This document shows, piece by piece, positions 1 through 56,027 of a DNA stretch of 56,027 nt. The notes below the pieces were generated by a model. That model searched no databases and was not told the origin of the DNA. It saw only the letters and a list, made by a program, of their open reading frames with translations. Made by a program: the position numbers and the translations under genes. The stretch's first letter is position 1. Each line of letters begins with the position of its first letter. The stretch comes from Nioella sp. MMSF_3534 (GTDB lineage Bacteria; Pseudomonadota; Alphaproteobacteria; Rhodobacterales; Rhodobacteraceae): assembly GCF_030732985.1 (NCBI RefSeq), contig NZ_JASHJX010000027.1, positions 1 to 56,027 on the forward strand. Direction: 5' to 3'.

Positions 1-74
<74 letters not shown>

Positions 75-281
75 AAAATCTAATGTAATGTCCGATGCTT
101 TAGTGCAGGATGTGAATCCCATTTGTCAACACAGTCTGGACTTCCGCGCATCGCCGGACCTGCCAGCGGCCATGTCATCGCCGCAGAGAAATGCCTGATG
201 CGTGACCGCACCTCCGCTTTCCCCCGACGCACACAGCCTACGGGCTCCGTGGCGGGGATGCCAAAAGCGGTAATGTGGTGC

Positions 282-306
282 AGCTCCGTTCACCGGGGCC
301 GGAGCT
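282..306 (-). terminator. candidate hairpin at the end of the leftward dehydrogenase operon
   Basis: AGCTCCG at 282-288 pairs perfectly with CGGAGCT at 300-306, at the stop codon of the E2 core gene that ends the leftward operon. No T-run follows on the minus strand, so it is at best a weak intrinsic terminator or an mRNA 3' stabiliser. The rest of 75-305 holds nothing else I can support. Confidence 0.3.
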
Positions 307-1211
307 CAGCGGCCTGTCGGCAGAACCATCCGGCGCGGGTCGGCAAGAAGGCGCGCGTAGTGGGTCAGGAAACGTGCCGCGTCGGCGCCATTGATGACCC
401 TGTGATCGTAGCTGAGATCGAGAGGCACCATCGGAACGGGGGACCAGTCTCCGTTCTCCCAGACCGGCACGGTTTCGGTGCGGGTCAGGCCAAGGATCGC
501 CACCTCTGGCGGGTTCACGATTGGCGTGAAGGCCGTGCCGCCGATGCCGCCGAGGTTGGAGATCGACATCGATCCGCCGCCCATCTGCTCGCCCGAAAGC
601 TTCCTTGCCTGCGCCCGGCCGGCAAGGTCGGTGATATCGGCTGCGATCTGCCACAGGCCCTTCTTGTCCGCGTCGCGGATGACGGGAACCATAAGGCCAT
701 GGGGCGTGTCCACCGCAATGCCGATATGGACGTAGTCCTTCAGCACCAGCGTTTCGCCATCCGCAGTGAGCGAGGCGTTGAAGCGCGGGAAGGCGCGCAG
801 GGTCCGCGCCAGCGCCATGACGTGGAAGGCCAGCGCGGTGATCTTAACCCCGCGCGCCGCGCCTTCGTCTTTCAGAGACTTGCGGAAGGCCTCGACCGCG
901 CGCATGTCGGCGCGGTCGTGATGGGTGACCTGCGGGATCATGGCGTTCGCTGCCGACAGGTTGGCAGAGGCGATCTGCGCGATGCGTGACATCGGTTCTT
1001 CCGTCACGGGGCCATAGGCCGCGTGATCCACGTCCCAGTAGCGGCTGGCGTCGGGGGTGCTGGCGGCGGGCGCACTGCCGCCCCCGCCCAGATGCGCGTC
1101 CACGTCTTCACGGCCAAGCGTCGTCCGGCCCGTGGCCCTGGCCACCGCTTCCAGGTCGACGCCCTTGTTCGCGGCGTAGTGCTTGGTGCTTGGGCTTGCC
1201 TGAATGTCCAT
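306..1211 (-). CDS. 2-oxoacid dehydrogenase acyltransferase (E2) core without lipoyl domain
   Basis: 301 residues. The N-terminus (about residues 5-42) matches a peripheral subunit-binding domain, and residues about 70-301 are the chloramphenicol-acetyltransferase-like E2 catalytic core. The active-site motif is present near the C-terminus as YDHRVINGADAARF, giving the catalytic His and the downstream Asn-Gly. There is no lipoyl domain, whereas usual E2 proteins carry one to three at the N-terminus. The lipoyl domains appear instead in the separate gene at 2669-3937. It would form the transacylase core of the complex with E1 alpha and E1 beta of the same operon. AAGGGGG precedes the ATG; the gene lies 9 nt after the aldehyde dehydrogenase stop. 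No E3 (lipoamide dehydrogenase) gene is visible, so E3 must come from elsewhere. Confidence 0.85.
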   Translation of the reverse strand: MDIQASPSTKHYAANKGVDLEAVARATGRTTLGREDVDAHLGGGGSAPAASTPDASRYWDVDHAAYGPVTEEPMSRIAQIASANLSAANAMIPQVTHHDRADMRAVEAFRKSLKDEGAARGVKITALAFHVMALARTLRAFPRFNASLTADGETLVLKDYVHIGIAVDTPHGLMVPVIRDADKKGLWQIAADITDLAGRAQARKLSGEQMGGGSMSISNLGGIGGTAFTPIVNPPEVAILGLTRTETVPVWENGDWSPVPMVPLDLSYDHRVINGADAARFLTHYARLLADPRRMVLPTGR

Positions 1212-1220
1212 GATGCCCCC

Positions 1221-2651
1221 TTACCAGCTGGCCGAGATATATTGGGTTTCCATGAACTCCAGCATGCCCTCGTGTCCGCCCTCACGGCCAAGGCCCGACT
1301 GTTTCACACCGCCGAACGGCGCGGCGGGGTCCGAGACGAGGCCACGATTGAGGCCGACCATCCCGTATTCCAGCCGCTCACAGACCTGGATCGCGCGCTT
1401 CATGTCCTCGCTGAACACATAGGCCACCAGCCCGTATTCGGTATCGTTGGCGCGGGCGATCACGTCTTCCTGGTCGGTGAAGGTCTGGATCGCGGCGACC
1501 GGGCCGAAGATCTCGTCCTTCACGCAGTCCGCGGTTTCCGGCACGTTCGACAGCACGGTCGGCGGGTAGAAGAAGCCCTTGCCGTTCGGCACCGTGCCCC
1601 CGCATTCCAGCTTCGCGCCCTTGGCCAGCGCGTCCGAGACGAACTCCGCCACCTTGTCGCGGGTATCGGCATTGACCAGCGGACCCACGTCGACGGAAGG
1701 ATCGGTGCCGTCGCCCACCTTCAGCGCTTCCATGCGCTCGGTCAGTCGGCGCGTGAATTCCTCGGCCACATCCTCATGCACATAGATGCGGTTGGCGGCG
1801 GTGCAGGCCTCGCCCAGATTGCGCATCTTGGCCAGCATGGTGCCCTCGATGGCGGTGTCCATGTCGGCGTCGTCGAAAACGATGCAGGGCGCGTTGCCGC
1901 CCAGTTCCATCGCCGGTTTCAGCACCTGATCGGCGGCCCCCTTGAGCAGCTTGCGGCCCACGCCGGTGGACCCGGTGAAGCTGATCACACGGACACGCGG
2001 ATCGTGCATCAGGTGATCGACCAGCGCACCGGTGCGGCGCGAGGGCAACACGTTCACGAGGCCCGCAGGCACGCCCGCCTCTTCCAGCAGCGGCATCAGC
2101 GCCAGCATGGTCAGCGGCGTTTCCGAGGCGGGCTTGATGATGACGCCGCAACCGGCGGCAAGTGCGGGGGCGATCTTCCGCGTGCCCATGGCGGCGGGGT
2201 AGTTCCACGGCGTGACCAGTACGGCAAGGCCCGCGGGCTTGTGCTGCACGATGATCCGCGCGCCGGAGGCGGGGGCGTGGGTGATCAGCCCGTCGGCGCG
2301 CACGGCCTCTTCCGCGAACCAGCGGAAGAACTCGGCGGCATAGGTGGCTTCGCCCTTGGCATCCACGCCCGCCTTGCCGTTCTCCAGCGTGATCAGGTTG
2401 GCGAAATAGTCGAGCCGCGCGGTCATCAGTTCCCACGCCTTGCGCAGCACCTCGGAGCGTTCGCGCGGGGTGCGCGCGGCCCAGTCCTTCATTGCGGCCT
2501 CGGCGGCGTCGAGGGCTGCATCGGCATCGGCAAGCTCGGCAGAGGCGACAGAGGCCAGAACCTCCTCGGTCGCGGGGTTCAGAACGTCGAAACGGGTCTT
2601 GTCGGCACCTTCGCGCCATTCGCCGTTGATATAGAGATCGGTGTGTTCCAT
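1221..2651 (-). CDS. NAD(P)-dependent aldehyde dehydrogenase, succinate-semialdehyde dehydrogenase class
   Basis: 476 residues from the ATG giving MEHTDLYINGEW, the usual start of the SSADH/ALDH5 class. Family motifs are in order: TPWNYPAAMGTRKIAPALAAG (cofactor cleft), ITLENGK-type segment, VISFTGSTGVGR, ELGGNAPCIVFDDAD with the catalytic Glu, and GEACTAANRIY with the catalytic Cys. It oxidises an aldehyde to an acid using NAD or NADP. The exact substrate is not readable: semialdehydes are typical, but the operon context with an acetoin/pyruvate-type dehydrogenase complex suggests a short aldehyde such as acetaldehyde or glycolaldehyde. The open frame extends upstream to 2762, but that part overlaps the preceding gene and has no family similarity. 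Confidence 0.85.
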   Translation of the reverse strand: MEHTDLYINGEWREGADKTRFDVLNPATEEVLASVASAELADADAALDAAEAAMKDWAARTPRERSEVLRKAWELMTARLDYFANLITLENGKAGVDAKGEATYAAEFFRWFAEEAVRADGLITHAPASGARIIVQHKPAGLAVLVTPWNYPAAMGTRKIAPALAAGCGVIIKPASETPLTMLALMPLLEEAGVPAGLVNVLPSRRTGALVDHLMHDPRVRVISFTGSTGVGRKLLKGAADQVLKPAMELGGNAPCIVFDDADMDTAIEGTMLAKMRNLGEACTAANRIYVHEDVAEEFTRRLTERMEALKVGDGTDPSVDVGPLVNADTRDKVAEFVSDALAKGAKLECGGTVPNGKGFFYPPTVLSNVPETADCVKDEIFGPVAAIQTFTDQEDVIARANDTEYGLVAYVFSEDMKRAIQVCERLEYGMVGLNRGLVSDPAAPFGGVKQSGLGREGGHEGMLEFMETQYISASW

Positions 2652-2668
2652 GTCGGTCCTCGCGGGGG

Positions 2669-3937
2669 TCAGAGCAGATGGCGGAGCGGTTCGGCAAGCC
2701 GACCGGCGAATCCGCCGATAAGGGAAAGCGCTTGCGGGGCAGAGAGCTGCCCGGGCGCACATTCGAGCGTGATGGTCAGGGTGTCGCCCATGCCGGTCAG
2801 GGTCAACACCGGGGTCGCTTCCGCCCCGAGATTGACCGACGTGATGGGCGATCCCGCAAGATCGCGGATGGTCAGGGCCGGTTCCGCATCCTCGGGCATC
2901 ACACGGGTCTGGCCATGGGCTTCGACAGCAATGGCCGCCAGCGGATCGCCAAGGGACGCCGCGGCAAAGCGGGCCAGCAACGCGGCGCGGTCCACAGGCG
3001 CGCCGGTGTCCTCAGTGGCCCATGCACAGAAATCCGCGAAAGCCTTGGCGGGAACCTCGGCTGTCAGATGACGACCGGCGGCGGCGGTGGTCGGGGTGGG
3101 TTCGGCGGTCGCGTCGGGCAGGCTTCTCAGCACCTCCAGATCCGAGACATGGTAGGGCTGTGGATGACCGGCGTCGACCAGCCGTTGCAGGTCCAACCCT
3201 TCCTCCAGCGCAATCCGGCGGGCCTTGGGTGAGGCGAGGATACGCCCCCCTGTGGTGACCGGTGCTGCGGCTTTCGCCACCGGTTCGGCGGCGGGTTTCG
3301 GGGCAGGCGCGGGTTTGGCCTGTTCCTTCACCGGGGCGGGGGTTGGTTGAGCGCCACCCGACCAGCTGCGGCTGACAGGGTTGGCCGGGGCCTCGGCAGA
3401 GATGATGGCGATGACCTCGCCCACGGGCGCGGCTTCGCCCGCCTCGGCCAGAAGCGCGGCGACATAACCGTCATGGCCTGACTCGACCTCCATCGTGGCC
3501 TTGTCGGTTTCCACCTCGAACAGGATATCGCCCGAGGCCACGGCATCGCCGGGGGCCTTGTGCCAGGCCACGATCACGCCTTCGTCCTGCGCCATGCCAA
3601 GCGCGGGCATGATGACGCCGGTGCCGTCGGGCAGGTCGTCGCTGGCTGGGGAGTCAGCCGCCGGGGCAGGGGCCGGGGCTGCGGTGCCGCTGCCCTCCGC
3701 CGTGTCCGAGATCAGCGCAATCACGTTGCCTACGGGCACGTCGTCGCCATCGCCTGCGGTCACGTCGGTCAGGTACCCGTCCGCCGGAGATTCGACCTCC
3801 ATTGTCGCCTTGTCGGTTTCCACCTCGAACAGCGCATCGCCCGCCTTGACCGCATCGCCGGACTGTTTCAGCCAGCTGACGATCTTGCCGGTGTCCTGCG
3901 CCATCCCGAGGGCGGGCATGATCACCTCATGCGGCAT
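2669..3937 (-). CDS. double-lipoyl E2-like protein with degenerate acyltransferase core
   Basis: 422 residues. Two tandem lipoyl domains (about 1-78 and 106-182) each carry the lipoylation motif ETDKATMEVES with Lys43 and Lys146. A Pro/Ala-rich linker follows, then a peripheral subunit-binding domain (about 233-271, ILASPKARRIALEEGLDL). The C-terminal 130 residues resemble the last part of an E2 core, but the catalytic HxxxDG is replaced by LECAPGQLSAPQALSL, so transacylase activity is not expected. I infer a lipoyl-arm carrier subunit that works with the separate E2 core at 306-1211. It overlaps the E1 beta gene by 11 nt, suggesting translational coupling. A sequencing error is unlikely, because the frame runs cleanly through all domains. 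Confidence 0.8.
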   Translation of the reverse strand: MPHEVIMPALGMAQDTGKIVSWLKQSGDAVKAGDALFEVETDKATMEVESPADGYLTDVTAGDGDDVPVGNVIALISDTAEGSGTAAPAPAPAADSPASDDLPDGTGVIMPALGMAQDEGVIVAWHKAPGDAVASGDILFEVETDKATMEVESGHDGYVAALLAEAGEAAPVGEVIAIISAEAPANPVSRSWSGGAQPTPAPVKEQAKPAPAPKPAAEPVAKAAAPVTTGGRILASPKARRIALEEGLDLQRLVDAGHPQPYHVSDLEVLRSLPDATAEPTPTTAAAGRHLTAEVPAKAFADFCAWATEDTGAPVDRAALLARFAAASLGDPLAAIAVEAHGQTRVMPEDAEPALTIRDLAGSPITSVNLGAEATPVLTLTGMGDTLTITLECAPGQLSAPQALSLIGGFAGRLAEPLRHLL

Positions 3938-4922
3938 GGATCATCTCCCCCGACATGAGCTTGCGGGCGTTCTCTGCCACCGCCTCGGGCGTCGGGACGG
4001 TGATATCCTCAAGCGCCGGGCTGAAGGGCACCGGCACGTCCATCGCCCCCATGCGCAGCACCGGCGCATCAAGGTGATAGAAGGCCTTTTCGTTGATCCG
4101 GCCCGCGATTTCGCCGGTGATGCCGAAGCTCTGGTGGCCTTCATCAACCACGATCACGCGGGAGGTCTTCTTGGCCGACTCGATCAGCGTCTTTTCGTCC
4201 AGCGGCACGATGGTGCGCGGGTCGATCACCTCGGCGCTGATGCCCTCGGCGGCCAGCATCTCGGCGGCCTTTTCACAGACCTGCACCATGGAAGACGTGC
4301 CGATCAGGGTGATGTCCGTGCCTTCGCGCTTGATATTCGCCTCGCCGAAGGGGATCAGGTATTCCTCTTCGGGCACCGGGGCCTTGTCGTTATACATCAG
4401 CTTGTCTTCGAAGATCACGACCGGGTTGTTGTCGCGGATCGCGGTCTTCATCAGCCCCTTGGCCTCATAGGCCGAAGAGGGCAGCGCCACTTTCAGGCCC
4501 GGAATATGGGCCACCAAAGCATGCAGCGATTGCGAGTGCTGTGCGGCCGACCGCCGGGTCGCGCCCAGGTTGGTGCGCAGAACCAGCGGCACGCTCAACT
4601 TGCCGCCTGACATATAATGGGTCTTGGCGGCCTGATTGCAGAGCTGATCCATGATCAGGTAGATGAAATCGCCGAACATAAGATCCACCACGGGGCGGGA
4701 ACCGGTCATGGCGGCGCCGACGGCCAGCCCCATGAAACCGGGCTCGGCGATCGGCGTGTCGACGACGCGCGCTGTGCCGAATTCCTCGACCAGGCCGGAC
4801 AGCACCTTGAACGGCGTGCCCGCCTCGGCCACGTCTTCGCCGATGATGAAGACGGTTTCGTCGCGGCGCATTTCCTCGGCCAGCGCCTCGTTTACCGCCT
4901 GGGACAGGGTGATATTACGCAT
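3927..4922 (-). CDS. 2-oxoacid (acetoin/pyruvate type) dehydrogenase E1 component, beta subunit
   Basis: 331 residues, the usual length for E1 beta. The start MRNITLSQAVNEALAEEM, the GEDVAEAGTPFKV segment, the VDTPIAEPGFMGLAVGAAMTG region (TPP-binding side), and the C-terminal transketolase domain with VIDPRTIVPLDEKTL and VVDEGHQSFG are all typical of AcoB/PdhB. With the alpha subunit it performs thiamine-diphosphate-dependent decarboxylation or cleavage and reductive acylation of the lipoyl arm. The similarity is closest in feel to acetoin-dehydrogenase E1 subunits, but pyruvate or branched-chain use cannot be excluded. It sits between E1 alpha (12 nt gap) and the double-lipoyl gene (11 nt overlap). 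Confidence 0.9.
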   Translation of the reverse strand: MRNITLSQAVNEALAEEMRRDETVFIIGEDVAEAGTPFKVLSGLVEEFGTARVVDTPIAEPGFMGLAVGAAMTGSRPVVDLMFGDFIYLIMDQLCNQAAKTHYMSGGKLSVPLVLRTNLGATRRSAAQHSQSLHALVAHIPGLKVALPSSAYEAKGLMKTAIRDNNPVVIFEDKLMYNDKAPVPEEEYLIPFGEANIKREGTDITLIGTSSMVQVCEKAAEMLAAEGISAEVIDPRTIVPLDEKTLIESAKKTSRVIVVDEGHQSFGITGEIAGRINEKAFYHLDAPVLRMGAMDVPVPFSPALEDITVPTPEAVAENARKLMSGEMIHAA

Positions 4923-4934
4923 GTGTCTTTCTCC

Positions 4935-5942
4935 TCAGGCCGTATCGCGGGCAAGCGCGTGTTCAATGTCGGTGTAGACATGCATGTCCACCTCGGAGAC
5001 GTCCGGGTACTTGGCGTTCAGCGCGTATTCCACGGCGTCCGCCGCGTCCTGCTTGATCTCTGCGTTCATCGCATCGAGATCCTCTTCGCTGGCGATGCCC
5101 TCCTCGACCAGCCACGAGCGGAAGCGGATGATCGGATCGCGGTTTTCCTTCCAGTCCTTCTCTTCTTCCTTGGACCGGTAGTATTCGCGGTTGATGTCGC
5201 CCACATGGTGCCCGTGATAGCGATAGGTCATCAGTTCCATGAAGAACGGACCTTCACCCTTGCGGGCGCGATCGACGAGCTTCTGGGTCAGGGCATTGAC
5301 GGCAAGAACGTCCTGCCCGTCCACCTGATGCGCCTCGATGCCGAAGGCCTCGGCGCGGGCGGTGATGGAGCCGGCAGCGATCTCGTCGGTTCTGGTGTAC
5401 TCGGAATAGCCGTTGTTTTCACAGGCATAGATGACCGGCAGGTTCCATAGCGCGGCCATGTTCATGACCTCATACATCAGCCCCTGCGCCGTGGCGCCGT
5501 CACCAAAGAAACAGACGGTCACATCGTCTTTGCCGAGCAGTTTGGCAGAGAAGGCCGCGCCGGTGGCGATGCCCATGGAGCCGCCGACAATGGCGTTGGC
5601 CCCGAGATTGCCGTTGGACTGGTCGGCGATATGCATCGAGCCGCCCTTGCCCCGGCAATAGCCCTCTTCCTTGCCCAGAAGTTCGCAGAACATCTCCTTG
5701 AACTCGGCGCCCTTGGCCACGCAATGGCCGTGGCCCCGGTGGGTCGAGGTGATCTTGTCGGTAACCCTCAGCGCTTCGCAGATGCCCACGGCGACGGCTT
5801 CCTCGCCGGAATACATATGGGTAAGGCCCGGCATCTTGGCTGACAGGTAGAGTTGGTTGGCATTGTCCTCGAAGGTCCGGATGCGCACCATCTGGCGGTA
5901 CATCGTCAGGTAGTCTTCGGTGTTTGTTTTCGATTTGGCCAT
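4935..5942 (-). CDS. 2-oxoacid (acetoin/pyruvate type) dehydrogenase E1 component, alpha subunit
   Basis: 335 residues. The TPP-binding motif GDGATAQG followed about 30 residues later by CENNGYS is present, as are the E1 alpha signatures HMYSGEEAVAVG, THRGHGHCVAKG and GKGGSMHIAD. The phosphorylation-loop-like YRYHGHHVGD segment is also present. Length and order match AcoA/PdhA. It forms a heterotetramer with E1 beta encoded 12 nt downstream. It opens the complex-encoding part of the operon and is preceded by the M24-type gene with an 86-nt gap, which could hold a secondary promoter, although none is obvious. Confidence 0.9.
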   Translation of the reverse strand: MAKSKTNTEDYLTMYRQMVRIRTFEDNANQLYLSAKMPGLTHMYSGEEAVAVGICEALRVTDKITSTHRGHGHCVAKGAEFKEMFCELLGKEEGYCRGKGGSMHIADQSNGNLGANAIVGGSMGIATGAAFSAKLLGKDDVTVCFFGDGATAQGLMYEVMNMAALWNLPVIYACENNGYSEYTRTDEIAAGSITARAEAFGIEAHQVDGQDVLAVNALTQKLVDRARKGEGPFFMELMTYRYHGHHVGDINREYYRSKEEEKDWKENRDPIIRFRSWLVEEGIASEEDLDAMNAEIKQDAADAVEYALNAKYPDVSEVDMHVYTDIEHALARDTA

Positions 5943-6028
5943 AGCGGGCTTCCCCCTTGAACGGGCGCCGGGCGCACGGCCCGGCCTGCATCGTGGCAGG
6001 TGGCCGGGTTTTCACCCGGCCACCCGTC

Positions 6029-7339
6029 TCAATAACGGTTGGCGATCGGCAGTTCTTCGGCCGGGAAGAGGCTGATCACCTCGCAACCGGTCTCGGTAAC
6101 CACCACTTCTTCTTCGATCCGTGCCGCCGAATACCCGTCCGTCGCCGGGCAATAGGTTTCCAGCGCGAAGACCATGCCGGTCTTGATCTCCATCGGGTGA
6201 TCCATACTGACCGCGCGGGAGATGATCGGGCGTTCGTGCAGCGCGAGGCCAAGGCCATGGCCGAATTGCAGGCCGAAGGCGGCGTCTTCGTTGGGGAAAC
6301 CGAGGCTTTCCGCCGTCGGCCAGACTTCGGCCACCTTGTCGGTGGTCACGCCCGGTTTGATCATCGCAATGGAGGCGTCGATCCATTCCCGCGCCTTCAC
6401 ATAGGCGTCGTTCTGGGACGGTGTCGCGCGGCCCACGTTGAACGTCCGGTAATAGCAGGTCCGATAGCCCTGATACGATTGCAGAATATCAAAGAAGGCC
6501 TGGTCGCCGGGGCGGATCAGACGGTCGGTGAAGTTATGCGGATGCGGGTTGCAGCGTTCGCCGGAAATGGCGTTGATCGCCTCCACATCGTCCGAGCCCA
6601 TTTCGTAGAGCAGCTTGTTGGACATGGCGACGATGTCATTCTCGCGCACGCCGGGTTTCAGCTCTTCATAGATCATGTGGTAGACGCCATCGACCATGCT
6701 GGCCGCCTGCGTCAGAAGCTGGATTTCGTCCCAGTTCTTGATCTCGCGCGCCGCCAGCATGATCTGCTGGCCGTCGACCACGTGAATGCCTTCTTCCTGC
6801 AGCGCGTGGAACATCGCCGTTTCGGCATAGTCCACGCCCACGGGCATATCGGCCATGCCTGCATCCTTGATCAGCTGCGCAATCATCTTGGCATATTTCT
6901 TCATCAGGCCGAATTCCGGCGGGATCGTGCCGCGCATGCCGACAACGCCGGCCAGGCAGTGATCGGGCTCCAGCCAATCCGAATAGCGCTTGTGATGCAC
7001 CGCCGCCGAACCGAAGTCCCAGACATAGGGGCTGTCATCGCCGGTCAGCAGGCAGAAGCGGCACATCTTGTCCCGTTCCCATTCACCGATCTTGGTCGCG
7101 GACACGTAGCGGATGTTGTTCACATCGAACAGCAGCAGCGATCCGGCGGGGGAATTCTGCAAGCTCTGCCGCGTGCGGGCCAGACGGTAGCGGCGCAGGC
7201 GGTCATGGTCGACTCGCTTTTCGAAATCGACCGAGGTGTGACCCCAAGCCGGGATCTTGTCACGCCATTCCCAGTTGGTTTCAAGATCCTGCGGGGTGAG
7301 CAGGTTTGGCATGAGTGCATTGCCGGGGCGTTCTGACAT
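6029..7339 (-). CDS. M24 (creatinase/Xaa-Pro aminopeptidase fold) protein with altered metal site
   Basis: 436 residues with an N-terminal creatinase-type domain (about 45-190) and a C-terminal pita-bread M24 domain (about 205-420). Of the five canonical metal ligands I can place Asp284 (AFFDILQ), His361 (FGHGLGLALHE), Glu394 (FALET) and Glu409 (ARIEEEV). The second Asp, 11 residues after the first, is Cys295 (GYRTCYYRTF). Creatinase is an M24 member that works without metal, and the DMSP lyase DddP and ectoine hydrolase show that this fold takes on non-peptidase chemistry in marine bacteria. I therefore call it a probable non-peptidase hydrolase or lyase of the operon's substrate. It does not align with DddP at the Asp-x-Asp ligands. 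Confidence 0.75.
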   Translation of the reverse strand: MSERPGNALMPNLLTPQDLETNWEWRDKIPAWGHTSVDFEKRVDHDRLRRYRLARTRQSLQNSPAGSLLLFDVNNIRYVSATKIGEWERDKMCRFCLLTGDDSPYVWDFGSAAVHHKRYSDWLEPDHCLAGVVGMRGTIPPEFGLMKKYAKMIAQLIKDAGMADMPVGVDYAETAMFHALQEEGIHVVDGQQIMLAAREIKNWDEIQLLTQAASMVDGVYHMIYEELKPGVRENDIVAMSNKLLYEMGSDDVEAINAISGERCNPHPHNFTDRLIRPGDQAFFDILQSYQGYRTCYYRTFNVGRATPSQNDAYVKAREWIDASIAMIKPGVTTDKVAEVWPTAESLGFPNEDAAFGLQFGHGLGLALHERPIISRAVSMDHPMEIKTGMVFALETYCPATDGYSAARIEEEVVVTETGCEVISLFPAEELPIANRY

Positions 7340-7405
7340 CGGAAACTCCTTTCGGGTGCGGCCATGCGCACCCGGTTTGTTGCTGAAAGGTGTGGTGTTG
7401 CGGGC

Positions 7406-8215
7406 CTATTTCGTGACCCAGCCACCATCGATCGAGATCATCTGGCCGGTCATGTAGTCGCTGTCGTTGGACGCGAGGAACGATGCGGTGCCGGTGATGT
7501 CATCGGGATAGGAGACGCGCTTGATCACAAGGTTGTTCTCGACGATGTCGTCATAGGCCTGACCGGCGCGTTCCTTGAAGCCGATCTCGACCAGGTCCTT
7601 GTCGAGCTGTTCCCAAAGCGGCGTCACAACCACGCCGGGCGCGTAACCGTTCACGGTGATGTTGTGCTCGGCCAGACCAAGCGCGCCGCATTCGGTCAGC
7701 GCAAGGCAGCCATATTTGGAGGTGCAGTAGACGGTCACGTCCACCAGCGGCTTGCGCGAGGCGATACTGCCCACGTTGATGATCTTGTAGGGGTGATCTT
7801 CCATCGGGCCCTGGGCGATCATCTGGCGGGCGGCTTCCTGCATGCCCAGCCACATGGCCTTGGTGTTGACGTTCATGATCATGTCCCAGTTGTCTTCATC
7901 GATATCCATGAAGAACCGGGGCTTGTTGAGGCCCGCGTTGAACAGCGCCACGTTGATGCTTCCAAAGGCCTCGACACAGGCGGCCACGGCGGCTGCGTTG
8001 TCTTCGCGCTTGGTGACGTCCATCTTGACCGCAATCGCCTTGCCGTTGCCGGCCGCGTTGATCCTGTCGGCAACCTTCTGCGCTTCGTCGAGATCAAGGT
8101 CACCGAGGCACACATTGGCACCCTGTGCCGCGAAGGCCTCTGCATTGCCTGCGCCCATGCCGCGCGCGGCGCCGGTGATCAGGATATTCTTGCCGTTGAG
8201 TCGATTGGGGTCCAT
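7406..8215 (-). CDS. short-chain dehydrogenase/reductase (classical SDR)
   Basis: 269 residues from the ATG giving MDPNRLNGKNILITG, with AGGAGG eight bases upstream. The cofactor motif TGAARGMGAG, the NAG motif (FNAGLNKP), the active-site Ser (NVGSIASR) and YCTSK tetrad are all intact, and the C-terminal segment SDYMTGQMISIDGGW is typical. It oxidises or reduces a secondary alcohol/ketone with NAD(H) or NADP(H). It is the first gene of the leftward metabolic operon, 13 nt downstream of the regulator stop. It is clearly paralogous to the SDR in the rightward arm (11331-12128): both share the NKP...D..EDNW...MD/MN.N segment, the GMQEAA.QMIAQ segment and the DSDYMTGQ end, suggesting linked steps or stereoisomers. 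Confidence 0.85.
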   Translation of the reverse strand: MDPNRLNGKNILITGAARGMGAGNAEAFAAQGANVCLGDLDLDEAQKVADRINAAGNGKAIAVKMDVTKREDNAAAVAACVEAFGSINVALFNAGLNKPRFFMDIDEDNWDMIMNVNTKAMWLGMQEAARQMIAQGPMEDHPYKIINVGSIASRKPLVDVTVYCTSKYGCLALTECGALGLAEHNITVNGYAPGVVVTPLWEQLDKDLVEIGFKERAGQAYDDIVENNLVIKRVSYPDDITGTASFLASNDSDYMTGQMISIDGGWVTK

Positions 8216-8228
8216 TGGGGTTCCTCCT

Positions 8229-10055
8229 CTAATCCCTGTGTTGTCGCATGACCTGTTCGGCGCGGGACTGAACCCGTGCCAGGGTCTCGCGCGGGGTTGA
8301 GACACCCCGCAGCATGTCGTGAAGCTCCTCTCCGCAGATCGCGATCAACTGGTTGATCTGCGGGACCGGCGGGCGGGGCCAGAATTGCAGTTCGTCATGC
8401 CAGGACATGGCATCGACGGCCTCGAAGATGGGCGATAGCTGGCGCACGTCGGGATCCGCGCCGACCGAGTAGCGGGGCGCTGTGCGGCTGCCATGCTGGA
8501 CATAAAGCTTCTGCGCCTCGGGCGAGGTGAAGGCGACAAGCGCCTTGGCCGCCTCTCGCTTCCTCTCATCCGGCAGGTTCGATGGAATGCACAGAACATA
8601 GCCGCCCACGGGTGCGATCGGGTGGCCGGACGGCCCTGCGGGATGCGGCAGGTAGCCGGTGTTGCCATTGGCGGGCGATTTCTCGTCCAGCTCGAAATAG
8701 GGGGCCAGCAGGGTATAGCCGTAGGCCATGGCGATCTTGCCCGCCGCATAGGGGCGGACGCGTTCGTACCACGACATCGACAGGATATCGGGCGGCGAGA
8801 ATTCCAGCAGCGCCATCAGGTACTCGGCCGCCTCCAGCGCACGCGGCGTGTCGATGCTCGGCACCAGGTCGTCGCGGTTTAGGCGGCCCGCGTCGAAGCC
8901 CCCCGCGATTTCCGCAAGATTCAGGATCGGCTGGCCGAAATCGGCGCAGGTCATCATGAATGTATGGCCAAGCGCGGTGCCACGCGCGGCGTTCCATGCG
9001 ATGCCGTAGCGGCCCTTTCGCGGCTCGTGAAAGGTCTTTGCGGCCTCAAGTACGGCGCCTGTGGTCCGTGGCGGTTCAAGCCCGGCCTCGGCGAACCAGT
9101 CCTTGCGGTAGAACATCAGTTCAGGCGTGGTCTGGCTTGGTACGCCATAGGGCTGGCCCGCCCAATGCGCGGCTTGCCAGCCCGCGGTATGGAAGTCGCC
9201 CGGATCGAGCGACTCGACATCCAGTATGTCGGTCAGCGGTGTCAGCAGGCCCTTGGACACGAATTCACCGATCCAGGGCAGGTCCACGGCGATGATGTCA
9301 TAGCGGCTGGCCGGACGTTCGCCGTTGCGCAACGCTTCTTCATGCAGCCGGTCGATGGAAAAGGCCCGTTGGCTGATCTTGGTGCCGACGACCTGCTCGA
9401 ACTGGCGCTTCAGGCTTTCCATCACCATGAAGGTGGGATCGCCATGAACAAGGATGCGCAGGCCCCCGCTCAGCGAAAGCGGCTCTGGCAGAACCTTGGG
9501 CGGCTGGATCGAACGGCCGATCTGGTAAGAGCCGCCGAAATAATACTCCGCCTCGGACCGGGAGCTGCCCGCTTCGCCCACATGCTTCTTCGCCATGCGC
9601 AGCAGCCGGTCCGCCAATTGCCCCCAGTTCTGCATGAGCAAGGCACTGGGATGGAGAGAGAAGCTCTTGCCGGTCTTGGTGCGCGGGCGGGTTTCGATCA
9701 GCCCGGCATCTTGCAGTTCCGCCAGTTTGCGCCGCGCGGTGGCGTAAGGCACTGCAGACGCCGCGATCACCGAGGACGCGGTGCTGATCCGGCCCTCCAG
9801 GTGGTTCTTCACAAGGTGAAGCGCCATGTTGAGATGCGGATTGGGCGAAGCGACATCCAGCATGGACTCGATTTCAGAGGAAAAATCCTCTATCAGATCA
9901 ATGACCTGCAACATATCCGACGAGACATAGGGCGGCTTGCCGGGGGTCACCGGACTGCCACCTAACAAATATTCGTTTTGAATATTTTTCATGTCCCTGT
10001 CGTCTTCGGATATATGTGCTGCGGGTCTGCCCACGGGGGGATTCGGCTGTCGCAT
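8229..10055 (-). CDS. winged-helix regulator fused to a family 1 extracellular-type solute-binding domain
   Basis: 608 residues from ATG 10055, which has GAGG six bases upstream; an in-frame ATG at 9992 is a possible alternative. About residues 75-145 form a winged helix (ISTASSVIAASAVPYATARR, then LAELQDAGLIETR). From about 197 to the end the sequence is a type II periplasmic-binding fold of the SBP_bac_1 sugar class (YDIIAVDLPWIGEFVSKGLL, YGVPSQTTPELMFYRKDWF, APVGGYVLCIPSNLP). There is no signal peptide or membrane segment, so the binding domain should act in the cytoplasm as a ligand sensor. The gene is divergent from the ABC transporter and heads the leftward catabolic operon, so it probably controls both arms. 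LacI-type regulators use a type I binding fold instead, which makes this architecture unusual. Confidence 0.75.
   Translation of the reverse strand: MRQPNPPVGRPAAHISEDDRDMKNIQNEYLLGGSPVTPGKPPYVSSDMLQVIDLIEDFSSEIESMLDVASPNPHLNMALHLVKNHLEGRISTASSVIAASAVPYATARRKLAELQDAGLIETRPRTKTGKSFSLHPSALLMQNWGQLADRLLRMAKKHVGEAGSSRSEAEYYFGGSYQIGRSIQPPKVLPEPLSLSGGLRILVHGDPTFMVMESLKRQFEQVVGTKISQRAFSIDRLHEEALRNGERPASRYDIIAVDLPWIGEFVSKGLLTPLTDILDVESLDPGDFHTAGWQAAHWAGQPYGVPSQTTPELMFYRKDWFAEAGLEPPRTTGAVLEAAKTFHEPRKGRYGIAWNAARGTALGHTFMMTCADFGQPILNLAEIAGGFDAGRLNRDDLVPSIDTPRALEAAEYLMALLEFSPPDILSMSWYERVRPYAAGKIAMAYGYTLLAPYFELDEKSPANGNTGYLPHPAGPSGHPIAPVGGYVLCIPSNLPDERKREAAKALVAFTSPEAQKLYVQHGSRTAPRYSVGADPDVRQLSPIFEAVDAMSWHDELQFWPRPPVPQINQLIAICGEELHDMLRGVSTPRETLARVQSRAEQVMRQHRD
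9967..9987. promoter_or_regulatory. perfect 8-bp palindrome in the 5' part of the regulator gene
   Basis: AAATATTC at 9967-9974 and GAATATTT at 9980-9987 form a perfect inverted repeat around GTTTT, in an AT-rich patch inside otherwise GC-rich coding DNA. It lies just after the alternative ATG at 9992. It could be an operator used for autoregulation, or a sign that the true start lies downstream. This is inference from symmetry and composition only. Confidence 0.35.
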
Positions 10056-10269
10056 GTCTCGCCTCAGTTGCTTTTGACGGATTGGGAAGGCCGCAAGAAC
10101 AGCACAGATATCCGTTTTGAACAACAAAATGTTCGAAATGAACAAATCCAATGCGGACCAGAAACCCAAAAAACGCGACCAATGCGTCATTCGGCAGCCC
10201 AAGGGTGATTCCCTGTGGACGGGCCGCCGGGGACAACGAGAATTGATTTCATCTAAGGGAGGAACCAGG
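10056..10269. promoter_or_regulatory. divergent control region between regulator and ABC transporter
   Basis: This 214-bp spacer is AT-rich in its middle (10111-10150). It contains the near-perfect inverted repeat TTGAAC-N8-GTTCGAA (10117-10137), followed by another TGAACAAAT half-site at 10139-10147. These are the most likely operators for the fused HTH regulator. No confident -35/-10 pair could be fixed. A strong ribosome-binding site (GGGAGGAACC) precedes the binding-protein ATG at 10270. Confidence 0.4.
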
Positions 10270-11238
10270 ATGAACATTCGCACCAAGGCCATGATCGCAG
10301 GAACCACCGCACTTGCGGGGCTTGCCCTTGCTGGCGCAGCGTCGGCTCAGGAAACGTTCACGATCGGCATCACTCAGAACAACGTGGGCGTCGACAGCTA
10401 CCAGACGACCTATGAAGAAGCGTTCATCGCCGCAGCAGAAGCAGATCCCAATGTCGAGGTTGTCGTGCTTGACGCGGGCGGCGACGTGTCCCGCCAAATC
10501 GCGCAGATGCAGGACCTCGTGCAGCAGGAAGTCGACGCGATCATCATCTGGCCGACCAACGGTCAGGCCGTGATCCCCGCCGTGCGCGAAGCGTACCAGG
10601 CCGGCATTCCGGTGATCGTCACCAACTCCAACATCGCGGAAGAAGGGTTCGACTTCGTCTCCTCCTTCTCCGGCCCCGACAACATCACCCAGGGCTCGCG
10701 TTCCGCGGAAATCATGTGTGACCGTTTCATCGAGCTTGGCATCGAGAACGAAGCGCGCGTCGTGCAGATCTCCGGTCAGCCCGGCTACACCACCGCCATC
10801 GAGCGGGCGCAGGGTTTCGAAGATCGCCTGCCCGAGGTTTGCCCGAACGTCACGCTGGTCGAAACCCAGCCCGGCAACTGGAACCGCGAAGACTCGCAGC
10901 GCGTGATGGAAGCGTTCCTCGTTCAGTATGACGACATCGACGGCGTCTACTCGGGCGACGACAACATGGGCGTGGGCGCCCTTAACGCAGCGATTGCCGC
11001 AGGCCGCGCCGAAGGCATCACCTTCGTCGGCGCCACCAACTTTGCCGTGGGCTACGACGCCATGGGCCGTGGCGAATACTGGGGCTCGATCTACCAGTCG
11101 CCGGTCGATGACGCAGAGGCCGCCCTGGCCACCGCGATCGCCATCCTGAACGGCGAAGAAGTGCCCTTCCTGAACTACTTCGACACGCCGAAGATCACCC
11201 AGGACAACATGGACGAGTTCGACCGTCCGGTCTTCTGA
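10270..11238 (+). CDS. ABC transporter periplasmic sugar-binding protein (ribose/galactose type)
   Basis: 322 residues, starting at the ATG with GGAGG nine bases upstream rather than the in-frame ATG 51 codons earlier. A Sec signal peptide ends at about residue 25 (AGLALAGAASAQ). The mature protein has the type I periplasmic-binding fold (Peripla_BP_4 class): FTIGITQNNVGVDSYQTT, QIAQMQDLVQQEVDAIIIWP, GVYSGDDNMGVGALNAAIAAGR. It should bind a small sugar, polyol or related solute and deliver it to the two BPD_transp_2 permeases downstream. It is the first gene of the rightward arm and the most strongly translated by its RBS. A stem-loop follows, which would favour a higher level of this transcript segment, as is usual for binding-protein genes. 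Confidence 0.9.
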   Translation: MNIRTKAMIAGTTALAGLALAGAASAQETFTIGITQNNVGVDSYQTTYEEAFIAAAEADPNVEVVVLDAGGDVSRQIAQMQDLVQQEVDAIIIWPTNGQAVIPAVREAYQAGIPVIVTNSNIAEEGFDFVSSFSGPDNITQGSRSAEIMCDRFIELGIENEARVVQISGQPGYTTAIERAQGFEDRLPEVCPNVTLVETQPGNWNREDSQRVMEAFLVQYDDIDGVYSGDDNMGVGALNAAIAAGRAEGITFVGATNFAVGYDAMGRGEYWGSIYQSPVDDAEAALATAIAILNGEEVPFLNYFDTPKITQDNMDEFDRPVF

Positions 11239-11253
11239 TCCACTGACAGGCCG

Positions 11254-11278
11254 GGGCCGGACCGAACGTGTCCGGCCC
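11254..11278 (+). promoter_or_regulatory. intercistronic stem-loop after the binding-protein gene
   Basis: GGGCCGGAC (11254-11262) pairs perfectly with GTCCGGCCC (11270-11278) across a 7-nt loop. There is no T-run, so it is more likely an mRNA-stabilising or partial-attenuation hairpin that keeps the binding protein more abundant than the downstream membrane genes than a full terminator. Confidence 0.5.
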
Positions 11279-11330
11279 TGTGCCGCTTTGACTGCCAAAC
11301 AAGAACAACGACAGACCGGGGGAGGGCGTC

Positions 11331-12128
11331 ATGGGACGAGTCTCGGGGCGTGCCTGCATCGTGACAGGCGCTGCGCAGGGCATTGGCCGCGCCATCGCAG
11401 AGGCGTTGCTGGACGAAGGCGCCGATGTGTGTTTTGCTGATATCAATGCAGACAAGGTCGCCACGGTCGCGGCCGCCAACGAGGGCCGTGCCAAGGCAGG
11501 CGGCGGCCGCGTCATTTCTGCGGCGGTAAACGTCACCGACCGGGAACAGGTCCGCAGCATGATTGCCAAAACGGTCGAGGCGTTTGGCAAGCTGGACGTC
11601 AAGTTCAACAATGCCGGCGTCAACAAGCCGATGAATTTTCTCGATGTGACCGAGGACAACTGGAAATTCATTATGGACATCAACGGGCTGGGATGCCTGA
11701 TCGGCATGCAGGAGGCCGCGCATCAGATGATCGCGCAGGGAACCGGCGGCAAGATCATCAATACCGCCTCGATTGCCAGCCGGCAGGGATTTGACAATGT
11801 GGCACCCTATTGTGCCTCGAAATGGGCCGTGGTGTCGCTGACGCAATCGGGCGCGCGGGATCTGGCCAAGCACAATATCACGGTCACCGGTTTCGCGCCG
11901 GGTGTGGTTGCCACCGAGATGTGGGATCAGGTCGATCAGGACCTGATGGAGATCGGTGCAGCCGAGCGTCCGGGGCAGGCGATGGAGGAGTTTTCGGCCG
12001 ATATCCTGAAGGGCCGCGTGGCAAGACCCGAGGATATCACCGGAACGACGACCTTCCTGGCGGCGAAGGACAGCGACTACATGACCGGCCAGATCGTGAT
12101 GATCGACGGAGGAATGACGCTGGTCTGA
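11331..12128 (+). CDS. short-chain dehydrogenase/reductase (classical SDR), transporter-linked
   Basis: 265 residues. It shows TGAAQGIGRAIAEALL (cofactor), FNNAGVNKP, NTASIASR and YCASK (catalytic Ser, Tyr, Lys) and the terminal DSDYMTGQIVMIDGG. GGGGGAGG lies a few bases before the ATG. It is placed between the binding protein and the permeases, which ties it to catabolism of the imported compound. It is a paralogue of the SDR at 7406-8215 in the opposite arm, so the two may act on successive hydroxyls, on two stereoisomers, or as an interconverting pair (for example diol/ketone redox). The substrate is not readable from sequence. Confidence 0.85.
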   Translation: MGRVSGRACIVTGAAQGIGRAIAEALLDEGADVCFADINADKVATVAAANEGRAKAGGGRVISAAVNVTDREQVRSMIAKTVEAFGKLDVKFNNAGVNKPMNFLDVTEDNWKFIMDINGLGCLIGMQEAAHQMIAQGTGGKIINTASIASRQGFDNVAPYCASKWAVVSLTQSGARDLAKHNITVTGFAPGVVATEMWDQVDQDLMEIGAAERPGQAMEEFSADILKGRVARPEDITGTTTFLAAKDSDYMTGQIVMIDGGMTLV

Positions 12129-12172
12129 CTGCCCTTCAAATCGGGGCGGGCGGCCAGAGGATCAGGGAAATA

Positions 12173-12198
12173 ACAGTGCCGCGCGAAACGCGCGCTGT
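12173..12198 (+). promoter_or_regulatory. intercistronic stem-loop before the first permease gene
   Basis: CGCGCG-AAA-CGCGCG (12180-12194) is flanked by ACAG and CTGT, which can extend the stem across a small bulge. It sits just before the GGAGGAG ribosome-binding site of the permease gene. It could tune permease translation or mark an RNA processing point; there is no T-run. Confidence 0.35.
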
Positions 12199-12213
12199 TC
12201 GGGAGGAGAGAAG

Positions 12214-13194
12214 ATGGCAGAGAAGAACCTGGACGCGGTAGGCCGCTTTCTGGCCCGACAGGGCATCTTGGTGGCTTTCGTGCTTTTTATGGTCGGATTT
12301 TCACTTTGGAATCCGCGCTTTATCGACATTGACAATGTGTTCGGCGTGATCCGGTCCTCGGCGATCTTGGGGGTCATGGCGCTTGGCGTGACCTTCGTGG
12401 TGATCGGCGGCAACCTTGACCTCTCGGTCGGGTCGCTGATGTCGTTCTCGGCCATCGTGGTTCTTGACCTGCACGAAAACCCGGCCTTCGGCCCCTATCT
12501 GGCGATCCCCGCCATGTTCGCCATGACCATGGCCATCGGGGCGCTGATCGGCTTTCTCGTGGGGTATCTGAGGCTCAACTCGCTGATCGTCACACTGGGG
12601 ATGCTGTCGGCCATTCACGGCCTGACGCTGACCTGGTCGGGCGGGCAGAACATGGATATCGCCAATCAGGACGCCACCTGGTTCGGCGTCTTCGGGCGTG
12701 GCACGGCTCTTGGCATTCCGATCCCGGTTCTGATGTTCGGCCTCTTGGCGGCGGTGCTGGCGATCCTGCTTGCCAAGACGCCCTTTGGCCGAAAGGTTTA
12801 TGCCGTGGGCGGCAACGGTACGGCGGCGACCTTTTCCGGCATTCCACGGGCAAGGGTGGTCTTCTTCACCTACATCATCTCTTCTTTCTGCGTCGCGACT
12901 GCCGGTCTGATACAGGCCAGCCGCACCATGGGCGCGCAGAACACCGTGGGACAGGGGATGGAGCTGGAGGTTCTGGCCGCCGTCATCCTCGGGGGCGCGT
13001 CCCTGCTTGGCGGCTCGGGCACCGTGTTCAAGACCGTGATCGGCGTGCTGATCCTCGGCTTCATCCAGAACGGTCTGTTGCTGGCGGGGCTCGAGTTCTA
13101 CGTCCAGTTCGTCGTGACCTGGGTCATCATCATCCTTGCCGTGTGGCTCGATATCGCCACCAAGCGCGGCAAGCTCTGGTCAGCGATCGCGTGA
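12214..13194 (+). CDS. ABC sugar transporter permease (BPD_transp_2 family), first of two
   Basis: 326 residues with eight to ten hydrophobic segments. It carries the family signature ALGVTFVVIGGNLDLSVGS near residues 50-70, the SLIVTLGMLSAIHGL segment, and the EAA-like region AAVILGGASLLGGSGTVFKT. It is an inner-membrane pore subunit of the ribose/xylose-type importer. GGGAGGAG precedes the ATG. The second permease follows after 12 nt. Each permease is single-copy and divergent from the other, so the importer probably has a heterodimeric pore. Confidence 0.9.
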   Translation: MAEKNLDAVGRFLARQGILVAFVLFMVGFSLWNPRFIDIDNVFGVIRSSAILGVMALGVTFVVIGGNLDLSVGSLMSFSAIVVLDLHENPAFGPYLAIPAMFAMTMAIGALIGFLVGYLRLNSLIVTLGMLSAIHGLTLTWSGGQNMDIANQDATWFGVFGRGTALGIPIPVLMFGLLAAVLAILLAKTPFGRKVYAVGGNGTAATFSGIPRARVVFFTYIISSFCVATAGLIQASRTMGAQNTVGQGMELEVLAAVILGGASLLGGSGTVFKTVIGVLILGFIQNGLLLAGLEFYVQFVVTWVIIILAVWLDIATKRGKLWSAIA

Positions 13195-13206
13195 GGGGAC
13201 AGACAG

Positions 13207-14208
13207 ATGAAAAGCGATAACATGTCCAACCTCATCAAGAACGGCGCCATATGGGGCTTCATCGTACTGGAACTGATCTTCTTCCAGGTCGCCGGTGAAT
13301 TCTGGTCGCTGTCTGAACGCGCCTTCATGGATCTCGACAACATGCTGCTGCTGCTCAAGCAATCGGCACCCATCGGGATCATCGCGGTCGGCATGACGGT
13401 GATCATGATCAACGGAAATATCGACCTGAGCGTCGGGGCGATCTACGCACTTTGTGCCATCGTCATGCTCGACTCGATGTCCTGGCCGTTCATGGAATCC
13501 CTTGGCGATTGGGCGATCCCGCTGGCGTGGCTGTTCGCCCTGCTGACCGGGGCGGTTCTTGGCCTGATCAACGGCGTCATCGTGTGGAAGACGGGCGTCG
13601 ATGCGTTCATCGTGACGCTTGGCTCGATGCTCGGCTACCGGGGCCTTGTCTTCATGTATAACGGCGAGAACCCGACCTATCACCTGAACTGGACGATGGT
13701 GGATATCGCGGAATGGGACATTTTCGGGGTCGAAACCCCGGCGCTTGTCTTTCTTGCGGTGGCCCTGATCGTCTGGTTCGTGATGACCCGCACCGTGCAT
13801 GGGCGCAATGCCTACGCCGTCGGCAACAACCGCGAGGCGGCGGTTAACGCCGCGATCCGGGTGGGGCCGCACATGCTGATCAATTTCGTGCTGATCGGCT
13901 TTCTCGCAGCGCTGTCGGCGGTGACCTTCTATTCCGGAAGCGGCTCGGTCAATCCAAATGACGGGATGCTGTTCGAGCTTTGGGCCATCACCGCCGTGGT
14001 GCTTGGCGGCACCAAGCTGATCGGCGGGGCGGGGTCCATCGTAGGCACTTTTGGCGGCGTTATCGCGATCCAGCTTCTGCGCAAGGGTCTTGGCCATATC
14101 GGTGCCGACACCGCAACCGTGAACCTTGTGATCGGCCTTATCCTTATCGCGGTGCTGTTCCTTGATCGGCAGCTGAACGTGAAAGGCAAAGAGGAGTTGA
14201 AGGTATGA
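13207..14208 (+). CDS. ABC sugar transporter permease (BPD_transp_2 family), second of two
   Basis: 333 residues, multi-spanning. GMTVIMINGNIDLSVGAIYAL is the family signature, and GTKLIGGAGSIVGTFGGVIAIQLLRKGL is the C-terminal coupling region. It partners the preceding permease. Its last four bases overlap the start of the ATPase gene (ATGA-type junction), giving translational coupling. Confidence 0.9.
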   Translation: MKSDNMSNLIKNGAIWGFIVLELIFFQVAGEFWSLSERAFMDLDNMLLLLKQSAPIGIIAVGMTVIMINGNIDLSVGAIYALCAIVMLDSMSWPFMESLGDWAIPLAWLFALLTGAVLGLINGVIVWKTGVDAFIVTLGSMLGYRGLVFMYNGENPTYHLNWTMVDIAEWDIFGVETPALVFLAVALIVWFVMTRTVHGRNAYAVGNNREAAVNAAIRVGPHMLINFVLIGFLAALSAVTFYSGSGSVNPNDGMLFELWAITAVVLGGTKLIGGAGSIVGTFGGVIAIQLLRKGLGHIGADTATVNLVIGLILIAVLFLDRQLNVKGKEELKV

Positions 14209-15716
14209 CCGAGCAAACCCCCGTCCTGCGACTGGAAGGCATCGTAAAGACTTTTCCAGGCGTCCGTGCCCTCGACGGCGTTTCCCTGACCCTGCTTCCG
14301 GGCGAGGTCCATGCCCTGATGGGTGAAAACGGTGCCGGGAAATCCACGCTGATGAAGGTGCTTGGCGGCATATACCAGCCCGACGAAGGCCAGATCATCG
14401 TCGATGAACAACCGGTGGTCATGTCCGGCCCGCTGGAAGCCAAGGCCAAGGGCATCGTCTTCATTCACCAGGAACTCAGCCTCGCAACGGAGCTCAGCGT
14501 TGCCGAAAACATCTATCTTGGCGAATTGCCGCGAAAGCGGTTCGGACTGGTGGATTGGGCACAGCTTGAGGCCAACACCAACAAGATCCTCAAGAAACTG
14601 AATGTCGGTTTCAACGCGAAGACCCGTGTCGGCAGCCTTTCGATTGCCAATCAGCAGATGGTCGAGATTGCCCGCGCCCTCACCGTGGATGCAAAGGCGG
14701 TAATCTTCGATGAACCGACCGCGTCCCTGACCGACGCGGAAAAGGTGGTGTTGTTCGAAGTGATCGCCGATCTGCAATCGCAGGGTGTCGGCATCGCCTA
14801 TATCTCTCACCGGATGGAAGAGATCTTCAAGATCACCGACCGGATCAGCGTTCTGCGCGACGGTCAGTATCAGGGAACCGTCAACGCCGCCGAAACCGAC
14901 GAGGAAGGCGTGACCCAGATGATGATCGGGCGAAAGCTCGACCTCAGCCGCAACGAAAGCCATCACGAATTGGGCGAAGTGGCCATCGAGGTGCGCGGAC
15001 TGAGCTGTGGCAACCTGTATCATGATGTCAGTTTCGAGGTGCGCCGGGGCGAGGTTGTCGGCTTCTATGGGCTTGTCGGTGCGGGCCGCACCGAGATTGC
15101 TGAAACGCTCTTTGGCCTGCGCAACCCGTCGGCAGGCACCATCCTGATGAATGGTGAGGAAGTGACCATCCAGTCGCCAGCCGATGCCATTGCGCGCGGC
15201 ATTTCCCTGGTTCCCGAGGACCGAAAGGGGCAGGGTCTGGTTCTTGGTATGAATTGCCGGGACAACATGACCTTGCCGCAGGTCGGGGATCTCACGGCGG
15301 GGCCATTCGTGTCCGACGGCGCGGAGGTGGCGATCTTCGATCAATACCGCGACAAGCTCGATATCCGCACCCCCGGCTGGAGACAAACGGTCGGCAACCT
15401 TTCGGGCGGCAACCAGCAGAAGATCGTCATCGGCAAATGGCTGTCCATGCATCCCAATGTGCTGATCGTGGACGAACCGACGCGCGGCATCGACGTGGGC
15501 TCCAAGTCCGAGATTCACAACCTGATCCGCGAACTGGCCGCGCAGGGCTATGCCGTCATCGTCGTCAGTTCCGAAATGCCCGAGGTTCTGCATGTCTCGG
15601 ATCGGATCGTGGCGATGTATATGGGGCGGATCATCCGCACCTTCACGTCGGAGGAGGTGACCGAGGACAATCTGATTCAGGCGATCTCCGGGATCGAAGG
15701 CGGGAAGGTCGCCTGA
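14205..15716 (+). CDS. ABC sugar transporter ATP-binding protein with two nucleotide-binding domains
   Basis: 503 residues, the normal size for RbsA/MglA-type double ATPases. The first domain has Walker A GENGAGKST, a signature-like SIANQQMVEIARAL and Walker B AVIFDEPTASL. The second has the usual degenerate Walker A (GLVGAGRTE), signature LSGGNQQKIVIGKWL and VLIVDEPTRGIDVGSK. It energises import by the two permeases. It overlaps the upstream permease by 4 nt and is followed one base later by the dehydrogenase ATG. Confidence 0.93.
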   Translation: MTEQTPVLRLEGIVKTFPGVRALDGVSLTLLPGEVHALMGENGAGKSTLMKVLGGIYQPDEGQIIVDEQPVVMSGPLEAKAKGIVFIHQELSLATELSVAENIYLGELPRKRFGLVDWAQLEANTNKILKKLNVGFNAKTRVGSLSIANQQMVEIARALTVDAKAVIFDEPTASLTDAEKVVLFEVIADLQSQGVGIAYISHRMEEIFKITDRISVLRDGQYQGTVNAAETDEEGVTQMMIGRKLDLSRNESHHELGEVAIEVRGLSCGNLYHDVSFEVRRGEVVGFYGLVGAGRTEIAETLFGLRNPSAGTILMNGEEVTIQSPADAIARGISLVPEDRKGQGLVLGMNCRDNMTLPQVGDLTAGPFVSDGAEVAIFDQYRDKLDIRTPGWRQTVGNLSGGNQQKIVIGKWLSMHPNVLIVDEPTRGIDVGSKSEIHNLIRELAAQGYAVIVVSSEMPEVLHVSDRIVAMYMGRIIRTFTSEEVTEDNLIQAISGIEGGKVA

Positions 15717-15717
15717 G

Positions 15718-16587
15718 ATGAAGGTCGGATTTGCCGGCCTCGGCAGAATGGGGGCCCGCATGGCCGCAAACATTGCGGGCGCGGGATATGAGGTGATCCT
15801 CTGGAACCGCAGCCCCGACAAGGCGCGCGACCTCGCGGCGGCCACCGGCTCTGTCAGCGCCGACTCTCCCCGGGCGCTTGCGGATGCCGCCGATATCGTC
15901 GTGACCATGCTGGCCGACGATGCCTCCTCCGAGGCGGTCCATTTCGGACCGGAGGGCCTGTTCGCCGGGTCGCGCGCCACGTATTTCGTCGAAATGGGGA
16001 CGATGAGCCCCGATCACATTGCCGATCTGGCGGCCAAGGCCCCAACGGGTCGCCACGTGATCGACGCGCCCGTATCGGGTGCCACGCAGGCGGCTGAGGA
16101 CGCGCAATTGCTGATCATGGCGGGCTGTTCCCAAGACATGCTGGCCCCCATCCAGCCGCTCTTCGACGTGATGGGCAAGCAGACGATCTGCCTTGGCCGC
16201 ACAGGCGCGGGCGCTGTCATGAAGCTCGCCGTCAACATGCTGATCCACGGCATCAACCAGACCTTTGCGGAGGCGATGACCTTGGCCGAGGCGACGGGCA
16301 TCCCCACCGAAGCGGCGTTTGAGGCGATCGAGGCCAGCGCCGCCTGCGCGCCGATGCTGACCTACCGCAAGCCGCTCTATCTCGACGAGGCCGCCCATGA
16401 CGTCACCTTCACCGTCGCGCTCGCGCAGAAGGACATGCGGGTCACGGCGGAACTGGCGGGCAAACTGGGCGTTCCCCTGCCGCAATCAAAGGTGACGCTG
16501 GACATCCTGACCGAGGCGGCGGGCGCGGGCTATGACGCGCGCGACATGGCCGCAATCCTGAACTACATGCGAGGAAAACAGACATGA
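15718..16587 (+). CDS. beta-hydroxyacid dehydrogenase family NAD(P)-dependent oxidoreductase
   Basis: 289 residues. An N-terminal Rossmann motif GFAGLGRMGARMAANI, the substrate loop DAPVSGATQAAEDAQL and the catalytic Lys in GAGAVMKLAVNMLIHGINQ mark the 3-hydroxyisobutyrate/6-phosphogluconate dehydrogenase superfamily. It likely oxidises a 3-hydroxy acid, or reduces a semialdehyde acid such as tartronate semialdehyde, in the island's pathway. Its start is one base after the ATPase stop, and its end overlaps the ThuA-like gene by 4 nt. Confidence 0.85.
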   Translation: MKVGFAGLGRMGARMAANIAGAGYEVILWNRSPDKARDLAAATGSVSADSPRALADAADIVVTMLADDASSEAVHFGPEGLFAGSRATYFVEMGTMSPDHIADLAAKAPTGRHVIDAPVSGATQAAEDAQLLIMAGCSQDMLAPIQPLFDVMGKQTICLGRTGAGAVMKLAVNMLIHGINQTFAEAMTLAEATGIPTEAAFEAIEASAACAPMLTYRKPLYLDEAAHDVTFTVALAQKDMRVTAELAGKLGVPLPQSKVTLDILTEAAGAGYDARDMAAILNYMRGKQT

Positions 16588-17291
16588 AAGCCGCGCTTTT
16601 CGCCGGTGGCTGGGAAGGCCACGCCCCCACGGATTTCAGCGACTGGTGCAAGGCGCTGTTGGAAGACAACGGCTTCGAAGTCGATGTCTACGACACGCTG
16701 GAGCCGCTGGCCTCGCCGGAGAAACTGGCCGATGTCGACCTGATCGTGCCGATCTGGTCCTCGGCCCGGTCCGGCCACAAGGAAGAGTTCGGCAACATGA
16801 CCAAGCCGCAGGAAGACGGGCTGCTGAAGCTCATCTCCGAGGGCAGGGGCATCGCAGGCTGGCACGGCCATATGGGCGACGCCTTCCGCGACCGGCCGAC
16901 CTATCATTTCCTCATCGGCGGGCAATTCGTGGCGCATCCGCCGGGCTGGCCCGACAACCTGCAACCGGCCGAGGATTACATCGACTACGACGTAACGATC
17001 TGCAAACCCGCCGACCCGCTGGTGCAGGGGATCAAGAGTTTCCGCCTGAAATCGGAACAATACTATATGCTCGTCGATCCCTCCAACGAGGTGCTGGCCA
17101 CAACCACCTTCAGCGGCGATCACCTGTGGTGGATCGAAGGCACCGTCATCCCCGTGGTCTGGAAACGCCGTTGGGACAAGGGCCGGGTGTTCTATTGCTC
17201 CATCGGGCACGAGTTGAGCGACCTGAAAGTGCCGCAAGTGACCGAGATCCTGCGCCGGGGCATGATCTGGGCGGCAACCCGCGCGGACTGA
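16584..17291 (+). CDS. ThuA-like domain protein
   Basis: 235 residues that match the ThuA (trehalose-utilisation, class I glutamine-amidotransferase-like fold) family: MKAALFAGGWEGHAPTDF, GRGIAGWHGHMGDAF, YHFLIGGQFVAHPPG, and C-terminal VIPVVWKRRWDKGRVFYCSIGHE. Members sit in sugar catabolic operons and are linked to 3-keto sugar metabolism, but the reaction of most is not established. It is the last gene of the rightward arm, followed by a strong terminator. Its presence supports a sugar or polyol rather than an aromatic substrate for the island. Confidence 0.85.
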   Translation: MKAALFAGGWEGHAPTDFSDWCKALLEDNGFEVDVYDTLEPLASPEKLADVDLIVPIWSSARSGHKEEFGNMTKPQEDGLLKLISEGRGIAGWHGHMGDAFRDRPTYHFLIGGQFVAHPPGWPDNLQPAEDYIDYDVTICKPADPLVQGIKSFRLKSEQYYMLVDPSNEVLATTTFSGDHLWWIEGTVIPVVWKRRWDKGRVFYCSIGHELSDLKVPQVTEILRRGMIWAATRAD

Positions 17292-17339
17292 TACCGGCTG
17301 GCACGGTCCGTCCACATGGCTGATATAGCGCAAGGGAAC

Positions 17340-17371
17340 GCGCCCGCGGGATCGTCCCTGCGGGCGCTTTT
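17340..17371 (+). terminator. rho-independent terminator of the ABC transporter operon
   Basis: GCGCCCGCGGG (17340-17350) pairs with CCTGCGGGCGC (17357-17367) in an 11-bp stem with one G-T wobble, followed at once by TTTT. It lies about 50 bases after the ThuA-like stop and separates the sugar island from the aromatic genes. Confidence 0.8.
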
Positions 17372-17525
17372 CGGGTTTGTGACGCCGGTATCCGCGCTGT
17401 CCGGCGCGCCGCGCTTGTCGGCGGAAAGAGCGGGCAGTTGACAGGCTGCCTTCATAAAGCTTAACAAAGCAACTATACAAGCTGCTTCAGCCCGTGCATG
17501 ATCGTAGGCGTGATCGGAGGATACG

Positions 17526-18506
17526 ATGCCAATTCCTGCCCCCAACCTGTCGCCGCCATTCAATATTGTTCGTCTCAGCCATGTGGAGCTGCGCGTGACC
17601 GATCTGGGCTGGGCACGCGGGTTTTATGTGGACACGCTCGGGCTGCAAGTCACGCACGAGGATGCCGATGCGATCTACCTGCGGGCGATGGAGGAACGCG
17701 GTCATCATTGCCTGATCCTGCGCCGGGCCGAGGCCGGGTCTGTCGGCAGTCTGGGCTTCAAGCTCTGGAGCGAAGAGGATCTCGACAAGGCCGCGCATTG
17801 GTTCGCAGCCCGCGATCTGCCTGTTGACTGGATCGACCGTCCCTTCATGGGCCGGGTGCTGGCCACGCGCGATCCGTTCGGGGTGCCGCTGGAATTCTAC
17901 GCGCATATGGACCGGCTGCCCCCGATCCACCAGCAATACAAGCTGTATCGGGGTGTCAAACCGCTCCGCATCGACCATTTCAACCTGTTCTCATCGAATG
18001 TGGATGAGAGCGTGGCCTTCTATAACGAATTGGGTTTTCGCGTCACGGAATACACCGAAGACGCCGAGACGGGCCGGACCTGGGCGGCGTGGATGCACCG
18101 AAAGGGCGGCGTGCATGACATCGCCTTCACCAACGGCACCGGGCCGCGGCTGCATCATGTGGCTTTCTGGGTGCCAACGCCGCTCAACATCATCGACCTG
18201 CTCGATCTGATGTCGACCACCGGTTATCTGGACAACATCGAACGCGGACCGGGGCGGCACGGGATATCCAACGCCTTCTTCCTCTATATCCGCGACAGGG
18301 ATGGGCACCGGACCGAGATTTATTGTTCCGATTACCAGACCATCGACCCCGATCACGAACCGATCAAATGGGACCTCAAGGACCCGCAGCGCCAGACGCT
18401 TTGGGGCGCGCCCGCGCCCCGCAGCTGGTTCGAGCTTGGATCGGTTTTTGACGGCGCTACGCTGGTTGACAGCGATCTGGCCTCCCAGCCCATCATTGCC
18501 CCCTGA
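17526..18506 (+). CDS. hpaD: 3,4-dihydroxyphenylacetate 2,3-dioxygenase-type extradiol dioxygenase
   Basis: 326 residues with two vicinal-oxygen-chelate modules (about 14-130 and 146-275). By alignment with Brevibacterium fuscum HPCD the metal ligands are His151 (RIDHFNLF), His211 (PRLHHVAF) and Glu264 (RTEIYCSDY), and the acid/base His197 (GVHDIAFTNGTGP) and Tyr254 (FFLYI) are conserved. It cleaves a catechol next to its hydroxyls with O2, giving a ring-opened semialdehyde. The similarity continues to the tail (WDLKDPQRQTLWG). CGGAGG precedes the ATG by five bases. It leads a short operon with an FAH-family gene and a hydratase. Homoprotocatechuate is the best substrate guess; a related catechol is possible. 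Confidence 0.85.
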   Translation: MPIPAPNLSPPFNIVRLSHVELRVTDLGWARGFYVDTLGLQVTHEDADAIYLRAMEERGHHCLILRRAEAGSVGSLGFKLWSEEDLDKAAHWFAARDLPVDWIDRPFMGRVLATRDPFGVPLEFYAHMDRLPPIHQQYKLYRGVKPLRIDHFNLFSSNVDESVAFYNELGFRVTEYTEDAETGRTWAAWMHRKGGVHDIAFTNGTGPRLHHVAFWVPTPLNIIDLLDLMSTTGYLDNIERGPGRHGISNAFFLYIRDRDGHRTEIYCSDYQTIDPDHEPIKWDLKDPQRQTLWGAPAPRSWFELGSVFDGATLVDSDLASQPIIAP

Positions 18507-18518
18507 GAGGTGCCCGAC

Positions 18519-19397
18519 ATGACTGCATTACCCGCCCGTATCGCTGCCTTCCAAGTCGATGGCGCGGACCGTTATGGCGTGGTGACCGATGCCGGCATCA
18601 TCGACATGACACCGCAGTTTGGTGCCCGCTTCGCCACGCTTCAGGCTATTGTGGAGGCCGACGCGCTGGAAGAGGTTATCGCAGCGGCAAAGGGGCAGGC
18701 CCCGACCTATCAGGAGGATGATGTCACCCTCCTGATCCCGGTGGCGCAGCCCGAAAAGATCATATGCATCGGTGTGAACTTCCCCGACCGGAATGCCGAA
18801 TACAAGGACGGGCAGGCCGCGCCCGGCAAGCCGTCGATGTTCATCCGCTTCCCGCGCAGTTTCGTTGGCCACGGCCAGAACCTGATTCGCCCGCCGGAAT
18901 CCCCGCAGCTGGACTACGAGGGCGAGGTGACCATCGTAATCGGCAAAGGCGGCCGCCGCATCCCGCGCGAAGAGGCGTATGACCACATCGCCGCCCTGAC
19001 GCTGTGTAATGAGGGCACCATCCGCGATTGGGTGCGGCATGCAAAATTCAACGTCACGCAAGGAAAGAACTGGGATCGGTCTGGTGCGATCGGCCCGTGG
19101 CTGGTGCCGTTCCGGGACGCGACGCAGCTTGATGACATCCAGCTCACCACCCGCGTCAATGGCGAGGTGCGGCAGCAGGACCGCACGGGCCGGATGCTCT
19201 ATGATTTCCGCTATATCGTGAACTACGTCTCGACCTTCACGACGCTGGTCCCCGGCGATGTCATCGTCTGCGGCACCCCAACCGGCGCAGGCGCGCGGTT
19301 CGATCCGCCGATCTGGCTGAAACCCGGCGATGTGATCGAGGTGGAGGCCGAGGGTATCGGCATTCTGCGCAACGGGGTGGAGGATGAAGGATGCTAA
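18519..19397 (+). CDS. fumarylacetoacetate hydrolase family protein, HpaG-like
   Basis: 292 residues from ATG 18519 (GAGAGG eight bases upstream); a GTG three codons earlier is also possible. The FAH domain runs from about residue 70 with PEKIICIGVNFPDRNAEY, the metal-binding Glu pair in LDYEGEVTIVIG, the Asp in GKNWDRSGAIGPWL and the PGDVIVCGTPTGAGA loop. In homoprotocatechuate pathways this family supplies the isomerase/decarboxylase (HpaG) that removes CO2 from the ring-opened acid; other members hydrolyse acylpyruvates. It overlaps the hydratase gene by 7 nt. Confidence 0.85.
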   Translation: MTALPARIAAFQVDGADRYGVVTDAGIIDMTPQFGARFATLQAIVEADALEEVIAAAKGQAPTYQEDDVTLLIPVAQPEKIICIGVNFPDRNAEYKDGQAAPGKPSMFIRFPRSFVGHGQNLIRPPESPQLDYEGEVTIVIGKGGRRIPREEAYDHIAALTLCNEGTIRDWVRHAKFNVTQGKNWDRSGAIGPWLVPFRDATQLDDIQLTTRVNGEVRQQDRTGRMLYDFRYIVNYVSTFTTLVPGDVIVCGTPTGAGARFDPPIWLKPGDVIEVEAEGIGILRNGVEDEGC

Positions 19398-20191
19398 CGC
19401 AGGCCGAGGTGGATCAGGCGGCGCAGGATCTGTTGCAGGCCGAGGCGGACCGCCGACAGATCGGCCTGCTGTCCCTGCGCCATCCGGGGATCACGCTGGA
19501 TGATGCCTATGCCATTCAATCCGCCCAGATGGCCCGCAAACTGGCCGAGGGGCGCAAGATTATCGGCTGGAAGATCGGCCTGACCTCCAAAGTCATGCAA
19601 GACGCCCTTGGCATCGACACGCCCGATAGCGGCGTCATCTATGACGACATGGATTTTGCGGATGGCGGCACCGTGCCCGCCGGGCGGTTCATCCAGCCCA
19701 GGATCGAGGCGGAGATTGCGTTTGTTCTAAAGGCTCCGCTCAAAGGCCCCGTGACCCGCGAACAGGTTCTGGCCGCGACCGACTATGTCGCCCCCGCCAT
19801 CGAGATCCTCGACACCCGCATACAGCGCATGGACCCCGCAACCGGTCAGCCGCGCAGGATCTTCGATACCGTGGCCGACAACGCCGCGAATGGTGGCATC
19901 GTTCTGGGGTCGCAACGCCACGCGCCAGAGGATTTCGACCTTCGTTGGGTCGGTGCGATCCTGACGAAGAACGATCAGGTCGTGGCCACCGGGCTAGGCG
20001 CTGCCGTACTGAACGATCCCGTGATGGGCATCGTCTGGCTGTCGGACCGCATGGGCCAATACGGCCAGAATATGGAGGCTGGTCAGGTGGTTCTGGCGGG
20101 GTCTTTCGTGGCCCCGGTCGAATGCCCGCCGGGCACGGATATTCATGCGGATTACGGGCGTTTCGGGTCGGTTTCGGTGCGGTTCGCCTAA
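19391..20191 (+). CDS. hpaH: 2-oxo-hept-4-ene-1,7-dioate hydratase (HpaH-like)
   Basis: 266 residues. IGWKIGLTSKVMQDALGIDTPDSG, IQPRIEAEIAFVLK (metal-binding Glu pair), DTVADNAANGGIVLG and VVLAGSFVAPVECPPGTD are characteristic of the HpaH/MhpD hydratase family. The enzyme adds water to the 2-oxo-dienoate product of the FAH-family step. The gene overlaps its upstream neighbour and its stop codon overlaps that of the convergent LuxR-type gene by 4 nt. The next enzyme, the aldolase HpaI, is not in the window. Confidence 0.85.
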   Translation: MLTQAEVDQAAQDLLQAEADRRQIGLLSLRHPGITLDDAYAIQSAQMARKLAEGRKIIGWKIGLTSKVMQDALGIDTPDSGVIYDDMDFADGGTVPAGRFIQPRIEAEIAFVLKAPLKGPVTREQVLAATDYVAPAIEILDTRIQRMDPATGQPRRIFDTVADNAANGGIVLGSQRHAPEDFDLRWVGAILTKNDQVVATGLGAAVLNDPVMGIVWLSDRMGQYGQNMEAGQVVLAGSFVAPVECPPGTDIHADYGRFGSVSVRFA

Positions 20192-20730
20192 AACGGCATC
20201 CCCGAAAACCGTGCCACCAGTTCCGCGATGTTGCGGGCGTCGAATTTCTTCAGCAGCCGCGCGCGGTGCTGTTCGACGGTGCGGTAAGATAGGTCCAGCT
20301 TGCGCCCGATTTCCTTGGAGGTCAGGCCCTGCCCTGTCAGCATCGCGACCTCTCGTTCGCGGGGGGTCAGCTGCACCACGGGCCGCGCCTCTGACAAGTC
20401 GGAAAACGACCAGACTCCGCGTGCGAACGGATCATCGGGCGTCAGCGACCGGCCCCGGCCCCGGCACCAGAAGAGCTCGCCGCTCAGGCGCTGCATGATC
20501 CGTTCATCATCATAGGTGCCGCTTTCACGCATCGCCGCAAGGCCACGTTCGCCGATCCTCTGGTAGTCCTCGACCGATGGATAAAGCCGCGCCATGTCCA
20601 TGCCTTCGAACCCCTCCACCGGGCCGGCGAAGATCTCGGCAAAACGCAGATTGGCGGCCCGGATCACCCGGTTTTCCAGCAGGACAAGGCCAAGCGGCGC
20701 ATGGGTGAAGGCAAGGGCGTGCGGGTCCAT
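20188..20730 (-). CDS. PAS-LuxR transcriptional regulator
   Basis: 180 residues. An N-terminal PAS-like domain (about 5-110; APLGLVLLENRVIRAANLRFAEIFA) is followed by a LuxR-type helix-turn-helix (about 118-175; LTPREREVAMLTGQGLTSKEIGRKL, YRTVEQHRARLLKKF). There is no receiver domain or autoinducer domain, so it should sense a small ligand or redox state through the PAS domain. It is divergent from the thiolase/acyl-CoA synthetase operon and convergent with the meta-cleavage genes, so it is the likely local regulator of the former. Confident as a regulator; its signal is unknown. Confidence 0.85.
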   Translation of the reverse strand: MDPHALAFTHAPLGLVLLENRVIRAANLRFAEIFAGPVEGFEGMDMARLYPSVEDYQRIGERGLAAMRESGTYDDERIMQRLSGELFWCRGRGRSLTPDDPFARGVWSFSDLSEARPVVQLTPREREVAMLTGQGLTSKEIGRKLDLSYRTVEQHRARLLKKFDARNIAELVARFSGMPF

Positions 20731-20855
20731 ACCCGTAAGCTTAGCGCGATTGGGCAGCTTTGGGGATACCCCGTGATGCCCCCCGTAATTCTACGGAATT
20801 GCCCGGTGCCACGCGCGGGCGCATCCTGCCGCCAGCATCAAAGGAGGAACCGGAA

Positions 20856-22016
20856 ATGGTTCATATCGTCGGTTGGGGTCACACGAAATTCGGCAAGCTG
20901 GAAGGGCAGGGGGTTGAGGATCTTGTCGTGGAAGCAGGGCGAGAGGCGCTGGCCCATGCGGGCATTGCACCGGGTGAGGTGGACGGCATCTGGATGGGCC
21001 ATTTCAACGGCGGCATGGTGCCCGATGGCTTCCCCGCCTCGATGGCCCTGTCGATTGACCCCGCCATGCGCTTCACCCCCGCGACCCGGCTGGAAAACGC
21101 CTGCGCCTCTGGTTCTGCCGCCGTTTTCGCCGCGCGCAATGCGATCCTTGCAGGTGAAGCGAAAATCGCGCTTGTGCTTGGGGTTGAGAAGATGACCCAC
21201 CTGCCCACCCGCGATGTGGCCGCCGCGCTCGGCCACGCCGCCTACCAAAAGGAAGAGGCGGGCCTGTCCTTCCCCGCCGTCTTCGCGGGCTTCGCGCGGG
21301 CCTATTTCGACAAGCACGGCGACAAAACCGAGGCACTTGCGATGATCGCCGCCAAGAACCACGCCAACGCGATGTCGAACCCGCTGGCGCAGTTGCACAA
21401 GGAGCTGCCGGTGGAATTCTGCGCGACGGAAAGCGAGCGGAACCCGATGATCGCCGCGCCCTTGAAGATGTCGGATTGTTCGCTGGTCTCTGACGGGGCG
21501 GCGGCCATCGTGCTGGTGGCCGACGATGTGGCCAAGACCATGCCCCGCGCCGTGCGCCTGCGGGCAGCCGAACAGGTGAACGACTTCCTGCCCATGTCGT
21601 GCCGCGACCTGACGGCGTTCGAAGGCCCGCGAGAGGCGTTTCGCCGGGCGTTTCTGGCCGGTGGCGTGACGCTCGACGATCTGCATGTGGCCGAGGTGCA
21701 TGACTGCTTCACCATCGCCGAGCTGATGATTTACGAGGCCATGGGGTTGGCTGCCCCCGGTCAGGGCGAGACCCTGCTGCGCGACGGCGCGGTCATGCGG
21801 AACGGGCGGTTGCCGGTGAACCTATCGGGCGGGCTGAAGGCCAAGGGGCACCCGGTGGGGGCCACCGGCGTCTCCATGCATGTGCTCGTGTCGCGGCAGG
21901 TGACCGGCACCGCAGAAGAGATGCAGCAAGACGGCGCGTCTTTGGGTATGGTGTTCAATATGGGCGGCTCTGGCGTCGCCAATTACTGCACCATTCTGGA
22001 GGCCGAGCGCGCCTGA
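20856..22016 (+). CDS. thiolase family acyl-CoA acyltransferase (SCP2-thiolase-like)
   Basis: 386 residues from the ATG with AAAGGAGG eight bases upstream. The acyl-accepting Cys83 lies in LENACASGSAAVFAARNAI. VHDCFTIAELM and GGLKAKGHPVGATG supply the catalytic His residues. The pattern is that of the lipid-transfer-protein/SCP2 thiolase clade, often annotated acetyl-CoA acetyltransferase. It would cleave or form a beta-ketoacyl-CoA. The ATG of the acyl-CoA synthetase overlaps its stop by one base, so the two are coupled. Confidence 0.85.
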   Translation: MVHIVGWGHTKFGKLEGQGVEDLVVEAGREALAHAGIAPGEVDGIWMGHFNGGMVPDGFPASMALSIDPAMRFTPATRLENACASGSAAVFAARNAILAGEAKIALVLGVEKMTHLPTRDVAAALGHAAYQKEEAGLSFPAVFAGFARAYFDKHGDKTEALAMIAAKNHANAMSNPLAQLHKELPVEFCATESERNPMIAAPLKMSDCSLVSDGAAAIVLVADDVAKTMPRAVRLRAAEQVNDFLPMSCRDLTAFEGPREAFRRAFLAGGVTLDDLHVAEVHDCFTIAELMIYEAMGLAAPGQGETLLRDGAVMRNGRLPVNLSGGLKAKGHPVGATGVSMHVLVSRQVTGTAEEMQQDGASLGMVFNMGGSGVANYCTILEAERA

Positions 22017-23518
22017 TGAACATATCCTTCTGGCTTCACCGTATGGCTCAGGTCAGCCCCGACCGGCCTGCGATGTATCTTGGAAATGATCTTGTAGAAG
22101 ACTATGCCAGCTTCCATGCGAAGGCCGCTGCCGTGGCGGGCTGGCTTTCCGCCAAGGGCATCGGCCCCGGCGACCGAGTGGCGCTGTTCATGAAGAACGT
22201 GCCCGACTACCTGATCGTGCAATATGGCGCGTGGTATGCGGGTGCTGCGGTGGTGCCGATCAATGCCAAGCTGCACGGGCGAGAGGCCGCGTGGATCATC
22301 GGCGATTCCGGCACCAGGCTGAGTTTCGCCTCGCCCGGAATGGCCGAAGATTTGCGCGATGCAGAGGCGACCGGTGAGATCGTCGATATAAGCACCGGGA
22401 TGGATGCCATCTACGCCACCGACCCGATCCCCCCGCAGGACCGCAGCCCGGAGGATCTGGCGTGGCTCTTCTACACCTCCGGCACCACCGGGCGGCCCAA
22501 AGGCGTGATGATCACCCACCGGATGCTGATCACCATGGCGCTCTGCTATGAGGTCGATGCCGATGCGGTCAACGCCGATGACGCCGCGCTTTACGCCGCG
22601 CCCCTGTCCCACGGGGCGGGGATCTACAACCTGATGCATGTCCGCGCCGGTGCGCGCCATGTCTTCCCGCCCTCGGGCGGCTTTGACGAGGCCGAGATCT
22701 TCGCGCTGGCCAAGCATCACACCCGCATACACATGTTCGCCGCCCCCACCATGGTCAAACGCATGACCGAGATCGCGAAAGCGACCGGCGAAAGCGGAGA
22801 AGGGTTGCGGACGGTCGTCTATGCGGGCGGGCCGATGTATGTCGCCGACATCATCGAGGCGGTGGACCATTTCGGGCCGGTCTTCGCGCAGGTCTATGGG
22901 CAAGGCGAATGCCCGATGGGGATCACCGCGCTTTCTCGTCATGACGTGACCGACCGCAGCCACCCCCGCTGGCGCGAAAGGCTCGCCTCGGTCGGGCGTG
23001 CGCAATCGGCGGTCGAGGTGCGGATTGGCGACGCCGAGGGCAACCCGCTGCCGTCTGGAGAGCATGGGGAGATCATGGTCAAGGGCGACACCGTCATGCC
23101 CGGCTATTGGCAGAACCCCGAGGCGACGGCGAAAACGCTGGTGAATGGCTGGCTGATGACCGGCGATATGGGGTTCATGGACGCAGATGGCTACGTCACC
23201 ATGCAGGACCGGTCCAAGGACATGATCATCTCGGGCGGCTCCAACATCTACCCGCGTGAGGTCGAAGAAGTGCTGCTGATGCACGACGCCGTGTCAGAGG
23301 CTTCGGTCGTCGGCAAACCGCATCCCGAATGGGGCGAGGAGGTGGTGGCCTTCTATGTCGGACAGGCACGGCCGGAGGAGCTGGATCAGCTCTGTCTCGA
23401 CAATATCGCCCGGTTCAAACGGCCCAAGCACTACCGCCGGGTCAAGGCGCTGCCCAAGAACAATTATGGCAAGGTACTTAAGACCGAGCTGCGCAAACTG
23501 CTGGAGCATGACAGATGA
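22016..23518 (+). CDS. acyl-CoA synthetase / AMP-dependent ligase
   Basis: 500 residues. The P-loop LFYTSGTTGRPKGVMITH, the adenylate motif YGQGECPMG, WLMTGDMGFMDADGYV with the hinge DRSKDMIISGGSNIYPREVEEV, and the catalytic Lys in KNNYGKVLKTEL identify an adenylate-forming CoA ligase. It activates a carboxylic acid, probably a medium-chain, branched or aryl acid, feeding the thiolase upstream and the SDR downstream. Start at the ATG overlapping the thiolase stop; the end overlaps the SDR by 4 nt. Confidence 0.88.
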   Translation: MNISFWLHRMAQVSPDRPAMYLGNDLVEDYASFHAKAAAVAGWLSAKGIGPGDRVALFMKNVPDYLIVQYGAWYAGAAVVPINAKLHGREAAWIIGDSGTRLSFASPGMAEDLRDAEATGEIVDISTGMDAIYATDPIPPQDRSPEDLAWLFYTSGTTGRPKGVMITHRMLITMALCYEVDADAVNADDAALYAAPLSHGAGIYNLMHVRAGARHVFPPSGGFDEAEIFALAKHHTRIHMFAAPTMVKRMTEIAKATGESGEGLRTVVYAGGPMYVADIIEAVDHFGPVFAQVYGQGECPMGITALSRHDVTDRSHPRWRERLASVGRAQSAVEVRIGDAEGNPLPSGEHGEIMVKGDTVMPGYWQNPEATAKTLVNGWLMTGDMGFMDADGYVTMQDRSKDMIISGGSNIYPREVEEVLLMHDAVSEASVVGKPHPEWGEEVVAFYVGQARPEELDQLCLDNIARFKRPKHYRRVKALPKNNYGKVLKTELRKLLEHDR

Positions 23519-24318
23519 CGGATCTTTCGGGAAAAACGGCGCTGGTCACCGGATCGGTGCAGGGGATCGGTTTTGCGATTGCCGAGGCATTGGCCGGGGC
23601 AGGCGCGCGGATCGCCCTGCATGGGATCGCCGATGATGCGCAGATTGACAAGGCAAGCGCCGCCCTGTTGGCCGCTGGCGCAAGTGAGGTCCGCTTCTTC
23701 CCCGGCGACCTTATGCAGCCAGAAGAGATTGATGCGCTGATGGCGGCGGTGGCCGATTGGGGCGGGGTGGATATCCTCGTGAACAACGCCGGTATCCAGC
23801 ACCCCGCGCCGATCAGCGACATGCCGCGCGCCAGCTGGAATGCGATCATCGCCGTGAACCTGTCGGCCGCCTTCCATACCATGCAGCACGCCCTTCCGGT
23901 CATGGCGGATCGGGGCTTTGGCCGGGTGGTCAATATCGCGTCGGTTCAGGGTCTGATCGGCTCGGTCCACAAGGCGCCCTACGTGGCGGCCAAGCATGGC
24001 ATCATCGGCCTGTCGAAAGTGGCGGCGCTGGAATATGCGACGGCGGGCAGCAAGACCTCGGGCGGCGTCACGGTGAACTGCATCTGCCCCGGCTGGACCG
24101 AAACCGCGCTGATCGTGCCGCAGATCGAGGCCCGCGCCCAGATCATCGGCGGCGACCGCGACGCAGCCATCGCCGACCTGCTGGCCGAGAAACAACCCAC
24201 CCGCCGCACCTCTGACCCATCCGAGATCGGGCGGCTGGCGCTGTGGCTGTGCGATCCCATGGCCCATAACGTCACGGGCACGGCGATCCCCGTCGATGGC
24301 GGCTGGACGGCGCAGTAG
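23515..24318 (+). CDS. short-chain dehydrogenase, 3-hydroxybutyrate dehydrogenase-like
   Basis: 267 residues. TGSVQGIGFAIAEAL, NNAGIQHP, NIASVQGLIGSVHKAPYVAAKHG (Ser, Tyr, Lys) and a C-terminal CPGWTETALIVPQIEARAQ segment with VTGTAIPVDGGW resemble D-3-hydroxybutyrate dehydrogenase. Together with the thiolase and the acyl-CoA synthetase it forms a three-gene overlapping unit for activation and beta-type oxidation or reduction of a short acid. It is not closely related to the two SDRs of the sugar island. Confidence 0.85.
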   Translation: MTDLSGKTALVTGSVQGIGFAIAEALAGAGARIALHGIADDAQIDKASAALLAAGASEVRFFPGDLMQPEEIDALMAAVADWGGVDILVNNAGIQHPAPISDMPRASWNAIIAVNLSAAFHTMQHALPVMADRGFGRVVNIASVQGLIGSVHKAPYVAAKHGIIGLSKVAALEYATAGSKTSGGVTVNCICPGWTETALIVPQIEARAQIIGGDRDAAIADLLAEKQPTRRTSDPSEIGRLALWLCDPMAHNVTGTAIPVDGGWTAQ

Positions 24319-24335
24319 GGCGCTAGCGGGCGTTC

Positions 24336-24371
24336 TTGAATTGTACAGAATTATGTGCATATACCTGTACA
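24336..24371 (+). promoter_or_regulatory. promoter and double TGTACA operator of the toxin-antitoxin module
   Basis: TTGAAT (24336-24341) and TATACC (24360-24365) form a -35/-10 pair with an 18-bp spacer. Two TGTACA palindromes lie at 24342-24347 and 24366-24371, 24 bp apart. TGTACA is the known core of the E. coli yefM-yoeB operator, bound by YefM. AAGGAGG follows at 24377-24383 before the antitoxin ATG. Confidence 0.75.
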
Positions 24372-24390
24372 TGATCAAGGAGGCCTGCCG

Positions 24391-24642
24391 ATGGACGTCA
24401 TGACCTATACCGATGCCCGCGCGTCCCTGAAGGACGTGATGGACCGCGTCATTCATGACCGGAGCGAGGTTGTCGTGACCCGCAAGAACCGCGAGGCGGT
24501 CGTGATGATCTCGCTAGAGGAATACAACGCGATTCAGGAAACGCTGCACCTTCTGCAAAGCCCGAAAAACGCGCGCCGCCTGCGCAGGTCGATTGATCAG
24601 CTCTCTGCCGGGAACGGAACCGAGCGTGAGCTGGATCTTTGA
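24391..24642 (+). CDS. yefM: YefM/Phd-type antitoxin
   Basis: 83 residues. MDVMTYTDARASLKDVMDRV, SEVVVTRKNREAVVMISLEEYNAIQET and the C-terminal half LLQSPKNARRLRRSIDQL are classic YefM features: an N-terminal DNA-binding Phd fold and a C-terminal toxin-wrapping helix. ATG 24391 has a strong Shine-Dalgarno sequence seven bases upstream; the open frame extends 12 codons further but covers the operator. It should neutralise the toxin encoded immediately downstream and repress the shared promoter through the two TGTACA sites. Confidence 0.92.
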   Translation: MDVMTYTDARASLKDVMDRVIHDRSEVVVTRKNREAVVMISLEEYNAIQETLHLLQSPKNARRLRRSIDQLSAGNGTERELDL

Positions 24643-24908
24643 AGATCGTCTTCTCGGACGAGGCCTGGGAAGACTACCTCTGGTGGCAGTCCGGCAGTAC
24701 TGCGAAGGGACTTGAACGGGTCAACGAGTTGATCAAGGCCACCCGAAGGCAACCCTTCAAGGGGATAGGCAAGCCCGAGCCCTTGAAAGGCGATCTCCGG
24801 GGCTGGTGGTCGCGCCGGATCACCGATGAACATCGCTTCGTCTACAATGTCAGTGGCAAGGGTGTCGGGCAGCAGCTGAATATCGCACAGCTACGCTATC
24901 ACTACTGA
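24639..24908 (+). CDS. yoeB: YoeB/Txe-type mRNA interferase toxin
   Basis: 89 residues. KIVFSDEAWEDYLWWQ, PFKGIGKPEPLKGDLRGWWSRRITDEHRFVY and the terminal LRYHY match YoeB, including the catalytic Glu, Arg and His region and the final His-Tyr. It cleaves mRNA on the ribosome at the A site. The start is TTG at 24639, which overlaps the antitoxin TGA. The weak start plus overlap should keep the toxin below antitoxin and coupled to it. Confidence 0.92.
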   Translation: MKIVFSDEAWEDYLWWQSGSTAKGLERVNELIKATRRQPFKGIGKPEPLKGDLRGWWSRRITDEHRFVYNVSGKGVGQQLNIAQLRYHY

Positions 24909-24985
24909 CTGCTTGGCCGCGGTTGCGGCGGGCAGGTCACAGACCCGGCATTCTGCGAGGGCCGCTCTTGCCGGGTGGCGGGGGC

Positions 24986-25804
24986 ATGGCTACATGGGCC
25001 TTTATGAAACGTTTCATTCCCTTCATGTCATCCGACCCCCTTGTCGCCGTCATCCGGCTGACCGGGCCCATTGCCAGCGGCAGCCGGGCCGGGGTTCTGA
25101 ACGACATGGCCATGGCCCCCGCCATCGAGAAGGCGTTCGCCAAGGGCAAGCCAAAGGCCGTGGCGCTGGTGATCAACTCGCCCGGCGGCTCGCCCGCGCA
25201 ATCCTCGCTGATTGCCGCCCGTATCCGGCGGCTGGCCGAGGAAAAGGAGGTGCCCGTCCATGCCTTCGTCGAGGATGTGGCGGCCTCGGGCGGCTATTGG
25301 CTGGCCTGTGCGGCGGATCATATCTGGCTCGACGACAGCTCTATCGCGGGCTCGATCGGGGTGATCTCGGCCAGTTTCGGCCTGCATGAGTTTATCACCC
25401 GCCACGGCATCGAACGGCGCGTCCACACCGCCGGTAAGGACAAGTCCATGCTGGACCCGTTCCGCCCTGAGAGGGACGAGGACATCGCCCGGCTGAAAGG
25501 GCTTCAGGCGCAGATTCACGAGAGCTTCATCGCCCATGTGAAGACGCGCCGGGGTGACCGGCTGGCAGAGGATGCCGATATCTTCACCGGTGAATTCTGG
25601 GTGGGCCAGCGCGCCGTCGATCTGGGGCTGGCCGATGGCATTGCCCATCTGGTGCCCAAGATGAAAGAGCTTTACGGCGACAAGACCCGCTTTGCTGTCC
25701 ACGGCCCCAAGCGCGGCCTGTTTCAGCGCTTCGGTGCCAGCCTGACGGCCGAGGCCCTGGGCCAGGTCGAGGATCGCGCCAACTGGGCGCGGTACGGGCT
25801 GTAG
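24986..25804 (+). CDS. S49 family serine peptidase (SppA/SohB-like)
   Basis: About 272 residues from ATG 24986 (GGTGGCGGGGG upstream); ATG 25004 giving MKRFIPFMSSDPLVAV is a good alternative. The ClpP-like fold shows VALVINSPGGSPAQSS, the nucleophile Ser in VAASGGYWLACAAD, GSIGVISASFG and the Lys in HTAGKDKSMLDPFRP. Such enzymes degrade signal peptides or membrane proteins. There is no clear transmembrane segment beyond the weakly hydrophobic N-terminus, so it may be cytosolic or peripherally bound. A tiny membrane zinc-ribbon gene follows one base later. Confidence 0.85.
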   Translation: MATWAFMKRFIPFMSSDPLVAVIRLTGPIASGSRAGVLNDMAMAPAIEKAFAKGKPKAVALVINSPGGSPAQSSLIAARIRRLAEEKEVPVHAFVEDVAASGGYWLACAADHIWLDDSSIAGSIGVISASFGLHEFITRHGIERRVHTAGKDKSMLDPFRPERDEDIARLKGLQAQIHESFIAHVKTRRGDRLAEDADIFTGEFWVGQRAVDLGLADGIAHLVPKMKELYGDKTRFAVHGPKRGLFQRFGASLTAEALGQVEDRANWARYGL

Positions 25805-25805
25805 C

Positions 25806-26006
25806 ATGCTGGTCAAGATCGCAACCTTCTTCCTCGTTGGCATGGCGGTTCTGGCCATGTTCGGGCGTCTGCGCTGGCCGGGTGGCGCGCGGCGTGTGAC
25901 GCGGCGCAAGCGGGGCAGCCTGCCCCGCCCCCGCACCTGCCCCACCTGCGGGCAGATCAACGTGACGGGCGGGGCCTGCCGCAATTGCAACGAGGGGCGC
26001 GACTAA
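25806..26006 (+). CDS. small membrane protein with zinc ribbon
   Basis: 66 residues: one N-terminal transmembrane helix (LVKIATFFLVGMAVLAMF), a basic stretch (RRVTRRKRGS), then a C-terminal CPTCGQINVTGGACRNC zinc-ribbon-like knuckle. The ATG follows the S49 peptidase stop by one base, and its stop directly abuts the GTG of the antiporter. Function unknown; the operon position suggests an accessory to membrane-protein quality control. Confidence 0.75.
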   Translation: MLVKIATFFLVGMAVLAMFGRLRWPGGARRVTRRKRGSLPRPRTCPTCGQINVTGGACRNCNEGRD

Positions 26007-26972
26007 GTGCTGATCACCGAATTCCTTCTGGCGGGGCTTGGCCTCGTGATCCTTCTGCTGGCAGGGGATACGCTGGTCAGGGGCGCGGTGAACCTGAGCC
26101 TGCGTCTCGGCATCCCGGCACTTATCGTCAGTCTGACCATCGTGGCCTTTGGCACCTCGGCACCCGAGCTTCTGATCTCGATCAGCGCCATCCTGGACGG
26201 GGTGCCGGGGCTGGCGCTTGGCAATGTGGTGGGGTCGAACACCGCCAATATCCTGCTGGTTCTGGGCATTCCTGCGCTGATGTCAGGGCTGGATACCAGT
26301 CAATGCGACACCCGCCGCAACTTCGTGATCATGATGGTTGCGACCCTGGCTTTCATCGGGCTGGCCTTCGCCGGTCCGTTCACATGGTGGCACGGGCTGA
26401 TCCTTTTGGCGGGTCTGGCGCTGATGCTGGGGGAAGCCGCCTGGACAGCGCGGTCGCACAAGCGCGACAGCGCCGCTGCCGCCGCATTGGAAGAGCTGGA
26501 GGATGTGGAAGGCGCCGACCCCGACATGCCCTGGTGGCAGATCGTCGTCTTCCTTTTGCTCGGGCTTGTGGGCCTGCCGCTAGGTGCCGATCTGCTGGTG
26601 GATAGCTCGGTGGTGATCGCGCGCAGTTTCGGCGTCAGCGAAACCGCCATTGGGTTGACCCTCGTGGCCGTTGGCACCTCGCTGCCGGAACTGGCCACAA
26701 CCGTCATGGCGGCCCTGCGCCGTCATGCCGAAGTGGCGCTTGGCAATGTGATCGGGTCGAACATCTTCAACCTTCTGGGGATCATCGGCGTCGCGTCCTT
26801 GGTCGGGCCGATCCCGGTCGACGCGGAGATCCTGACCTTCGATCTGTGGATCATGCTGGCCGCCTCGTTGCTGCTGATCCCGTTCGTGTATTTCCGTTGG
26901 GTGTTTGGCCGCGTCGTGGGGGTGGTTTTCACCGCGCTGTACCTCATCTATGTGATCAGTGTCCTGAGCTGA
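26007..26972 (+). CDS. calcium/sodium antiporter (CaCA family, YrbG-like)
   Basis: 321 residues, GTG start, ten hydrophobic helices in two homologous halves. The two alpha repeats are VAFGTSAPELLISISAIL...LGNVVGSNTANILLVLG and VAVGTSLPELATTVMAAL...LGNVIGSNIFNLLGIIG, with the ion-binding Glu and Asn residues in both. A cytoplasmic acidic loop (about 155-172) separates the halves. It exchanges Ca2+ (or K+) for Na+ across the inner membrane. Confidence 0.92.
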   Translation: MLITEFLLAGLGLVILLLAGDTLVRGAVNLSLRLGIPALIVSLTIVAFGTSAPELLISISAILDGVPGLALGNVVGSNTANILLVLGIPALMSGLDTSQCDTRRNFVIMMVATLAFIGLAFAGPFTWWHGLILLAGLALMLGEAAWTARSHKRDSAAAAALEELEDVEGADPDMPWWQIVVFLLLGLVGLPLGADLLVDSSVVIARSFGVSETAIGLTLVAVGTSLPELATTVMAALRRHAEVALGNVIGSNIFNLLGIIGVASLVGPIPVDAEILTFDLWIMLAASLLLIPFVYFRWVFGRVVGVVFTALYLIYVISVLS

Positions 26973-26985
26973 ACGGAGGGCAAGG

Positions 26986-27762
26986 ATGACCGCACTCGTG
27001 ACAGGTGGGGCAAAGCGGCTTGGCCGGGCCATGGCGTTGGCGCTGGCAGAGGCGGGCCATGACGTGGCCATCCACTATGCCGGATCAGCGAATGAAGCCG
27101 AGGCCACGGCAGAGGACATCCGCGCCCTTGGCCGCCGGGCCGTGACGCTTCAGGCCGATCTGCTGGACGAGGACCAGACTCAGGCCCTGCTGCCCCGCGC
27201 GGTTGAGGCCCTCGCTCAGCCGGTGACGGTGCTGGTCAACAACGCGTCCGTATTCGAGTACGACAACATCCAGTCGATGACCCGGTCCAGCTGGGACAGG
27301 CACATCGAATCCAACCTGCGCGCGCCTGTCGTTCTGACGCAGGCGCTGGCCGCCCAGATGCCCCCGGCGGAGCCGGACGAAAACGGTGAACCGCAGGCGC
27401 GGGGGCTGGTGGTCAACATGGTTGATCAGCGGGTGCAGAAACTGACGCCCGAGTTCATGAGCTACACCATCGCCAAGATGGGGCTTTGGGCCTTCACCCG
27501 GACCGCCGCGCAGGCGCTGGCCCCGCATGTGCGCGTCAACGCCATCGGGCCGGGGCCGACCATGCAGGGCACGCGCCAGTCCGACAGCCATTTCGCACGG
27601 CAGCGCAAGGCCACCGTTCTGGGCCGCGGATCGGATGCCGATGGTATTGTTCAGGCGCTGAATTATTTCCTGACCGCGCGGGCGGTTACAGGGCAGCTGA
27701 TCTGCGTCGACGGGGGCCAGCACCTGGCCTGGCAGACCCCCGATATCCTTGGCGTCGAATAG
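26986..27762 (+). CDS. pteridine-reductase-like SDR (FolM/PTR1 type)
   Basis: 258 residues. The nucleotide motif is TGGAKRLGRAMALAL, with the Arg of the TGxxxRxG pattern of pteridine reductases. The usual catalytic Ser is replaced by Asp (VVNMVDQRVQKLTPEFMSYTIAK), followed by Tyr and Lys, as in PTR1 and FolM. It likely reduces dihydropterins or dihydrofolate with NADPH. AACGGAGG precedes the ATG. It lies 13 nt after the antiporter gene, and its stop opens the AT-rich region before uvrC. Confidence 0.8.
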   Translation: MTALVTGGAKRLGRAMALALAEAGHDVAIHYAGSANEAEATAEDIRALGRRAVTLQADLLDEDQTQALLPRAVEALAQPVTVLVNNASVFEYDNIQSMTRSSWDRHIESNLRAPVVLTQALAAQMPPAEPDENGEPQARGLVVNMVDQRVQKLTPEFMSYTIAKMGLWAFTRTAAQALAPHVRVNAIGPGPTMQGTRQSDSHFARQRKATVLGRGSDADGIVQALNYFLTARAVTGQLICVDGGQHLAWQTPDILGVE

Positions 27763-28072
27763 GCCCGAACTGGCCTTTTTCGACAGGTCGCTCGCAGTTT
27801 TCCACCGTTAACGCTACGGTAACAGGGGCGTGACCCTTTTATGACATGCTTCCTTAACATGCCTGTGGAAAGAAAAATTCCATTTGTTTTCAGGGCATTA
27901 AAAGAGTGCCTAAAAATTAGGCAATTCGATGAACCCTGCCGAATACAAGGAAAAATCACCGATCCCAACATTTTATCCCTAAGGTTATCCACAGAAACCG
28001 TGGACAAGGTTTTCCTTGAACATGCCCCCGGATCGTTGCAGCCGACAATGGAATCGATTCAACTGGATCACG
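27763..28072. promoter_or_regulatory. AT-rich region before uvrC with DnaA box and CtrA-like site
   Basis: This 310-bp gap is visibly more AT-rich than anything around it. It contains TTATCCACA (27985-27993), a perfect DnaA-box consensus, with weaker relatives at 27973 (TTATCCCTA), 27864 (TGTGGAAAG, reverse) and 27999 (CGTGGACAA, reverse). GCCTAA-AAA-TTAGGC at 27908-27922 is a perfect palindrome, and TTAA-N7-GTAA at 27808-27822 resembles a CtrA site. It may be a DnaA-responsive promoter of uvrC or an origin-like element. Confidence 0.5.
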
Positions 28073-29941
28073 ATGTCTGAAACGCCCTCTGAAATGCCGC
28101 TGACCGGCCATGAATTGATCGCCTCTTACCTGAAGCTAATCGACGGCTCTCCGGGTGTGTATCGCATGCTCGATGCACAGGCGCGGGTGCTCTACGTCGG
28201 CAAGGCGCGGAACCTGAAAAAGCGTGTGGCGAATTACGCCAAGCCCACGGGCCACAGCGCGCGGATCGCCCGGATGATCCGCGAAACCACCGAGATGATG
28301 TTCCTGACCACGCGCACGGAAACCGAGGCGCTGCTGCTGGAACAGAACCTGATCAAGCAGTTGAAACCGCGCTACAACGTGCTGCTGCGCGACGACAAGA
28401 GCTTCCCCAACATCCTCGTCAGCCGGTCGCACGCATTTCCGCAGATCAAGAAGCATCGCGGTGCGAAAAAGGAGAAGGGCAATTACTACGGTCCCTTCGC
28501 CAGCGCCGACGCGGTGAACCGGACTCTGAACCAGTTGCAAAAGGTGTTTTTGCTGCGCAACTGTTCCGACGCGACCTTCGACAGCCGCACGCGGCCCTGT
28601 CTTCTGTACCAGATCAAGCGATGCAGCGGGCCCTGTGTCGGCCTGATCTCGGCGGAAGATTACGCGCAGTCGGTGAAGGACGCGGAGCGGTTCCTGTCGG
28701 GCAATGGCGGCCGTATCCAGGAGGCGCTGGCGCGTGACATGCAGGCGGCGTCCGACGCGATGGAGTTCGAGCGCGCCGCGGCCCTGCGGGACCGCATCCG
28801 CGCGCTGACGACCGTGCAGGGCGTGCAGGGCATCAACCCGCGCGGCGTGGCCGAGGCTGATGTGGTCGCGCTGCATATGGAGGGCGGGCAAGCCTGCGTT
28901 CAGGTCTTCTTCATCCGCGCCAACCAGAACTGGGGCAACCGCGATTTCTACCCGCGCACCGGGTCCGGCGCGGAAGAGGCCGAGGTGCTGGAGGCCTTCC
29001 TGGGACAGTTCTACGACGAGAAGGAGCTGCCGAGGCAGATCCTGCTGTCGCACCCCATCGAAAACGCCGACCTGATGGCCCAGGCATTGACGGAAAAACG
29101 CGGCCGCAAGGTGGAATTGCTGGTGCCGCTGAGGGGAGAAAAGGCCGAACTGGTGTCCTTCGCCGCGCGGAACGCCCGCGAAAGCCTCGCCCGCAAGATG
29201 AGCGAAGCCGCCACCCAGGGCAGGTTGCTGGATGGGCTGGCGGAGGCGTTCGGGCTGGCAAACCCGCCCGAGCGGATCGAGGTCTACGACAATTCCCACA
29301 TTCAGGGCACCAACGCCGTCGGCGGCATGATCGTGGCGGGGCGCGAGGGGTTCCTGAAAAGCCAGTACCGCAAGTTCAACATCAAGGGCGACAGCCTGAC
29401 ACCGGGCGACGATTTCGGCATGATGAAAGAGGTGCTGAACCGCCGCTTCAAGCGCCTGCTGAAAGAAGACCCGGACCGCGAAAGCGACGCCTGGCCCGAC
29501 CTGCTGCTGATCGACGGCGGCGCGGGGCAGGTCAGCGCGGTGGCGGAGATCCTTGCCGATCTGGGCATTGATGACGTGCCCTTCATCGGCGTCGCCAAGG
29601 GGATCGACCGCGATGCGGGCAAGGAGGAGTTCTATCGCCCCGGCAAAACTGCCTTTGCCCTGAAACGCAATGATCCGGTGCTCTATTTCGTCCAGCGCCT
29701 GCGCGACGAGGCGCACCGCTTCGCCATCGGCACGCACCGCGCCAAGCGCGCCAAGGCCATCGGGGCGACACCGCTTGATGACGTGCCCGGCGTCGGCGCC
29801 ACCCGCAAACGCGCCTTGCTGGCCCATTTCGGCAGCGCCAAGGCGGTCAGCCGCGCCGACCTCGCCGATCTGAAGGCCGTCGACGGCATCTCGGACGCGC
29901 TGGCCGAAACGATCTATGATTTCTTCCATGAAAAAGGCTGA
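28073..29941 (+). CDS. uvrC: excinuclease ABC subunit C
   Basis: 622 residues from the ATG giving [12 protein letters not shown]; earlier in-frame starts precede no conserved sequence. An N-terminal GIY-YIG nuclease ([20 protein letters not shown]) is followed by a Cys-containing stretch ([15 protein letters not shown]), the UvrB-binding helix pair ([14 protein letters not shown]), an RNase H-like nuclease ([30 protein letters not shown]) and a C-terminal helix-hairpin-helix ([18 protein letters not shown]). It makes both incisions in nucleotide-excision repair with UvrB. Transcription probably starts in the AT-rich region upstream. Confidence 0.96.
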
Positions 29942-30017
29942 CCCCATGCGCGCAAAATCGCGCGGGGCGTTGCCGCCGGGGCTGGTCCCGCCCCCGCAAC
30001 CGCGCTAATGCTTGGCC

Positions 30018-30689
30018 ATGCGATGGACCTTGCCAAATATCCTGACAGTCGCGCGGCTTGCCGCCGCCCCCGGCGTTGCGATCATCTTCCTGATCCTGCC
30101 GCGCCCCTATGCCGATTGGGTCGCCCTGATCCTCTTCGTCACGGCGGCCCTGACCGATTGGCTCGACGGCTATCTGGCGCGTCTTTGGAAACAGCACAGC
30201 CGGTTCGGCGCCATGCTCGACCCGATTGCCGACAAGGCGATGGTGATCATCGCCCTGGCCACGCTGATGGGGCTCTTCGGTTTCCAGCCGCTGCTGATCC
30301 TGCCCGTCGCCGCGATCCTGTTCCGAGAGGTCTTCGTCTCGGGCCTGCGCGAATTCCTCGGCAACAAGGCGGGCACGCTCAGCGTGACGAAACTGGCCAA
30401 GTGGAAAACCACCGTGCAGATGGTCGCCATCGCGGTGCTGTTTTCCTACGGGATTTTCGAGCATCATTTCGGCATGAACGTGATCGGCATGTCGCCCGAG
30501 ATCGTCGCCCAGATCTTTGCAGGAGAGGTCGAGGATGAGTTCCACCTAGTGGCCCTCAGCAAATGGGCCAACCGGGCCTATTATGGCGGCATCGTCCTGC
30601 TGTGGCTTGCGGCGACACTGACGGTTGTGACAGGGGTGGACTACCTCGCCAAGGCCATGCCGCATCTGAGGGAGGAGCCGCATGATTGA
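30018..30689 (+). CDS. pgsA: CDP-diacylglycerol-glycerol-3-phosphate 3-phosphatidyltransferase
   Basis: 223 residues from ATG 30018 (a TTG two codons earlier is in frame). MRWTLPNILTVARLAAAP is the typical start. The CDP-alcohol phosphotransferase motif is DWLDGYLARLWKQHSRFGAMLDPIADK, split over residues 45-72 with all three catalytic Asp. It has several transmembrane helices. It makes phosphatidylglycerol phosphate at the inner membrane. It is coupled to moaD by an 8-nt overlap, an order (uvrC-pgsA-moaD-moaE) I associate with Rhodobacteraceae. Confidence 0.94.
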   Translation: MRWTLPNILTVARLAAAPGVAIIFLILPRPYADWVALILFVTAALTDWLDGYLARLWKQHSRFGAMLDPIADKAMVIIALATLMGLFGFQPLLILPVAAILFREVFVSGLREFLGNKAGTLSVTKLAKWKTTVQMVAIAVLFSYGIFEHHFGMNVIGMSPEIVAQIFAGEVEDEFHLVALSKWANRAYYGGIVLLWLAATLTVVTGVDYLAKAMPHLREEPHD

Positions 30690-30930
30690 GCTGCGCTATT
30701 TCGCCTGGCTGCGCGAACGCGTGGGCACAGGGCATGAGCAGGTGGAAACGCAAGCCGCCACGGTGGCCGAGCTGATCGAGGAACTTAAGGCGCGGGACGA
30801 GGGCTATGCCTTTGCGTTCTCCGACCTCAAGGCCATCCGCGCGGCGGTGGATCAGGATCTGGTCGATCTGGACGCGCCGATTGCGGGCGCGAAGGAAGTC
30901 GCCTTCTTTCCGCCGATGACCGGGGGCTGA
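30682..30930 (+). CDS. moaD: molybdopterin synthase small subunit
   Basis: 82 residues, ubiquitin-like fold, ending in the diagnostic Gly-Gly (FFPPMTGG) that is thiocarboxylated to deliver sulfur to precursor Z. It overlaps pgsA by 8 nt and is followed one base later by moaE, its partner subunit. Confidence 0.93.
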   Translation: MIELRYFAWLRERVGTGHEQVETQAATVAELIEELKARDEGYAFAFSDLKAIRAAVDQDLVDLDAPIAGAKEVAFFPPMTGG

Positions 30931-30931
30931 G

Positions 30932-31387
30932 ATGCCCGAGATCATCGTTCAGTCCGATCCCTTCGACATGGGCGAGATGCTCAACCGCTTTGCCGCGCGG
31001 CAGGCGAATGCGGGCGCGGTGGTCAGCTTTTCCGGTATCGTGCGCGATGTGGCCACCGGCGATCTCGACGCGATGGAGATCGAGCACTACCCGGGCATGA
31101 CCGAAAAGGCGCTGGCGAAGATCGCCGGGGAGGCGATGACCCGCTGGCAACTGGCTGATGCCTTCATCCTGCACCGCCATGGGCGTATGGGGCAGGGCGA
31201 GACGATCATGATGGTCGCCACCGCCTCGCGCCACCGGGCCGATGCCTTCGCGGCGGCGGAATTCCTGATGGATTACCTGAAATCCCGCGCGCCGTTCTGG
31301 AAGAAGGAAATCACGGGCGAGGGCGCGGCATGGGTCGCGGCCCGCGACGAGGATGAAGACGCCCTCGCGCGCTGGCAGCAGCAATAG
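30932..31387 (+). CDS. moaE: molybdopterin synthase catalytic subunit
   Basis: 151 residues. GAVVSFSGIVRD, the dimer and active-site stretch HRHGRMGQGETIMMVATASRHR, and the catalytic Lys region KSRAPFWKKEITGEGAAWV are standard MoaE. With MoaD it inserts the dithiolene sulfurs of the molybdenum cofactor. It ends the uvrC-pgsA-moaD-moaE unit. Confidence 0.94.
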   Translation: MPEIIVQSDPFDMGEMLNRFAARQANAGAVVSFSGIVRDVATGDLDAMEIEHYPGMTEKALAKIAGEAMTRWQLADAFILHRHGRMGQGETIMMVATASRHRADAFAAAEFLMDYLKSRAPFWKKEITGEGAAWVAARDEDEDALARWQQQ

Positions 31388-31769
31388 GCTCATCATCTGA
31401 CCGATATACGTCGAAAGGACTGCGGCGCCGCAGAGATGCGGGGCAGAATGGGCGTGGAACCGGCCTGCCTTGGCCCTTTCGGGGCTGTCTTCGGCAATGG
31501 CCCGAAAATCCCCTCGTGATCCGGAACCGGCGTCACCCGGCAAGCGCTTGACCGGCAGGACAACACAAATCCCCTAAGAATTCGTGAACTCTCCCCTTCT
31601 TCTTTGCAAAAATACTCCCGCCGGAGGCATCCAAACCCCTCCACAAGCACGACCCGATGACAGAGATATAACCAGCAGCCACATGTCCGTGGCAACACGG
31701 CCCGACGAGGGCCCCAAAGGGGCCTGAGAAGGGCCGTTCCCGGGTCGACGACGCAGTCGGCGAAACCGC
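31388..31769. other. gap between convergent genes, with an order-specific repeat and a hairpin
   Basis: This 382-bp stretch separates moaE from the convergent coiled-coil gene. No credible gene is visible in it. It contains the short repeat described at 31595-31632 and a perfect GGCCCC-AAA-GGGGCC hairpin at 31710-31724 that could terminate or protect transcripts arriving from either side; no T-run follows. Confidence 0.6.
31595..31632 (-). repeat. short intergenic repeat, copy 1 (GCAAAAATAC / CCGCCGGAGGC type)
   Basis: CTTCTTTGCAAAAATACTCC followed by CGCCGGAGGCATCC matches, with few changes, the inverted copy at 43734-43772. Read on the minus strand it gives GCCTCCGGCGGGAGTATTTTT, a GC palindrome followed by a T-run. 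I recognise this arrangement as frequent between genes in Rhodobacteraceae; it probably acts as a terminator. Confidence 0.6.
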
Positions 31770-32096
31770 CTACCCCTGGTTCTGCTGTTCCACGTGGATG
31801 CGCAGCTCTTCAGCTTCCTGACGCGCCTCGCGCAGGCCCTCCATGGCCGCCCGCAGCTCGGCCTCGGTCTGGGTGATCTGGTTGGTCAGCTCCGCCTCGC
31901 GGTGCTGCAGATAGGAAATCGCCTGGTCGCGGGTCTCTTCCGCGTCATGCAGCGCCTTGGCCATCTCCTCCAGCTCGTTCATGTCGACGCCCGAGACCCG
32001 CGTCAGCCGGTGCACCAGCCAGTTCGCGAACCAGCCAAGCGCGAAGGCCACGAAGAGGATGATCGCGATCACCACGATGAATTCGGTGCGGTTCAT
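31770..32096 (-). CDS. single-span membrane protein with coiled coil
   Basis: 108 residues. The N-terminal helix (FIVVIAIILFVAFALGWFANWLVH) is a membrane anchor. From about residue 38 the sequence is a continuous, charged heptad-rich coiled coil (EMAKALHDAEETRDQAISYLQHREAEL...). It overlaps the OmpA-family gene by 4 nt, so the two are co-translated, and it may act with it at the envelope. I do not recognise a named family. Confidence 0.75.
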   Translation of the reverse strand: MNRTEFIVVIAIILFVAFALGWFANWLVHRLTRVSGVDMNELEEMAKALHDAEETRDQAISYLQHREAELTNQITQTEAELRAAMEGLREARQEAEELRIHVEQQNQG

Positions 32097-34027
32097 TCGG
32101 TGTCCTCCTCGGCCTCTGCGGGCACTAGGTTATCGGGGCGCATCACGGGCCGGGGGGCATCGGCCAGCAGCTGTGCGCGGGCCTCGGCGGCCTCGCGTGC
32201 CTCGCGTTCCGCCACGTCGCTGGCCAGCAGGAATTCGATCCGCCGGTTGGTCTCGCGCCCGTCTTCGCTGTCATTGTCGGCAATGGGCCGCGTCTCGCCA
32301 TAGCCCTGCGCGGTCAGGTTGGCGGTCAGTACCCGGCGTGCCAGCAACCCGTTCAGCACCGCATCGGCGCGGCCCTGGCTCAGCCGCAGGTTCATCTCCT
32401 CGCGGCCCTGGCTGTCGGTATGGCCGCCGATCTCCATATCCACATGGGAACAGTCGGGCAGGATCTCGGCCAGGTCATCAAGGATACGGCCGGTTTCCTC
32501 GTTGATCTCGACCGATCCGGGATCGAAAGTGATCTTGCGCTGGTTGAGGATCGTGTTGATCCGGTCGAGGCATTGTTGCGGCGTCAAAAGCCCGGTCTGC
32601 GGGTCGAGGCTGGCCACATAGGTCACGTCGATCTCGAACCCCTCGGCAGCCCCCAGAAGCTCGCTCATCAACTGGCTCAGGTCAGAGGTGGTGCTTTCGC
32701 TGCCGGAATTGCCCCGGATGCGCACGGTGTCGGGCTCCACCACGACGGCCCCGTTATGCAGCTGTGCCATCGCCTCCAGCCCGGCCATCACCCGCAGGGT
32801 CCAACCGCCCGGCAGGTCTTCGTCAATTCGGGTTGCCACATAGGTGTTCTGGCGGCCGAAAAGCGCGGTGGCATAGGCTTGCACGGCCTCGGTGATCCGC
32901 TCATCGGGCAGGCGCCCACGCAGTTGCACATAGCCCTCGGGGCTGCGGGTGGCCGTAAAGGTCGGCAGGCCGTCTTCGGCCTCTTCCTCGGGGGGCGGGT
33001 CGGGCAGGACGGCGTGGAGCGAAAAGACCTCCGGCAGGGCGGCGTCAAGTTCGCCGATCACCTCGTCGAAAAGATCCGACGGCGTGCCCTGCGCCACGAT
33101 CAGCGTGATATCGGCATCCGAGAAGGTCACGGTCGCATCCTCGAACCGGCTGACGGCGGCAATCGCCATTTCGACGGCGGTGGCCCAGTTGGGCGACGGC
33201 ACGCCAAGGCCGATGCGGCAGCTTTCCTGCCCGGTCAGCCCGGCATTGCGCGCGGCGGTCAGGATGCGGTTAAGGCTGTCTTCGGTGCCGGCGGAACAGG
33301 CTTCGAACCGGCCACCGCCAGCGGATTGGACATAGCGCAAGGTAAACGGCGTGATCACCGGGCGAGGAGCCGAGATATCCAGCACCAGCCGGACCGAAGA
33401 GGGGCGGTTTTCCTCAAGGAACTGTTGCCACTGGTCACGCTGCTGGCGGCTGTCGGCCACGGCCTCGACCACCACCTGCCCGTCATAGACGGATACCTTG
33501 GCGCGCGGCAGTTCCGCCAGGGCCAGCAGGCCGAAACGCAGGGCAGGGGGCCATCCGGCGGGCACCGGGAAAGCGGCGGTTTCGACCATGTTGGCCACGT
33601 GCAGGCCATCGGCCAGTTCGTTGATCCCCGTGGTCAGATTGTCATCGCCATCGGCGGTCGGCACCAGCCCGATCAGCGACACCCCGTCATCGTTGCGCAG
33701 CATCTCCAGCGAAAAGCGCGGCGGTTCGATCCCTTCGGGGTCCAGCACGTCCATGTTGTCGATGATGCGGTCGGTGTCCACGATCTCGGCGGCGCGGCGC
33801 AGAGCATGGAAGCGCGCGGCTTCATCCGGGGCGGTCCCAGCCATCAGCACGCGCAGCCCGTCGGCCCCGATTTCGACCCAGTCGAGCCCGTCTTCGCGCA
33901 TGGCGAAATTGACCGCCTGCACCGATTGTTGCTCGATCTGACGCGCCCCGAACACGGCCATGAACAGGCTGAGCACGGCGGCAAGCGCGAAGGCCCCCAA
34001 AGCGGCGAAATGAAAGGCTAAACGCAT
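32093..34027 (-). CDS. OmpA-family protein with N-terminal anchor and BON-like repeats
   Basis: 644 residues. A signal anchor lies at residues 5-28 (FHFAALGAFALAAVLSLFMA). The middle holds repeated segments of alternating alpha/beta type resembling BON domains (for example VEIGADGLRVLMAGTAPDEAARFHALRRA). The C-terminus (about 500-610) is an OmpA peptidoglycan-binding domain: IEIGGHTDSQG-type motif (MEIGGHTDSQGREEMNLRLS), then LTAQGYGETRPIADN and GRETNRRIEFLL. It should tether the inner membrane to the cell wall. Architecturally it recalls ArfA-type proteins. It is followed by the coupled coiled-coil gene. Confidence 0.85.
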   Translation of the reverse strand: MRLAFHFAALGAFALAAVLSLFMAVFGARQIEQQSVQAVNFAMREDGLDWVEIGADGLRVLMAGTAPDEAARFHALRRAAEIVDTDRIIDNMDVLDPEGIEPPRFSLEMLRNDDGVSLIGLVPTADGDDNLTTGINELADGLHVANMVETAAFPVPAGWPPALRFGLLALAELPRAKVSVYDGQVVVEAVADSRQQRDQWQQFLEENRPSSVRLVLDISAPRPVITPFTLRYVQSAGGGRFEACSAGTEDSLNRILTAARNAGLTGQESCRIGLGVPSPNWATAVEMAIAAVSRFEDATVTFSDADITLIVAQGTPSDLFDEVIGELDAALPEVFSLHAVLPDPPPEEEAEDGLPTFTATRSPEGYVQLRGRLPDERITEAVQAYATALFGRQNTYVATRIDEDLPGGWTLRVMAGLEAMAQLHNGAVVVEPDTVRIRGNSGSESTTSDLSQLMSELLGAAEGFEIDVTYVASLDPQTGLLTPQQCLDRINTILNQRKITFDPGSVEINEETGRILDDLAEILPDCSHVDMEIGGHTDSQGREEMNLRLSQGRADAVLNGLLARRVLTANLTAQGYGETRPIADNDSEDGRETNRRIEFLLASDVAEREAREAAEARAQLLADAPRPVMRPDNLVPAEAEEDTE

Positions 34028-34078
34028 GCGTCCCGTGACTGCCCCAAGATCAATTGCATCTGCTTTAACGGCTAGGCC

Positions 34079-35050
34079 CTAGAGGTTCAATGAAACGAGC
34101 GCTGCGGCGGCAAAAAACAGCGCAGGAATAAGACCCGCGTCGCGATTGGCACGAAAGAGGTGCATGCACACATCCGGGTCGTCGATATCCAGCCGCCCCA
34201 TCTGCCAGACCATGTGCCAGCCAAAGCCCCATGCCCCGACAAGCGCCAGCACCAGCGACAGGATACCCGCCGAAGGCGTCAGAGCGCCGATGATGGCCAC
34301 CGCCATAAGCGCCACCGACAGCACCAGAAAGCCGCGCAGGATGGGTTTTGTGTTGTCCCCGAAGAGCCGCGCGGTGGATTTCACGCCGATCAGTGCGTCG
34401 TCTTCCTTGTCCTGATGGGCATAGATTGTGTCGTAGAAGATCGTCCACGCCATGCCCGCGAGGTACAGGACGACGGGAGGCCAGGAAAGACTGCCTGTAT
34501 GGGCCACCCATGCCAGCAACGCCCCCCAGTTGAAGGCAATGCCCAGAAACACCTGCGGCCACCAGGTGAAGCGTTTGGCGAAGGGGTAGATGACCACCGG
34601 CAGCAGCGCGATGATGCCCATCAGGATCGCCGCATTGTTGAAACTCAGCAGGATCGCAAAGGCCACCAAAGCCTGTATGGCGAGCCACGCGAAGGCCTGC
34701 TTCACACTGACCTGCCCGGACGGGATGGGCCGCGACCTTGTGCGCGCCACGGCGGCGTCGAAATCGCGGTCGGTGATGTCGTTCCACGTGCAGCCCGCGC
34801 CGCGCATCAGGAACGCGCCCATGCCGCAGCCAAGCGCGATCCACAGGTCTTCCCATCTGGGTGTTGTGGCGGCAGCGGCCAGCCCCACGCCCCACCAGCA
34901 GGGCAGAAGCAGCAGCCATGTGCCGATCGGCCGGTCGGCCCGCGACAGGCGCAGATAGGGCCGGGACCACGCGGGCGCCAGCCGGTCCACCCAATTGCCG
35001 CGCACGGCGTCATGCACCTGTCCCTCTGGCGTTTCGTTCAAGCCGGTCAT
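34079..35050 (-). CDS. ubiA: 4-hydroxybenzoate polyprenyltransferase
   Basis: 323 residues from the ATG giving MTGLNETPEGQ. The two Asp-rich prenyl-diphosphate motifs are NDITDRDFDAAVARTRSRP and DKEDDALIGVKSTARLFG. There are eight to nine transmembrane helices. It transfers the polyprenyl tail to 4-hydroxybenzoate in ubiquinone synthesis. The gene is divergent from rsmE with only 12 bases between the two start codons, so its promoter must lie within rsmE or be shared. Confidence 0.94.
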   Translation of the reverse strand: MTGLNETPEGQVHDAVRGNWVDRLAPAWSRPYLRLSRADRPIGTWLLLLPCWWGVGLAAAATTPRWEDLWIALGCGMGAFLMRGAGCTWNDITDRDFDAAVARTRSRPIPSGQVSVKQAFAWLAIQALVAFAILLSFNNAAILMGIIALLPVVIYPFAKRFTWWPQVFLGIAFNWGALLAWVAHTGSLSWPPVVLYLAGMAWTIFYDTIYAHQDKEDDALIGVKSTARLFGDNTKPILRGFLVLSVALMAVAIIGALTPSAGILSLVLALVGAWGFGWHMVWQMGRLDIDDPDVCMHLFRANRDAGLIPALFFAAAALVSLNL

Positions 35051-35062
35051 AAGGTCCGTCCC

Positions 35063-35791
35063 ATGTCGTCGCGTGCAAAGATACGGCTCTTCGTAGAGCA
35101 TCCGCTTGGGCAAGGGCAAACGGTTCCCTTGTCGCGGGAACAGGCGCATTACCTGTTTGGGGTGATGCGGCTTGGTGTCGGGGCCGAGGTGGCGCTGTTT
35201 GATGGCCATAACGGGGAGTGGACCGCGGAGGTCGTAGAGGCCGGAAAGCGCGGCGGCGTGCTGGACTGCCGCGAACAGGCCGCGCCGCAGATGTCGCCGC
35301 CGGACCTTTGGCTGCTCTTCGCGCCGATCAAGAAGGCGCGCACCGATTTCATCGTGGAAAAGGCCGCCGAGATGGGCGCTGCGCGGATCCTGCCCGTGCA
35401 GACGGACTTCACCAATTCGGAACGGATCCGCCAAGACAGGTTGCAGGCCCACGCGGTGGAGGCGGCCGAGCAATGCGGTGGCACCTACGTGCCACCGGTG
35501 GAGGAGTTGCAGAAGCTTGACCGCCTTTTGGGGGACTGGCCCGACGACCGGCAGCTCATATTCTGCGACGAAAGCCTCGTGGGCGCGCGGGCGGCGCTTG
35601 AGGCTGCGCCCGAGGGAGACAAATGGGCGATCCTGATCGGCCCCGAGGGCGGGTTTTCCGACGCCGAGCGCGCACGGCTGACCGCCCACCCGGCCACGAC
35701 CGCCATCAGCCTCGGCCCGCGCATCCTGCGCGCCGATACCGCCGCCGTCGCGGCGCTGGCGCTGTTCCAGAGCACGCGGGGCGACTGGTGA
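35063..35791 (+). CDS. rsmE: 16S rRNA (uracil1498-N3)-methyltransferase
   Basis: 242 residues. An N-terminal PUA-like domain (KIRLFVEHPL...HYLFGVMRLGVG) is followed by a SPOUT methyltransferase domain with the trefoil-knot motifs ILIGPEGGFSDAERA and ISLGPRILRADTAAVAAL. The start ATG lies 12 bases from the divergent ubiA start. Its stop overlaps the GTG of the following small membrane gene. Confidence 0.94.
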   Translation: MSSRAKIRLFVEHPLGQGQTVPLSREQAHYLFGVMRLGVGAEVALFDGHNGEWTAEVVEAGKRGGVLDCREQAAPQMSPPDLWLLFAPIKKARTDFIVEKAAEMGAARILPVQTDFTNSERIRQDRLQAHAVEAAEQCGGTYVPPVEELQKLDRLLGDWPDDRQLIFCDESLVGARAALEAAPEGDKWAILIGPEGGFSDAERARLTAHPATTAISLGPRILRADTAAVAALALFQSTRGDW

Positions 35792-36321
35792 GCGGTTTCT
35801 TCCGACCCGAGGCGATGGCCACCCTGCGCCGCTGGCGCGAGGCGCTGATTGGGCTGGCGGTGCTGGCCGTGGGGGGCTTCGTGGCACTGGCGGCGCTCAC
35901 TGTCATCATTCTGGGCGTGGGCATTGCCTTTTCCGCCATCGGGCTTTTCCTGCTGTGGGGCGGCATTCAGCGCGGGCGGTTCCGGCAGGCGGCCATCGGG
36001 CCGGGCATCGTGACGCTGGATGAAGGGCGCGTGACCTATATGGGGCCTTTGGATGGTGGCGTGATCGACATCGAGGATATGACCGTCCTGATGCTGGACG
36101 GTCGCAGCCGCCCGCCGGTCTGGGTCCTGCGCCAGAACCATGCGGCACCGGTTCACATTCCGGTGAATGCCACCGGGGCGGACCGACTGTTTGACGCGTT
36201 CCTGCGGCTGCCGGGTATCCATACCGGGCAAATGGTGTGGAAACTGAACCGCGCCGGCAATGATCTGCTGCTGATCTGGGAACGCGAAGACGGGCTCGGC
36301 TGGCCTCAGGCGCTGAATTGA
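35788..36321 (+). CDS. membrane protein, unknown function
   Basis: 177 residues, GTG start overlapping the rsmE stop by 4 nt. Two adjacent transmembrane helices (LIGLAVLAVGGFVALAAL and VIILGVGIAFSAIGLFLLWGG) are followed by a soluble domain containing GIVTLDEGRVTYMGPLDGGVIDIEDMT-type beta structure (residues about 70-177), reminiscent of PH-like membrane proteins. It is co-transcribed with rsmE and probably gshA. Not assigned to a named family. Confidence 0.75.
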   Translation: MSGFFRPEAMATLRRWREALIGLAVLAVGGFVALAALTVIILGVGIAFSAIGLFLLWGGIQRGRFRQAAIGPGIVTLDEGRVTYMGPLDGGVIDIEDMTVLMLDGRSRPPVWVLRQNHAAPVHIPVNATGADRLFDAFLRLPGIHTGQMVWKLNRAGNDLLLIWEREDGLGWPQALN

Positions 36322-36381
36322 CACCGCCTGCATTTGCACCCATCAAGGGCCCCTGAAAGCGACAGTGCAGGAGCAGCCCCC

Positions 36382-37752
36382 ATGTCCATCCCCCAATCCG
36401 GCGGCGGCCCGATCGAACGGCACGAACAACTGGCGGAATATCTCGCCGATGGCTGCAAGCCGAAGGAAGACTGGCGCATCGGCACCGAGCACGAGAAGTT
36501 CGGCTACTGCAAGGACACGCTGAAGCCGTTGCCCTATGCAGGGGACCGGTCGATCCTCGCCGTGCTGGAGGGGTTGCGCGACGGCCATGGCTGGGACCCG
36601 CTGATCGAGGGCGGCAACCTGATTGGCCTGACCAAGGATGGTGCCAATATCAGCTTGGAACCGGGCGGGCAGCTTGAACTGTCGGGCGCGCCGCTGGAAA
36701 CCATCCACCAGACCTGTGACGAGGTGAACGACCACCTGCGCGACGTGAAGGATATCGCCGACAGGATCGGCGTGGGTTTCATCGGTCTGGGCGCGGCCCC
36801 GATCTGGTCGCATGAAGACATGCCGCTGATGCCCAAGGGGCGCTACAAGCTGATGGACGGCTATATGCAAAAGGTCGGCACCATGGGCACCACCATGATG
36901 CGCCGGACCTGCACCGTTCAGGTGAACCTCGATTTCGGATCCGAGGCCGACATGGTGCAGAAACTGCGCGTGGCGCTGGCGCTGCAACCGGTGGCCACGG
37001 CCCTGTTCGCCAATTCGCCCTTCCTGGACGGTAAGGTAAATGGCCACAAATCCTGGCGCAGCCGGGTCTGGCGCGATCTGGATGCCGACCGCACCGGGAT
37101 GCTGCCTTTCGTGTTCGAGGAGGGCTTCGGGTTTGAACGGTGGGTGGAATATGCGCTCGATGTGCCGATGTATTTCGTCTACCGCGACGGGCAGTATATC
37201 AACGCGCTCGGCCAGTCCTTCCGCGACTTCCTGAAAGGCAAGCTGCCCGCGCTGCCGGGCGAGACGCCGACGCTGTCCGATTGGGCCGACCACCTGACCA
37301 CGGTCTTCCCCGAGGCGCGGATCAAGAAATTCATCGAGATGCGCGGGGCCGATGGCGGCCCGTGGCGCAGGCTCTGCGCGTTGCCGGCCTTCTGGGTGGG
37401 GCTGCTCTATGACCAGTCGGCGCTGGATGCGGCCTGGGATCTGGTCAAGGGCTGGGACGCGGAAACGCGCGAGGCGCTGCGGGTGGCGGCGTCGATCGAC
37501 GGTCTGCAAGCCGAGGTTGCGGGCATCCGCATGCATGACCTCGCCCGCGAGGCGGTGGCGATTTCCGAGGCGGGGCTGAAGGCCCGCGCCCGCCCCGGCG
37601 CAGGCGGATTGGTGCCCGATGAGACCCATTTCCTGAATGCGCTGAAAGAAAGCATCGAAAGCGGTCAGGTGCCTGCCGACGAATTGCTGGCGCATTATAA
37701 TGGCGATTGGAACGGCGACCTGACCCGGATCTATTCCGAGTTCAGCTACTGA
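36382..37752 (+). CDS. gshA: glutamate-cysteine ligase, plant/alphaproteobacterial type
   Basis: 456 residues from ATG 36382. WRIGTEHEKFGYC, GANISLEPGGQLELSGAPLETIHQTC, MRRTCTVQVNLDFGSEADM and the C-terminal WDLVKGWDAETREALR region are typical of the GCS2/plant-type family used by alphaproteobacteria. It forms gamma-glutamylcysteine, the first step of glutathione synthesis. It convergently meets the DUF805 gene, with 3 bases between stop codons. Confidence 0.93.
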   Translation: MSIPQSGGGPIERHEQLAEYLADGCKPKEDWRIGTEHEKFGYCKDTLKPLPYAGDRSILAVLEGLRDGHGWDPLIEGGNLIGLTKDGANISLEPGGQLELSGAPLETIHQTCDEVNDHLRDVKDIADRIGVGFIGLGAAPIWSHEDMPLMPKGRYKLMDGYMQKVGTMGTTMMRRTCTVQVNLDFGSEADMVQKLRVALALQPVATALFANSPFLDGKVNGHKSWRSRVWRDLDADRTGMLPFVFEEGFGFERWVEYALDVPMYFVYRDGQYINALGQSFRDFLKGKLPALPGETPTLSDWADHLTTVFPEARIKKFIEMRGADGGPWRRLCALPAFWVGLLYDQSALDAAWDLVKGWDAETREALRVAASIDGLQAEVAGIRMHDLAREAVAISEAGLKARARPGAGGLVPDETHFLNALKESIESGQVPADELLAHYNGDWNGDLTRIYSEFSY

Positions 37753-37755
37753 CGC

Positions 37756-38331
37756 TCAGACCCCGCGCGCAGCCTTGTTGCGCTGGATTTCCGGCAGCAC
37801 ACGCGACTGGTAGTAGGCCTTGAAATCGGCCTGCTGCTGCGCGCGCATCGCGGCCTTGATCTCTGGGTCCAACTCTCCCATCAGGGCGGGGTGATCGTTC
37901 AGGCGGCGGCGGGGGCCGAGCGGATCGGGGCCATAGGTGTTGCGCCCGTTGCTGCCCGGCAGGCAGAGCAGCACCAGCATCCAGATACCGCCGATCAGCG
38001 GCACGAACATGATGAAATACCACCAGCCGCTGCGGTCGGTGTCATGCAGGCGCCGGACCATGGCCGAGAGGCTGGGCATGAAGAACAGCAGGAAATGCGC
38101 TGCGGTGAAGATCCAGAAATTGTTCATGAACCCGGCGGGCAGGGTGCCGCTGTGTTTCATGTCCTCCAGGATCTGCGGATTGGCGAAGAGGTAGCTCATG
38201 AACCAGATCGTGCCACCGATGCCCAGAAGGGCCTGAAACAGGGCAAACCACCAGTATTCCGACCGCGTGGCGCGGCCCGAGAAGGTGAAGCTTTTCTTGT
38301 AGCAGGTCTTGATGGCGCCGAAAAATCCCAT
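37756..38331 (-). CDS. DUF805 family membrane protein
   Basis: 191 residues from the ATG giving MGFFGAIKTCYKKSFTFSGR. The family hallmark GRATRSEYWWFALFQ at the first membrane helix and MVRRLHDTDRSGWWYFI before the last helix are present, with about four transmembrane segments and a cytoplasmic C-terminal tail of about 55 residues. Function of DUF805 proteins is not established. The longer open frame upstream to 38742 is not family-like and overlaps the next gene's control region. Confidence 0.9.
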   Translation of the reverse strand: MGFFGAIKTCYKKSFTFSGRATRSEYWWFALFQALLGIGGTIWFMSYLFANPQILEDMKHSGTLPAGFMNNFWIFTAAHFLLFFMPSLSAMVRRLHDTDRSGWWYFIMFVPLIGGIWMLVLLCLPGSNGRNTYGPDPLGPRRRLNDHPALMGELDPEIKAAMRAQQQADFKAYYQSRVLPEIQRNKAARGV

Positions 38332-38448
38332 GCGGTCCTCTGGATCACGAATACTCATTCGTGCCCATTGGGCCACGCGACTATGGCCGGAGTGGGGCAG
38401 TCCCGGGTCCGCTCTGCGGCTTTGGCGGACCGGATCGACCTTGGATGT

Positions 38449-38475
38449 CCCGAAAAAGGCTTCGGGGAAGTTTTT
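38449..38475 (+). terminator. hairpin plus T-run in the leader of the small membrane gene
   Basis: CCCGAA (38449-38454) pairs with TTCGGG (38461-38466), followed four bases later by TTTTT. It is 64 bases upstream of the small membrane gene start and could be an attenuator in its leader or end antisense transcription; no upstream rightward gene is near. Confidence 0.35.
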
Positions 38476-38538
38476 ATTGAACCGATTTCGGGTTTCGGCT
38501 CTCTTACAGTCACTGTTTACAATCAAGGAGCTCTGGAA

Positions 38539-38784
38539 ATGCGCGATTTTTTTATTGGTGCGTTGGATAAACTGATCACCGTCATCGTTGTGCTGATGAT
38601 CATCGGCGTGGTCGGTGGCGCCCTGTTCACCATGTTCAGCCCGATGGGCGGTTTCCTGCAGGGTCTCGGACTGTTGATCTTCGGCGGGCTTTACGTGGTC
38701 CTGATGGGCGGCATGATGTACCTGTTCCTCGGCATTTACCACAACACCAAGCGGACGGCCGACATTCTCGAAAGCCGTGGCTAA
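38539..38784 (+). CDS. small two-helix inner-membrane protein
   Basis: 81 residues, ATG with AAGGAG ten bases upstream. Two long hydrophobic helices (LITVIVVLMIIGVVGGALFTMF and LGLLIFGGLYVVLMGGMMYLFLGIYH) are separated by a short PMGGFLQG loop, with a short charged C-terminus. Resembles DUF4282-like small membrane proteins of alphaproteobacteria; function unknown. The upstream DNA is AT-rich and should carry its own promoter. Its stop overlaps that of the convergent operon by 4 nt. Confidence 0.8.
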   Translation: MRDFFIGALDKLITVIVVLMIIGVVGGALFTMFSPMGGFLQGLGLLIFGGLYVVLMGGMMYLFLGIYHNTKRTADILESRG

Positions 38785-39077
38785 GGCACACTGACGCTGC
38801 GCCCGCCATAAGGCGCAGCGTCTATCCTGAGGTCCAGCACGAAACCGATCACCTTCGCCTCGGGCATTTCGCAGGGCCGCAGCAACGCGCCGGAACGGGT
38901 GCGATAGAGGTTCAGGCTGATGTAGTCCGTGCCGCCCAGTTCCTCGGCCACCAGTTTCTGACTGGCTCCCCCTGAAAACCCAGATTTCACAACGACATAG
39001 CGGCGGCCATGGGACGTGCCCGTAAAGGTGCCGAAGGGCAGCGTGTCGAAAGCGTTGAGAAACGCCTGCAAGGTCAA
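38781..39077 (-). CDS. hypothetical protein, last gene of the pyrimidine/plsY operon
   Basis: 98 residues, soluble, no signal peptide. Features seen are LPFGTFTGTSHGRRYVVVKS and LVAEELGGTDYISLNLYR. The start overlaps plsY by 4 nt, which argues that it is translated. I do not recognise the family. Confidence 0.7.
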   Translation of the reverse strand: MTLQAFLNAFDTLPFGTFTGTSHGRRYVVVKSGFSGGASQKLVAEELGGTDYISLNLYRTRSGALLRPCEMPEAKVIGFVLDLRIDAAPYGGRSVSVP

Positions 39078-39685
39078 CCCTTGCGACCGATCCGGGGTTC
39101 CTCGCCTGCGATCAGGCGTTTGATATTGGCGTCATGGCGCATGAAGATCAGCGCCGCCAGAAGCGCGGTGGCCAATCCGGCGGACGGCATGCCAAGAACG
39201 CTGACCCAGACCGGCGACAGAGCGGCGGCAACCAGAGCAGACAGCGAGGAAATGCGGAAGACGCCCGCGACAAGCGCCCATGTCAGGCAGGCCGCGATCC
39301 CGGCGGGCCAGAACAACGCCAGCAGGGTGCCGAGGAAGGTCGCCACGCCCTTGCCGCCCTTGAAGCCCAGAAAGATCGGGAAGCAATGGCCCAGGAAGGC
39401 CGCAAAGCCCGCGATCTGCGCGGCATCCTCTGCCAGCGCGTAGCGCGCGATCAGCACCGCGATGCCGCCCTTGCCTGCATCCAGCAGCAGGGTCAGCGCG
39501 GCGGCGGGCTTGTTGCCCGTGCGCAGCACATTGGTGGCCCCGATATTGCCCGACCCGATCTGGCGGATATCGCCCAACCCGAAGAGCCGCGCCATCACCA
39601 GCCCGAAGGGCACCGAGCCGAGCAGATAGGCCAGCCCGGCGGTGAAAGCCAAGAGGGCGGCAGAGGTCTCGAACACAGGCAGCAT
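39074..39685 (-). CDS. plsY: acyl-phosphate:glycerol-3-phosphate acyltransferase
   Basis: 203 residues, about five transmembrane helices. The three PlsY motifs are clear: SVPFGLVMARL, IGSGNIGATNVLRTG and GHCFPIFLGFKGGKGVAT. It acylates glycerol-3-phosphate in membrane lipid synthesis. It overlaps pyrX by 1 nt and the small downstream gene by 4 nt in a tightly packed leftward operon. Confidence 0.95.
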   Translation of the reverse strand: MLPVFETSAALLAFTAGLAYLLGSVPFGLVMARLFGLGDIRQIGSGNIGATNVLRTGNKPAAALTLLLDAGKGGIAVLIARYALAEDAAQIAGFAAFLGHCFPIFLGFKGGKGVATFLGTLLALFWPAGIAACLTWALVAGVFRISSLSALVAAALSPVWVSVLGMPSAGLATALLAALIFMRHDANIKRLIAGEEPRIGRKG

Positions 39686-40968
39686 CAGGCGGTCCTTTCA
39701 AAGACGGGTGCGCCCGCGACGAGCGTCATCAGCACCTTGCCCTCCATCCGCATCCCGTCAAAGGGGGTATTTTTCGACTTCGACCGCAGCGTGAAGCGGT
39801 CCAGCAGGAAGGGCGCGTGCGCGTCGAACAGCACGAGGTCGGCGGGGGCCTCAACGGCCAGCGTTCCGGTTTCCAGCCCAAGCCTGCGCGCAGGGTTCAG
39901 CGCCATGGCGCGGAACAGCTGCGGCAGGCTCAACTGCCCGGCGTGATAAAGCCGCATGGCGGCGGGCAGCAGGGTTTCCAGCGCCACCGCGCCCGAAGCC
40001 GCGACCTCGAAGGGCAGGCGCTTCGATTCCTCGTCCTGCGGGGTGTGCATGGAACTGATGATGTCGATCGTGCCATCAGCGACGGCCTCGACCATGGCCA
40101 GCCGGTCATCCTCGGCCCTAAGCGGCGGCTTGACCTTGAAGAAGGTGCGGTAATCGCCCACGTCGAACTCGTTCAGCGTCAGGTGGTGGATCGAGACACC
40201 GGCGGTCACGTCCAGCCCGCCCGCCTTGGCGCGCGTCAGCGCAGGAAGGGCGGCGGCGGTGGTGATCTGGTCGGCGTGATAGCGGGCGCGGGTCATCTCG
40301 ACCAGCGCAAGATCGCGTTCCAGCCCGATGCGTTCCGCCATCGGCGACACGGCAGGCAGACCGCGCAGCGAGGCGAACTTGCCCGAGGTCACGGCAGCGC
40401 CCGAGGACAGCCCCGGTTCCTGCGGGTGCATGATGAGAAGCGCCCCGAGCGAGCGCGCATAGGTCATGGCGCGGGTCAGCACCTTGGTATCGGTCACCAC
40501 GTGATCGCAATCGGTAAAGGCCGCCGCACCGGCATCGAGCAGGAAGCCGATCTCCGTCATCTCGCGGCCTGCGCGGGCCTTGGTCAGGGCGGCCATGGGC
40601 AGCATGCGGACCGGGCTGACCTGTTCGCCCCGGCGACGCACGAATTCCAGCGCCTCGGGCGTGTCGATGGGGGGCGTGGTGTCGGGACGGGTGACCATGG
40701 TCGTGACACCACCCGCCGCCGCCGCCGCGCCTGCCGTGCGGATGCTTTCCTTGTGCCGCTCGCCCGGTTCGCAGGTCTTCACCCCGATATCGACGATGCC
40801 GGGCGCAAGGCATTTGCCGCCCGCGTCGATCACCCGCGCCTCAACCACAGGGGCCGCGCCGGTGCCGCGATCCGCGATGCGCCCGTCACGGACCAGCAGC
40901 CATCCGGGGGCGTCGGTCTGCGCCTCGGGGTCGATCAGGCGGGCATTGGTGAACAGGATGGCGGTCAT
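39685..40968 (-). CDS. pyrX: pseudo-dihydroorotase (PyrX/PyrC'), non-catalytic
   Basis: 427 residues with the overall dihydroorotase fold, but the zinc-binding His-x-His is lost: canonical PGxVDxHxHxREPG reads PGIVDIGVKTCEPG (Gly62, Lys64). The catalytic Asp of TDHAPH also reads SMHTPQ. By analogy with the inactive PyrC' of Pseudomonas, which is required for assembly of aspartate carbamoyltransferase, this should be a structural partner of the PyrB encoded upstream in the same operon. A true pyrC must then exist elsewhere in the genome. It starts four bases inside the preceding membrane-protein gene. Confidence 0.85.
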   Translation of the reverse strand: MTAILFTNARLIDPEAQTDAPGWLLVRDGRIADRGTGAAPVVEARVIDAGGKCLAPGIVDIGVKTCEPGERHKESIRTAGAAAAAGGVTTMVTRPDTTPPIDTPEALEFVRRRGEQVSPVRMLPMAALTKARAGREMTEIGFLLDAGAAAFTDCDHVVTDTKVLTRAMTYARSLGALLIMHPQEPGLSSGAAVTSGKFASLRGLPAVSPMAERIGLERDLALVEMTRARYHADQITTAAALPALTRAKAGGLDVTAGVSIHHLTLNEFDVGDYRTFFKVKPPLRAEDDRLAMVEAVADGTIDIISSMHTPQDEESKRLPFEVAASGAVALETLLPAAMRLYHAGQLSLPQLFRAMALNPARRLGLETGTLAVEAPADLVLFDAHAPFLLDRFTLRSKSKNTPFDGMRMEGKVLMTLVAGAPVFERTA

Positions 40969-41528
40969 GGGCGCCCCTCTAACTTGGCCTTCGCCTCCAA
41001 CAGGCGTTGGTGGATGGTGTCCGCGTCGGGGATCAGGACGAACCCCGTGGACCTGCGCGTGGTGCGCGACCCGAGCTTGCCGCCCCGGTTATGGCGCACC
41101 CGTGTGTGCTGCTTCACCTCGTGATGGAACAGCACCGATCCGGGCGGGCCGGGGTCGAAGTCGATCCGAAGCATACGCTCCAGCGGATAGCGCGTGGTGG
41201 TGCCGCGCTCCTCGATATAGGCGGCGCGGTCTGTCAGGGCATAGTGCGTGGCCCGCCTGCGCAGGGCGCTTGTGACCGGAGACACCAGCGCGTTCCAGAG
41301 ACCGATCGCGACAAAGCCCAACCCGATGAACGGAAAGAGAGAGATGGGAAAGGGAATTTGCGGATCGGTCAGCATGTCCCGCAGGTTGAGAAACCAGAAC
41401 GCCCCGAACGCGACCACCAGCCAGCCGAGGATCGACGGGGCGGCCCAGAAATGGCGCGGCACGATCTGCCCGGCGGGTTGCCCCTGCCACAGAACGGTTT
41501 CCCCCGGTTCCACGCGCGGTCCGGTCAT
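40965..41528 (-). CDS. membrane protein with PH-like domain, paralogue 2
   Basis: 187 residues. GETVLWQGQPAGQIVPRHFW at the N-terminus precedes two transmembrane helices (SILGWLVVAFGAFWFLNL and FPFIGLGFVAIGLWNALV), then a beta-rich domain with ATHYALTDRAAYI and PGSVLFHHEVK that resembles bacterial PH domains. It is a tandem paralogue of the next gene upstream (41525-42100). 4-nt overlaps on both sides show tight coupling with pyrX. Function unknown. Confidence 0.75.
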   Translation of the reverse strand: MTGPRVEPGETVLWQGQPAGQIVPRHFWAAPSILGWLVVAFGAFWFLNLRDMLTDPQIPFPISLFPFIGLGFVAIGLWNALVSPVTSALRRRATHYALTDRAAYIEERGTTTRYPLERMLRIDFDPGPPGSVLFHHEVKQHTRVRHNRGGKLGSRTTRRSTGFVLIPDADTIHQRLLEAKAKLEGRP

Positions 41529-42100
41529 TCCGCCGCCTCCCGCAACTCGCGCCGGGCCCGGCGCATCAGGCTGTAGACATGCTGCGAGTCGTCGATCTGA
41601 TGAAAGCCCAGGAACCGGATGCGGGTGCCGTTGCGGCCGCTGACCGGCATGGCCCCGTGCTTCATGTGAAAGATGACCGAGCCGGGGGTGCCGTCTTCCC
41701 AGACGATCCGGTCCATATCCTCAATCGGCCAGCTTTCCAGCGTTTTCCTGCCAAACGCGTTGCGGGCGATGAACGCGGTCTGATTGGTCAGCGTGTACCA
41801 TGTGCGCCCGCGCAGCCAGGCATCCAGCAGCAGCCGCCCCCCCAGCATCCAAAGGCCGACAGCCAGGAACGGCAGGCCGAATAGCGGGAAGAAGCTGAAC
41901 GGGAACGGCACGCTGGTGTTCGCGGTCATGGCATAGGCCATGCCGATCCAGAACAGCGAGAAGCCGGTAAAGAAGACGCCCATCAGGGTCAGAGGGTTGA
42001 TCAGCCCGCGCCAGTTGATGGCCGTGTGCGGCTGGCCCTGCCAGAGGATCGCCTCATCCGGCGCAAGAATGCCTTGCCAGCTGTCCGACGGGGCGCTCAT
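41525..42100 (-). CDS. membrane protein with PH-like domain, paralogue 1
   Basis: 191 residues from the ATG giving [20 protein letters not shown]. It shares with its neighbour ILWQGQP, two central helices (LMGVFFTGFSLFWIGMAY and PLFGLPFLAVGLWML), TWYTLTNQTAFI and PGSVIFHMKHG, so the pair arose by tandem duplication. It overlaps the neighbouring genes by 4 nt at each end. Function unknown; the position between pyrB and pyrX is the only clue. Confidence 0.75.
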   Translation of the reverse strand: MSAPSDSWQGILAPDEAILWQGQPHTAINWRGLINPLTLMGVFFTGFSLFWIGMAYAMTANTSVPFPFSFFPLFGLPFLAVGLWMLGGRLLLDAWLRGRTWYTLTNQTAFIARNAFGRKTLESWPIEDMDRIVWEDGTPGSVIFHMKHGAMPVSGRNGTRIRFLGFHQIDDSQHVYSLMRRARRELREAAE

Positions 42101-42501
42101 GCGGCGTTGCCCGCGCGGGCCATGGCGGCCTCGATCTTTGCCACCACGGCGGGACGGTCGGCGATGTATTTCATCAGGTGCTTGTCGCCGGTGCGGGTGA
42201 TGATCTGCACCGCGCTGCCAAGGCTGCGCAGCTTGTCGATCTCGGCCAGCCGGACATGGCGGTTGTCGGGGCCGGAAAGGTCGGTTTCGGTCAGCACCCA
42301 TTCGGCATTGGCCTCATCCGAAGCAAGGTAGAAGGCGCGCACTGCAACCGCCGCCAGCCCGCCGATAGCGCCTGTCCAGACATGCGGATTGCCCATGACC
42401 CACAGGACGCCCATGCCAAGCGCCATGGCCACCGCCGCGATCCAGGCATGTTCGCGCCAGTAGGTCGCGCGGTCGGCGCGGAAGGTGATGGCGTCAGACA
42501 T
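42097..42501 (-). CDS. small membrane protein, PH-like
   Basis: 134 residues. Two N-terminal hydrophobic helices ([18 protein letters not shown] and [17 protein letters not shown]) precede a beta-rich domain with [26 protein letters not shown], resembling the PH-like domain of the two following genes. It starts 8 nt inside pyrB. Unknown function. Confidence 0.75.
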
Positions 42502-43444
42502 GGGCGGCCTCGCGCTCGGCCTTCAGGTTCTGGGCCAGCAGCTCCATCGCCGCCATGCGCACCGCGACGCCCATTTCCACCTGCTCCTGGATGACGGAGC
42601 GGTTGATGTCATCGGCGATGGTGCCGTCGATTTCGACGCCGCGATTCATGGGTCCTGGATGCATGACGATGGCGTCGGGCTTGGCGTGGGACAGCTTTTC
42701 CGCATCAAGGCCATAGCGGTGGTAATATTCGCGCTCGGAGGGGATGAAACCGCCGTCCATGCGTTCCTTCTGAAGCCGCAGCATCATCACCACGTCGGCA
42801 CCCGCCAGCCCTTCTCGCATGTCCTCGTAGACCTCGACGCCCCAGTCGGCGGCGCCCGAGGGGATCAGCGTCGGCGGGCCGACCAGCTTCACGCGGTTTT
42901 CCATCTTGCCGAGCAGAAGGATATTGGACCGCGCCACGCGGGAATGGGCGATGTCGCCGCAGATGGCGATGTTGAGGCGGTGAAGCCGCCCCTTGGCGCG
43001 GCGGATCGTCAGCGCATCGAGAAGCGCCTGCGTGGGGTGTTCATGGCGTCCGTCGCCCGCATTCAGGACCGCGCAATTTACCTTTTCCGCCAGCAGGTTG
43101 ACCGCCCCGGAATGCGGGTGGCGCACGACCAGAAGATCGGGATGCATGGCATTGAGTGTCAGCGCCGTGTCGATGAGCGTTTCGCCCTTTTTGACCGAGC
43201 TTGTCTGCATCGACATGTTCATCACGTCGGCCCCGAGCCGCATGCCGGCCAGTTCGAAACTGGCCTGGGTGCGGGTGGAGTTCTCGAAGAACATGTTGAT
43301 CTGGGTGAGCCCGGTCAGCGCGGTGCCGTGCTTGGCGCTGCCGCGGCCCATCTCGGCATAGCGGTCGGCATGGTCCAGCAAAGCGGTGATGTCTGTGGGG
43401 TGCAGGGGCTCGATGCCCAGAAGGTGGCGCTTGGCGAAGGTCAT
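42494..43444 (-). CDS. pyrB: aspartate carbamoyltransferase catalytic subunit
   Basis: 316 residues from the ATG giving [14 protein letters not shown]. The carbamoyl-phosphate motif [13 protein letters not shown], the [12 protein letters not shown] segment, the [14 protein letters not shown] region and [12 protein letters not shown] at the aspartate site are intact. It condenses carbamoyl phosphate with aspartate in pyrimidine synthesis. It leads an operon of seven overlapping genes ending beyond plsY. The presence of pyrX downstream suggests a dodecameric PyrB-PyrX holoenzyme as in Pseudomonas. Confidence 0.95.
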
Positions 43445-43543
43445 GGCGGCCCGTCCTGTAAGGTCGCTTCGCGGTATAGGCAGCGGGCGGGCGCGGGGCA
43501 AGAGCGGGGTTCGGCGTGGTGCGAAAACGGGGGGGTGCCCCCC

Positions 43544-43587
43544 GTGCACCGGGCGTACACCCCCCGTACACCCCCTGTGCATATGAA
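43544..43587 (-). repeat. four 11-bp units with a GTACAC/GTGCAC core
   Basis: GTGCACCGGGC, GTACACCCCCC, GTACACCCCCT and GTGCATATGAA start at 43544, 43555, 43566 and 43577, exactly 11 bp apart, i.e. one per helical turn. The array lies 100-143 bp upstream of the pyrB start and could be a protein-binding array for the operon, or part of a dispersed GC-rich repeat. Confidence 0.55.
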
Positions 43588-43733
43588 ATGCGGTTTCGCC
43601 GCCTGCCGGCGTCGACCCGCGAGCGGCCCTTCTCAACCCCCGGCTTGCGCCGGAGGCCTCGGCGGTCCGCGTTTCCACGGACATGTTGAGAGGGCGGCGC
43701 GCCGGGTCATTGGTCGCGGTCGTGGCGGCGGCG

Positions 43734-43772
43734 GGACGCCTCCGGCGGAGGTATTTTTGCCAAGATGAAAGG
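43734..43772 (+). repeat. short intergenic repeat, copy 2 (inverted relative to copy 1)
   Basis: GCCTCCGGCGGAGGTATTTT followed by TGCCAAGATGAAAGG is the inverted relative of 31595-31632. The palindrome CCTCC-GGC-GGAGG plus T5 looks like an intrinsic terminator reading rightward. Confidence 0.65.
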
Positions 43773-43773
43773 C

Positions 43774-43929
43774 CTACGATCGGGGCAAGGGCTTTTGCAT
43801 CATGATCTTGAGGCCGGTTGCCTCGGTGGCCGTCCAGCCGAGATGGCGGTAGAGGCTGATCGTCTCGGTGAGGTCGCGATGCGTGCCGAAAGAGCAAGTC
43901 GGCTGGCATGGCGGGTTACCTTTCCGCAT
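43774..43929 (-). pseudogene. C-terminal remnant of a GNAT-type acetyltransferase
   Basis: On the minus strand this stretch reads to a TAG stop with [17 protein letters not shown] and [13 protein letters not shown], the typical last helix and strand of GNAT acetyltransferases (ETxxLYxxLGW...MxKPL). The conserved acetyl-CoA-binding part that should precede it is absent, and upstream DNA runs into the glycosylase control region. I interpret it as a decayed gene end about 40 codons long. Confidence 0.5.
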
Positions 43930-43984
43930 CCCTTGGACGCTGCCGCCCATTTACCTTGCCCGCAAGCGCGCCTAGCTTGGGCAC

Positions 43985-44755
43985 ATGGAGTCGCAGCTGG
44001 AGTATCATACGGCGCTGGCCTGGCTGGAATGGCAGGTGGAGCTTGGCGCGGATGAGGCCATCGGGGAAAGCCCGGTGGACCGGTTTGCCGTGCCCGAGCC
44101 TTCGCCCGCTGCCAAGGCCCCGGCCGCTGCGCCGGTGGTCAAGGCCGAGGAGGCCGATCCGGTGGTCGAGGCGCGGCTGGCCGCCAAACGGGCCGACAGC
44201 CTGGAGGCCCTGCGCGCCGAGATGGAGGGCTTTCCCCATTGCGATCTGAGGATGGGCGCGCGCAGTTTCGTCTTTTCCGATGGCAACCCGGCGGCGCGGC
44301 TGATGATCGTGGGCGAAGCGCCGGGGCGGGACGAGGATATCCAGGGCAAACCCTTCGTTGGTCGGGCGGGGCAATTGCTGGACCGGATGTTCGATGCGAT
44401 CGGCATGGGGCGGGATCATCCGGATGCCGATCAGGCGCTCTATATCACCAATATCCTGCCATGGCGGCCGCCGCAGAACCGCGACCCGAGCCCGGTTGAA
44501 ATGGCGATGATGCTGCCCTTCGTGACCCGCCATATCGAGCTGGCAGCGCCCGAGATCGTGGTGCTGATGGGCAATATCTCTTGCGACGGGCTGCTGGGAC
44601 GGCGGGGAATCACCCGGCTGCGCGGGCAATGGCAGGAGGTGCAGGGCCGCCCCGCCCTGCCCATGTTCCACCCGGCTTACCTGCTGCGGCAACCTGCCAA
44701 GAAGCGCGAGTCTTGGGCGGATCTGCTGGCGTTGAAGGCGAGGTTGGCGCGGTGA
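43985..44755 (+). CDS. uracil-DNA glycosylase, family 4-like, lacking most Fe-S cysteines
   Basis: 256 residues. Motif 1 GEAPGRDEDIQGKPFVGRAG, the ITNILPWRPPQNRDPSP segment and motif 2 HPAYLLRQPAKKRESW place it in the family 4/5 uracil-DNA glycosylases. Family 4 enzymes bind a 4Fe-4S cluster through four Cys. Only one of the four positions is Cys here (Cys86, FPHCDLR); the others are Phe, Trp/Pro (LPW instead of LKC) and Leu/Met. The N-terminal 70 residues are an Ala/Pro-rich linker after a short helix. It likely removes uracil from DNA without a cluster. Its stop overlaps the GTG of the phosphoesterase gene. Confidence 0.8.
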   Translation: MESQLEYHTALAWLEWQVELGADEAIGESPVDRFAVPEPSPAAKAPAAAPVVKAEEADPVVEARLAAKRADSLEALRAEMEGFPHCDLRMGARSFVFSDGNPAARLMIVGEAPGRDEDIQGKPFVGRAGQLLDRMFDAIGMGRDHPDADQALYITNILPWRPPQNRDPSPVEMAMMLPFVTRHIELAAPEIVVLMGNISCDGLLGRRGITRLRGQWQEVQGRPALPMFHPAYLLRQPAKKRESWADLLALKARLAR

Positions 44756-45351
44756 AGATCCTGGCGTTTTCAGACCTGCATTTGGCCCGCAGTCGCGCCG
44801 CCGATCTGGTGGCGGCAAGTGCGGAGGCCGATCTGGTGATCGGGGCCGGGGATTTCTGCAATATGCGTCAGGGGCTGGGCGAGGCGATGGCGCTGCTGAC
44901 TGGGCTGCAGGCGCCGATGGTGGCGGTGCCGGGCAATGCCGAAAGCGCGGATGAGCTGCGCGCGGCGGTAGGGCCGGGCGTGACCGTGCTGCATGGCGAG
45001 GGGTGCGAGATTGGCGGGCTGACACTCTTCGGGCTTGGTTACGGCGTGCCGGTGACGCCCTTCGGGTCCTGGTCCTGCGATCTGAGCGAGGCCTTCGCGG
45101 CGGAGTTGCTGGCAGGTTGCGAGACGGCGGATATCCTGATCACCCATTCGCCGCCCAAGGGTGTGGTGGACCGCACATCGGCGGGGCAGTCGGTGGGATC
45201 GACCGCGATCCGCGCGGCGATAGAGCGCATCGCGCCCCGGCTGGCACTTTGCGGGCATATCCATGACAGTTGGGGGCAGGAAGGCCGGATCGGTGCGACG
45301 CGTGTCGTGAACCTCGGCCCGCGTGTGAACTGGTTTGAGGTCGATCCATGA
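44752..45351 (+). CDS. metallophosphoesterase (calcineurin-like)
   Basis: 199 residues, GTG start overlapping the glycosylase stop. The metal-binding motifs run in order: FSDLH, IGAGDFCN, VPGNAE, ITHSPPKG and LCGHIHDSWG. It hydrolyses a phosphate mono- or diester; the substrate is not predictable. It overlaps moaB by 4 nt. The co-occurrence with a DNA glycosylase could mean a nucleic-acid role, but this is only context. Confidence 0.85.
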   Translation: MKILAFSDLHLARSRAADLVAASAEADLVIGAGDFCNMRQGLGEAMALLTGLQAPMVAVPGNAESADELRAAVGPGVTVLHGEGCEIGGLTLFGLGYGVPVTPFGSWSCDLSEAFAAELLAGCETADILITHSPPKGVVDRTSAGQSVGSTAIRAAIERIAPRLALCGHIHDSWGQEGRIGATRVVNLGPRVNWFEVDP

Positions 45352-45890
45352 GCCGTATCGACGAGAGCAAGGACTTCATCCCGGTGCGCATCGCGGTGCT
45401 GGCGGTGTCGGATACGCGCAGCCTGGCCGAGGATAAATCCGGCGATGTGCTGGAGGGGCGCATACGCGACGCGGGGCATATTCTGGCAGACCGCAAAATC
45501 CTGCGCGATGAACGGGCCGAGATCGCGGATCAGCTGCGCGCCTGGTGTGCGGACCCGGAGATTGACGTGATCCTCACCACCGGTGGCACCGGGCTGACCG
45601 GGCGCGATGTGACGGTGGAGGCGCATCGGGATGTCTATGAGAAAGAGATCGAGGCCTTTGCCACGGTCTTTACCATGGTGTCTTTCCAGAAGATCGGGAC
45701 CAGTGCGGTGCAGAGCCGGGCGACCGGGGGCGTTGCCAATGGAACTTACCTGTTCGCACTGCCGGGGTCTTCGGGGGCCTGCAAGGATGCCTGGGACGAA
45801 ATCCTGCGCTGGCAGCTCGATTACCGGCACCGGCCCTGCAACTTCGTCGAGATTTTTCCGCGCCTGGACGAGCACAAGCGACGGAAATGA
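45348..45890 (+). CDS. moaB: molybdenum cofactor biosynthesis protein B (molybdopterin adenylyltransferase family)
   Basis: 180 residues, one MoCF_biosynth domain: VLAVSDTRSLAEDKSGDVL, ILTTGGTGLTGRDVTVEA and the GTYLFALPGSSGACKDAWDEIL tail. It adenylates molybdopterin before molybdenum insertion, or acts as its paralogue. Together with moaD and moaE at 30.7-31.4 kb it shows active molybdenum-cofactor synthesis. Confidence 0.92.
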   Translation: MSRIDESKDFIPVRIAVLAVSDTRSLAEDKSGDVLEGRIRDAGHILADRKILRDERAEIADQLRAWCADPEIDVILTTGGTGLTGRDVTVEAHRDVYEKEIEAFATVFTMVSFQKIGTSAVQSRATGGVANGTYLFALPGSSGACKDAWDEILRWQLDYRHRPCNFVEIFPRLDEHKRRK

Positions 45891-45940
45891 TCTGCTTGCC
45901 CGTGTCAGCTTGTGCTTGGCGGTTTTGCGCCGCCGCTCTA

Positions 45941-45950
45941 TCTAGCTAGA
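45941..45950. promoter_or_regulatory. TCTAGCTAGA palindrome before the RND operon
   Basis: A perfect 10-bp palindrome built on CTAG, a rare tetranucleotide in bacterial DNA, lies 26 bp before the RND adaptor ATG. It could be an operator for an efflux regulator; no regulator gene is adjacent. Confidence 0.35.
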
Positions 45951-45975
45951 CAGGACGTCCAAAAGGCCACGGCCC

Positions 45976-47442
45976 ATGCGCTTTTTCCGCCGCTCCCTTG
46001 CGGGGCTTTTTCTGATTTCGCTCACGCTCGGGCTGCTGGTCTGGGCGGGGTCCACGATTTATGCGTCCCTGCAAGCGCGCTGGGCCGAAGAAGGCCGCCC
46101 TGCCATTGCCCGCGAGCGGGTTTTTTCGGCGGAAGTCGTGACGCTGACCTTGCAGGACGCAACGCCGGTTTTGACTGCCTTTGGCGAGATCAACAGCCGC
46201 CGCACGCTGGAATTGCGGGCCCCGGCGGCGGGGACGGTTCTGGAACTGGCCGACGGGTTTGAAAACGGCGGCGAAGTGGCCGAGGGTGCGCTGTTGCTGC
46301 GCATCGACCCGGCGGAGGCGCAATCGGCGCTGGATGTGACCGCCACCGACCTGCGAGAAGCCGAGAACACGCTGGCCGAGGCGGAGGCCGCCGTGGAACT
46401 GGCGCGCGAAGATGTGGAGGCCGCCCGCACGCAGGCGGAACTGCGGGACCGGGCGCTGATCCGGCAACAAGACCTGCTGGAACGCGGCGTGGGGTCGGCG
46501 GCAACGGTGGAAACGGCGGAACTGGCGGCGGCGAGCGCCCATCAGGCGGTTCTGTCGCGCCGTCAGGCCTTGGCGCAGGCCGAGGCGCAGCTGGATCAGG
46601 CGGGCACCGCGCTGGAGCGTCGCAGGATTGCGCTGGCCGAGGCCGAGCGGGTGCTGGCGGAAACCGAGCTGCGGGCGGAATTTGCGGGCGTGCTGGCCGA
46701 TGTGACCGTGGTTCAGGGACGGCTGGTCAACCGCAACGAACAGGTGGCCACTCTGATCGACGCGCAGGCGCTGGAGGTGTCGTTCCGCGTCTCGACCGCG
46801 CAATATGCCCGGCTGTTGGACGAGGACGGGCGACTGCCTCGCGCCGACGTCACCGTGGTGCTGGATGTGCTGGGCATAGATGTGACAGCCCCCGCCCGCC
46901 TGACCCGCGAAAGCGGTGCGGTGGAGGAGGGGCAGTCGGGCCGGTTGCTGTTTGCCGAATTGCTGGAAACCCGCGGCTTCCGGGCCGGGGATTTCGTGAC
47001 CGTGCGTTTGCAGGAACCCGAACTGCAACAGGTCGCCATCCTTCCCGCCACCGCGCTGGATGCCGAGGGGCGGTTGCTGGTTCTGGGTGAGGAAGATCGC
47101 CTTGAAGAGGTGCAGGTCACCCTGCTGCGCCGTCAGGGCGACAATGTCATCATCCGGGCCCCGCCGCATCTGGAAGGGGTTGAGGTGGTCAGTGCCCGCT
47201 CGCCCTCGCTTGGGGCCGGTATCCGGGTAAACCCGCTGCGACCTGCTCAGGACGGGGCGGAGGCCCCGGCGGAACCCGATACCATCGCGCTCGACCCTGA
47301 ACGCCGCGCGCGTTTGATCGCCTTTGTCGAGGGCAACGGCTTCATCCCCGCAGATGTCAAGGAACGGATGCTGCGCCAGTTGCGAGAGGACGAGGTGCCG
47401 CTGCGCATGGTCAACCGTCTCGAAAGCCGGATGGACGGATGA
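45976..47442 (+). CDS. RND efflux periplasmic adaptor (membrane fusion protein)
   Basis: 488 residues. An N-terminal anchor (LAGLFLISLTLGLLVWAG) is followed by a split lipoyl/barrel-sandwich domain (LRAPAAGTVLELADGFENGGEV and LRAEFAGVLADVTVVQGRLV) around a long coiled-coil hairpin (about residues 120-225), then beta-barrel and membrane-proximal domains. A C-terminal extension (DPERRARLIAFVEGNGFIPADVKERML) goes beyond the usual adaptor length. It links the inner-membrane pump to an outer-membrane channel, which is not encoded here. It overlaps the pump gene by 4 nt. Confidence 0.9.
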   Translation: MRFFRRSLAGLFLISLTLGLLVWAGSTIYASLQARWAEEGRPAIARERVFSAEVVTLTLQDATPVLTAFGEINSRRTLELRAPAAGTVLELADGFENGGEVAEGALLLRIDPAEAQSALDVTATDLREAENTLAEAEAAVELAREDVEAARTQAELRDRALIRQQDLLERGVGSAATVETAELAAASAHQAVLSRRQALAQAEAQLDQAGTALERRRIALAEAERVLAETELRAEFAGVLADVTVVQGRLVNRNEQVATLIDAQALEVSFRVSTAQYARLLDEDGRLPRADVTVVLDVLGIDVTAPARLTRESGAVEEGQSGRLLFAELLETRGFRAGDFVTVRLQEPELQQVAILPATALDAEGRLLVLGEEDRLEEVQVTLLRRQGDNVIIRAPPHLEGVEVVSARSPSLGAGIRVNPLRPAQDGAEAPAEPDTIALDPERRARLIAFVEGNGFIPADVKERMLRQLREDEVPLRMVNRLESRMDG

Positions 47443-50400
47443 GACGGCTGCCGGATAGCGCCGGAGGCATCCTCTCCTACTTCACGCGCCACGCGACGGC
47501 TGCGAACCTTCTGCTGGTGGTTCTGATCGTCGTCGGGCTGGCGGTGTTCCCGCGCATGCGGGCGCAGTTCTTCCCCGATGTTGTGGTCGATAATGTCAGC
47601 GTCTCCGTCACCTGGGACGGGGCCGGGGCCGAGGATGTGGACCAGGCCATCGTCGCGGTGCTGGAACCGGTGTTGCTGGCGGTCGAGGGCGTCACGGAAA
47701 GCAGCGCCACCAGCCGCGAGGGGCGGGCGAGCATAAGGCTGGAATTCGAACCCAGTTGGGACATGGGCCGTGCCGCCGATGACGTGCAGGTCGCGGTCGA
47801 TAGCGTGTCCACGCTGCCCGAAGACGCCGAGGACCCGGTGGTCCGGCGCGGGGTCTGGCGCGACCGGGTCACGGATGTGGTGATCTCCGGCCCCGTGGGC
47901 GTCGACCAGCTGGGGCGGTTTGCCGATGAATTCGTCGCGCGGCTGTTTGATCAGGGCGTGACGCGCACGACGATCCGGGGCGTGGCCGCGCCCGAGATCG
48001 TGGTCGAGGTGCCCTCTGCCGAGCTGATCCGAAACGATATCTCCATGGCCGAGATTGCCGCCGCCATCGAGGCAGAGGTCGACACTTCGCCCGCTGGTGA
48101 CGTGACCGGGGCGAATGCCCGTGTTCGGACCGGGGTGGCGCGGCGCTCGGCGGTCGATATCGCGGGGATCGTGCTGCGCTATAACGCGGACGGGTCGGCC
48201 CTGACCATCGGTGATGTTGCGACCGTAACCGAAGAAGGCATCGACCGGGAACGCGCCTATTTCGTGGGCGAGAACCCGGCGATTTCGGTGCGCGTGGACC
48301 GGTCCGACCGGGGCGATGCCATCGGCATCCAGCGCACGGTGGAAGAGGTCGCCGCCGAGATGGAATTGACCTTGCCGGAAGGTGTTGCCATCGAGCTGAT
48401 CCGCACCCGCGCCGAGGCCATTACCGGGCGCCTGAATATCCTGATGGATAACGGGCTGATGGGGCTTGGGCTGGTGGTTTTGCTGCTGTTCCTGTTCCTC
48501 AACGCGCGCACCGCCTTCTGGGTGGCGGCAGGGATTCCCGTGGCGATGCTGTCGGCGATCACGCTGATGTATATCGCCGGGCTGACGATCAACATGATCT
48601 CGCTTTTCGCACTGATCATCACGCTTGGCATCGTGGTGGATGACGCCATTGTCGTGGGGGAACACGCCGATTTCCGCGTGCGGCGGTTGGGGGAAACCCC
48701 GGTTCAGGCGGCAGAAAACGCCGCCCGCCGCATGGCCGCGCCGGTGTTTTCCGCGACCGTCACGACGGTGCTGGCCTTTGCCGGGCTGGTCGCCATCGGC
48801 GGGCGGTTCGGCGAGTTGATCGCCGATATCCCCTTCACCGTGATCGCGGTGCTGATGGCAAGCCTTGTGGAATGCTTCCTGATCCTGCCCAATCACATGG
48901 CCCATGCGCTGGCCCATTCGGACAAGCAGCATTGGTATGACTGGCCAAGCCGGGTGGTGAACCGGGGGTTCGGCTGGTTCCGCGATACACTGTTCCGCCC
49001 GTTGATGCGGCTGGTGATCTGGGCGCGCTACCCGGTGCTGGCGGGGGTGATCCTGATCCTGGCCAGTCAGGTTGCGGTTTTCATCCGGGGCGATGTGACA
49101 TGGCGGTTCTTCAACGCGCCGGAACAATCCTCGGTCTCTGGCAATTTCGCCATGCTGGAGGGCGCCAGCCGCGATGACAGCCTTGAGATGATGCGCGAGA
49201 TGCAGCGCGCCACGGCTGCCGTCGCGGCCCGGTATGAGGAGGAATACGGGCTGAGCCCCCTGACCTTCGTTCTGGCCGAGATCGGTGGCACCACCGGGCG
49301 CGGCCTGGCCGTCGCTGACAATAAGGATGCCGATCTGCTGGGCTCCATCGCCATCGAGCTGATCGACGCCGACCTGCGGCCCTATTCCAGCTTTCAGTTC
49401 GTGGCCGACCTACAGGACGAGGTGCGCCAGCATCCGCTGGCCGAGGCCGTCAGTTTCCGTGGCTGGCGCGGCGGGCCGGGGGGCGATGCGCTGGATATCC
49501 AGCTATTCGGGGCCGAGGCGGAGGTGCTGAAATCCGCCGCCATGGCGATCCAGACCGCGCTGGCCGCCTACCCGGAAGTGTCGGGCCTGGAGGATACGCT
49601 GGCCTATGACCGCGAGGAGCTGATCCTGGAACTGACCCCGCAGGGGCAGGCGCTGGGCTTCGATATCGGCTCGCTCGGTCGGGTGCTGCGCGCCCGTCTG
49701 AACGGGGTGGAGGCCGCGACCTTCCCCTCGGGCGTGCGTACCGCGTCGATCCGGGTGGAGCTGCCGCAGGATGAGCTGACCGCCGATTTCCTCGACCGGA
49801 CCCTGCTGCGCACGGCGACGGGGGAATATGTTCCGCTGGCCGATCTGGTGTCCGTCACCTCGCGGATCGGCTTTTCCACCATCGAACGGGAAAACGGGCT
49901 GCGGCTGGTCTCGGTCACCGGCGATCTGTCAGAGGACGACCCGGCCCGCGCCGAACAGGTGATGGAAGAGCTGCGAGAGGTGATCCTGCCGCAGATCGAG
50001 GCCGATTACGGCGTCGGATACCGGCTGGCCGGGCTGGCAGAGCAGGAAAACGATTTCCTGAATGACGCGATGCTGGGCTTTGGTCTGTGCCTTGTGGGGA
50101 TCTACCTGGTGCTGGCCTGGATTTTCGCCAGCTGGACGCGGCCGATCGTGGTGATGGCGATCATCCCCTTCGGGCTGGTGGGCACGATCTATGGCCATGC
50201 CGCATGGGACGTGCCTTTGAGCATGTTCACCGTGGTGGGGCTGATCGGGATGACCGGGATCATCATCAACGATTCCATCGTGCTGATCACGACGGTGGAC
50301 GACTACGCCCGCGACCGGGGGCTGGTGCCTGCGATTGTCGATGCGGTGGCAGACCGGTTGCGTCCGGTGCTGCTGACCACGCTGACCACGGTTCTGGGGC

Positions 50401-50840
50401 TGGCGCCGCTGCTTTATGAACGCTCTGCCGATGCGCAATTCCTGAAACCCACGGTGATCACGCTGGTCTATGGGCTTGGCTTTGGCCTGTTCATCGTGCT
50501 GCTGGTGGTGCCGTCCATTCTGGCCATGCAACAGGACGTGGCACGGCAGATGCAGGCGCTGCGCCGGGGGCTAAGAACGGCGGCGCGCGCGCCGGCTCTG
50601 GCGGCGGCGGTGGGGCTGGCTGTTGTCGCGGTTGCGGCGCTCTTCGCGGCAACGCTTGGCGCTCAGATCGTCACGGGCGCGATGTGGGCGCCGCTGGCGT
50701 CACAGGTTCCGCTGGAGGGTGCACGCGGGGCGTTCCTGGGCTTCCTCGGCGGCACGGCGGCAATCTGCTTTGGGTTTTGGATCTTGGGCCTCTTCCTGGT
50801 TGGGGTCATGTCGCTGAGACGCGCAATCCAGTCTTCCTGA
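47439..50840 (+). CDS. RND efflux pump inner-membrane subunit
   Basis: 1133 residues, AcrB/MMPL-type HAE/HME superfamily. The first helix (NLLLVVLIVVGLAVFPRMRAQFFPDVV) is followed by two large periplasmic porter regions. The helix-4 motif TLGIVVDDAIVVGEH carries the proton-relay Asp pair. The second half ends in GLIGMTGIIINDSIVLITTVDD and RLRPVLLTTLTTVLGLAPLLYE. Beyond the standard last helix about 95 residues add two more transmembrane helices (ALAAAVGLAVVAVAALFAATLGA and FLGGTAAICFGFWILGLFLVG). It exports an unknown compound by proton antiport. Confidence 0.93.
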   Translation: MRRLPDSAGGILSYFTRHATAANLLLVVLIVVGLAVFPRMRAQFFPDVVVDNVSVSVTWDGAGAEDVDQAIVAVLEPVLLAVEGVTESSATSREGRASIRLEFEPSWDMGRAADDVQVAVDSVSTLPEDAEDPVVRRGVWRDRVTDVVISGPVGVDQLGRFADEFVARLFDQGVTRTTIRGVAAPEIVVEVPSAELIRNDISMAEIAAAIEAEVDTSPAGDVTGANARVRTGVARRSAVDIAGIVLRYNADGSALTIGDVATVTEEGIDRERAYFVGENPAISVRVDRSDRGDAIGIQRTVEEVAAEMELTLPEGVAIELIRTRAEAITGRLNILMDNGLMGLGLVVLLLFLFLNARTAFWVAAGIPVAMLSAITLMYIAGLTINMISLFALIITLGIVVDDAIVVGEHADFRVRRLGETPVQAAENAARRMAAPVFSATVTTVLAFAGLVAIGGRFGELIADIPFTVIAVLMASLVECFLILPNHMAHALAHSDKQHWYDWPSRVVNRGFGWFRDTLFRPLMRLVIWARYPVLAGVILILASQVAVFIRGDVTWRFFNAPEQSSVSGNFAMLEGASRDDSLEMMREMQRATAAVAARYEEEYGLSPLTFVLAEIGGTTGRGLAVADNKDADLLGSIAIELIDADLRPYSSFQFVADLQDEVRQHPLAEAVSFRGWRGGPGGDALDIQLFGAEAEVLKSAAMAIQTALAAYPEVSGLEDTLAYDREELILELTPQGQALGFDIGSLGRVLRARLNGVEAATFPSGVRTASIRVELPQDELTADFLDRTLLRTATGEYVPLADLVSVTSRIGFSTIERENGLRLVSVTGDLSEDDPARAEQVMEELREVILPQIEADYGVGYRLAGLAEQENDFLNDAMLGFGLCLVGIYLVLAWIFASWTRPIVVMAIIPFGLVGTIYGHAAWDVPLSMFTVVGLIGMTGIIINDSIVLITTVDDYARDRGLVPAIVDAVADRLRPVLLTTLTTVLGLAPLLYERSADAQFLKPTVITLVYGLGFGLFIVLLVVPSILAMQQDVARQMQALRRGLRTAARAPALAAAVGLAVVAVAALFAATLGAQIVTGAMWAPLASQVPLEGARGAFLGFLGGTAAICFGFWILGLFLVGVMSLRRAIQSS

Positions 50841-51094
50841 CCACGCGATTGTGTCGCGAGACCTCCTGCGAGAATCTTCCAAAAGATGCCTTCTGTGGAT
50901 CCTCGGGGGTTGGCACGCAGGCCGATTGTAATTTCCATTCCGTGTAGCAGGCTGAAGTCGACCCCTCAGTAATCTGGAATGTGAATAGTTGACAAAGATC
51001 AACGAATAGACCTTCGGATCCTTTTACACTACCCTTGTCTTCAAGGTTTGAGGTTCTGGAGAACCGTGGCGATCTGCAAGGGGGGGTATGAGCG
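50841..51094 (+). promoter_or_regulatory. spacer before the Hint array
   Basis: 254 bp, lower in GC than the flanking genes. TTGACA at 50989-50994 is a perfect -35 hexamer but no good -10 lies 16-18 bases downstream (TACACT at 51025 is too far), so the promoter is uncertain. AAGGGGGGG precedes the first Hint gene. No gene or clear terminator is seen. Confidence 0.3.
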
Positions 51095-51979
51095 ATGGCA
51101 CAAGACTATGAGGTGGCGTCATTCGCACCGGTCCATCCGGCGTTGGGCTTTTTGTCCGTTCAGAATGTTTCGACGATCATAGGAAGCTCCGATACCGATG
51201 ACGGTACGTGGGATCTGGGCGACAGGTTTCTCGAGAGCTCTACCAATCGCCTTTTTGACGGTTTCTACGAAGACGCGTCTGGCAATCTGTTCCTTGTTTT
51301 TGTCAACAGCTCTGGCGACATCACGGAACTCGTGTCGCCAAACTCAACAGGAGCCTATCCGACCCACGTTGATGATATCCCGGCCTATACCCGGTCTCAG
51401 CTTGCGCTGTGCTTTTTGGCAGGGACGCGGATCACCGTGCCGGACGGTGAGCGACGGGTGGAGACCCTTAGCATAGGGGACAGGTTGTCTACGCAGGATG
51501 GCCAGACCGCAAAGGTCAAATGGATCGGTCGCCAGACCGTCTCCACCCGCTTCGGCCCTGCAGAGCGCCTGATGCCGGTGCGCTTTGCCGCCGGGTCTCT
51601 GGGCGCGGACCTGCCACATACCGACCTGACCGTGACTGCCGATCACGGAATGCTGGTGGACGGGGTGATCTGTCATGCGGGGGCGCTGGTGAACGGAACC
51701 ACGATCACCCGCGTGCCGCTGGCCGTGATGGGCGAGAGCTACACCGTCTACCACATCGAGACCGAGGAACATGAGATCATCCTCGCCAATGGTGCCCTCG
51801 CCGAGACGTTTATCGACAATGTCAGCCGCCGGGTCTTCGACAACTATGCAGAGTTCGAGTCGCTTTATGGCGAGGTGCCGGAGATGGAGGAACTGCCCTA
51901 CCCCCGTGCGATGTCCGCGCGGCAGGTGCCGGGGAGGGTCACCGTTCGTCTTGGCCGCTCCCGCAGTGCTTATTGCTGA
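51095..51979 (+). CDS. Hint-domain protein 1 of 4, short unknown N-terminal domain
   Basis: 294 residues. Residues 1-105 are a polar, beta-rich domain without recognised family and without a Sec signal (FDGFYEDASGNLFLVFVNSSG). Cys106 starts the Hint module: CFLAGTRITVPDGERRVETL, WIGRQTVSTRFGPAERLMPV, block-B TVTADHGML, and VYHIETEEHEIILANGA. The usual C-terminal His-Asn of inteins is absent. A tail (FIDNVSRRVFDNYAEFESLY, then PEMEELPYPRAMSARQVPGR) follows. By family knowledge, Cys1 plus block-B Thr/His supports N-S acyl shift and cleavage before Cys106. The N-terminal part uses less GC-rich codons than the Hint part, suggesting different histories. Confidence 0.85.
   Translation: MAQDYEVASFAPVHPALGFLSVQNVSTIIGSSDTDDGTWDLGDRFLESSTNRLFDGFYEDASGNLFLVFVNSSGDITELVSPNSTGAYPTHVDDIPAYTRSQLALCFLAGTRITVPDGERRVETLSIGDRLSTQDGQTAKVKWIGRQTVSTRFGPAERLMPVRFAAGSLGADLPHTDLTVTADHGMLVDGVICHAGALVNGTTITRVPLAVMGESYTVYHIETEEHEIILANGALAETFIDNVSRRVFDNYAEFESLYGEVPEMEELPYPRAMSARQVPGRVTVRLGRSRSAYC
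51410..51979 (+). repeat. Hint module copy 1
   Basis: Encodes residues 106-294 of the first protein. It is nearly identical in protein to the modules at 52783, 53882 and 55390, and shares a 51-base exact match (51799-51849) with copy 2 (53172-53222). Differences elsewhere are mostly synonymous. Confidence 0.9.
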
Positions 51980-52131
51980 TCGCCACGCACGACCGTCATG
52001 GATGAAAGGTCTGGCCCAGATTCAATTTGGTGTTGTCCTGTTGTCATCGGACACCTAGGGTCGCCGATACTACTCATGCGCAATGGTTTTTCAGCCTCAT
52101 GCGCCGTCGATAGCCATATTAGGAGAAGCCA

Positions 52132-53346
52132 ATGCCCGTTTCCGTTGGAGATATCTATTTCACGTCGCTGATCACCGATCCCGATGGGTCGAACGCGGAC
52201 TCCTTTTCCTTTGTGACGACGACGAATATCGCGGCGGGCGAAACCATCACCTTCCACCAGCCAGAGGCTCTCGGGGATGGGTTTTTCACCTACACGGTGG
52301 GGGTTGGCGGCCTGTCGGCCCTGGATCAGGTGGTGATCATTCTGCCCAACAATAGCTCGGCAACGGTTCAATCCGATCCCTCCGGAGGCTCAATCTCCGG
52401 CTTCACAGGCACCATTTCGATCACCTCATCTGACAACCTTATTGCCGGTTCGGGCGGGCAGGTGATCGCCGCGATCAGCAATGGCGGTTTGTGGAACCAG
52501 ACTTTAACGAACCTATCGGTCACCACGGATACTCTGACGGTGACCGGCCTGTCGGACAGCGCATTGAACACTTTCATCGCAAACAATCCGACACTCGCCA
52601 GCCCCGCGGTCGAGGATCTCGATAATTTTACGAATGTCCGAGACAACATGATGTTCACTGGCGGTGACATCACCCTACACGGGGACGATCACAATTACTG
52701 GACCGGAACAAACGACCCAGTCAGCCATACCAACCCCGATGTGAATGGCACGACCTACGCCACTCAGGCTGCCAATGTGACGTGCTTTCTTGCCGGAAGC
52801 CTGATCTCCACAATTGACGGGGAGAAGCCGGTTGAATCGCTCTCCATCGGCGATCTCATCGTTTCTCAGAATGGCAGTTGCACGCCCGTCAAATGGATCG
52901 GACGTCAGACCGTGTCCACCCGCTTCGGCCCCGCCGAAAGGCTGATGCCTGTCCGCTTTGCTGCCGGGTCTCTGGGCGAGGGCCTGCCGCATACGGACCT
53001 GACGGTCACCGCCGATCACGGGATGCTTGTTGGCGGCGTCATCTGCCACGCGGGCGCGCTGGTGAACGGTACCACGATCACGCGGGTGCCGCTGGCCGAG
53101 ATGGGCGAGAGCTACACCGTCTACCATATCGAGACGGAAGAGCACGAAATCATCCTCGCCAATGGTGCCCCCGCCGAGACGTTTATCGACAATGTCAGCC
53201 GCCGGGTCTTCGACAACTATGCCGAGTTCGAGGCGCTCTACGGCGATGTGCCCGAGATGGAAGAGCTGCCTTACCCCCGTGCGATGTCCGCGCGGCAGGT
53301 GCCGGGGTGGGTGATACGGGCAATCGCGGGTGCAAAGGTCGCCTAA
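52132..53346 (+). CDS. Hint-domain protein 2 of 4, long N-terminal beta domain
   Basis: 404 residues. ATG with AGGAG eight bases upstream. Residues 1-217 form a Thr/Ser/Asn-rich beta domain; the opening VGDIYFTSLITDPDGSNADS and AAGETITFHQ resemble the lamin-tail-like modules of bacterial surface proteins (GDIxFxGxxxDxxDxFxF...LAAGTxIxFTD), a weak similarity. Cys218 begins the Hint module, closest to copy 1 in its 3' half. There is no Sec signal peptide. It has its own 152-bp upstream spacer, so each gene of the array may be separately transcribed. Confidence 0.85.
   Translation: MPVSVGDIYFTSLITDPDGSNADSFSFVTTTNIAAGETITFHQPEALGDGFFTYTVGVGGLSALDQVVIILPNNSSATVQSDPSGGSISGFTGTISITSSDNLIAGSGGQVIAAISNGGLWNQTLTNLSVTTDTLTVTGLSDSALNTFIANNPTLASPAVEDLDNFTNVRDNMMFTGGDITLHGDDHNYWTGTNDPVSHTNPDVNGTTYATQAANVTCFLAGSLISTIDGEKPVESLSIGDLIVSQNGSCTPVKWIGRQTVSTRFGPAERLMPVRFAAGSLGEGLPHTDLTVTADHGMLVGGVICHAGALVNGTTITRVPLAEMGESYTVYHIETEEHEIILANGAPAETFIDNVSRRVFDNYAEFEALYGDVPEMEELPYPRAMSARQVPGWVIRAIAGAKVA
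52783..53346 (+). repeat. Hint module copy 2
   Basis: Encodes residues 218-404 of the second protein, 187 residues. Block-B TVTADHGML and the tail PEMEELPYPRAMSARQVPG are as in copy 1; one notable change is Val-Gly for Val-Asp after HGML. Confidence 0.9.
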
Positions 53347-53491
53347 AACGGATATTTCACTTTTAATTCAATGCGTTGCTTCGCCCTGCCCGCGGGATTG
53401 CAGTCCAGTGGATCGCAGGCTTGACGCCGCATTTGGCTTGGGTGCAGTGTCACGGGATTGAGCTTGCAGACAGATTACGGGGGAACCAGTT

Positions 53492-54445
53492 ATGCCAACG
53501 TCATTCACTTTCGGATCTTTTGCCTACTGCAATGCCAGGGGGCGGACAGACGGCGGCGATGAAGGCACGTTCCAGGTTGTCGCCACGATCGATGACGGCG
53601 TGGTTTCGGTCGGGGACGAGGTGTCGCTTTCCGGGTTGCCGTCGCACATTCTGTTGGAATTCTTCGACGCCGCCGGTGTCTCCGGGCCTCTCTACTATCT
53701 CGGGACCGGCGTTTTCGATGGCAGCACGGGCTATGTATTCGGCACCGCTGCGACCGTGGGCGACAGCGACGGCCTGTTCACCACATACGATTCTTCTACG
53801 GCAGGAAGCCCCGATGCGGGGTCTGATGTGGAGTTCTTCAAGGACAATCCAGGCAGCCAGACCCTTGGGACGTCACCGGCCTGTTTCCTTGCCGGGGCGA
53901 TGATTGCAACGCCCGCGGGCGAGGTCGCGGTCGAGACCCTTGAGATGGGCGACCAAATTCTGACCACCGAGGGTCATGCGGTCTTGGTCAAATGGATCGG
54001 CCGCCAGACCGTCTCCACCCGCTTCGGCCCTGCTGAGCGGCTGATGCCGGTGCGGTTTGCGGCTGGCTCGCTCGGCGATGGCCTGCCGCATTCTGACCTG
54101 ACCGTCACTGCCGACCACGGGATGCTGGTGGATGGGGTCATTTGCCACGCCGGGGCTTTGGTCAACGGAACCACGATCACCCGCGTTCCTCTGGCCGAGA
54201 TGGGGGAGACTTACACGGTTTACCATATCGAGACCGAGGAGCATGAGATCATCCTCGCCAATGGCGCACCTGCGGAGACCTTCATTGACAATGTCTCCCG
54301 ACGCGCCTTCGACAACTATTCAGAGTTCGAGGCGCTCTACAGCGATGTGCCCGAGATGGAAGAACTGCCTTACCCCCGTGCGATGTCTGCGCGGCAGGTG
54401 CCGGCGCGGATTCGGCGCATCTCGTCCGCACAAAGAGTCGCGTGA
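53492..54445 (+). CDS. Hint-domain protein 3 of 4, short N-terminal domain
   Basis: 317 residues, ATG with GGGGGA ten bases upstream. Residues 1-130 form a Gly/Asp-rich beta domain (VGDEVSLSGLPSHILLEFF, YYLGTGVFDGSTGYVFGTAATVGD) with no recognised family and no signal peptide. Cys131 begins the Hint module (CFLAGAMIATPAGEVAVETL), whose first third is closest to copy 4 (ATPAGEVAVE) rather than to its neighbours 1 and 2. The tail is PEMEELPYPRAMSARQVPAR. Confidence 0.85.
   Translation: MPTSFTFGSFAYCNARGRTDGGDEGTFQVVATIDDGVVSVGDEVSLSGLPSHILLEFFDAAGVSGPLYYLGTGVFDGSTGYVFGTAATVGDSDGLFTTYDSSTAGSPDAGSDVEFFKDNPGSQTLGTSPACFLAGAMIATPAGEVAVETLEMGDQILTTEGHAVLVKWIGRQTVSTRFGPAERLMPVRFAAGSLGDGLPHSDLTVTADHGMLVDGVICHAGALVNGTTITRVPLAEMGETYTVYHIETEEHEIILANGAPAETFIDNVSRRAFDNYSEFEALYSDVPEMEELPYPRAMSARQVPARIRRISSAQRVA
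53882..54445 (+). repeat. Hint module copy 3
   Basis: Encodes residues 131-317 of the third protein. Shares the ATPAGEVAVE start with copy 4 and the rest with all copies; ends in a divergent, basic tail. Confidence 0.9.
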
Positions 54446-54666
54446 CATACCGCCTGAATGATTTGCCATTCAACTATTGACAGGCGATTTCAGAGGGTTA
54501 GGGTTCGGCCCGTGGGGGACGGTTATTTTTGACCGCTTCGTTGGCTTGGTATCAGCGTTTTTGTTGAGGCCTTTTTGATCCAGCGGCCCGGTGTGACGGG
54601 CATCGGCCGGAGATCGCGTGGCTTGAAGCGCCCCCGCGCAAATGTTGATAGAAAACCGAGGGCGAC
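54446..54666 (+). promoter_or_regulatory. spacer before Hint gene 4 with possible promoter
   Basis: TTGACA at 54477-54482 is followed, after a 16-bp spacer, by TAGGGT (54499-54504), a weak -10. Two T-rich patches (54525-54530 and 54557-54575) interrupt a mixed-GC sequence. GAGGG precedes the next ATG. This is consistent with independent transcription of the fourth gene. Confidence 0.3.
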
Positions 54667-55953
54667 ATGGCGACATTCATCGGCGGATTCGACGGGATTG
54701 TTCGTCTCTACGGCACCTCGGATGACGGCACCGCGCTGTCCTGGACATCCACTCAGTCTCAGACCGGTGCCGGTAATACTATTACCGATACCAATGACGA
54801 TGGCGACCTCGATATCGGGCTCGACCATGTCGCAAACCAGCTCTACACCTTCTCTGGTTACTATTACACGGATCAGAACGGGACACAGCATCCGATCTTT
54901 GAACGGGCTTACAACATCCCGTCCATTGCGCCGCACATCATCGTCTACAGCACGTCCGAGGTTGACCTGGCCGCCGAGTTCCCTAGCTCGGGCGCGATTA
55001 CGGACAGTACGGACAACCTCCCGTTTGGTACGACAGGGTATCACGACTACACACATCTCATGAGATTGGACGGCGTGACTGATGACGGAACGACACTGTC
55101 TTGGACAACCAAGTTGCCGCCTTTCTACCAGCCCCATACCGTGGTGGATCAGAACAATGACGGCAATCTCGATATCGGGATCGACACCGTCGATGGCACC
55201 GACTGGGTGTTCAGCGGCTACTACTACACGCATTCGGACGGCAGCGAGCATCCGATCTTCTATTCTGCCGCCAATGGCTCTTACTACATCCCCTACAACC
55301 GGGCTGAAACCGAACTGGGGGATGACGTGCCGAGTTCCGGTTCGACCACGAATTTCTCAAACAATTTCGAGCCCAATGGCGCGCCGCTCTGCTTTGCCGA
55401 AGGCAGCCTGATCGCAACGCCAGCAGGCGAGGTCGCGGTGGAGCGCCTGTGCATCGGGGATACGGTCCTGACTGCCGAGGGCCGTGCGGTGCTCGTCAAG
55501 TGGATCGGTCGCCAGACGGTGATGACCCGGTTCGGCCCCGCAGAACGGCTGATGCCGGTGCGGTTTGCGGCGGGGTCTCTTGGTGCGGGCCTGCCGCATG
55601 CTGACCTGACCGTCACCGCCGACCACGGGATGTTGGTGGACGGTGTGATCTGTCATGCCGGGGCGCTGGTGAATGGGACGTCCATCACGCGGGTGCCGCT
55701 CGCCGAGATGGGGGAGACCTACACCGTCTATCATGTGGAAACCGAGGAACATGAGATCATCCTCGCAAATGGTGCGCCTGCGGAAACGTTTATCGACAAT
55801 GTCTCCCGCCGCGTCTTCGACAACTTCGCCGAGTTCGAGGCGCTTTATGGGGACGTGCCGGAGATGGAAGAACTGCCTTACCCCCGCGCGATGTCTGCGC
55901 GGCAGGTGTCGGCATCAATCGTCGGGAAGCTGAGCAGGAGGGCGGCCGCTTAG
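54667..55953 (+). CDS. Hint-domain protein 4 of 4, duplicated Ca-loop N-terminal domain
   Basis: 428 residues. The N-terminal 241 residues contain two copies of a unit of about 120 residues (starting near residues 13 and 133). Each holds DDGTxLSWT, an EF-hand/dockerin-like loop (DTNDDGDLDIG and DQNNDGNLDIG), then SGYYYT...HPIF and PSSG. The loops have Asp/Asn at the 1, 3, 5 and 9 positions typical of calcium binding. Cys242 begins the Hint module (CFAEGSLIATPAGEVAVERL). There is no signal peptide. The duplication plus calcium loops suggests an extracellular structural or adhesive domain. Confidence 0.85.
   Translation: MATFIGGFDGIVRLYGTSDDGTALSWTSTQSQTGAGNTITDTNDDGDLDIGLDHVANQLYTFSGYYYTDQNGTQHPIFERAYNIPSIAPHIIVYSTSEVDLAAEFPSSGAITDSTDNLPFGTTGYHDYTHLMRLDGVTDDGTTLSWTTKLPPFYQPHTVVDQNNDGNLDIGIDTVDGTDWVFSGYYYTHSDGSEHPIFYSAANGSYYIPYNRAETELGDDVPSSGSTTNFSNNFEPNGAPLCFAEGSLIATPAGEVAVERLCIGDTVLTAEGRAVLVKWIGRQTVMTRFGPAERLMPVRFAAGSLGAGLPHADLTVTADHGMLVDGVICHAGALVNGTSITRVPLAEMGETYTVYHVETEEHEIILANGAPAETFIDNVSRRVFDNFAEFEALYGDVPEMEELPYPRAMSARQVSASIVGKLSRRAAA
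54703..55353 (+). repeat. internal duplication in Hint protein 4 N-terminal domain
   Basis: Two units with a 360-base period (starts near 54703 and 55063), similar at protein level: RLYGTSDDGTALSWT versus RLDGVTDDGTTLSWT, each with a calcium-type loop and SGYYYT. The second unit is slightly shorter at its end, where it joins the Hint module. Confidence 0.8.
55390..55953 (+). repeat. Hint module copy 4
   Basis: Encodes residues 242-428 of the fourth protein. CFAEG replaces CFLAG at the start, and TVMTRFGPAERL replaces TVSTRFGPAERL. Block-B and tail are conserved. Confidence 0.9.
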
Positions 55954-56016
55954 GCTCAGGACCCATTGATTTCCGTCTGGCGGCATGATTCACGGCTCGA
56001 AAAAACGAGCGGTAAC

Positions 56017-56027
56017 ATGTCTGATCT
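56017..56027 (+). other. possible start of a further gene, cut by the window end
   Basis: An ATG at 56017 (MSD...) follows a perfect GCTCG-A6-CGAGC hairpin (55995-56010) by six bases. Spacing from Hint gene 4 is shorter than within the array, and only three codons are visible, so this could be another array member or nothing. Confidence 0.15.

What the first reader, a model, noticed from the sequence alone, without database searches (positions are those of the whole stretch)
51095..55953. Four-gene array of different N-terminal domains joined to a constant Hint module
Four consecutive genes each end in a near-identical Hint module of 187-189 residues that begins at a Cys (106, 218, 131, 242), while the N-terminal parts differ completely in length and sequence. 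Hint domains are known self-processing folds (inteins, hedgehog). A constant processing module with swappable cargo suggests a modular system for cleaving, releasing or covalently attaching diverse surface or secreted domains. Established: Hint chemistry. Inference: function and cargo idea.
Basis: partly seen in the sequence, partly recalled or inferred. Interest (0 to 1): 0.82.

Follow-up and report, generated by a model that had tools for sequence, protein, structure and literature searches.

The report
Cassette array of Hint-domain proteins
Four neighbouring genes of a marine bacterium each join a different small protein to the same self-cutting-type module; they belong to a family of 26 such genes in this genome whose shared module appears to be exchanged between copies, while the attached parts stay distinct.

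Summary
The four ORFs (51095-55953) each end in a 187-189-residue module, Pfam Hint_2 plus a ~50-residue tail, starting at Cys 106/218/131/242. AlphaFold/Foldseek give a Hint fold nearest to bacterial-intein-like domains and inteins. They are 4 of 26 close copies in this Nioella-related genome; two congeners carry 24 and 45, three none at E<=1e-50. The N-parts are not "completely" different: genes 1 and 4 carry one divergent ~95-residue beta domain, unnamed in Pfam and without a PDB fold match; gene 3 is a marginal member, gene 2 separate. New evidence: (i) the module seems to undergo ectopic gene conversion (ortholog synonymous divergence 0.41, against 0.14 in cargo and 0.15 in neighbouring genes, stepping up near module codon 35); (ii) the array fills a gap that is 17-42 bp in three relatives, and two cargoes sit at different sites in different species; (iii) HlyC acyltransferase genes lie beside Hint_2 genes in 7 of 7 cases in nine genomes and 18 of 30 in a family sample. 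Likely mechanism: exported cargo cut from its module at Cys1 by a hedgehog-type N-S acyl shift, then released or attached to an unknown nucleophile. The chemistry is inferred, not shown. A new variant of a known kind.

The parts
51095..51979 (+). Gene 1 (294 aa): one beta-domain cargo (51095-51409) + Hint module (51410-51976)
   Evidence: ortholog in G004 with cargo dS 0.03 but module dS 0.63
52132..53346 (+). Gene 2 (404 aa): separate, unnamed cargo (52132-52782) + Hint module (52783-53343)
   Evidence: best cargo relative G003_L110_14857, 30% identity, E 1e-7 with composition correction; phmmer finds no relative
53492..54445 (+). Gene 3 (317 aa): cargo marginally related to the beta-domain family (53492-53881) + Hint module (53882-54442)
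   Evidence: E 3.3e-4 with the gene 1 profile only, absent
54667..55953 (+). Gene 4 (428 aa): two tandem beta-domains (about 54721-55020 and 55045-55365) + Hint module (55390-55950)
51515..51976 (+). Gene 1, approximate segment alike among paralogs and apparently subject to gene conversion (module codon ~36 to end)
   Evidence: step in synonymous differences near codon 35, pooled over 13 ortholog pairs; boundary approximate
52888..53343 (+). Gene 2, same segment
   Evidence: by alignment to gene 1; gene 2 itself is not in the 13 pairs
53987..54442 (+). Gene 3, same segment
   Evidence: by alignment to gene 1; gene 3 itself is not in the 13 pairs
55495..55950 (+). Gene 4, same segment; array runs on past the contig end
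   Evidence: by alignment to gene 1; gene 4 itself is not in the 13 pairs
51821..51976 (+). Constant tail of gene 1 (~50 aa after the Hint domain; also 53194-53343, 54293-54442, 55801-55950)
   Evidence: alignment A5; matches in 9 genomes are in Hint ORFs, short remnants or contig-edge pieces as far as listed
47439..50840 (+). Anchor gene: RND-type efflux protein (name by recall) that borders the site; its convergent neighbour lies 17-42 bp away in three relatives without an array here

Best explanation
Each gene encodes an exported precursor: N-terminal cargo (most often one ~95-residue beta domain) + C-terminal Hint_2 module + constant tail. SHOWN by computation: Hint fold, near-invariant Cys1 and block-B His, no His-Asn or +1 nucleophile, family expansion, excess synonymous divergence inside the module, an array occupying an intergenic gap, HlyC linkage. 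INFERRED: the module activates the cargo-Cys1 bond by an N-S acyl shift and cannot splice, so the thioester is broken by water or an outside nucleophile, freeing the cargo (or tagging its C-terminus) after export by a type-I-like route. At DNA level the alike ~460 bp of each module is nearly the only homology between copies. Recombination through it homogenises modules and, in tandem arrays, could drop, add or move cargo units; this leaves species with largely private cargo sets on one common processing end.
For: Hint_2 in all 4 and 80 of 80 aligned members. AF2 model pLDDT 86.3; all 17 PDB matches with E<=0.001 are BIL domains, inteins or Vint. Cys1 in 196 of 196, His79 196 of 197, His115 195 of 196, Glu132 194 of 194 letters at those columns, with Glu-Thr/Ser where inteins have His-Asn (placing by motif; sequences had been chosen for matches reaching the start of the profile). 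Copies: 26/45/24 in 3 of 6 genus genomes, none at E<=1e-50 in 3. Module dS 0.41 vs cargo 0.14 in 13 G000-G004 pairs, higher in 11 of 13, vs 0.15 in 41 neighbour genes; synonymous differences rise from 0.10-0.12 to 0.25-0.32 across module codon ~35. RND-site gap 17/17/42 bp in G001/G005/G247 but 7957 bp with 7 Hint genes in G003. Cargo c18 at different sites in G003 and G004, c10 in G000 and G247. Export: RTX, M10_C and LTD cargoes; N-parts have Lys 0.68%, Cys 0.36% against 2.82% and 0.9% in neighbour genes; HlyC beside Hint_2 in 7 of 7, 18 of 30 in the family sample, against 0 of 10 transporter loci and 0 of 15 window tiles.
Against: No cleavage, ligation, expression or secretion was observed. 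No export signal was predicted with a tool; N-termini were judged by eye. None of 10 type I ABC-transporter loci lies beside a Hint_2 gene, and in the window genome the transporter model TIGR01842 stays below its cut-off (best 464 bits against 510.15, with the rest of the match in an adjoining frame; 7 of 9 genomes are over it). The Nioella genomes without the tight subfamily still have 5-10 other Hint_2 genes, so the subfamily is dispensable. RTX substrates are described as keeping their C-terminal signal unprocessed (PMC3034196, passages), so a self-removed end would be unusual. In 2 of 13 G000-G004, 2 of 7 G000-G003 and 3 of 10 G004-G003 pairs module dS is not above cargo dS. The ortholog's module is often still the closest module, so conversion is patchy. 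Cargo movement rests on two cases. Most arrays are in draft assemblies.
Confidence: 0.6

Rival explanations
1. Hedgehog-like ligase: the module does not merely release cargo but joins its C-terminus to a particular nucleophile (lipid, sugar or protein), with the constant 50-residue tail placed like the sterol-recognition region of hedgehog.
For: Cargo-Hint-tail order as in hedgehog; 22 of ~50 tail columns invariant in 26 and the tail tied to the module; HlyC lysine acyltransferase genes beside Hint_2 genes.
Against: No adduct known; Pfam Hint (PF01079) reaches at best E 0.0015, in 4 of 80 members; the tail as a whole is less conserved than the module (mean column identity 65% against 79%), its end being variable; no named domain in the tail.
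Confidence: 0.2
2. Self-removing C-terminal export signal: module and tail guide the cargo through a type I system and are then cut off by hydrolysis; attachment plays no part.
For: No signal peptide seen by eye; some cargoes are RTX or serralysin-type proteins; HlyC linkage; secreted R. pomeroyi protein YP_168868 showed no peptides from its predicted intein region (PMC2953401, passages read).
Against: Transporter genes not adjacent (0 of 10); tail basic and ending variably, and not found on other proteins as far as listed; that R. pomeroyi intein is internal and has a His-Asn end.
Confidence: 0.4
3. Inter-bacterial toxin or effector family like polymorphic toxins, in mirror order, with variable N-terminal toxins.
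For: Large variable family with constant processing domain; Hint domains occur in such toxins (PT-HINT weak match E 0.033, gene 3).
Against: PT-HINT below its cut-off; consecutive Hint genes with a median gap of 198 bp over 80 adjacent pairs, so little room for an immunity gene in many gaps; no PADLOC match; the commonest cargo domain has no named or folded relative.
Confidence: 0.08
4. The module is a catalytically silent scaffold or stabiliser, and the family is a set of structural surface proteins spread by duplication.
For: Activity was never shown; a Hint fold could lose activity (inference).
Against: Cys1 and block-B His nearly invariant while modules diverge to 47-60% identity across genera.
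Confidence: 0.15
5. High module similarity reflects strong purifying selection alone, with no exchange between copies.
For: Module dN (median 0.162 between paralogs) is far below dS (median 1.12).
Against: Ortholog module dS is about three times that of cargo and neighbours, with a step inside the module; selection on the protein should not raise synonymous divergence locally.
Confidence: 0.1

Closest known systems
Hint_2 proteins (Pfam PF13403), annotated 'Hint domain-containing protein' in alphaproteobacteria
   Same: Same domain, far above cut-off in the four and matched in 80 of 80 members; PF13403 reported overrepresented in strongly responding Rhodobacteraceae (PMC12487129, passages read)
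   Different: No array, cargo family, gene conversion or HlyC linkage seen in the listings and passages of the nine literature searches run (a further query was rejected)
Bacterial intein-like (BIL) domains
   Same: Closest solved folds: 6tmm/6y75 and 2lwy among the top 17; N-terminal Cys, block-B Thr/His; BILs lie in hypervariable regions of nonconserved proteins (PMC7765530, passages)
   Different: Lacks the His-Asn end of A-type BILs; always the C-terminal part here, with its own tail; relation to B-type not settled
Hedgehog (N-signal + Hog/Hint + sterol-recognition region)
   Same: Cargo-Hint-tail order and apparently only the first (N-S shift) step possible
   Different: Bacterial, no homology of cargo or tail found, adduct unknown; one constant module serves many cargoes
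RTX / type I secreted proteins with HlyC
   Same: Some cargoes carry RTX and M10_C; HlyC genes adjacent to Hint_2 genes
   Different: The common cargo domain has no RTX match in Pfam; transporter not adjacent; possible self-removed end
MafB and other polymorphic toxins with Hint or constant regions
   Same: Constant/variable modular family (from recall and paper listings)
   Different: Constant part is C-terminal, little room for immunity genes, no PADLOC match

Membership tests
Hint_2 (PF13403) | Profile score above curated cut-off | tested here: met
   119.6-126.5 bits against 28.4 in all four
HINT superfamily | Hint fold | tested here: met
   AF2 pLDDT 86.3; 17 of 17 PDB matches with E<=0.001 are Hint-fold proteins
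HINT superfamily | Cys1 and block-B Thr/His | tested here: met
   C 196/196, H79 196/197, T76 188/197 (+8 Ser). One of the 197 has no letter at the Cys column (first residue F)
Intein | His-Asn end and +1 nucleophile, internal to a host protein | tested here: not met
   Glu-Thr/Ser-Phe at that place, by motif; module is C-terminal
A-type BIL | C-terminal His-Asn | tested here: not met
   by motif; definition from PMC7765530 passage
B-type BIL | Lacks the C-terminal motif, cleaves at the N end | tested here: inconclusive
   Lacks it; no BIL-type profile was used, cleavage not testable
Hedgehog / Hog | Pfam Hint (PF01079) homology | tested here: inconclusive
   Not listed for the four window proteins at E<=1; 4 of 80 members match at E<=0.01, best 0.0015; L046 16.5 bits against 29.7
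Hedgehog / Hog | C-terminal lipid adduct on cargo | not testable with these tools
   needs mass spectrometry
Type I secretion substrate | C-terminal export signal and transporter | tested here: inconclusive
   TIGR01842 over its cut-off in 7 of 9 genomes, not in the window's own (464 bits against 510.15); no Hint_2 gene beside any of 10 transporter loci; signal not testable
Type I secretion substrate | No N-terminal signal peptide | not tested
   No predictor on hand; N-termini look hydrophilic by eye
Polymorphic toxin (PT-HINT) | PT-HINT homology above cut-off | tested here: not met
   14.9 bits against 27.7 in gene 3, not listed for the other three
Polymorphic toxin (PT-HINT) | Adjacent immunity gene | tested here: inconclusive
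   Consecutive Hint genes with short gaps; small ORFs in gaps were not examined one by one
Gene family under concerted evolution | Shared part diverges more between orthologs at synonymous sites than flanks | tested here: met
   exceptions 2 of 13, 2 of 7 and 3 of 10 pairs

The most novel reading that the evidence does not exclude
A bacterial counterpart of hedgehog processing run as a cassette system: dozens of exported cargo domains per genome are each cut by one shared Hint module and covalently tagged at their new C-terminus by an adduct chosen by the constant tail, with HlyC-type lysine acylation of partner Hint_2 proteins as a second lipidation. The module's DNA is at the same time the recombination handle by which cargo units are swapped between chromosomal sites and species.
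Probability: 0.12. Interest if true: 0.88.

Novelty: new variant of a known kind. Interest (0 to 1): 0.6.

Why it matters
Hint_2 has been reported as overrepresented in strongly responding marine Rhodobacteraceae (PMC12487129, passages), yet the papers searched gave it no function. If the module releases or tags many cargoes, one assay on one module would explain a large unknown protein set, probably exported, and the modules could become ligation tools. The synonymous-divergence step gives a clear, testable case of concerted evolution confined to a processing domain.

Tried and rejected
NCBIfam, PADLOC: no match. PHROGs: two weak matches of unknown function (E 0.019 and 0.085). Fold of the cargo domain: confident model (pLDDT 88.5, pTM 0.83) but no PDB match (best E 0.58) and no viral match (best E 0.30). 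Tail as a general type I signal: searched in 9 genomes; listed matches lie in Hint ORFs, remnants or contig-edge pieces. Calcium loop in cargo: motif in 18 of 197 N-parts against 2.3 expected by shuffling, a minority, so not used as a mechanism. Shared promoter or 5' recombination sequence: only 2 within-genome pairs of upstream 150 bp were similar among 153 genes, so rejected. Plasmid spread: 32 plasmid records match at E<=1e-20, all below 60% identity. Phage or integrase insertion: not searched for. Toxin-immunity reading: see rivals. My first reading that gene 3 clearly belongs to the cargo family was weakened on re-check; gene 2's BLAST relatives (no composition correction, E 4e-13) fall to E 1e-7 with correction and are not seen by phmmer. 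Dropped before counts: ORFs whose match began after profile position 3 or scored below 150 bits, after position 4; ortholog pairs below 70% cargo identity or 70 residues; HlyC matches beyond the 30 loci fetched. Hint_2 neighbours were sought only within about 1.5 kb. The neighbour-gene sets keep a few poor pairs (dN above 0.6: two of 52, one of 39); medians were used. The 139 ORFs come from selected regions of 13 genomes; family-wide copy numbers are capped at 11. N-parts were taken from the stop codon before the gene, so some include untranslated residues, also in the composition figures.
Full report
OBSERVATION. Four + strand ORFs at 51095-51979, 52132-53346, 53492-54445 and 54667-55953 each carry a Pfam Hint_2 domain (E 1.9e-34 to 1.5e-36) that begins at Cys 106, 218 (profile start 217), 131 and 242 and is followed by a constant tail, 187-189 residues in all. 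The modules of genes 2-4 are 78-82% identical to gene 1's. The first ~35 residues vary; the rest is highly alike. The array runs to the end of its contig (56027 bases).

SCALE. The genome (G000, 4.15 Mb in 105 contigs) has 41 Hint_2 matches; 26 form the tight subfamily. In the genus, 3 of 6 genomes hold it, with 26, 45 and 24 matches (some cut by contig ends), and 3 hold none at E<=1e-50, though these have 5-10 other Hint_2 matches. Named relatives are Nioella sediminis JS7-11, N. ostreopsis Z7-4 and an uncultured Nioella. Matching contig lengths identify G004 as the first, G003 as the second and G247 as the third. The window genome is in this genus by the tool's kinship label but is not named. 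Looser relatives occur in Mameliella, Roseovarius, Antarctobacter and others. G247, in about 10 contigs, holds a run of 13. Of adjacent pairs closer than 900 bp, 80 are on the same strand and 1 is opposite.

FOLD AND ACTIVE SITE. AlphaFold2 on gene 1 with 79 relatives gives mean pLDDT 86.3; block means from residue 111 are 83-97 except the last block (47). All 17 PDB matches with E<=0.001 are Hint-fold proteins: BIL domains 6tmm/6y75/2lwy, inteins and a Vint domain. Over 197 modules (139 and 144, 86 shared; chosen for matches reaching the profile start), Cys1 is present in 196 of 196 letters, His79 in 196 of 197, His115 in 195 of 196 and Glu132 in 194 of 194. Where inteins end in His-Asn plus a nucleophile, these have Glu-Thr/Ser-Phe (placing by motif, not by superposition). 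From the established block scheme (PMC7765530, passages read), step 1 (N-S shift) is possible, and splicing and Asn cyclisation are not. This is inference.

CARGO. Iterated profile searches among the 197 N-parts plus 394 decoys (reversed and shuffled) recruit 111 (gene 1), 117 (gene 4), 91 (gene 3, with 2 reversed decoys) and 1 (gene 2); zero decoys for genes 1, 2 and 4. Within the window, genes 1 and 4 find each other (E 3.9e-17 and 4.6e-11); gene 3 is reached only by the gene 1 profile, at E 3.3e-4, and is missed by the genome search with the domain, so it is marginal. None of 80 members has a Pfam match other than Hint families that recurs (three single matches). The second domain of gene 4 folds confidently (pLDDT 88.5, pTM 0.83) as a small beta domain with no PDB match (best E 0.58) and none in the viral library (best E 0.30). 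In nine genomes 73 of 74 matches of this domain lie in an ORF that also holds the module; the other is near the start of a contig (base 287); the three genus genomes without the subfamily have none. Other cargoes of the subfamily: serralysin-type M10_C with RTX, RTX alone, lamin-tail domains. N-parts are poor in Lys (0.68%) and Cys (0.36%) and rich in Gly, Thr, Ser and Asp.

MODULE EXCHANGE. Thirteen cargo orthologs between G000 and G004 have median cargo dS 0.14 and module dS 0.41; the module is higher in 11 of 13. Forty-one neighbouring non-Hint genes have median dS 0.15. For G000-G003: 0.32 against 0.56 in 7 pairs (5 of 7 higher), neighbours 0.26 (52 genes). For G004-G003: 0.33 against 0.61 in 10 pairs (7 of 10), neighbours 0.23 (39 genes). 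The exceptions include pairs whose cargo is itself much diverged (e.g. cargo dS 1.35 against 0.36). Pooled over the 13 G000-G004 pairs, synonymous differences are 0.06-0.14 in cargo and 0.10-0.12 in module codons 1-35, then 0.19, then 0.25-0.32: the step lies inside the module, where paralogs become alike. Gene 1 of the window is the clearest: cargo dS 0.03, module dS 0.63; genes 2-4 have no pair in this test. I read this as patchy ectopic gene conversion; the converted tracts were not mapped to donors. The ortholog's module often remains the closest one, so replacement is not wholesale.

SITES AND MOVEMENT. The gene before the array (47439-50840) and its convergent neighbour are 17, 17 and 42 bp apart (alignment ends) in G001, G005 and G247; in G002 only a 39-residue fragment of the neighbour lies there, 27 bp away, the full gene being elsewhere; the gap is 431 and 451 bp in G217 and G010, contents not examined; it is 7957 bp with seven Hint genes in G003. 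In G004 both sides lie on one contig with three Hint genes between. In G000 the two sides lie on two contigs with at least five genes. Of 139 cargoes, 93 have no partner at 60% identity and 46 fall into 19 shared types. Type c18 sits between the anchors of L034/L126 (one an M16-type peptidase, name by recall) in G004 but between those of L037/L112 in G003. Type c10 sits at the edge of contig C21 in G000 but in G247 in the array whose neighbour gene is of the same family as one in L032 (the gene match in G000 judged from the printed starts). G003's array at the RND site contains a stretch 91% identical over 147 bp to the 3' part of the RND gene, a recombination scar. Upstream sequences are mostly not shared between paralogs, so the module is the main handle. 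That tandem modules let units be looped out and reinserted is inference.

EXPORT AND HLYC. HlyC-type acyltransferase genes (PF02794) occur in 6 of 9 genomes, 7 genes, each within about 1.5 kb of a Hint_2 gene. In a family sample 65 of 295 genomes have matches; of the 30 loci fetched, 18 have a Hint_2 neighbour, and over all 34 distinct loci 22 do. Of the 12 without, at least four lie beside proteins with ten or more RTX-like motifs. Controls: 0 of 10 type I ABC-transporter loci and 0 of 15 window tiles have one; the chance expectation for G000 is about 4%. In G000, G002, G003 (C5) and G004 the partner is a Hint_2 protein outside the tight subfamily; in G003 C79, G217 and G077 HlyC genes lie inside arrays. 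The HlyC link therefore bears on Hint_2 proteins at large, less on the window array, which has no HlyC gene seen beside it. The type I transporter model is over its cut-off in 7 of 9 genomes, not in the window's own.

MECHANISM. Best reading: export of a precursor, N-S acyl shift at Cys1, then hydrolysis or attack by another nucleophile, leaving free or tagged cargo. The constant tail has the position of hedgehog's sterol-recognition region (PMC7765530, passage) but no homology was found and, as far as listed, no second home in nine genomes. Release with self-removal of the export end and hedgehog-like tagging are both open; I favour release. RTX signals are described as unprocessed (PMC3034196, passages), so self-removal would be new; that review also notes nine predicted RTX proteins with weak homology to hedgehog/intein domains. 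In the R. pomeroyi exoproteome (PMC2953401, passages) a type I target showed no peptides from its predicted intein region, a different, internal arrangement but a hint that such processing occurs on this route.

NOVELTY. Parts are known (Hint_2, BIL, hedgehog chemistry, HlyC). Not seen in nine searches of the paper library (listings, and passages of the papers named here and): the arrays, the cargo family, module gene conversion, the HlyC linkage. The library holds open-licence papers only, so absence there is weak evidence.

Noticed in passing
L109 about 10190-10562 (G003): A diverged copy of the 3' end of the RND efflux gene lies between two Hint genes of the array at the same site (91% identical over 147 bp to G003's own gene).
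   Followed up: partly
L115 about 433-1737 (G003:C43): One Hint ORF carries three matches to the constant tail in a row, the first only 15 residues long.
   Followed up: no
L032 3923-4843 and 4874-6217 (G000): The serralysin-type cargo protein that is one 766-residue frame in G003 appears as two separate ORFs here; described only, nothing mended.
   Followed up: no
L037 about 4395-4460 (G000): A run of CAACAG-type hexamer repeats lies just upstream of or at the start of a Hint gene.
   Followed up: no
G000:C21:55635-55760 and G004:C63:24143-24271: Short stand-alone matches to the constant tail in ORFs of 66-68 residues, apparently decayed copies.
   Followed up: no
L031 7594-8121 (G000), with relatives in G003, G004 and G217: Phage tail-collar (PF07484) protein gene with a GNAT-like gene (label by recall) and two others, a conserved cluster between two Hint genes.
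   Followed up: partly
L140 (G077:C1 about 364-368 kb): Three HlyC-type genes interleaved with an array of seven Hint genes.
   Followed up: partly
window 50001-56000: G+C is 0.59-0.61 around the array against 0.605-0.685 elsewhere in the window; not distinctive by itself.
   Followed up: no
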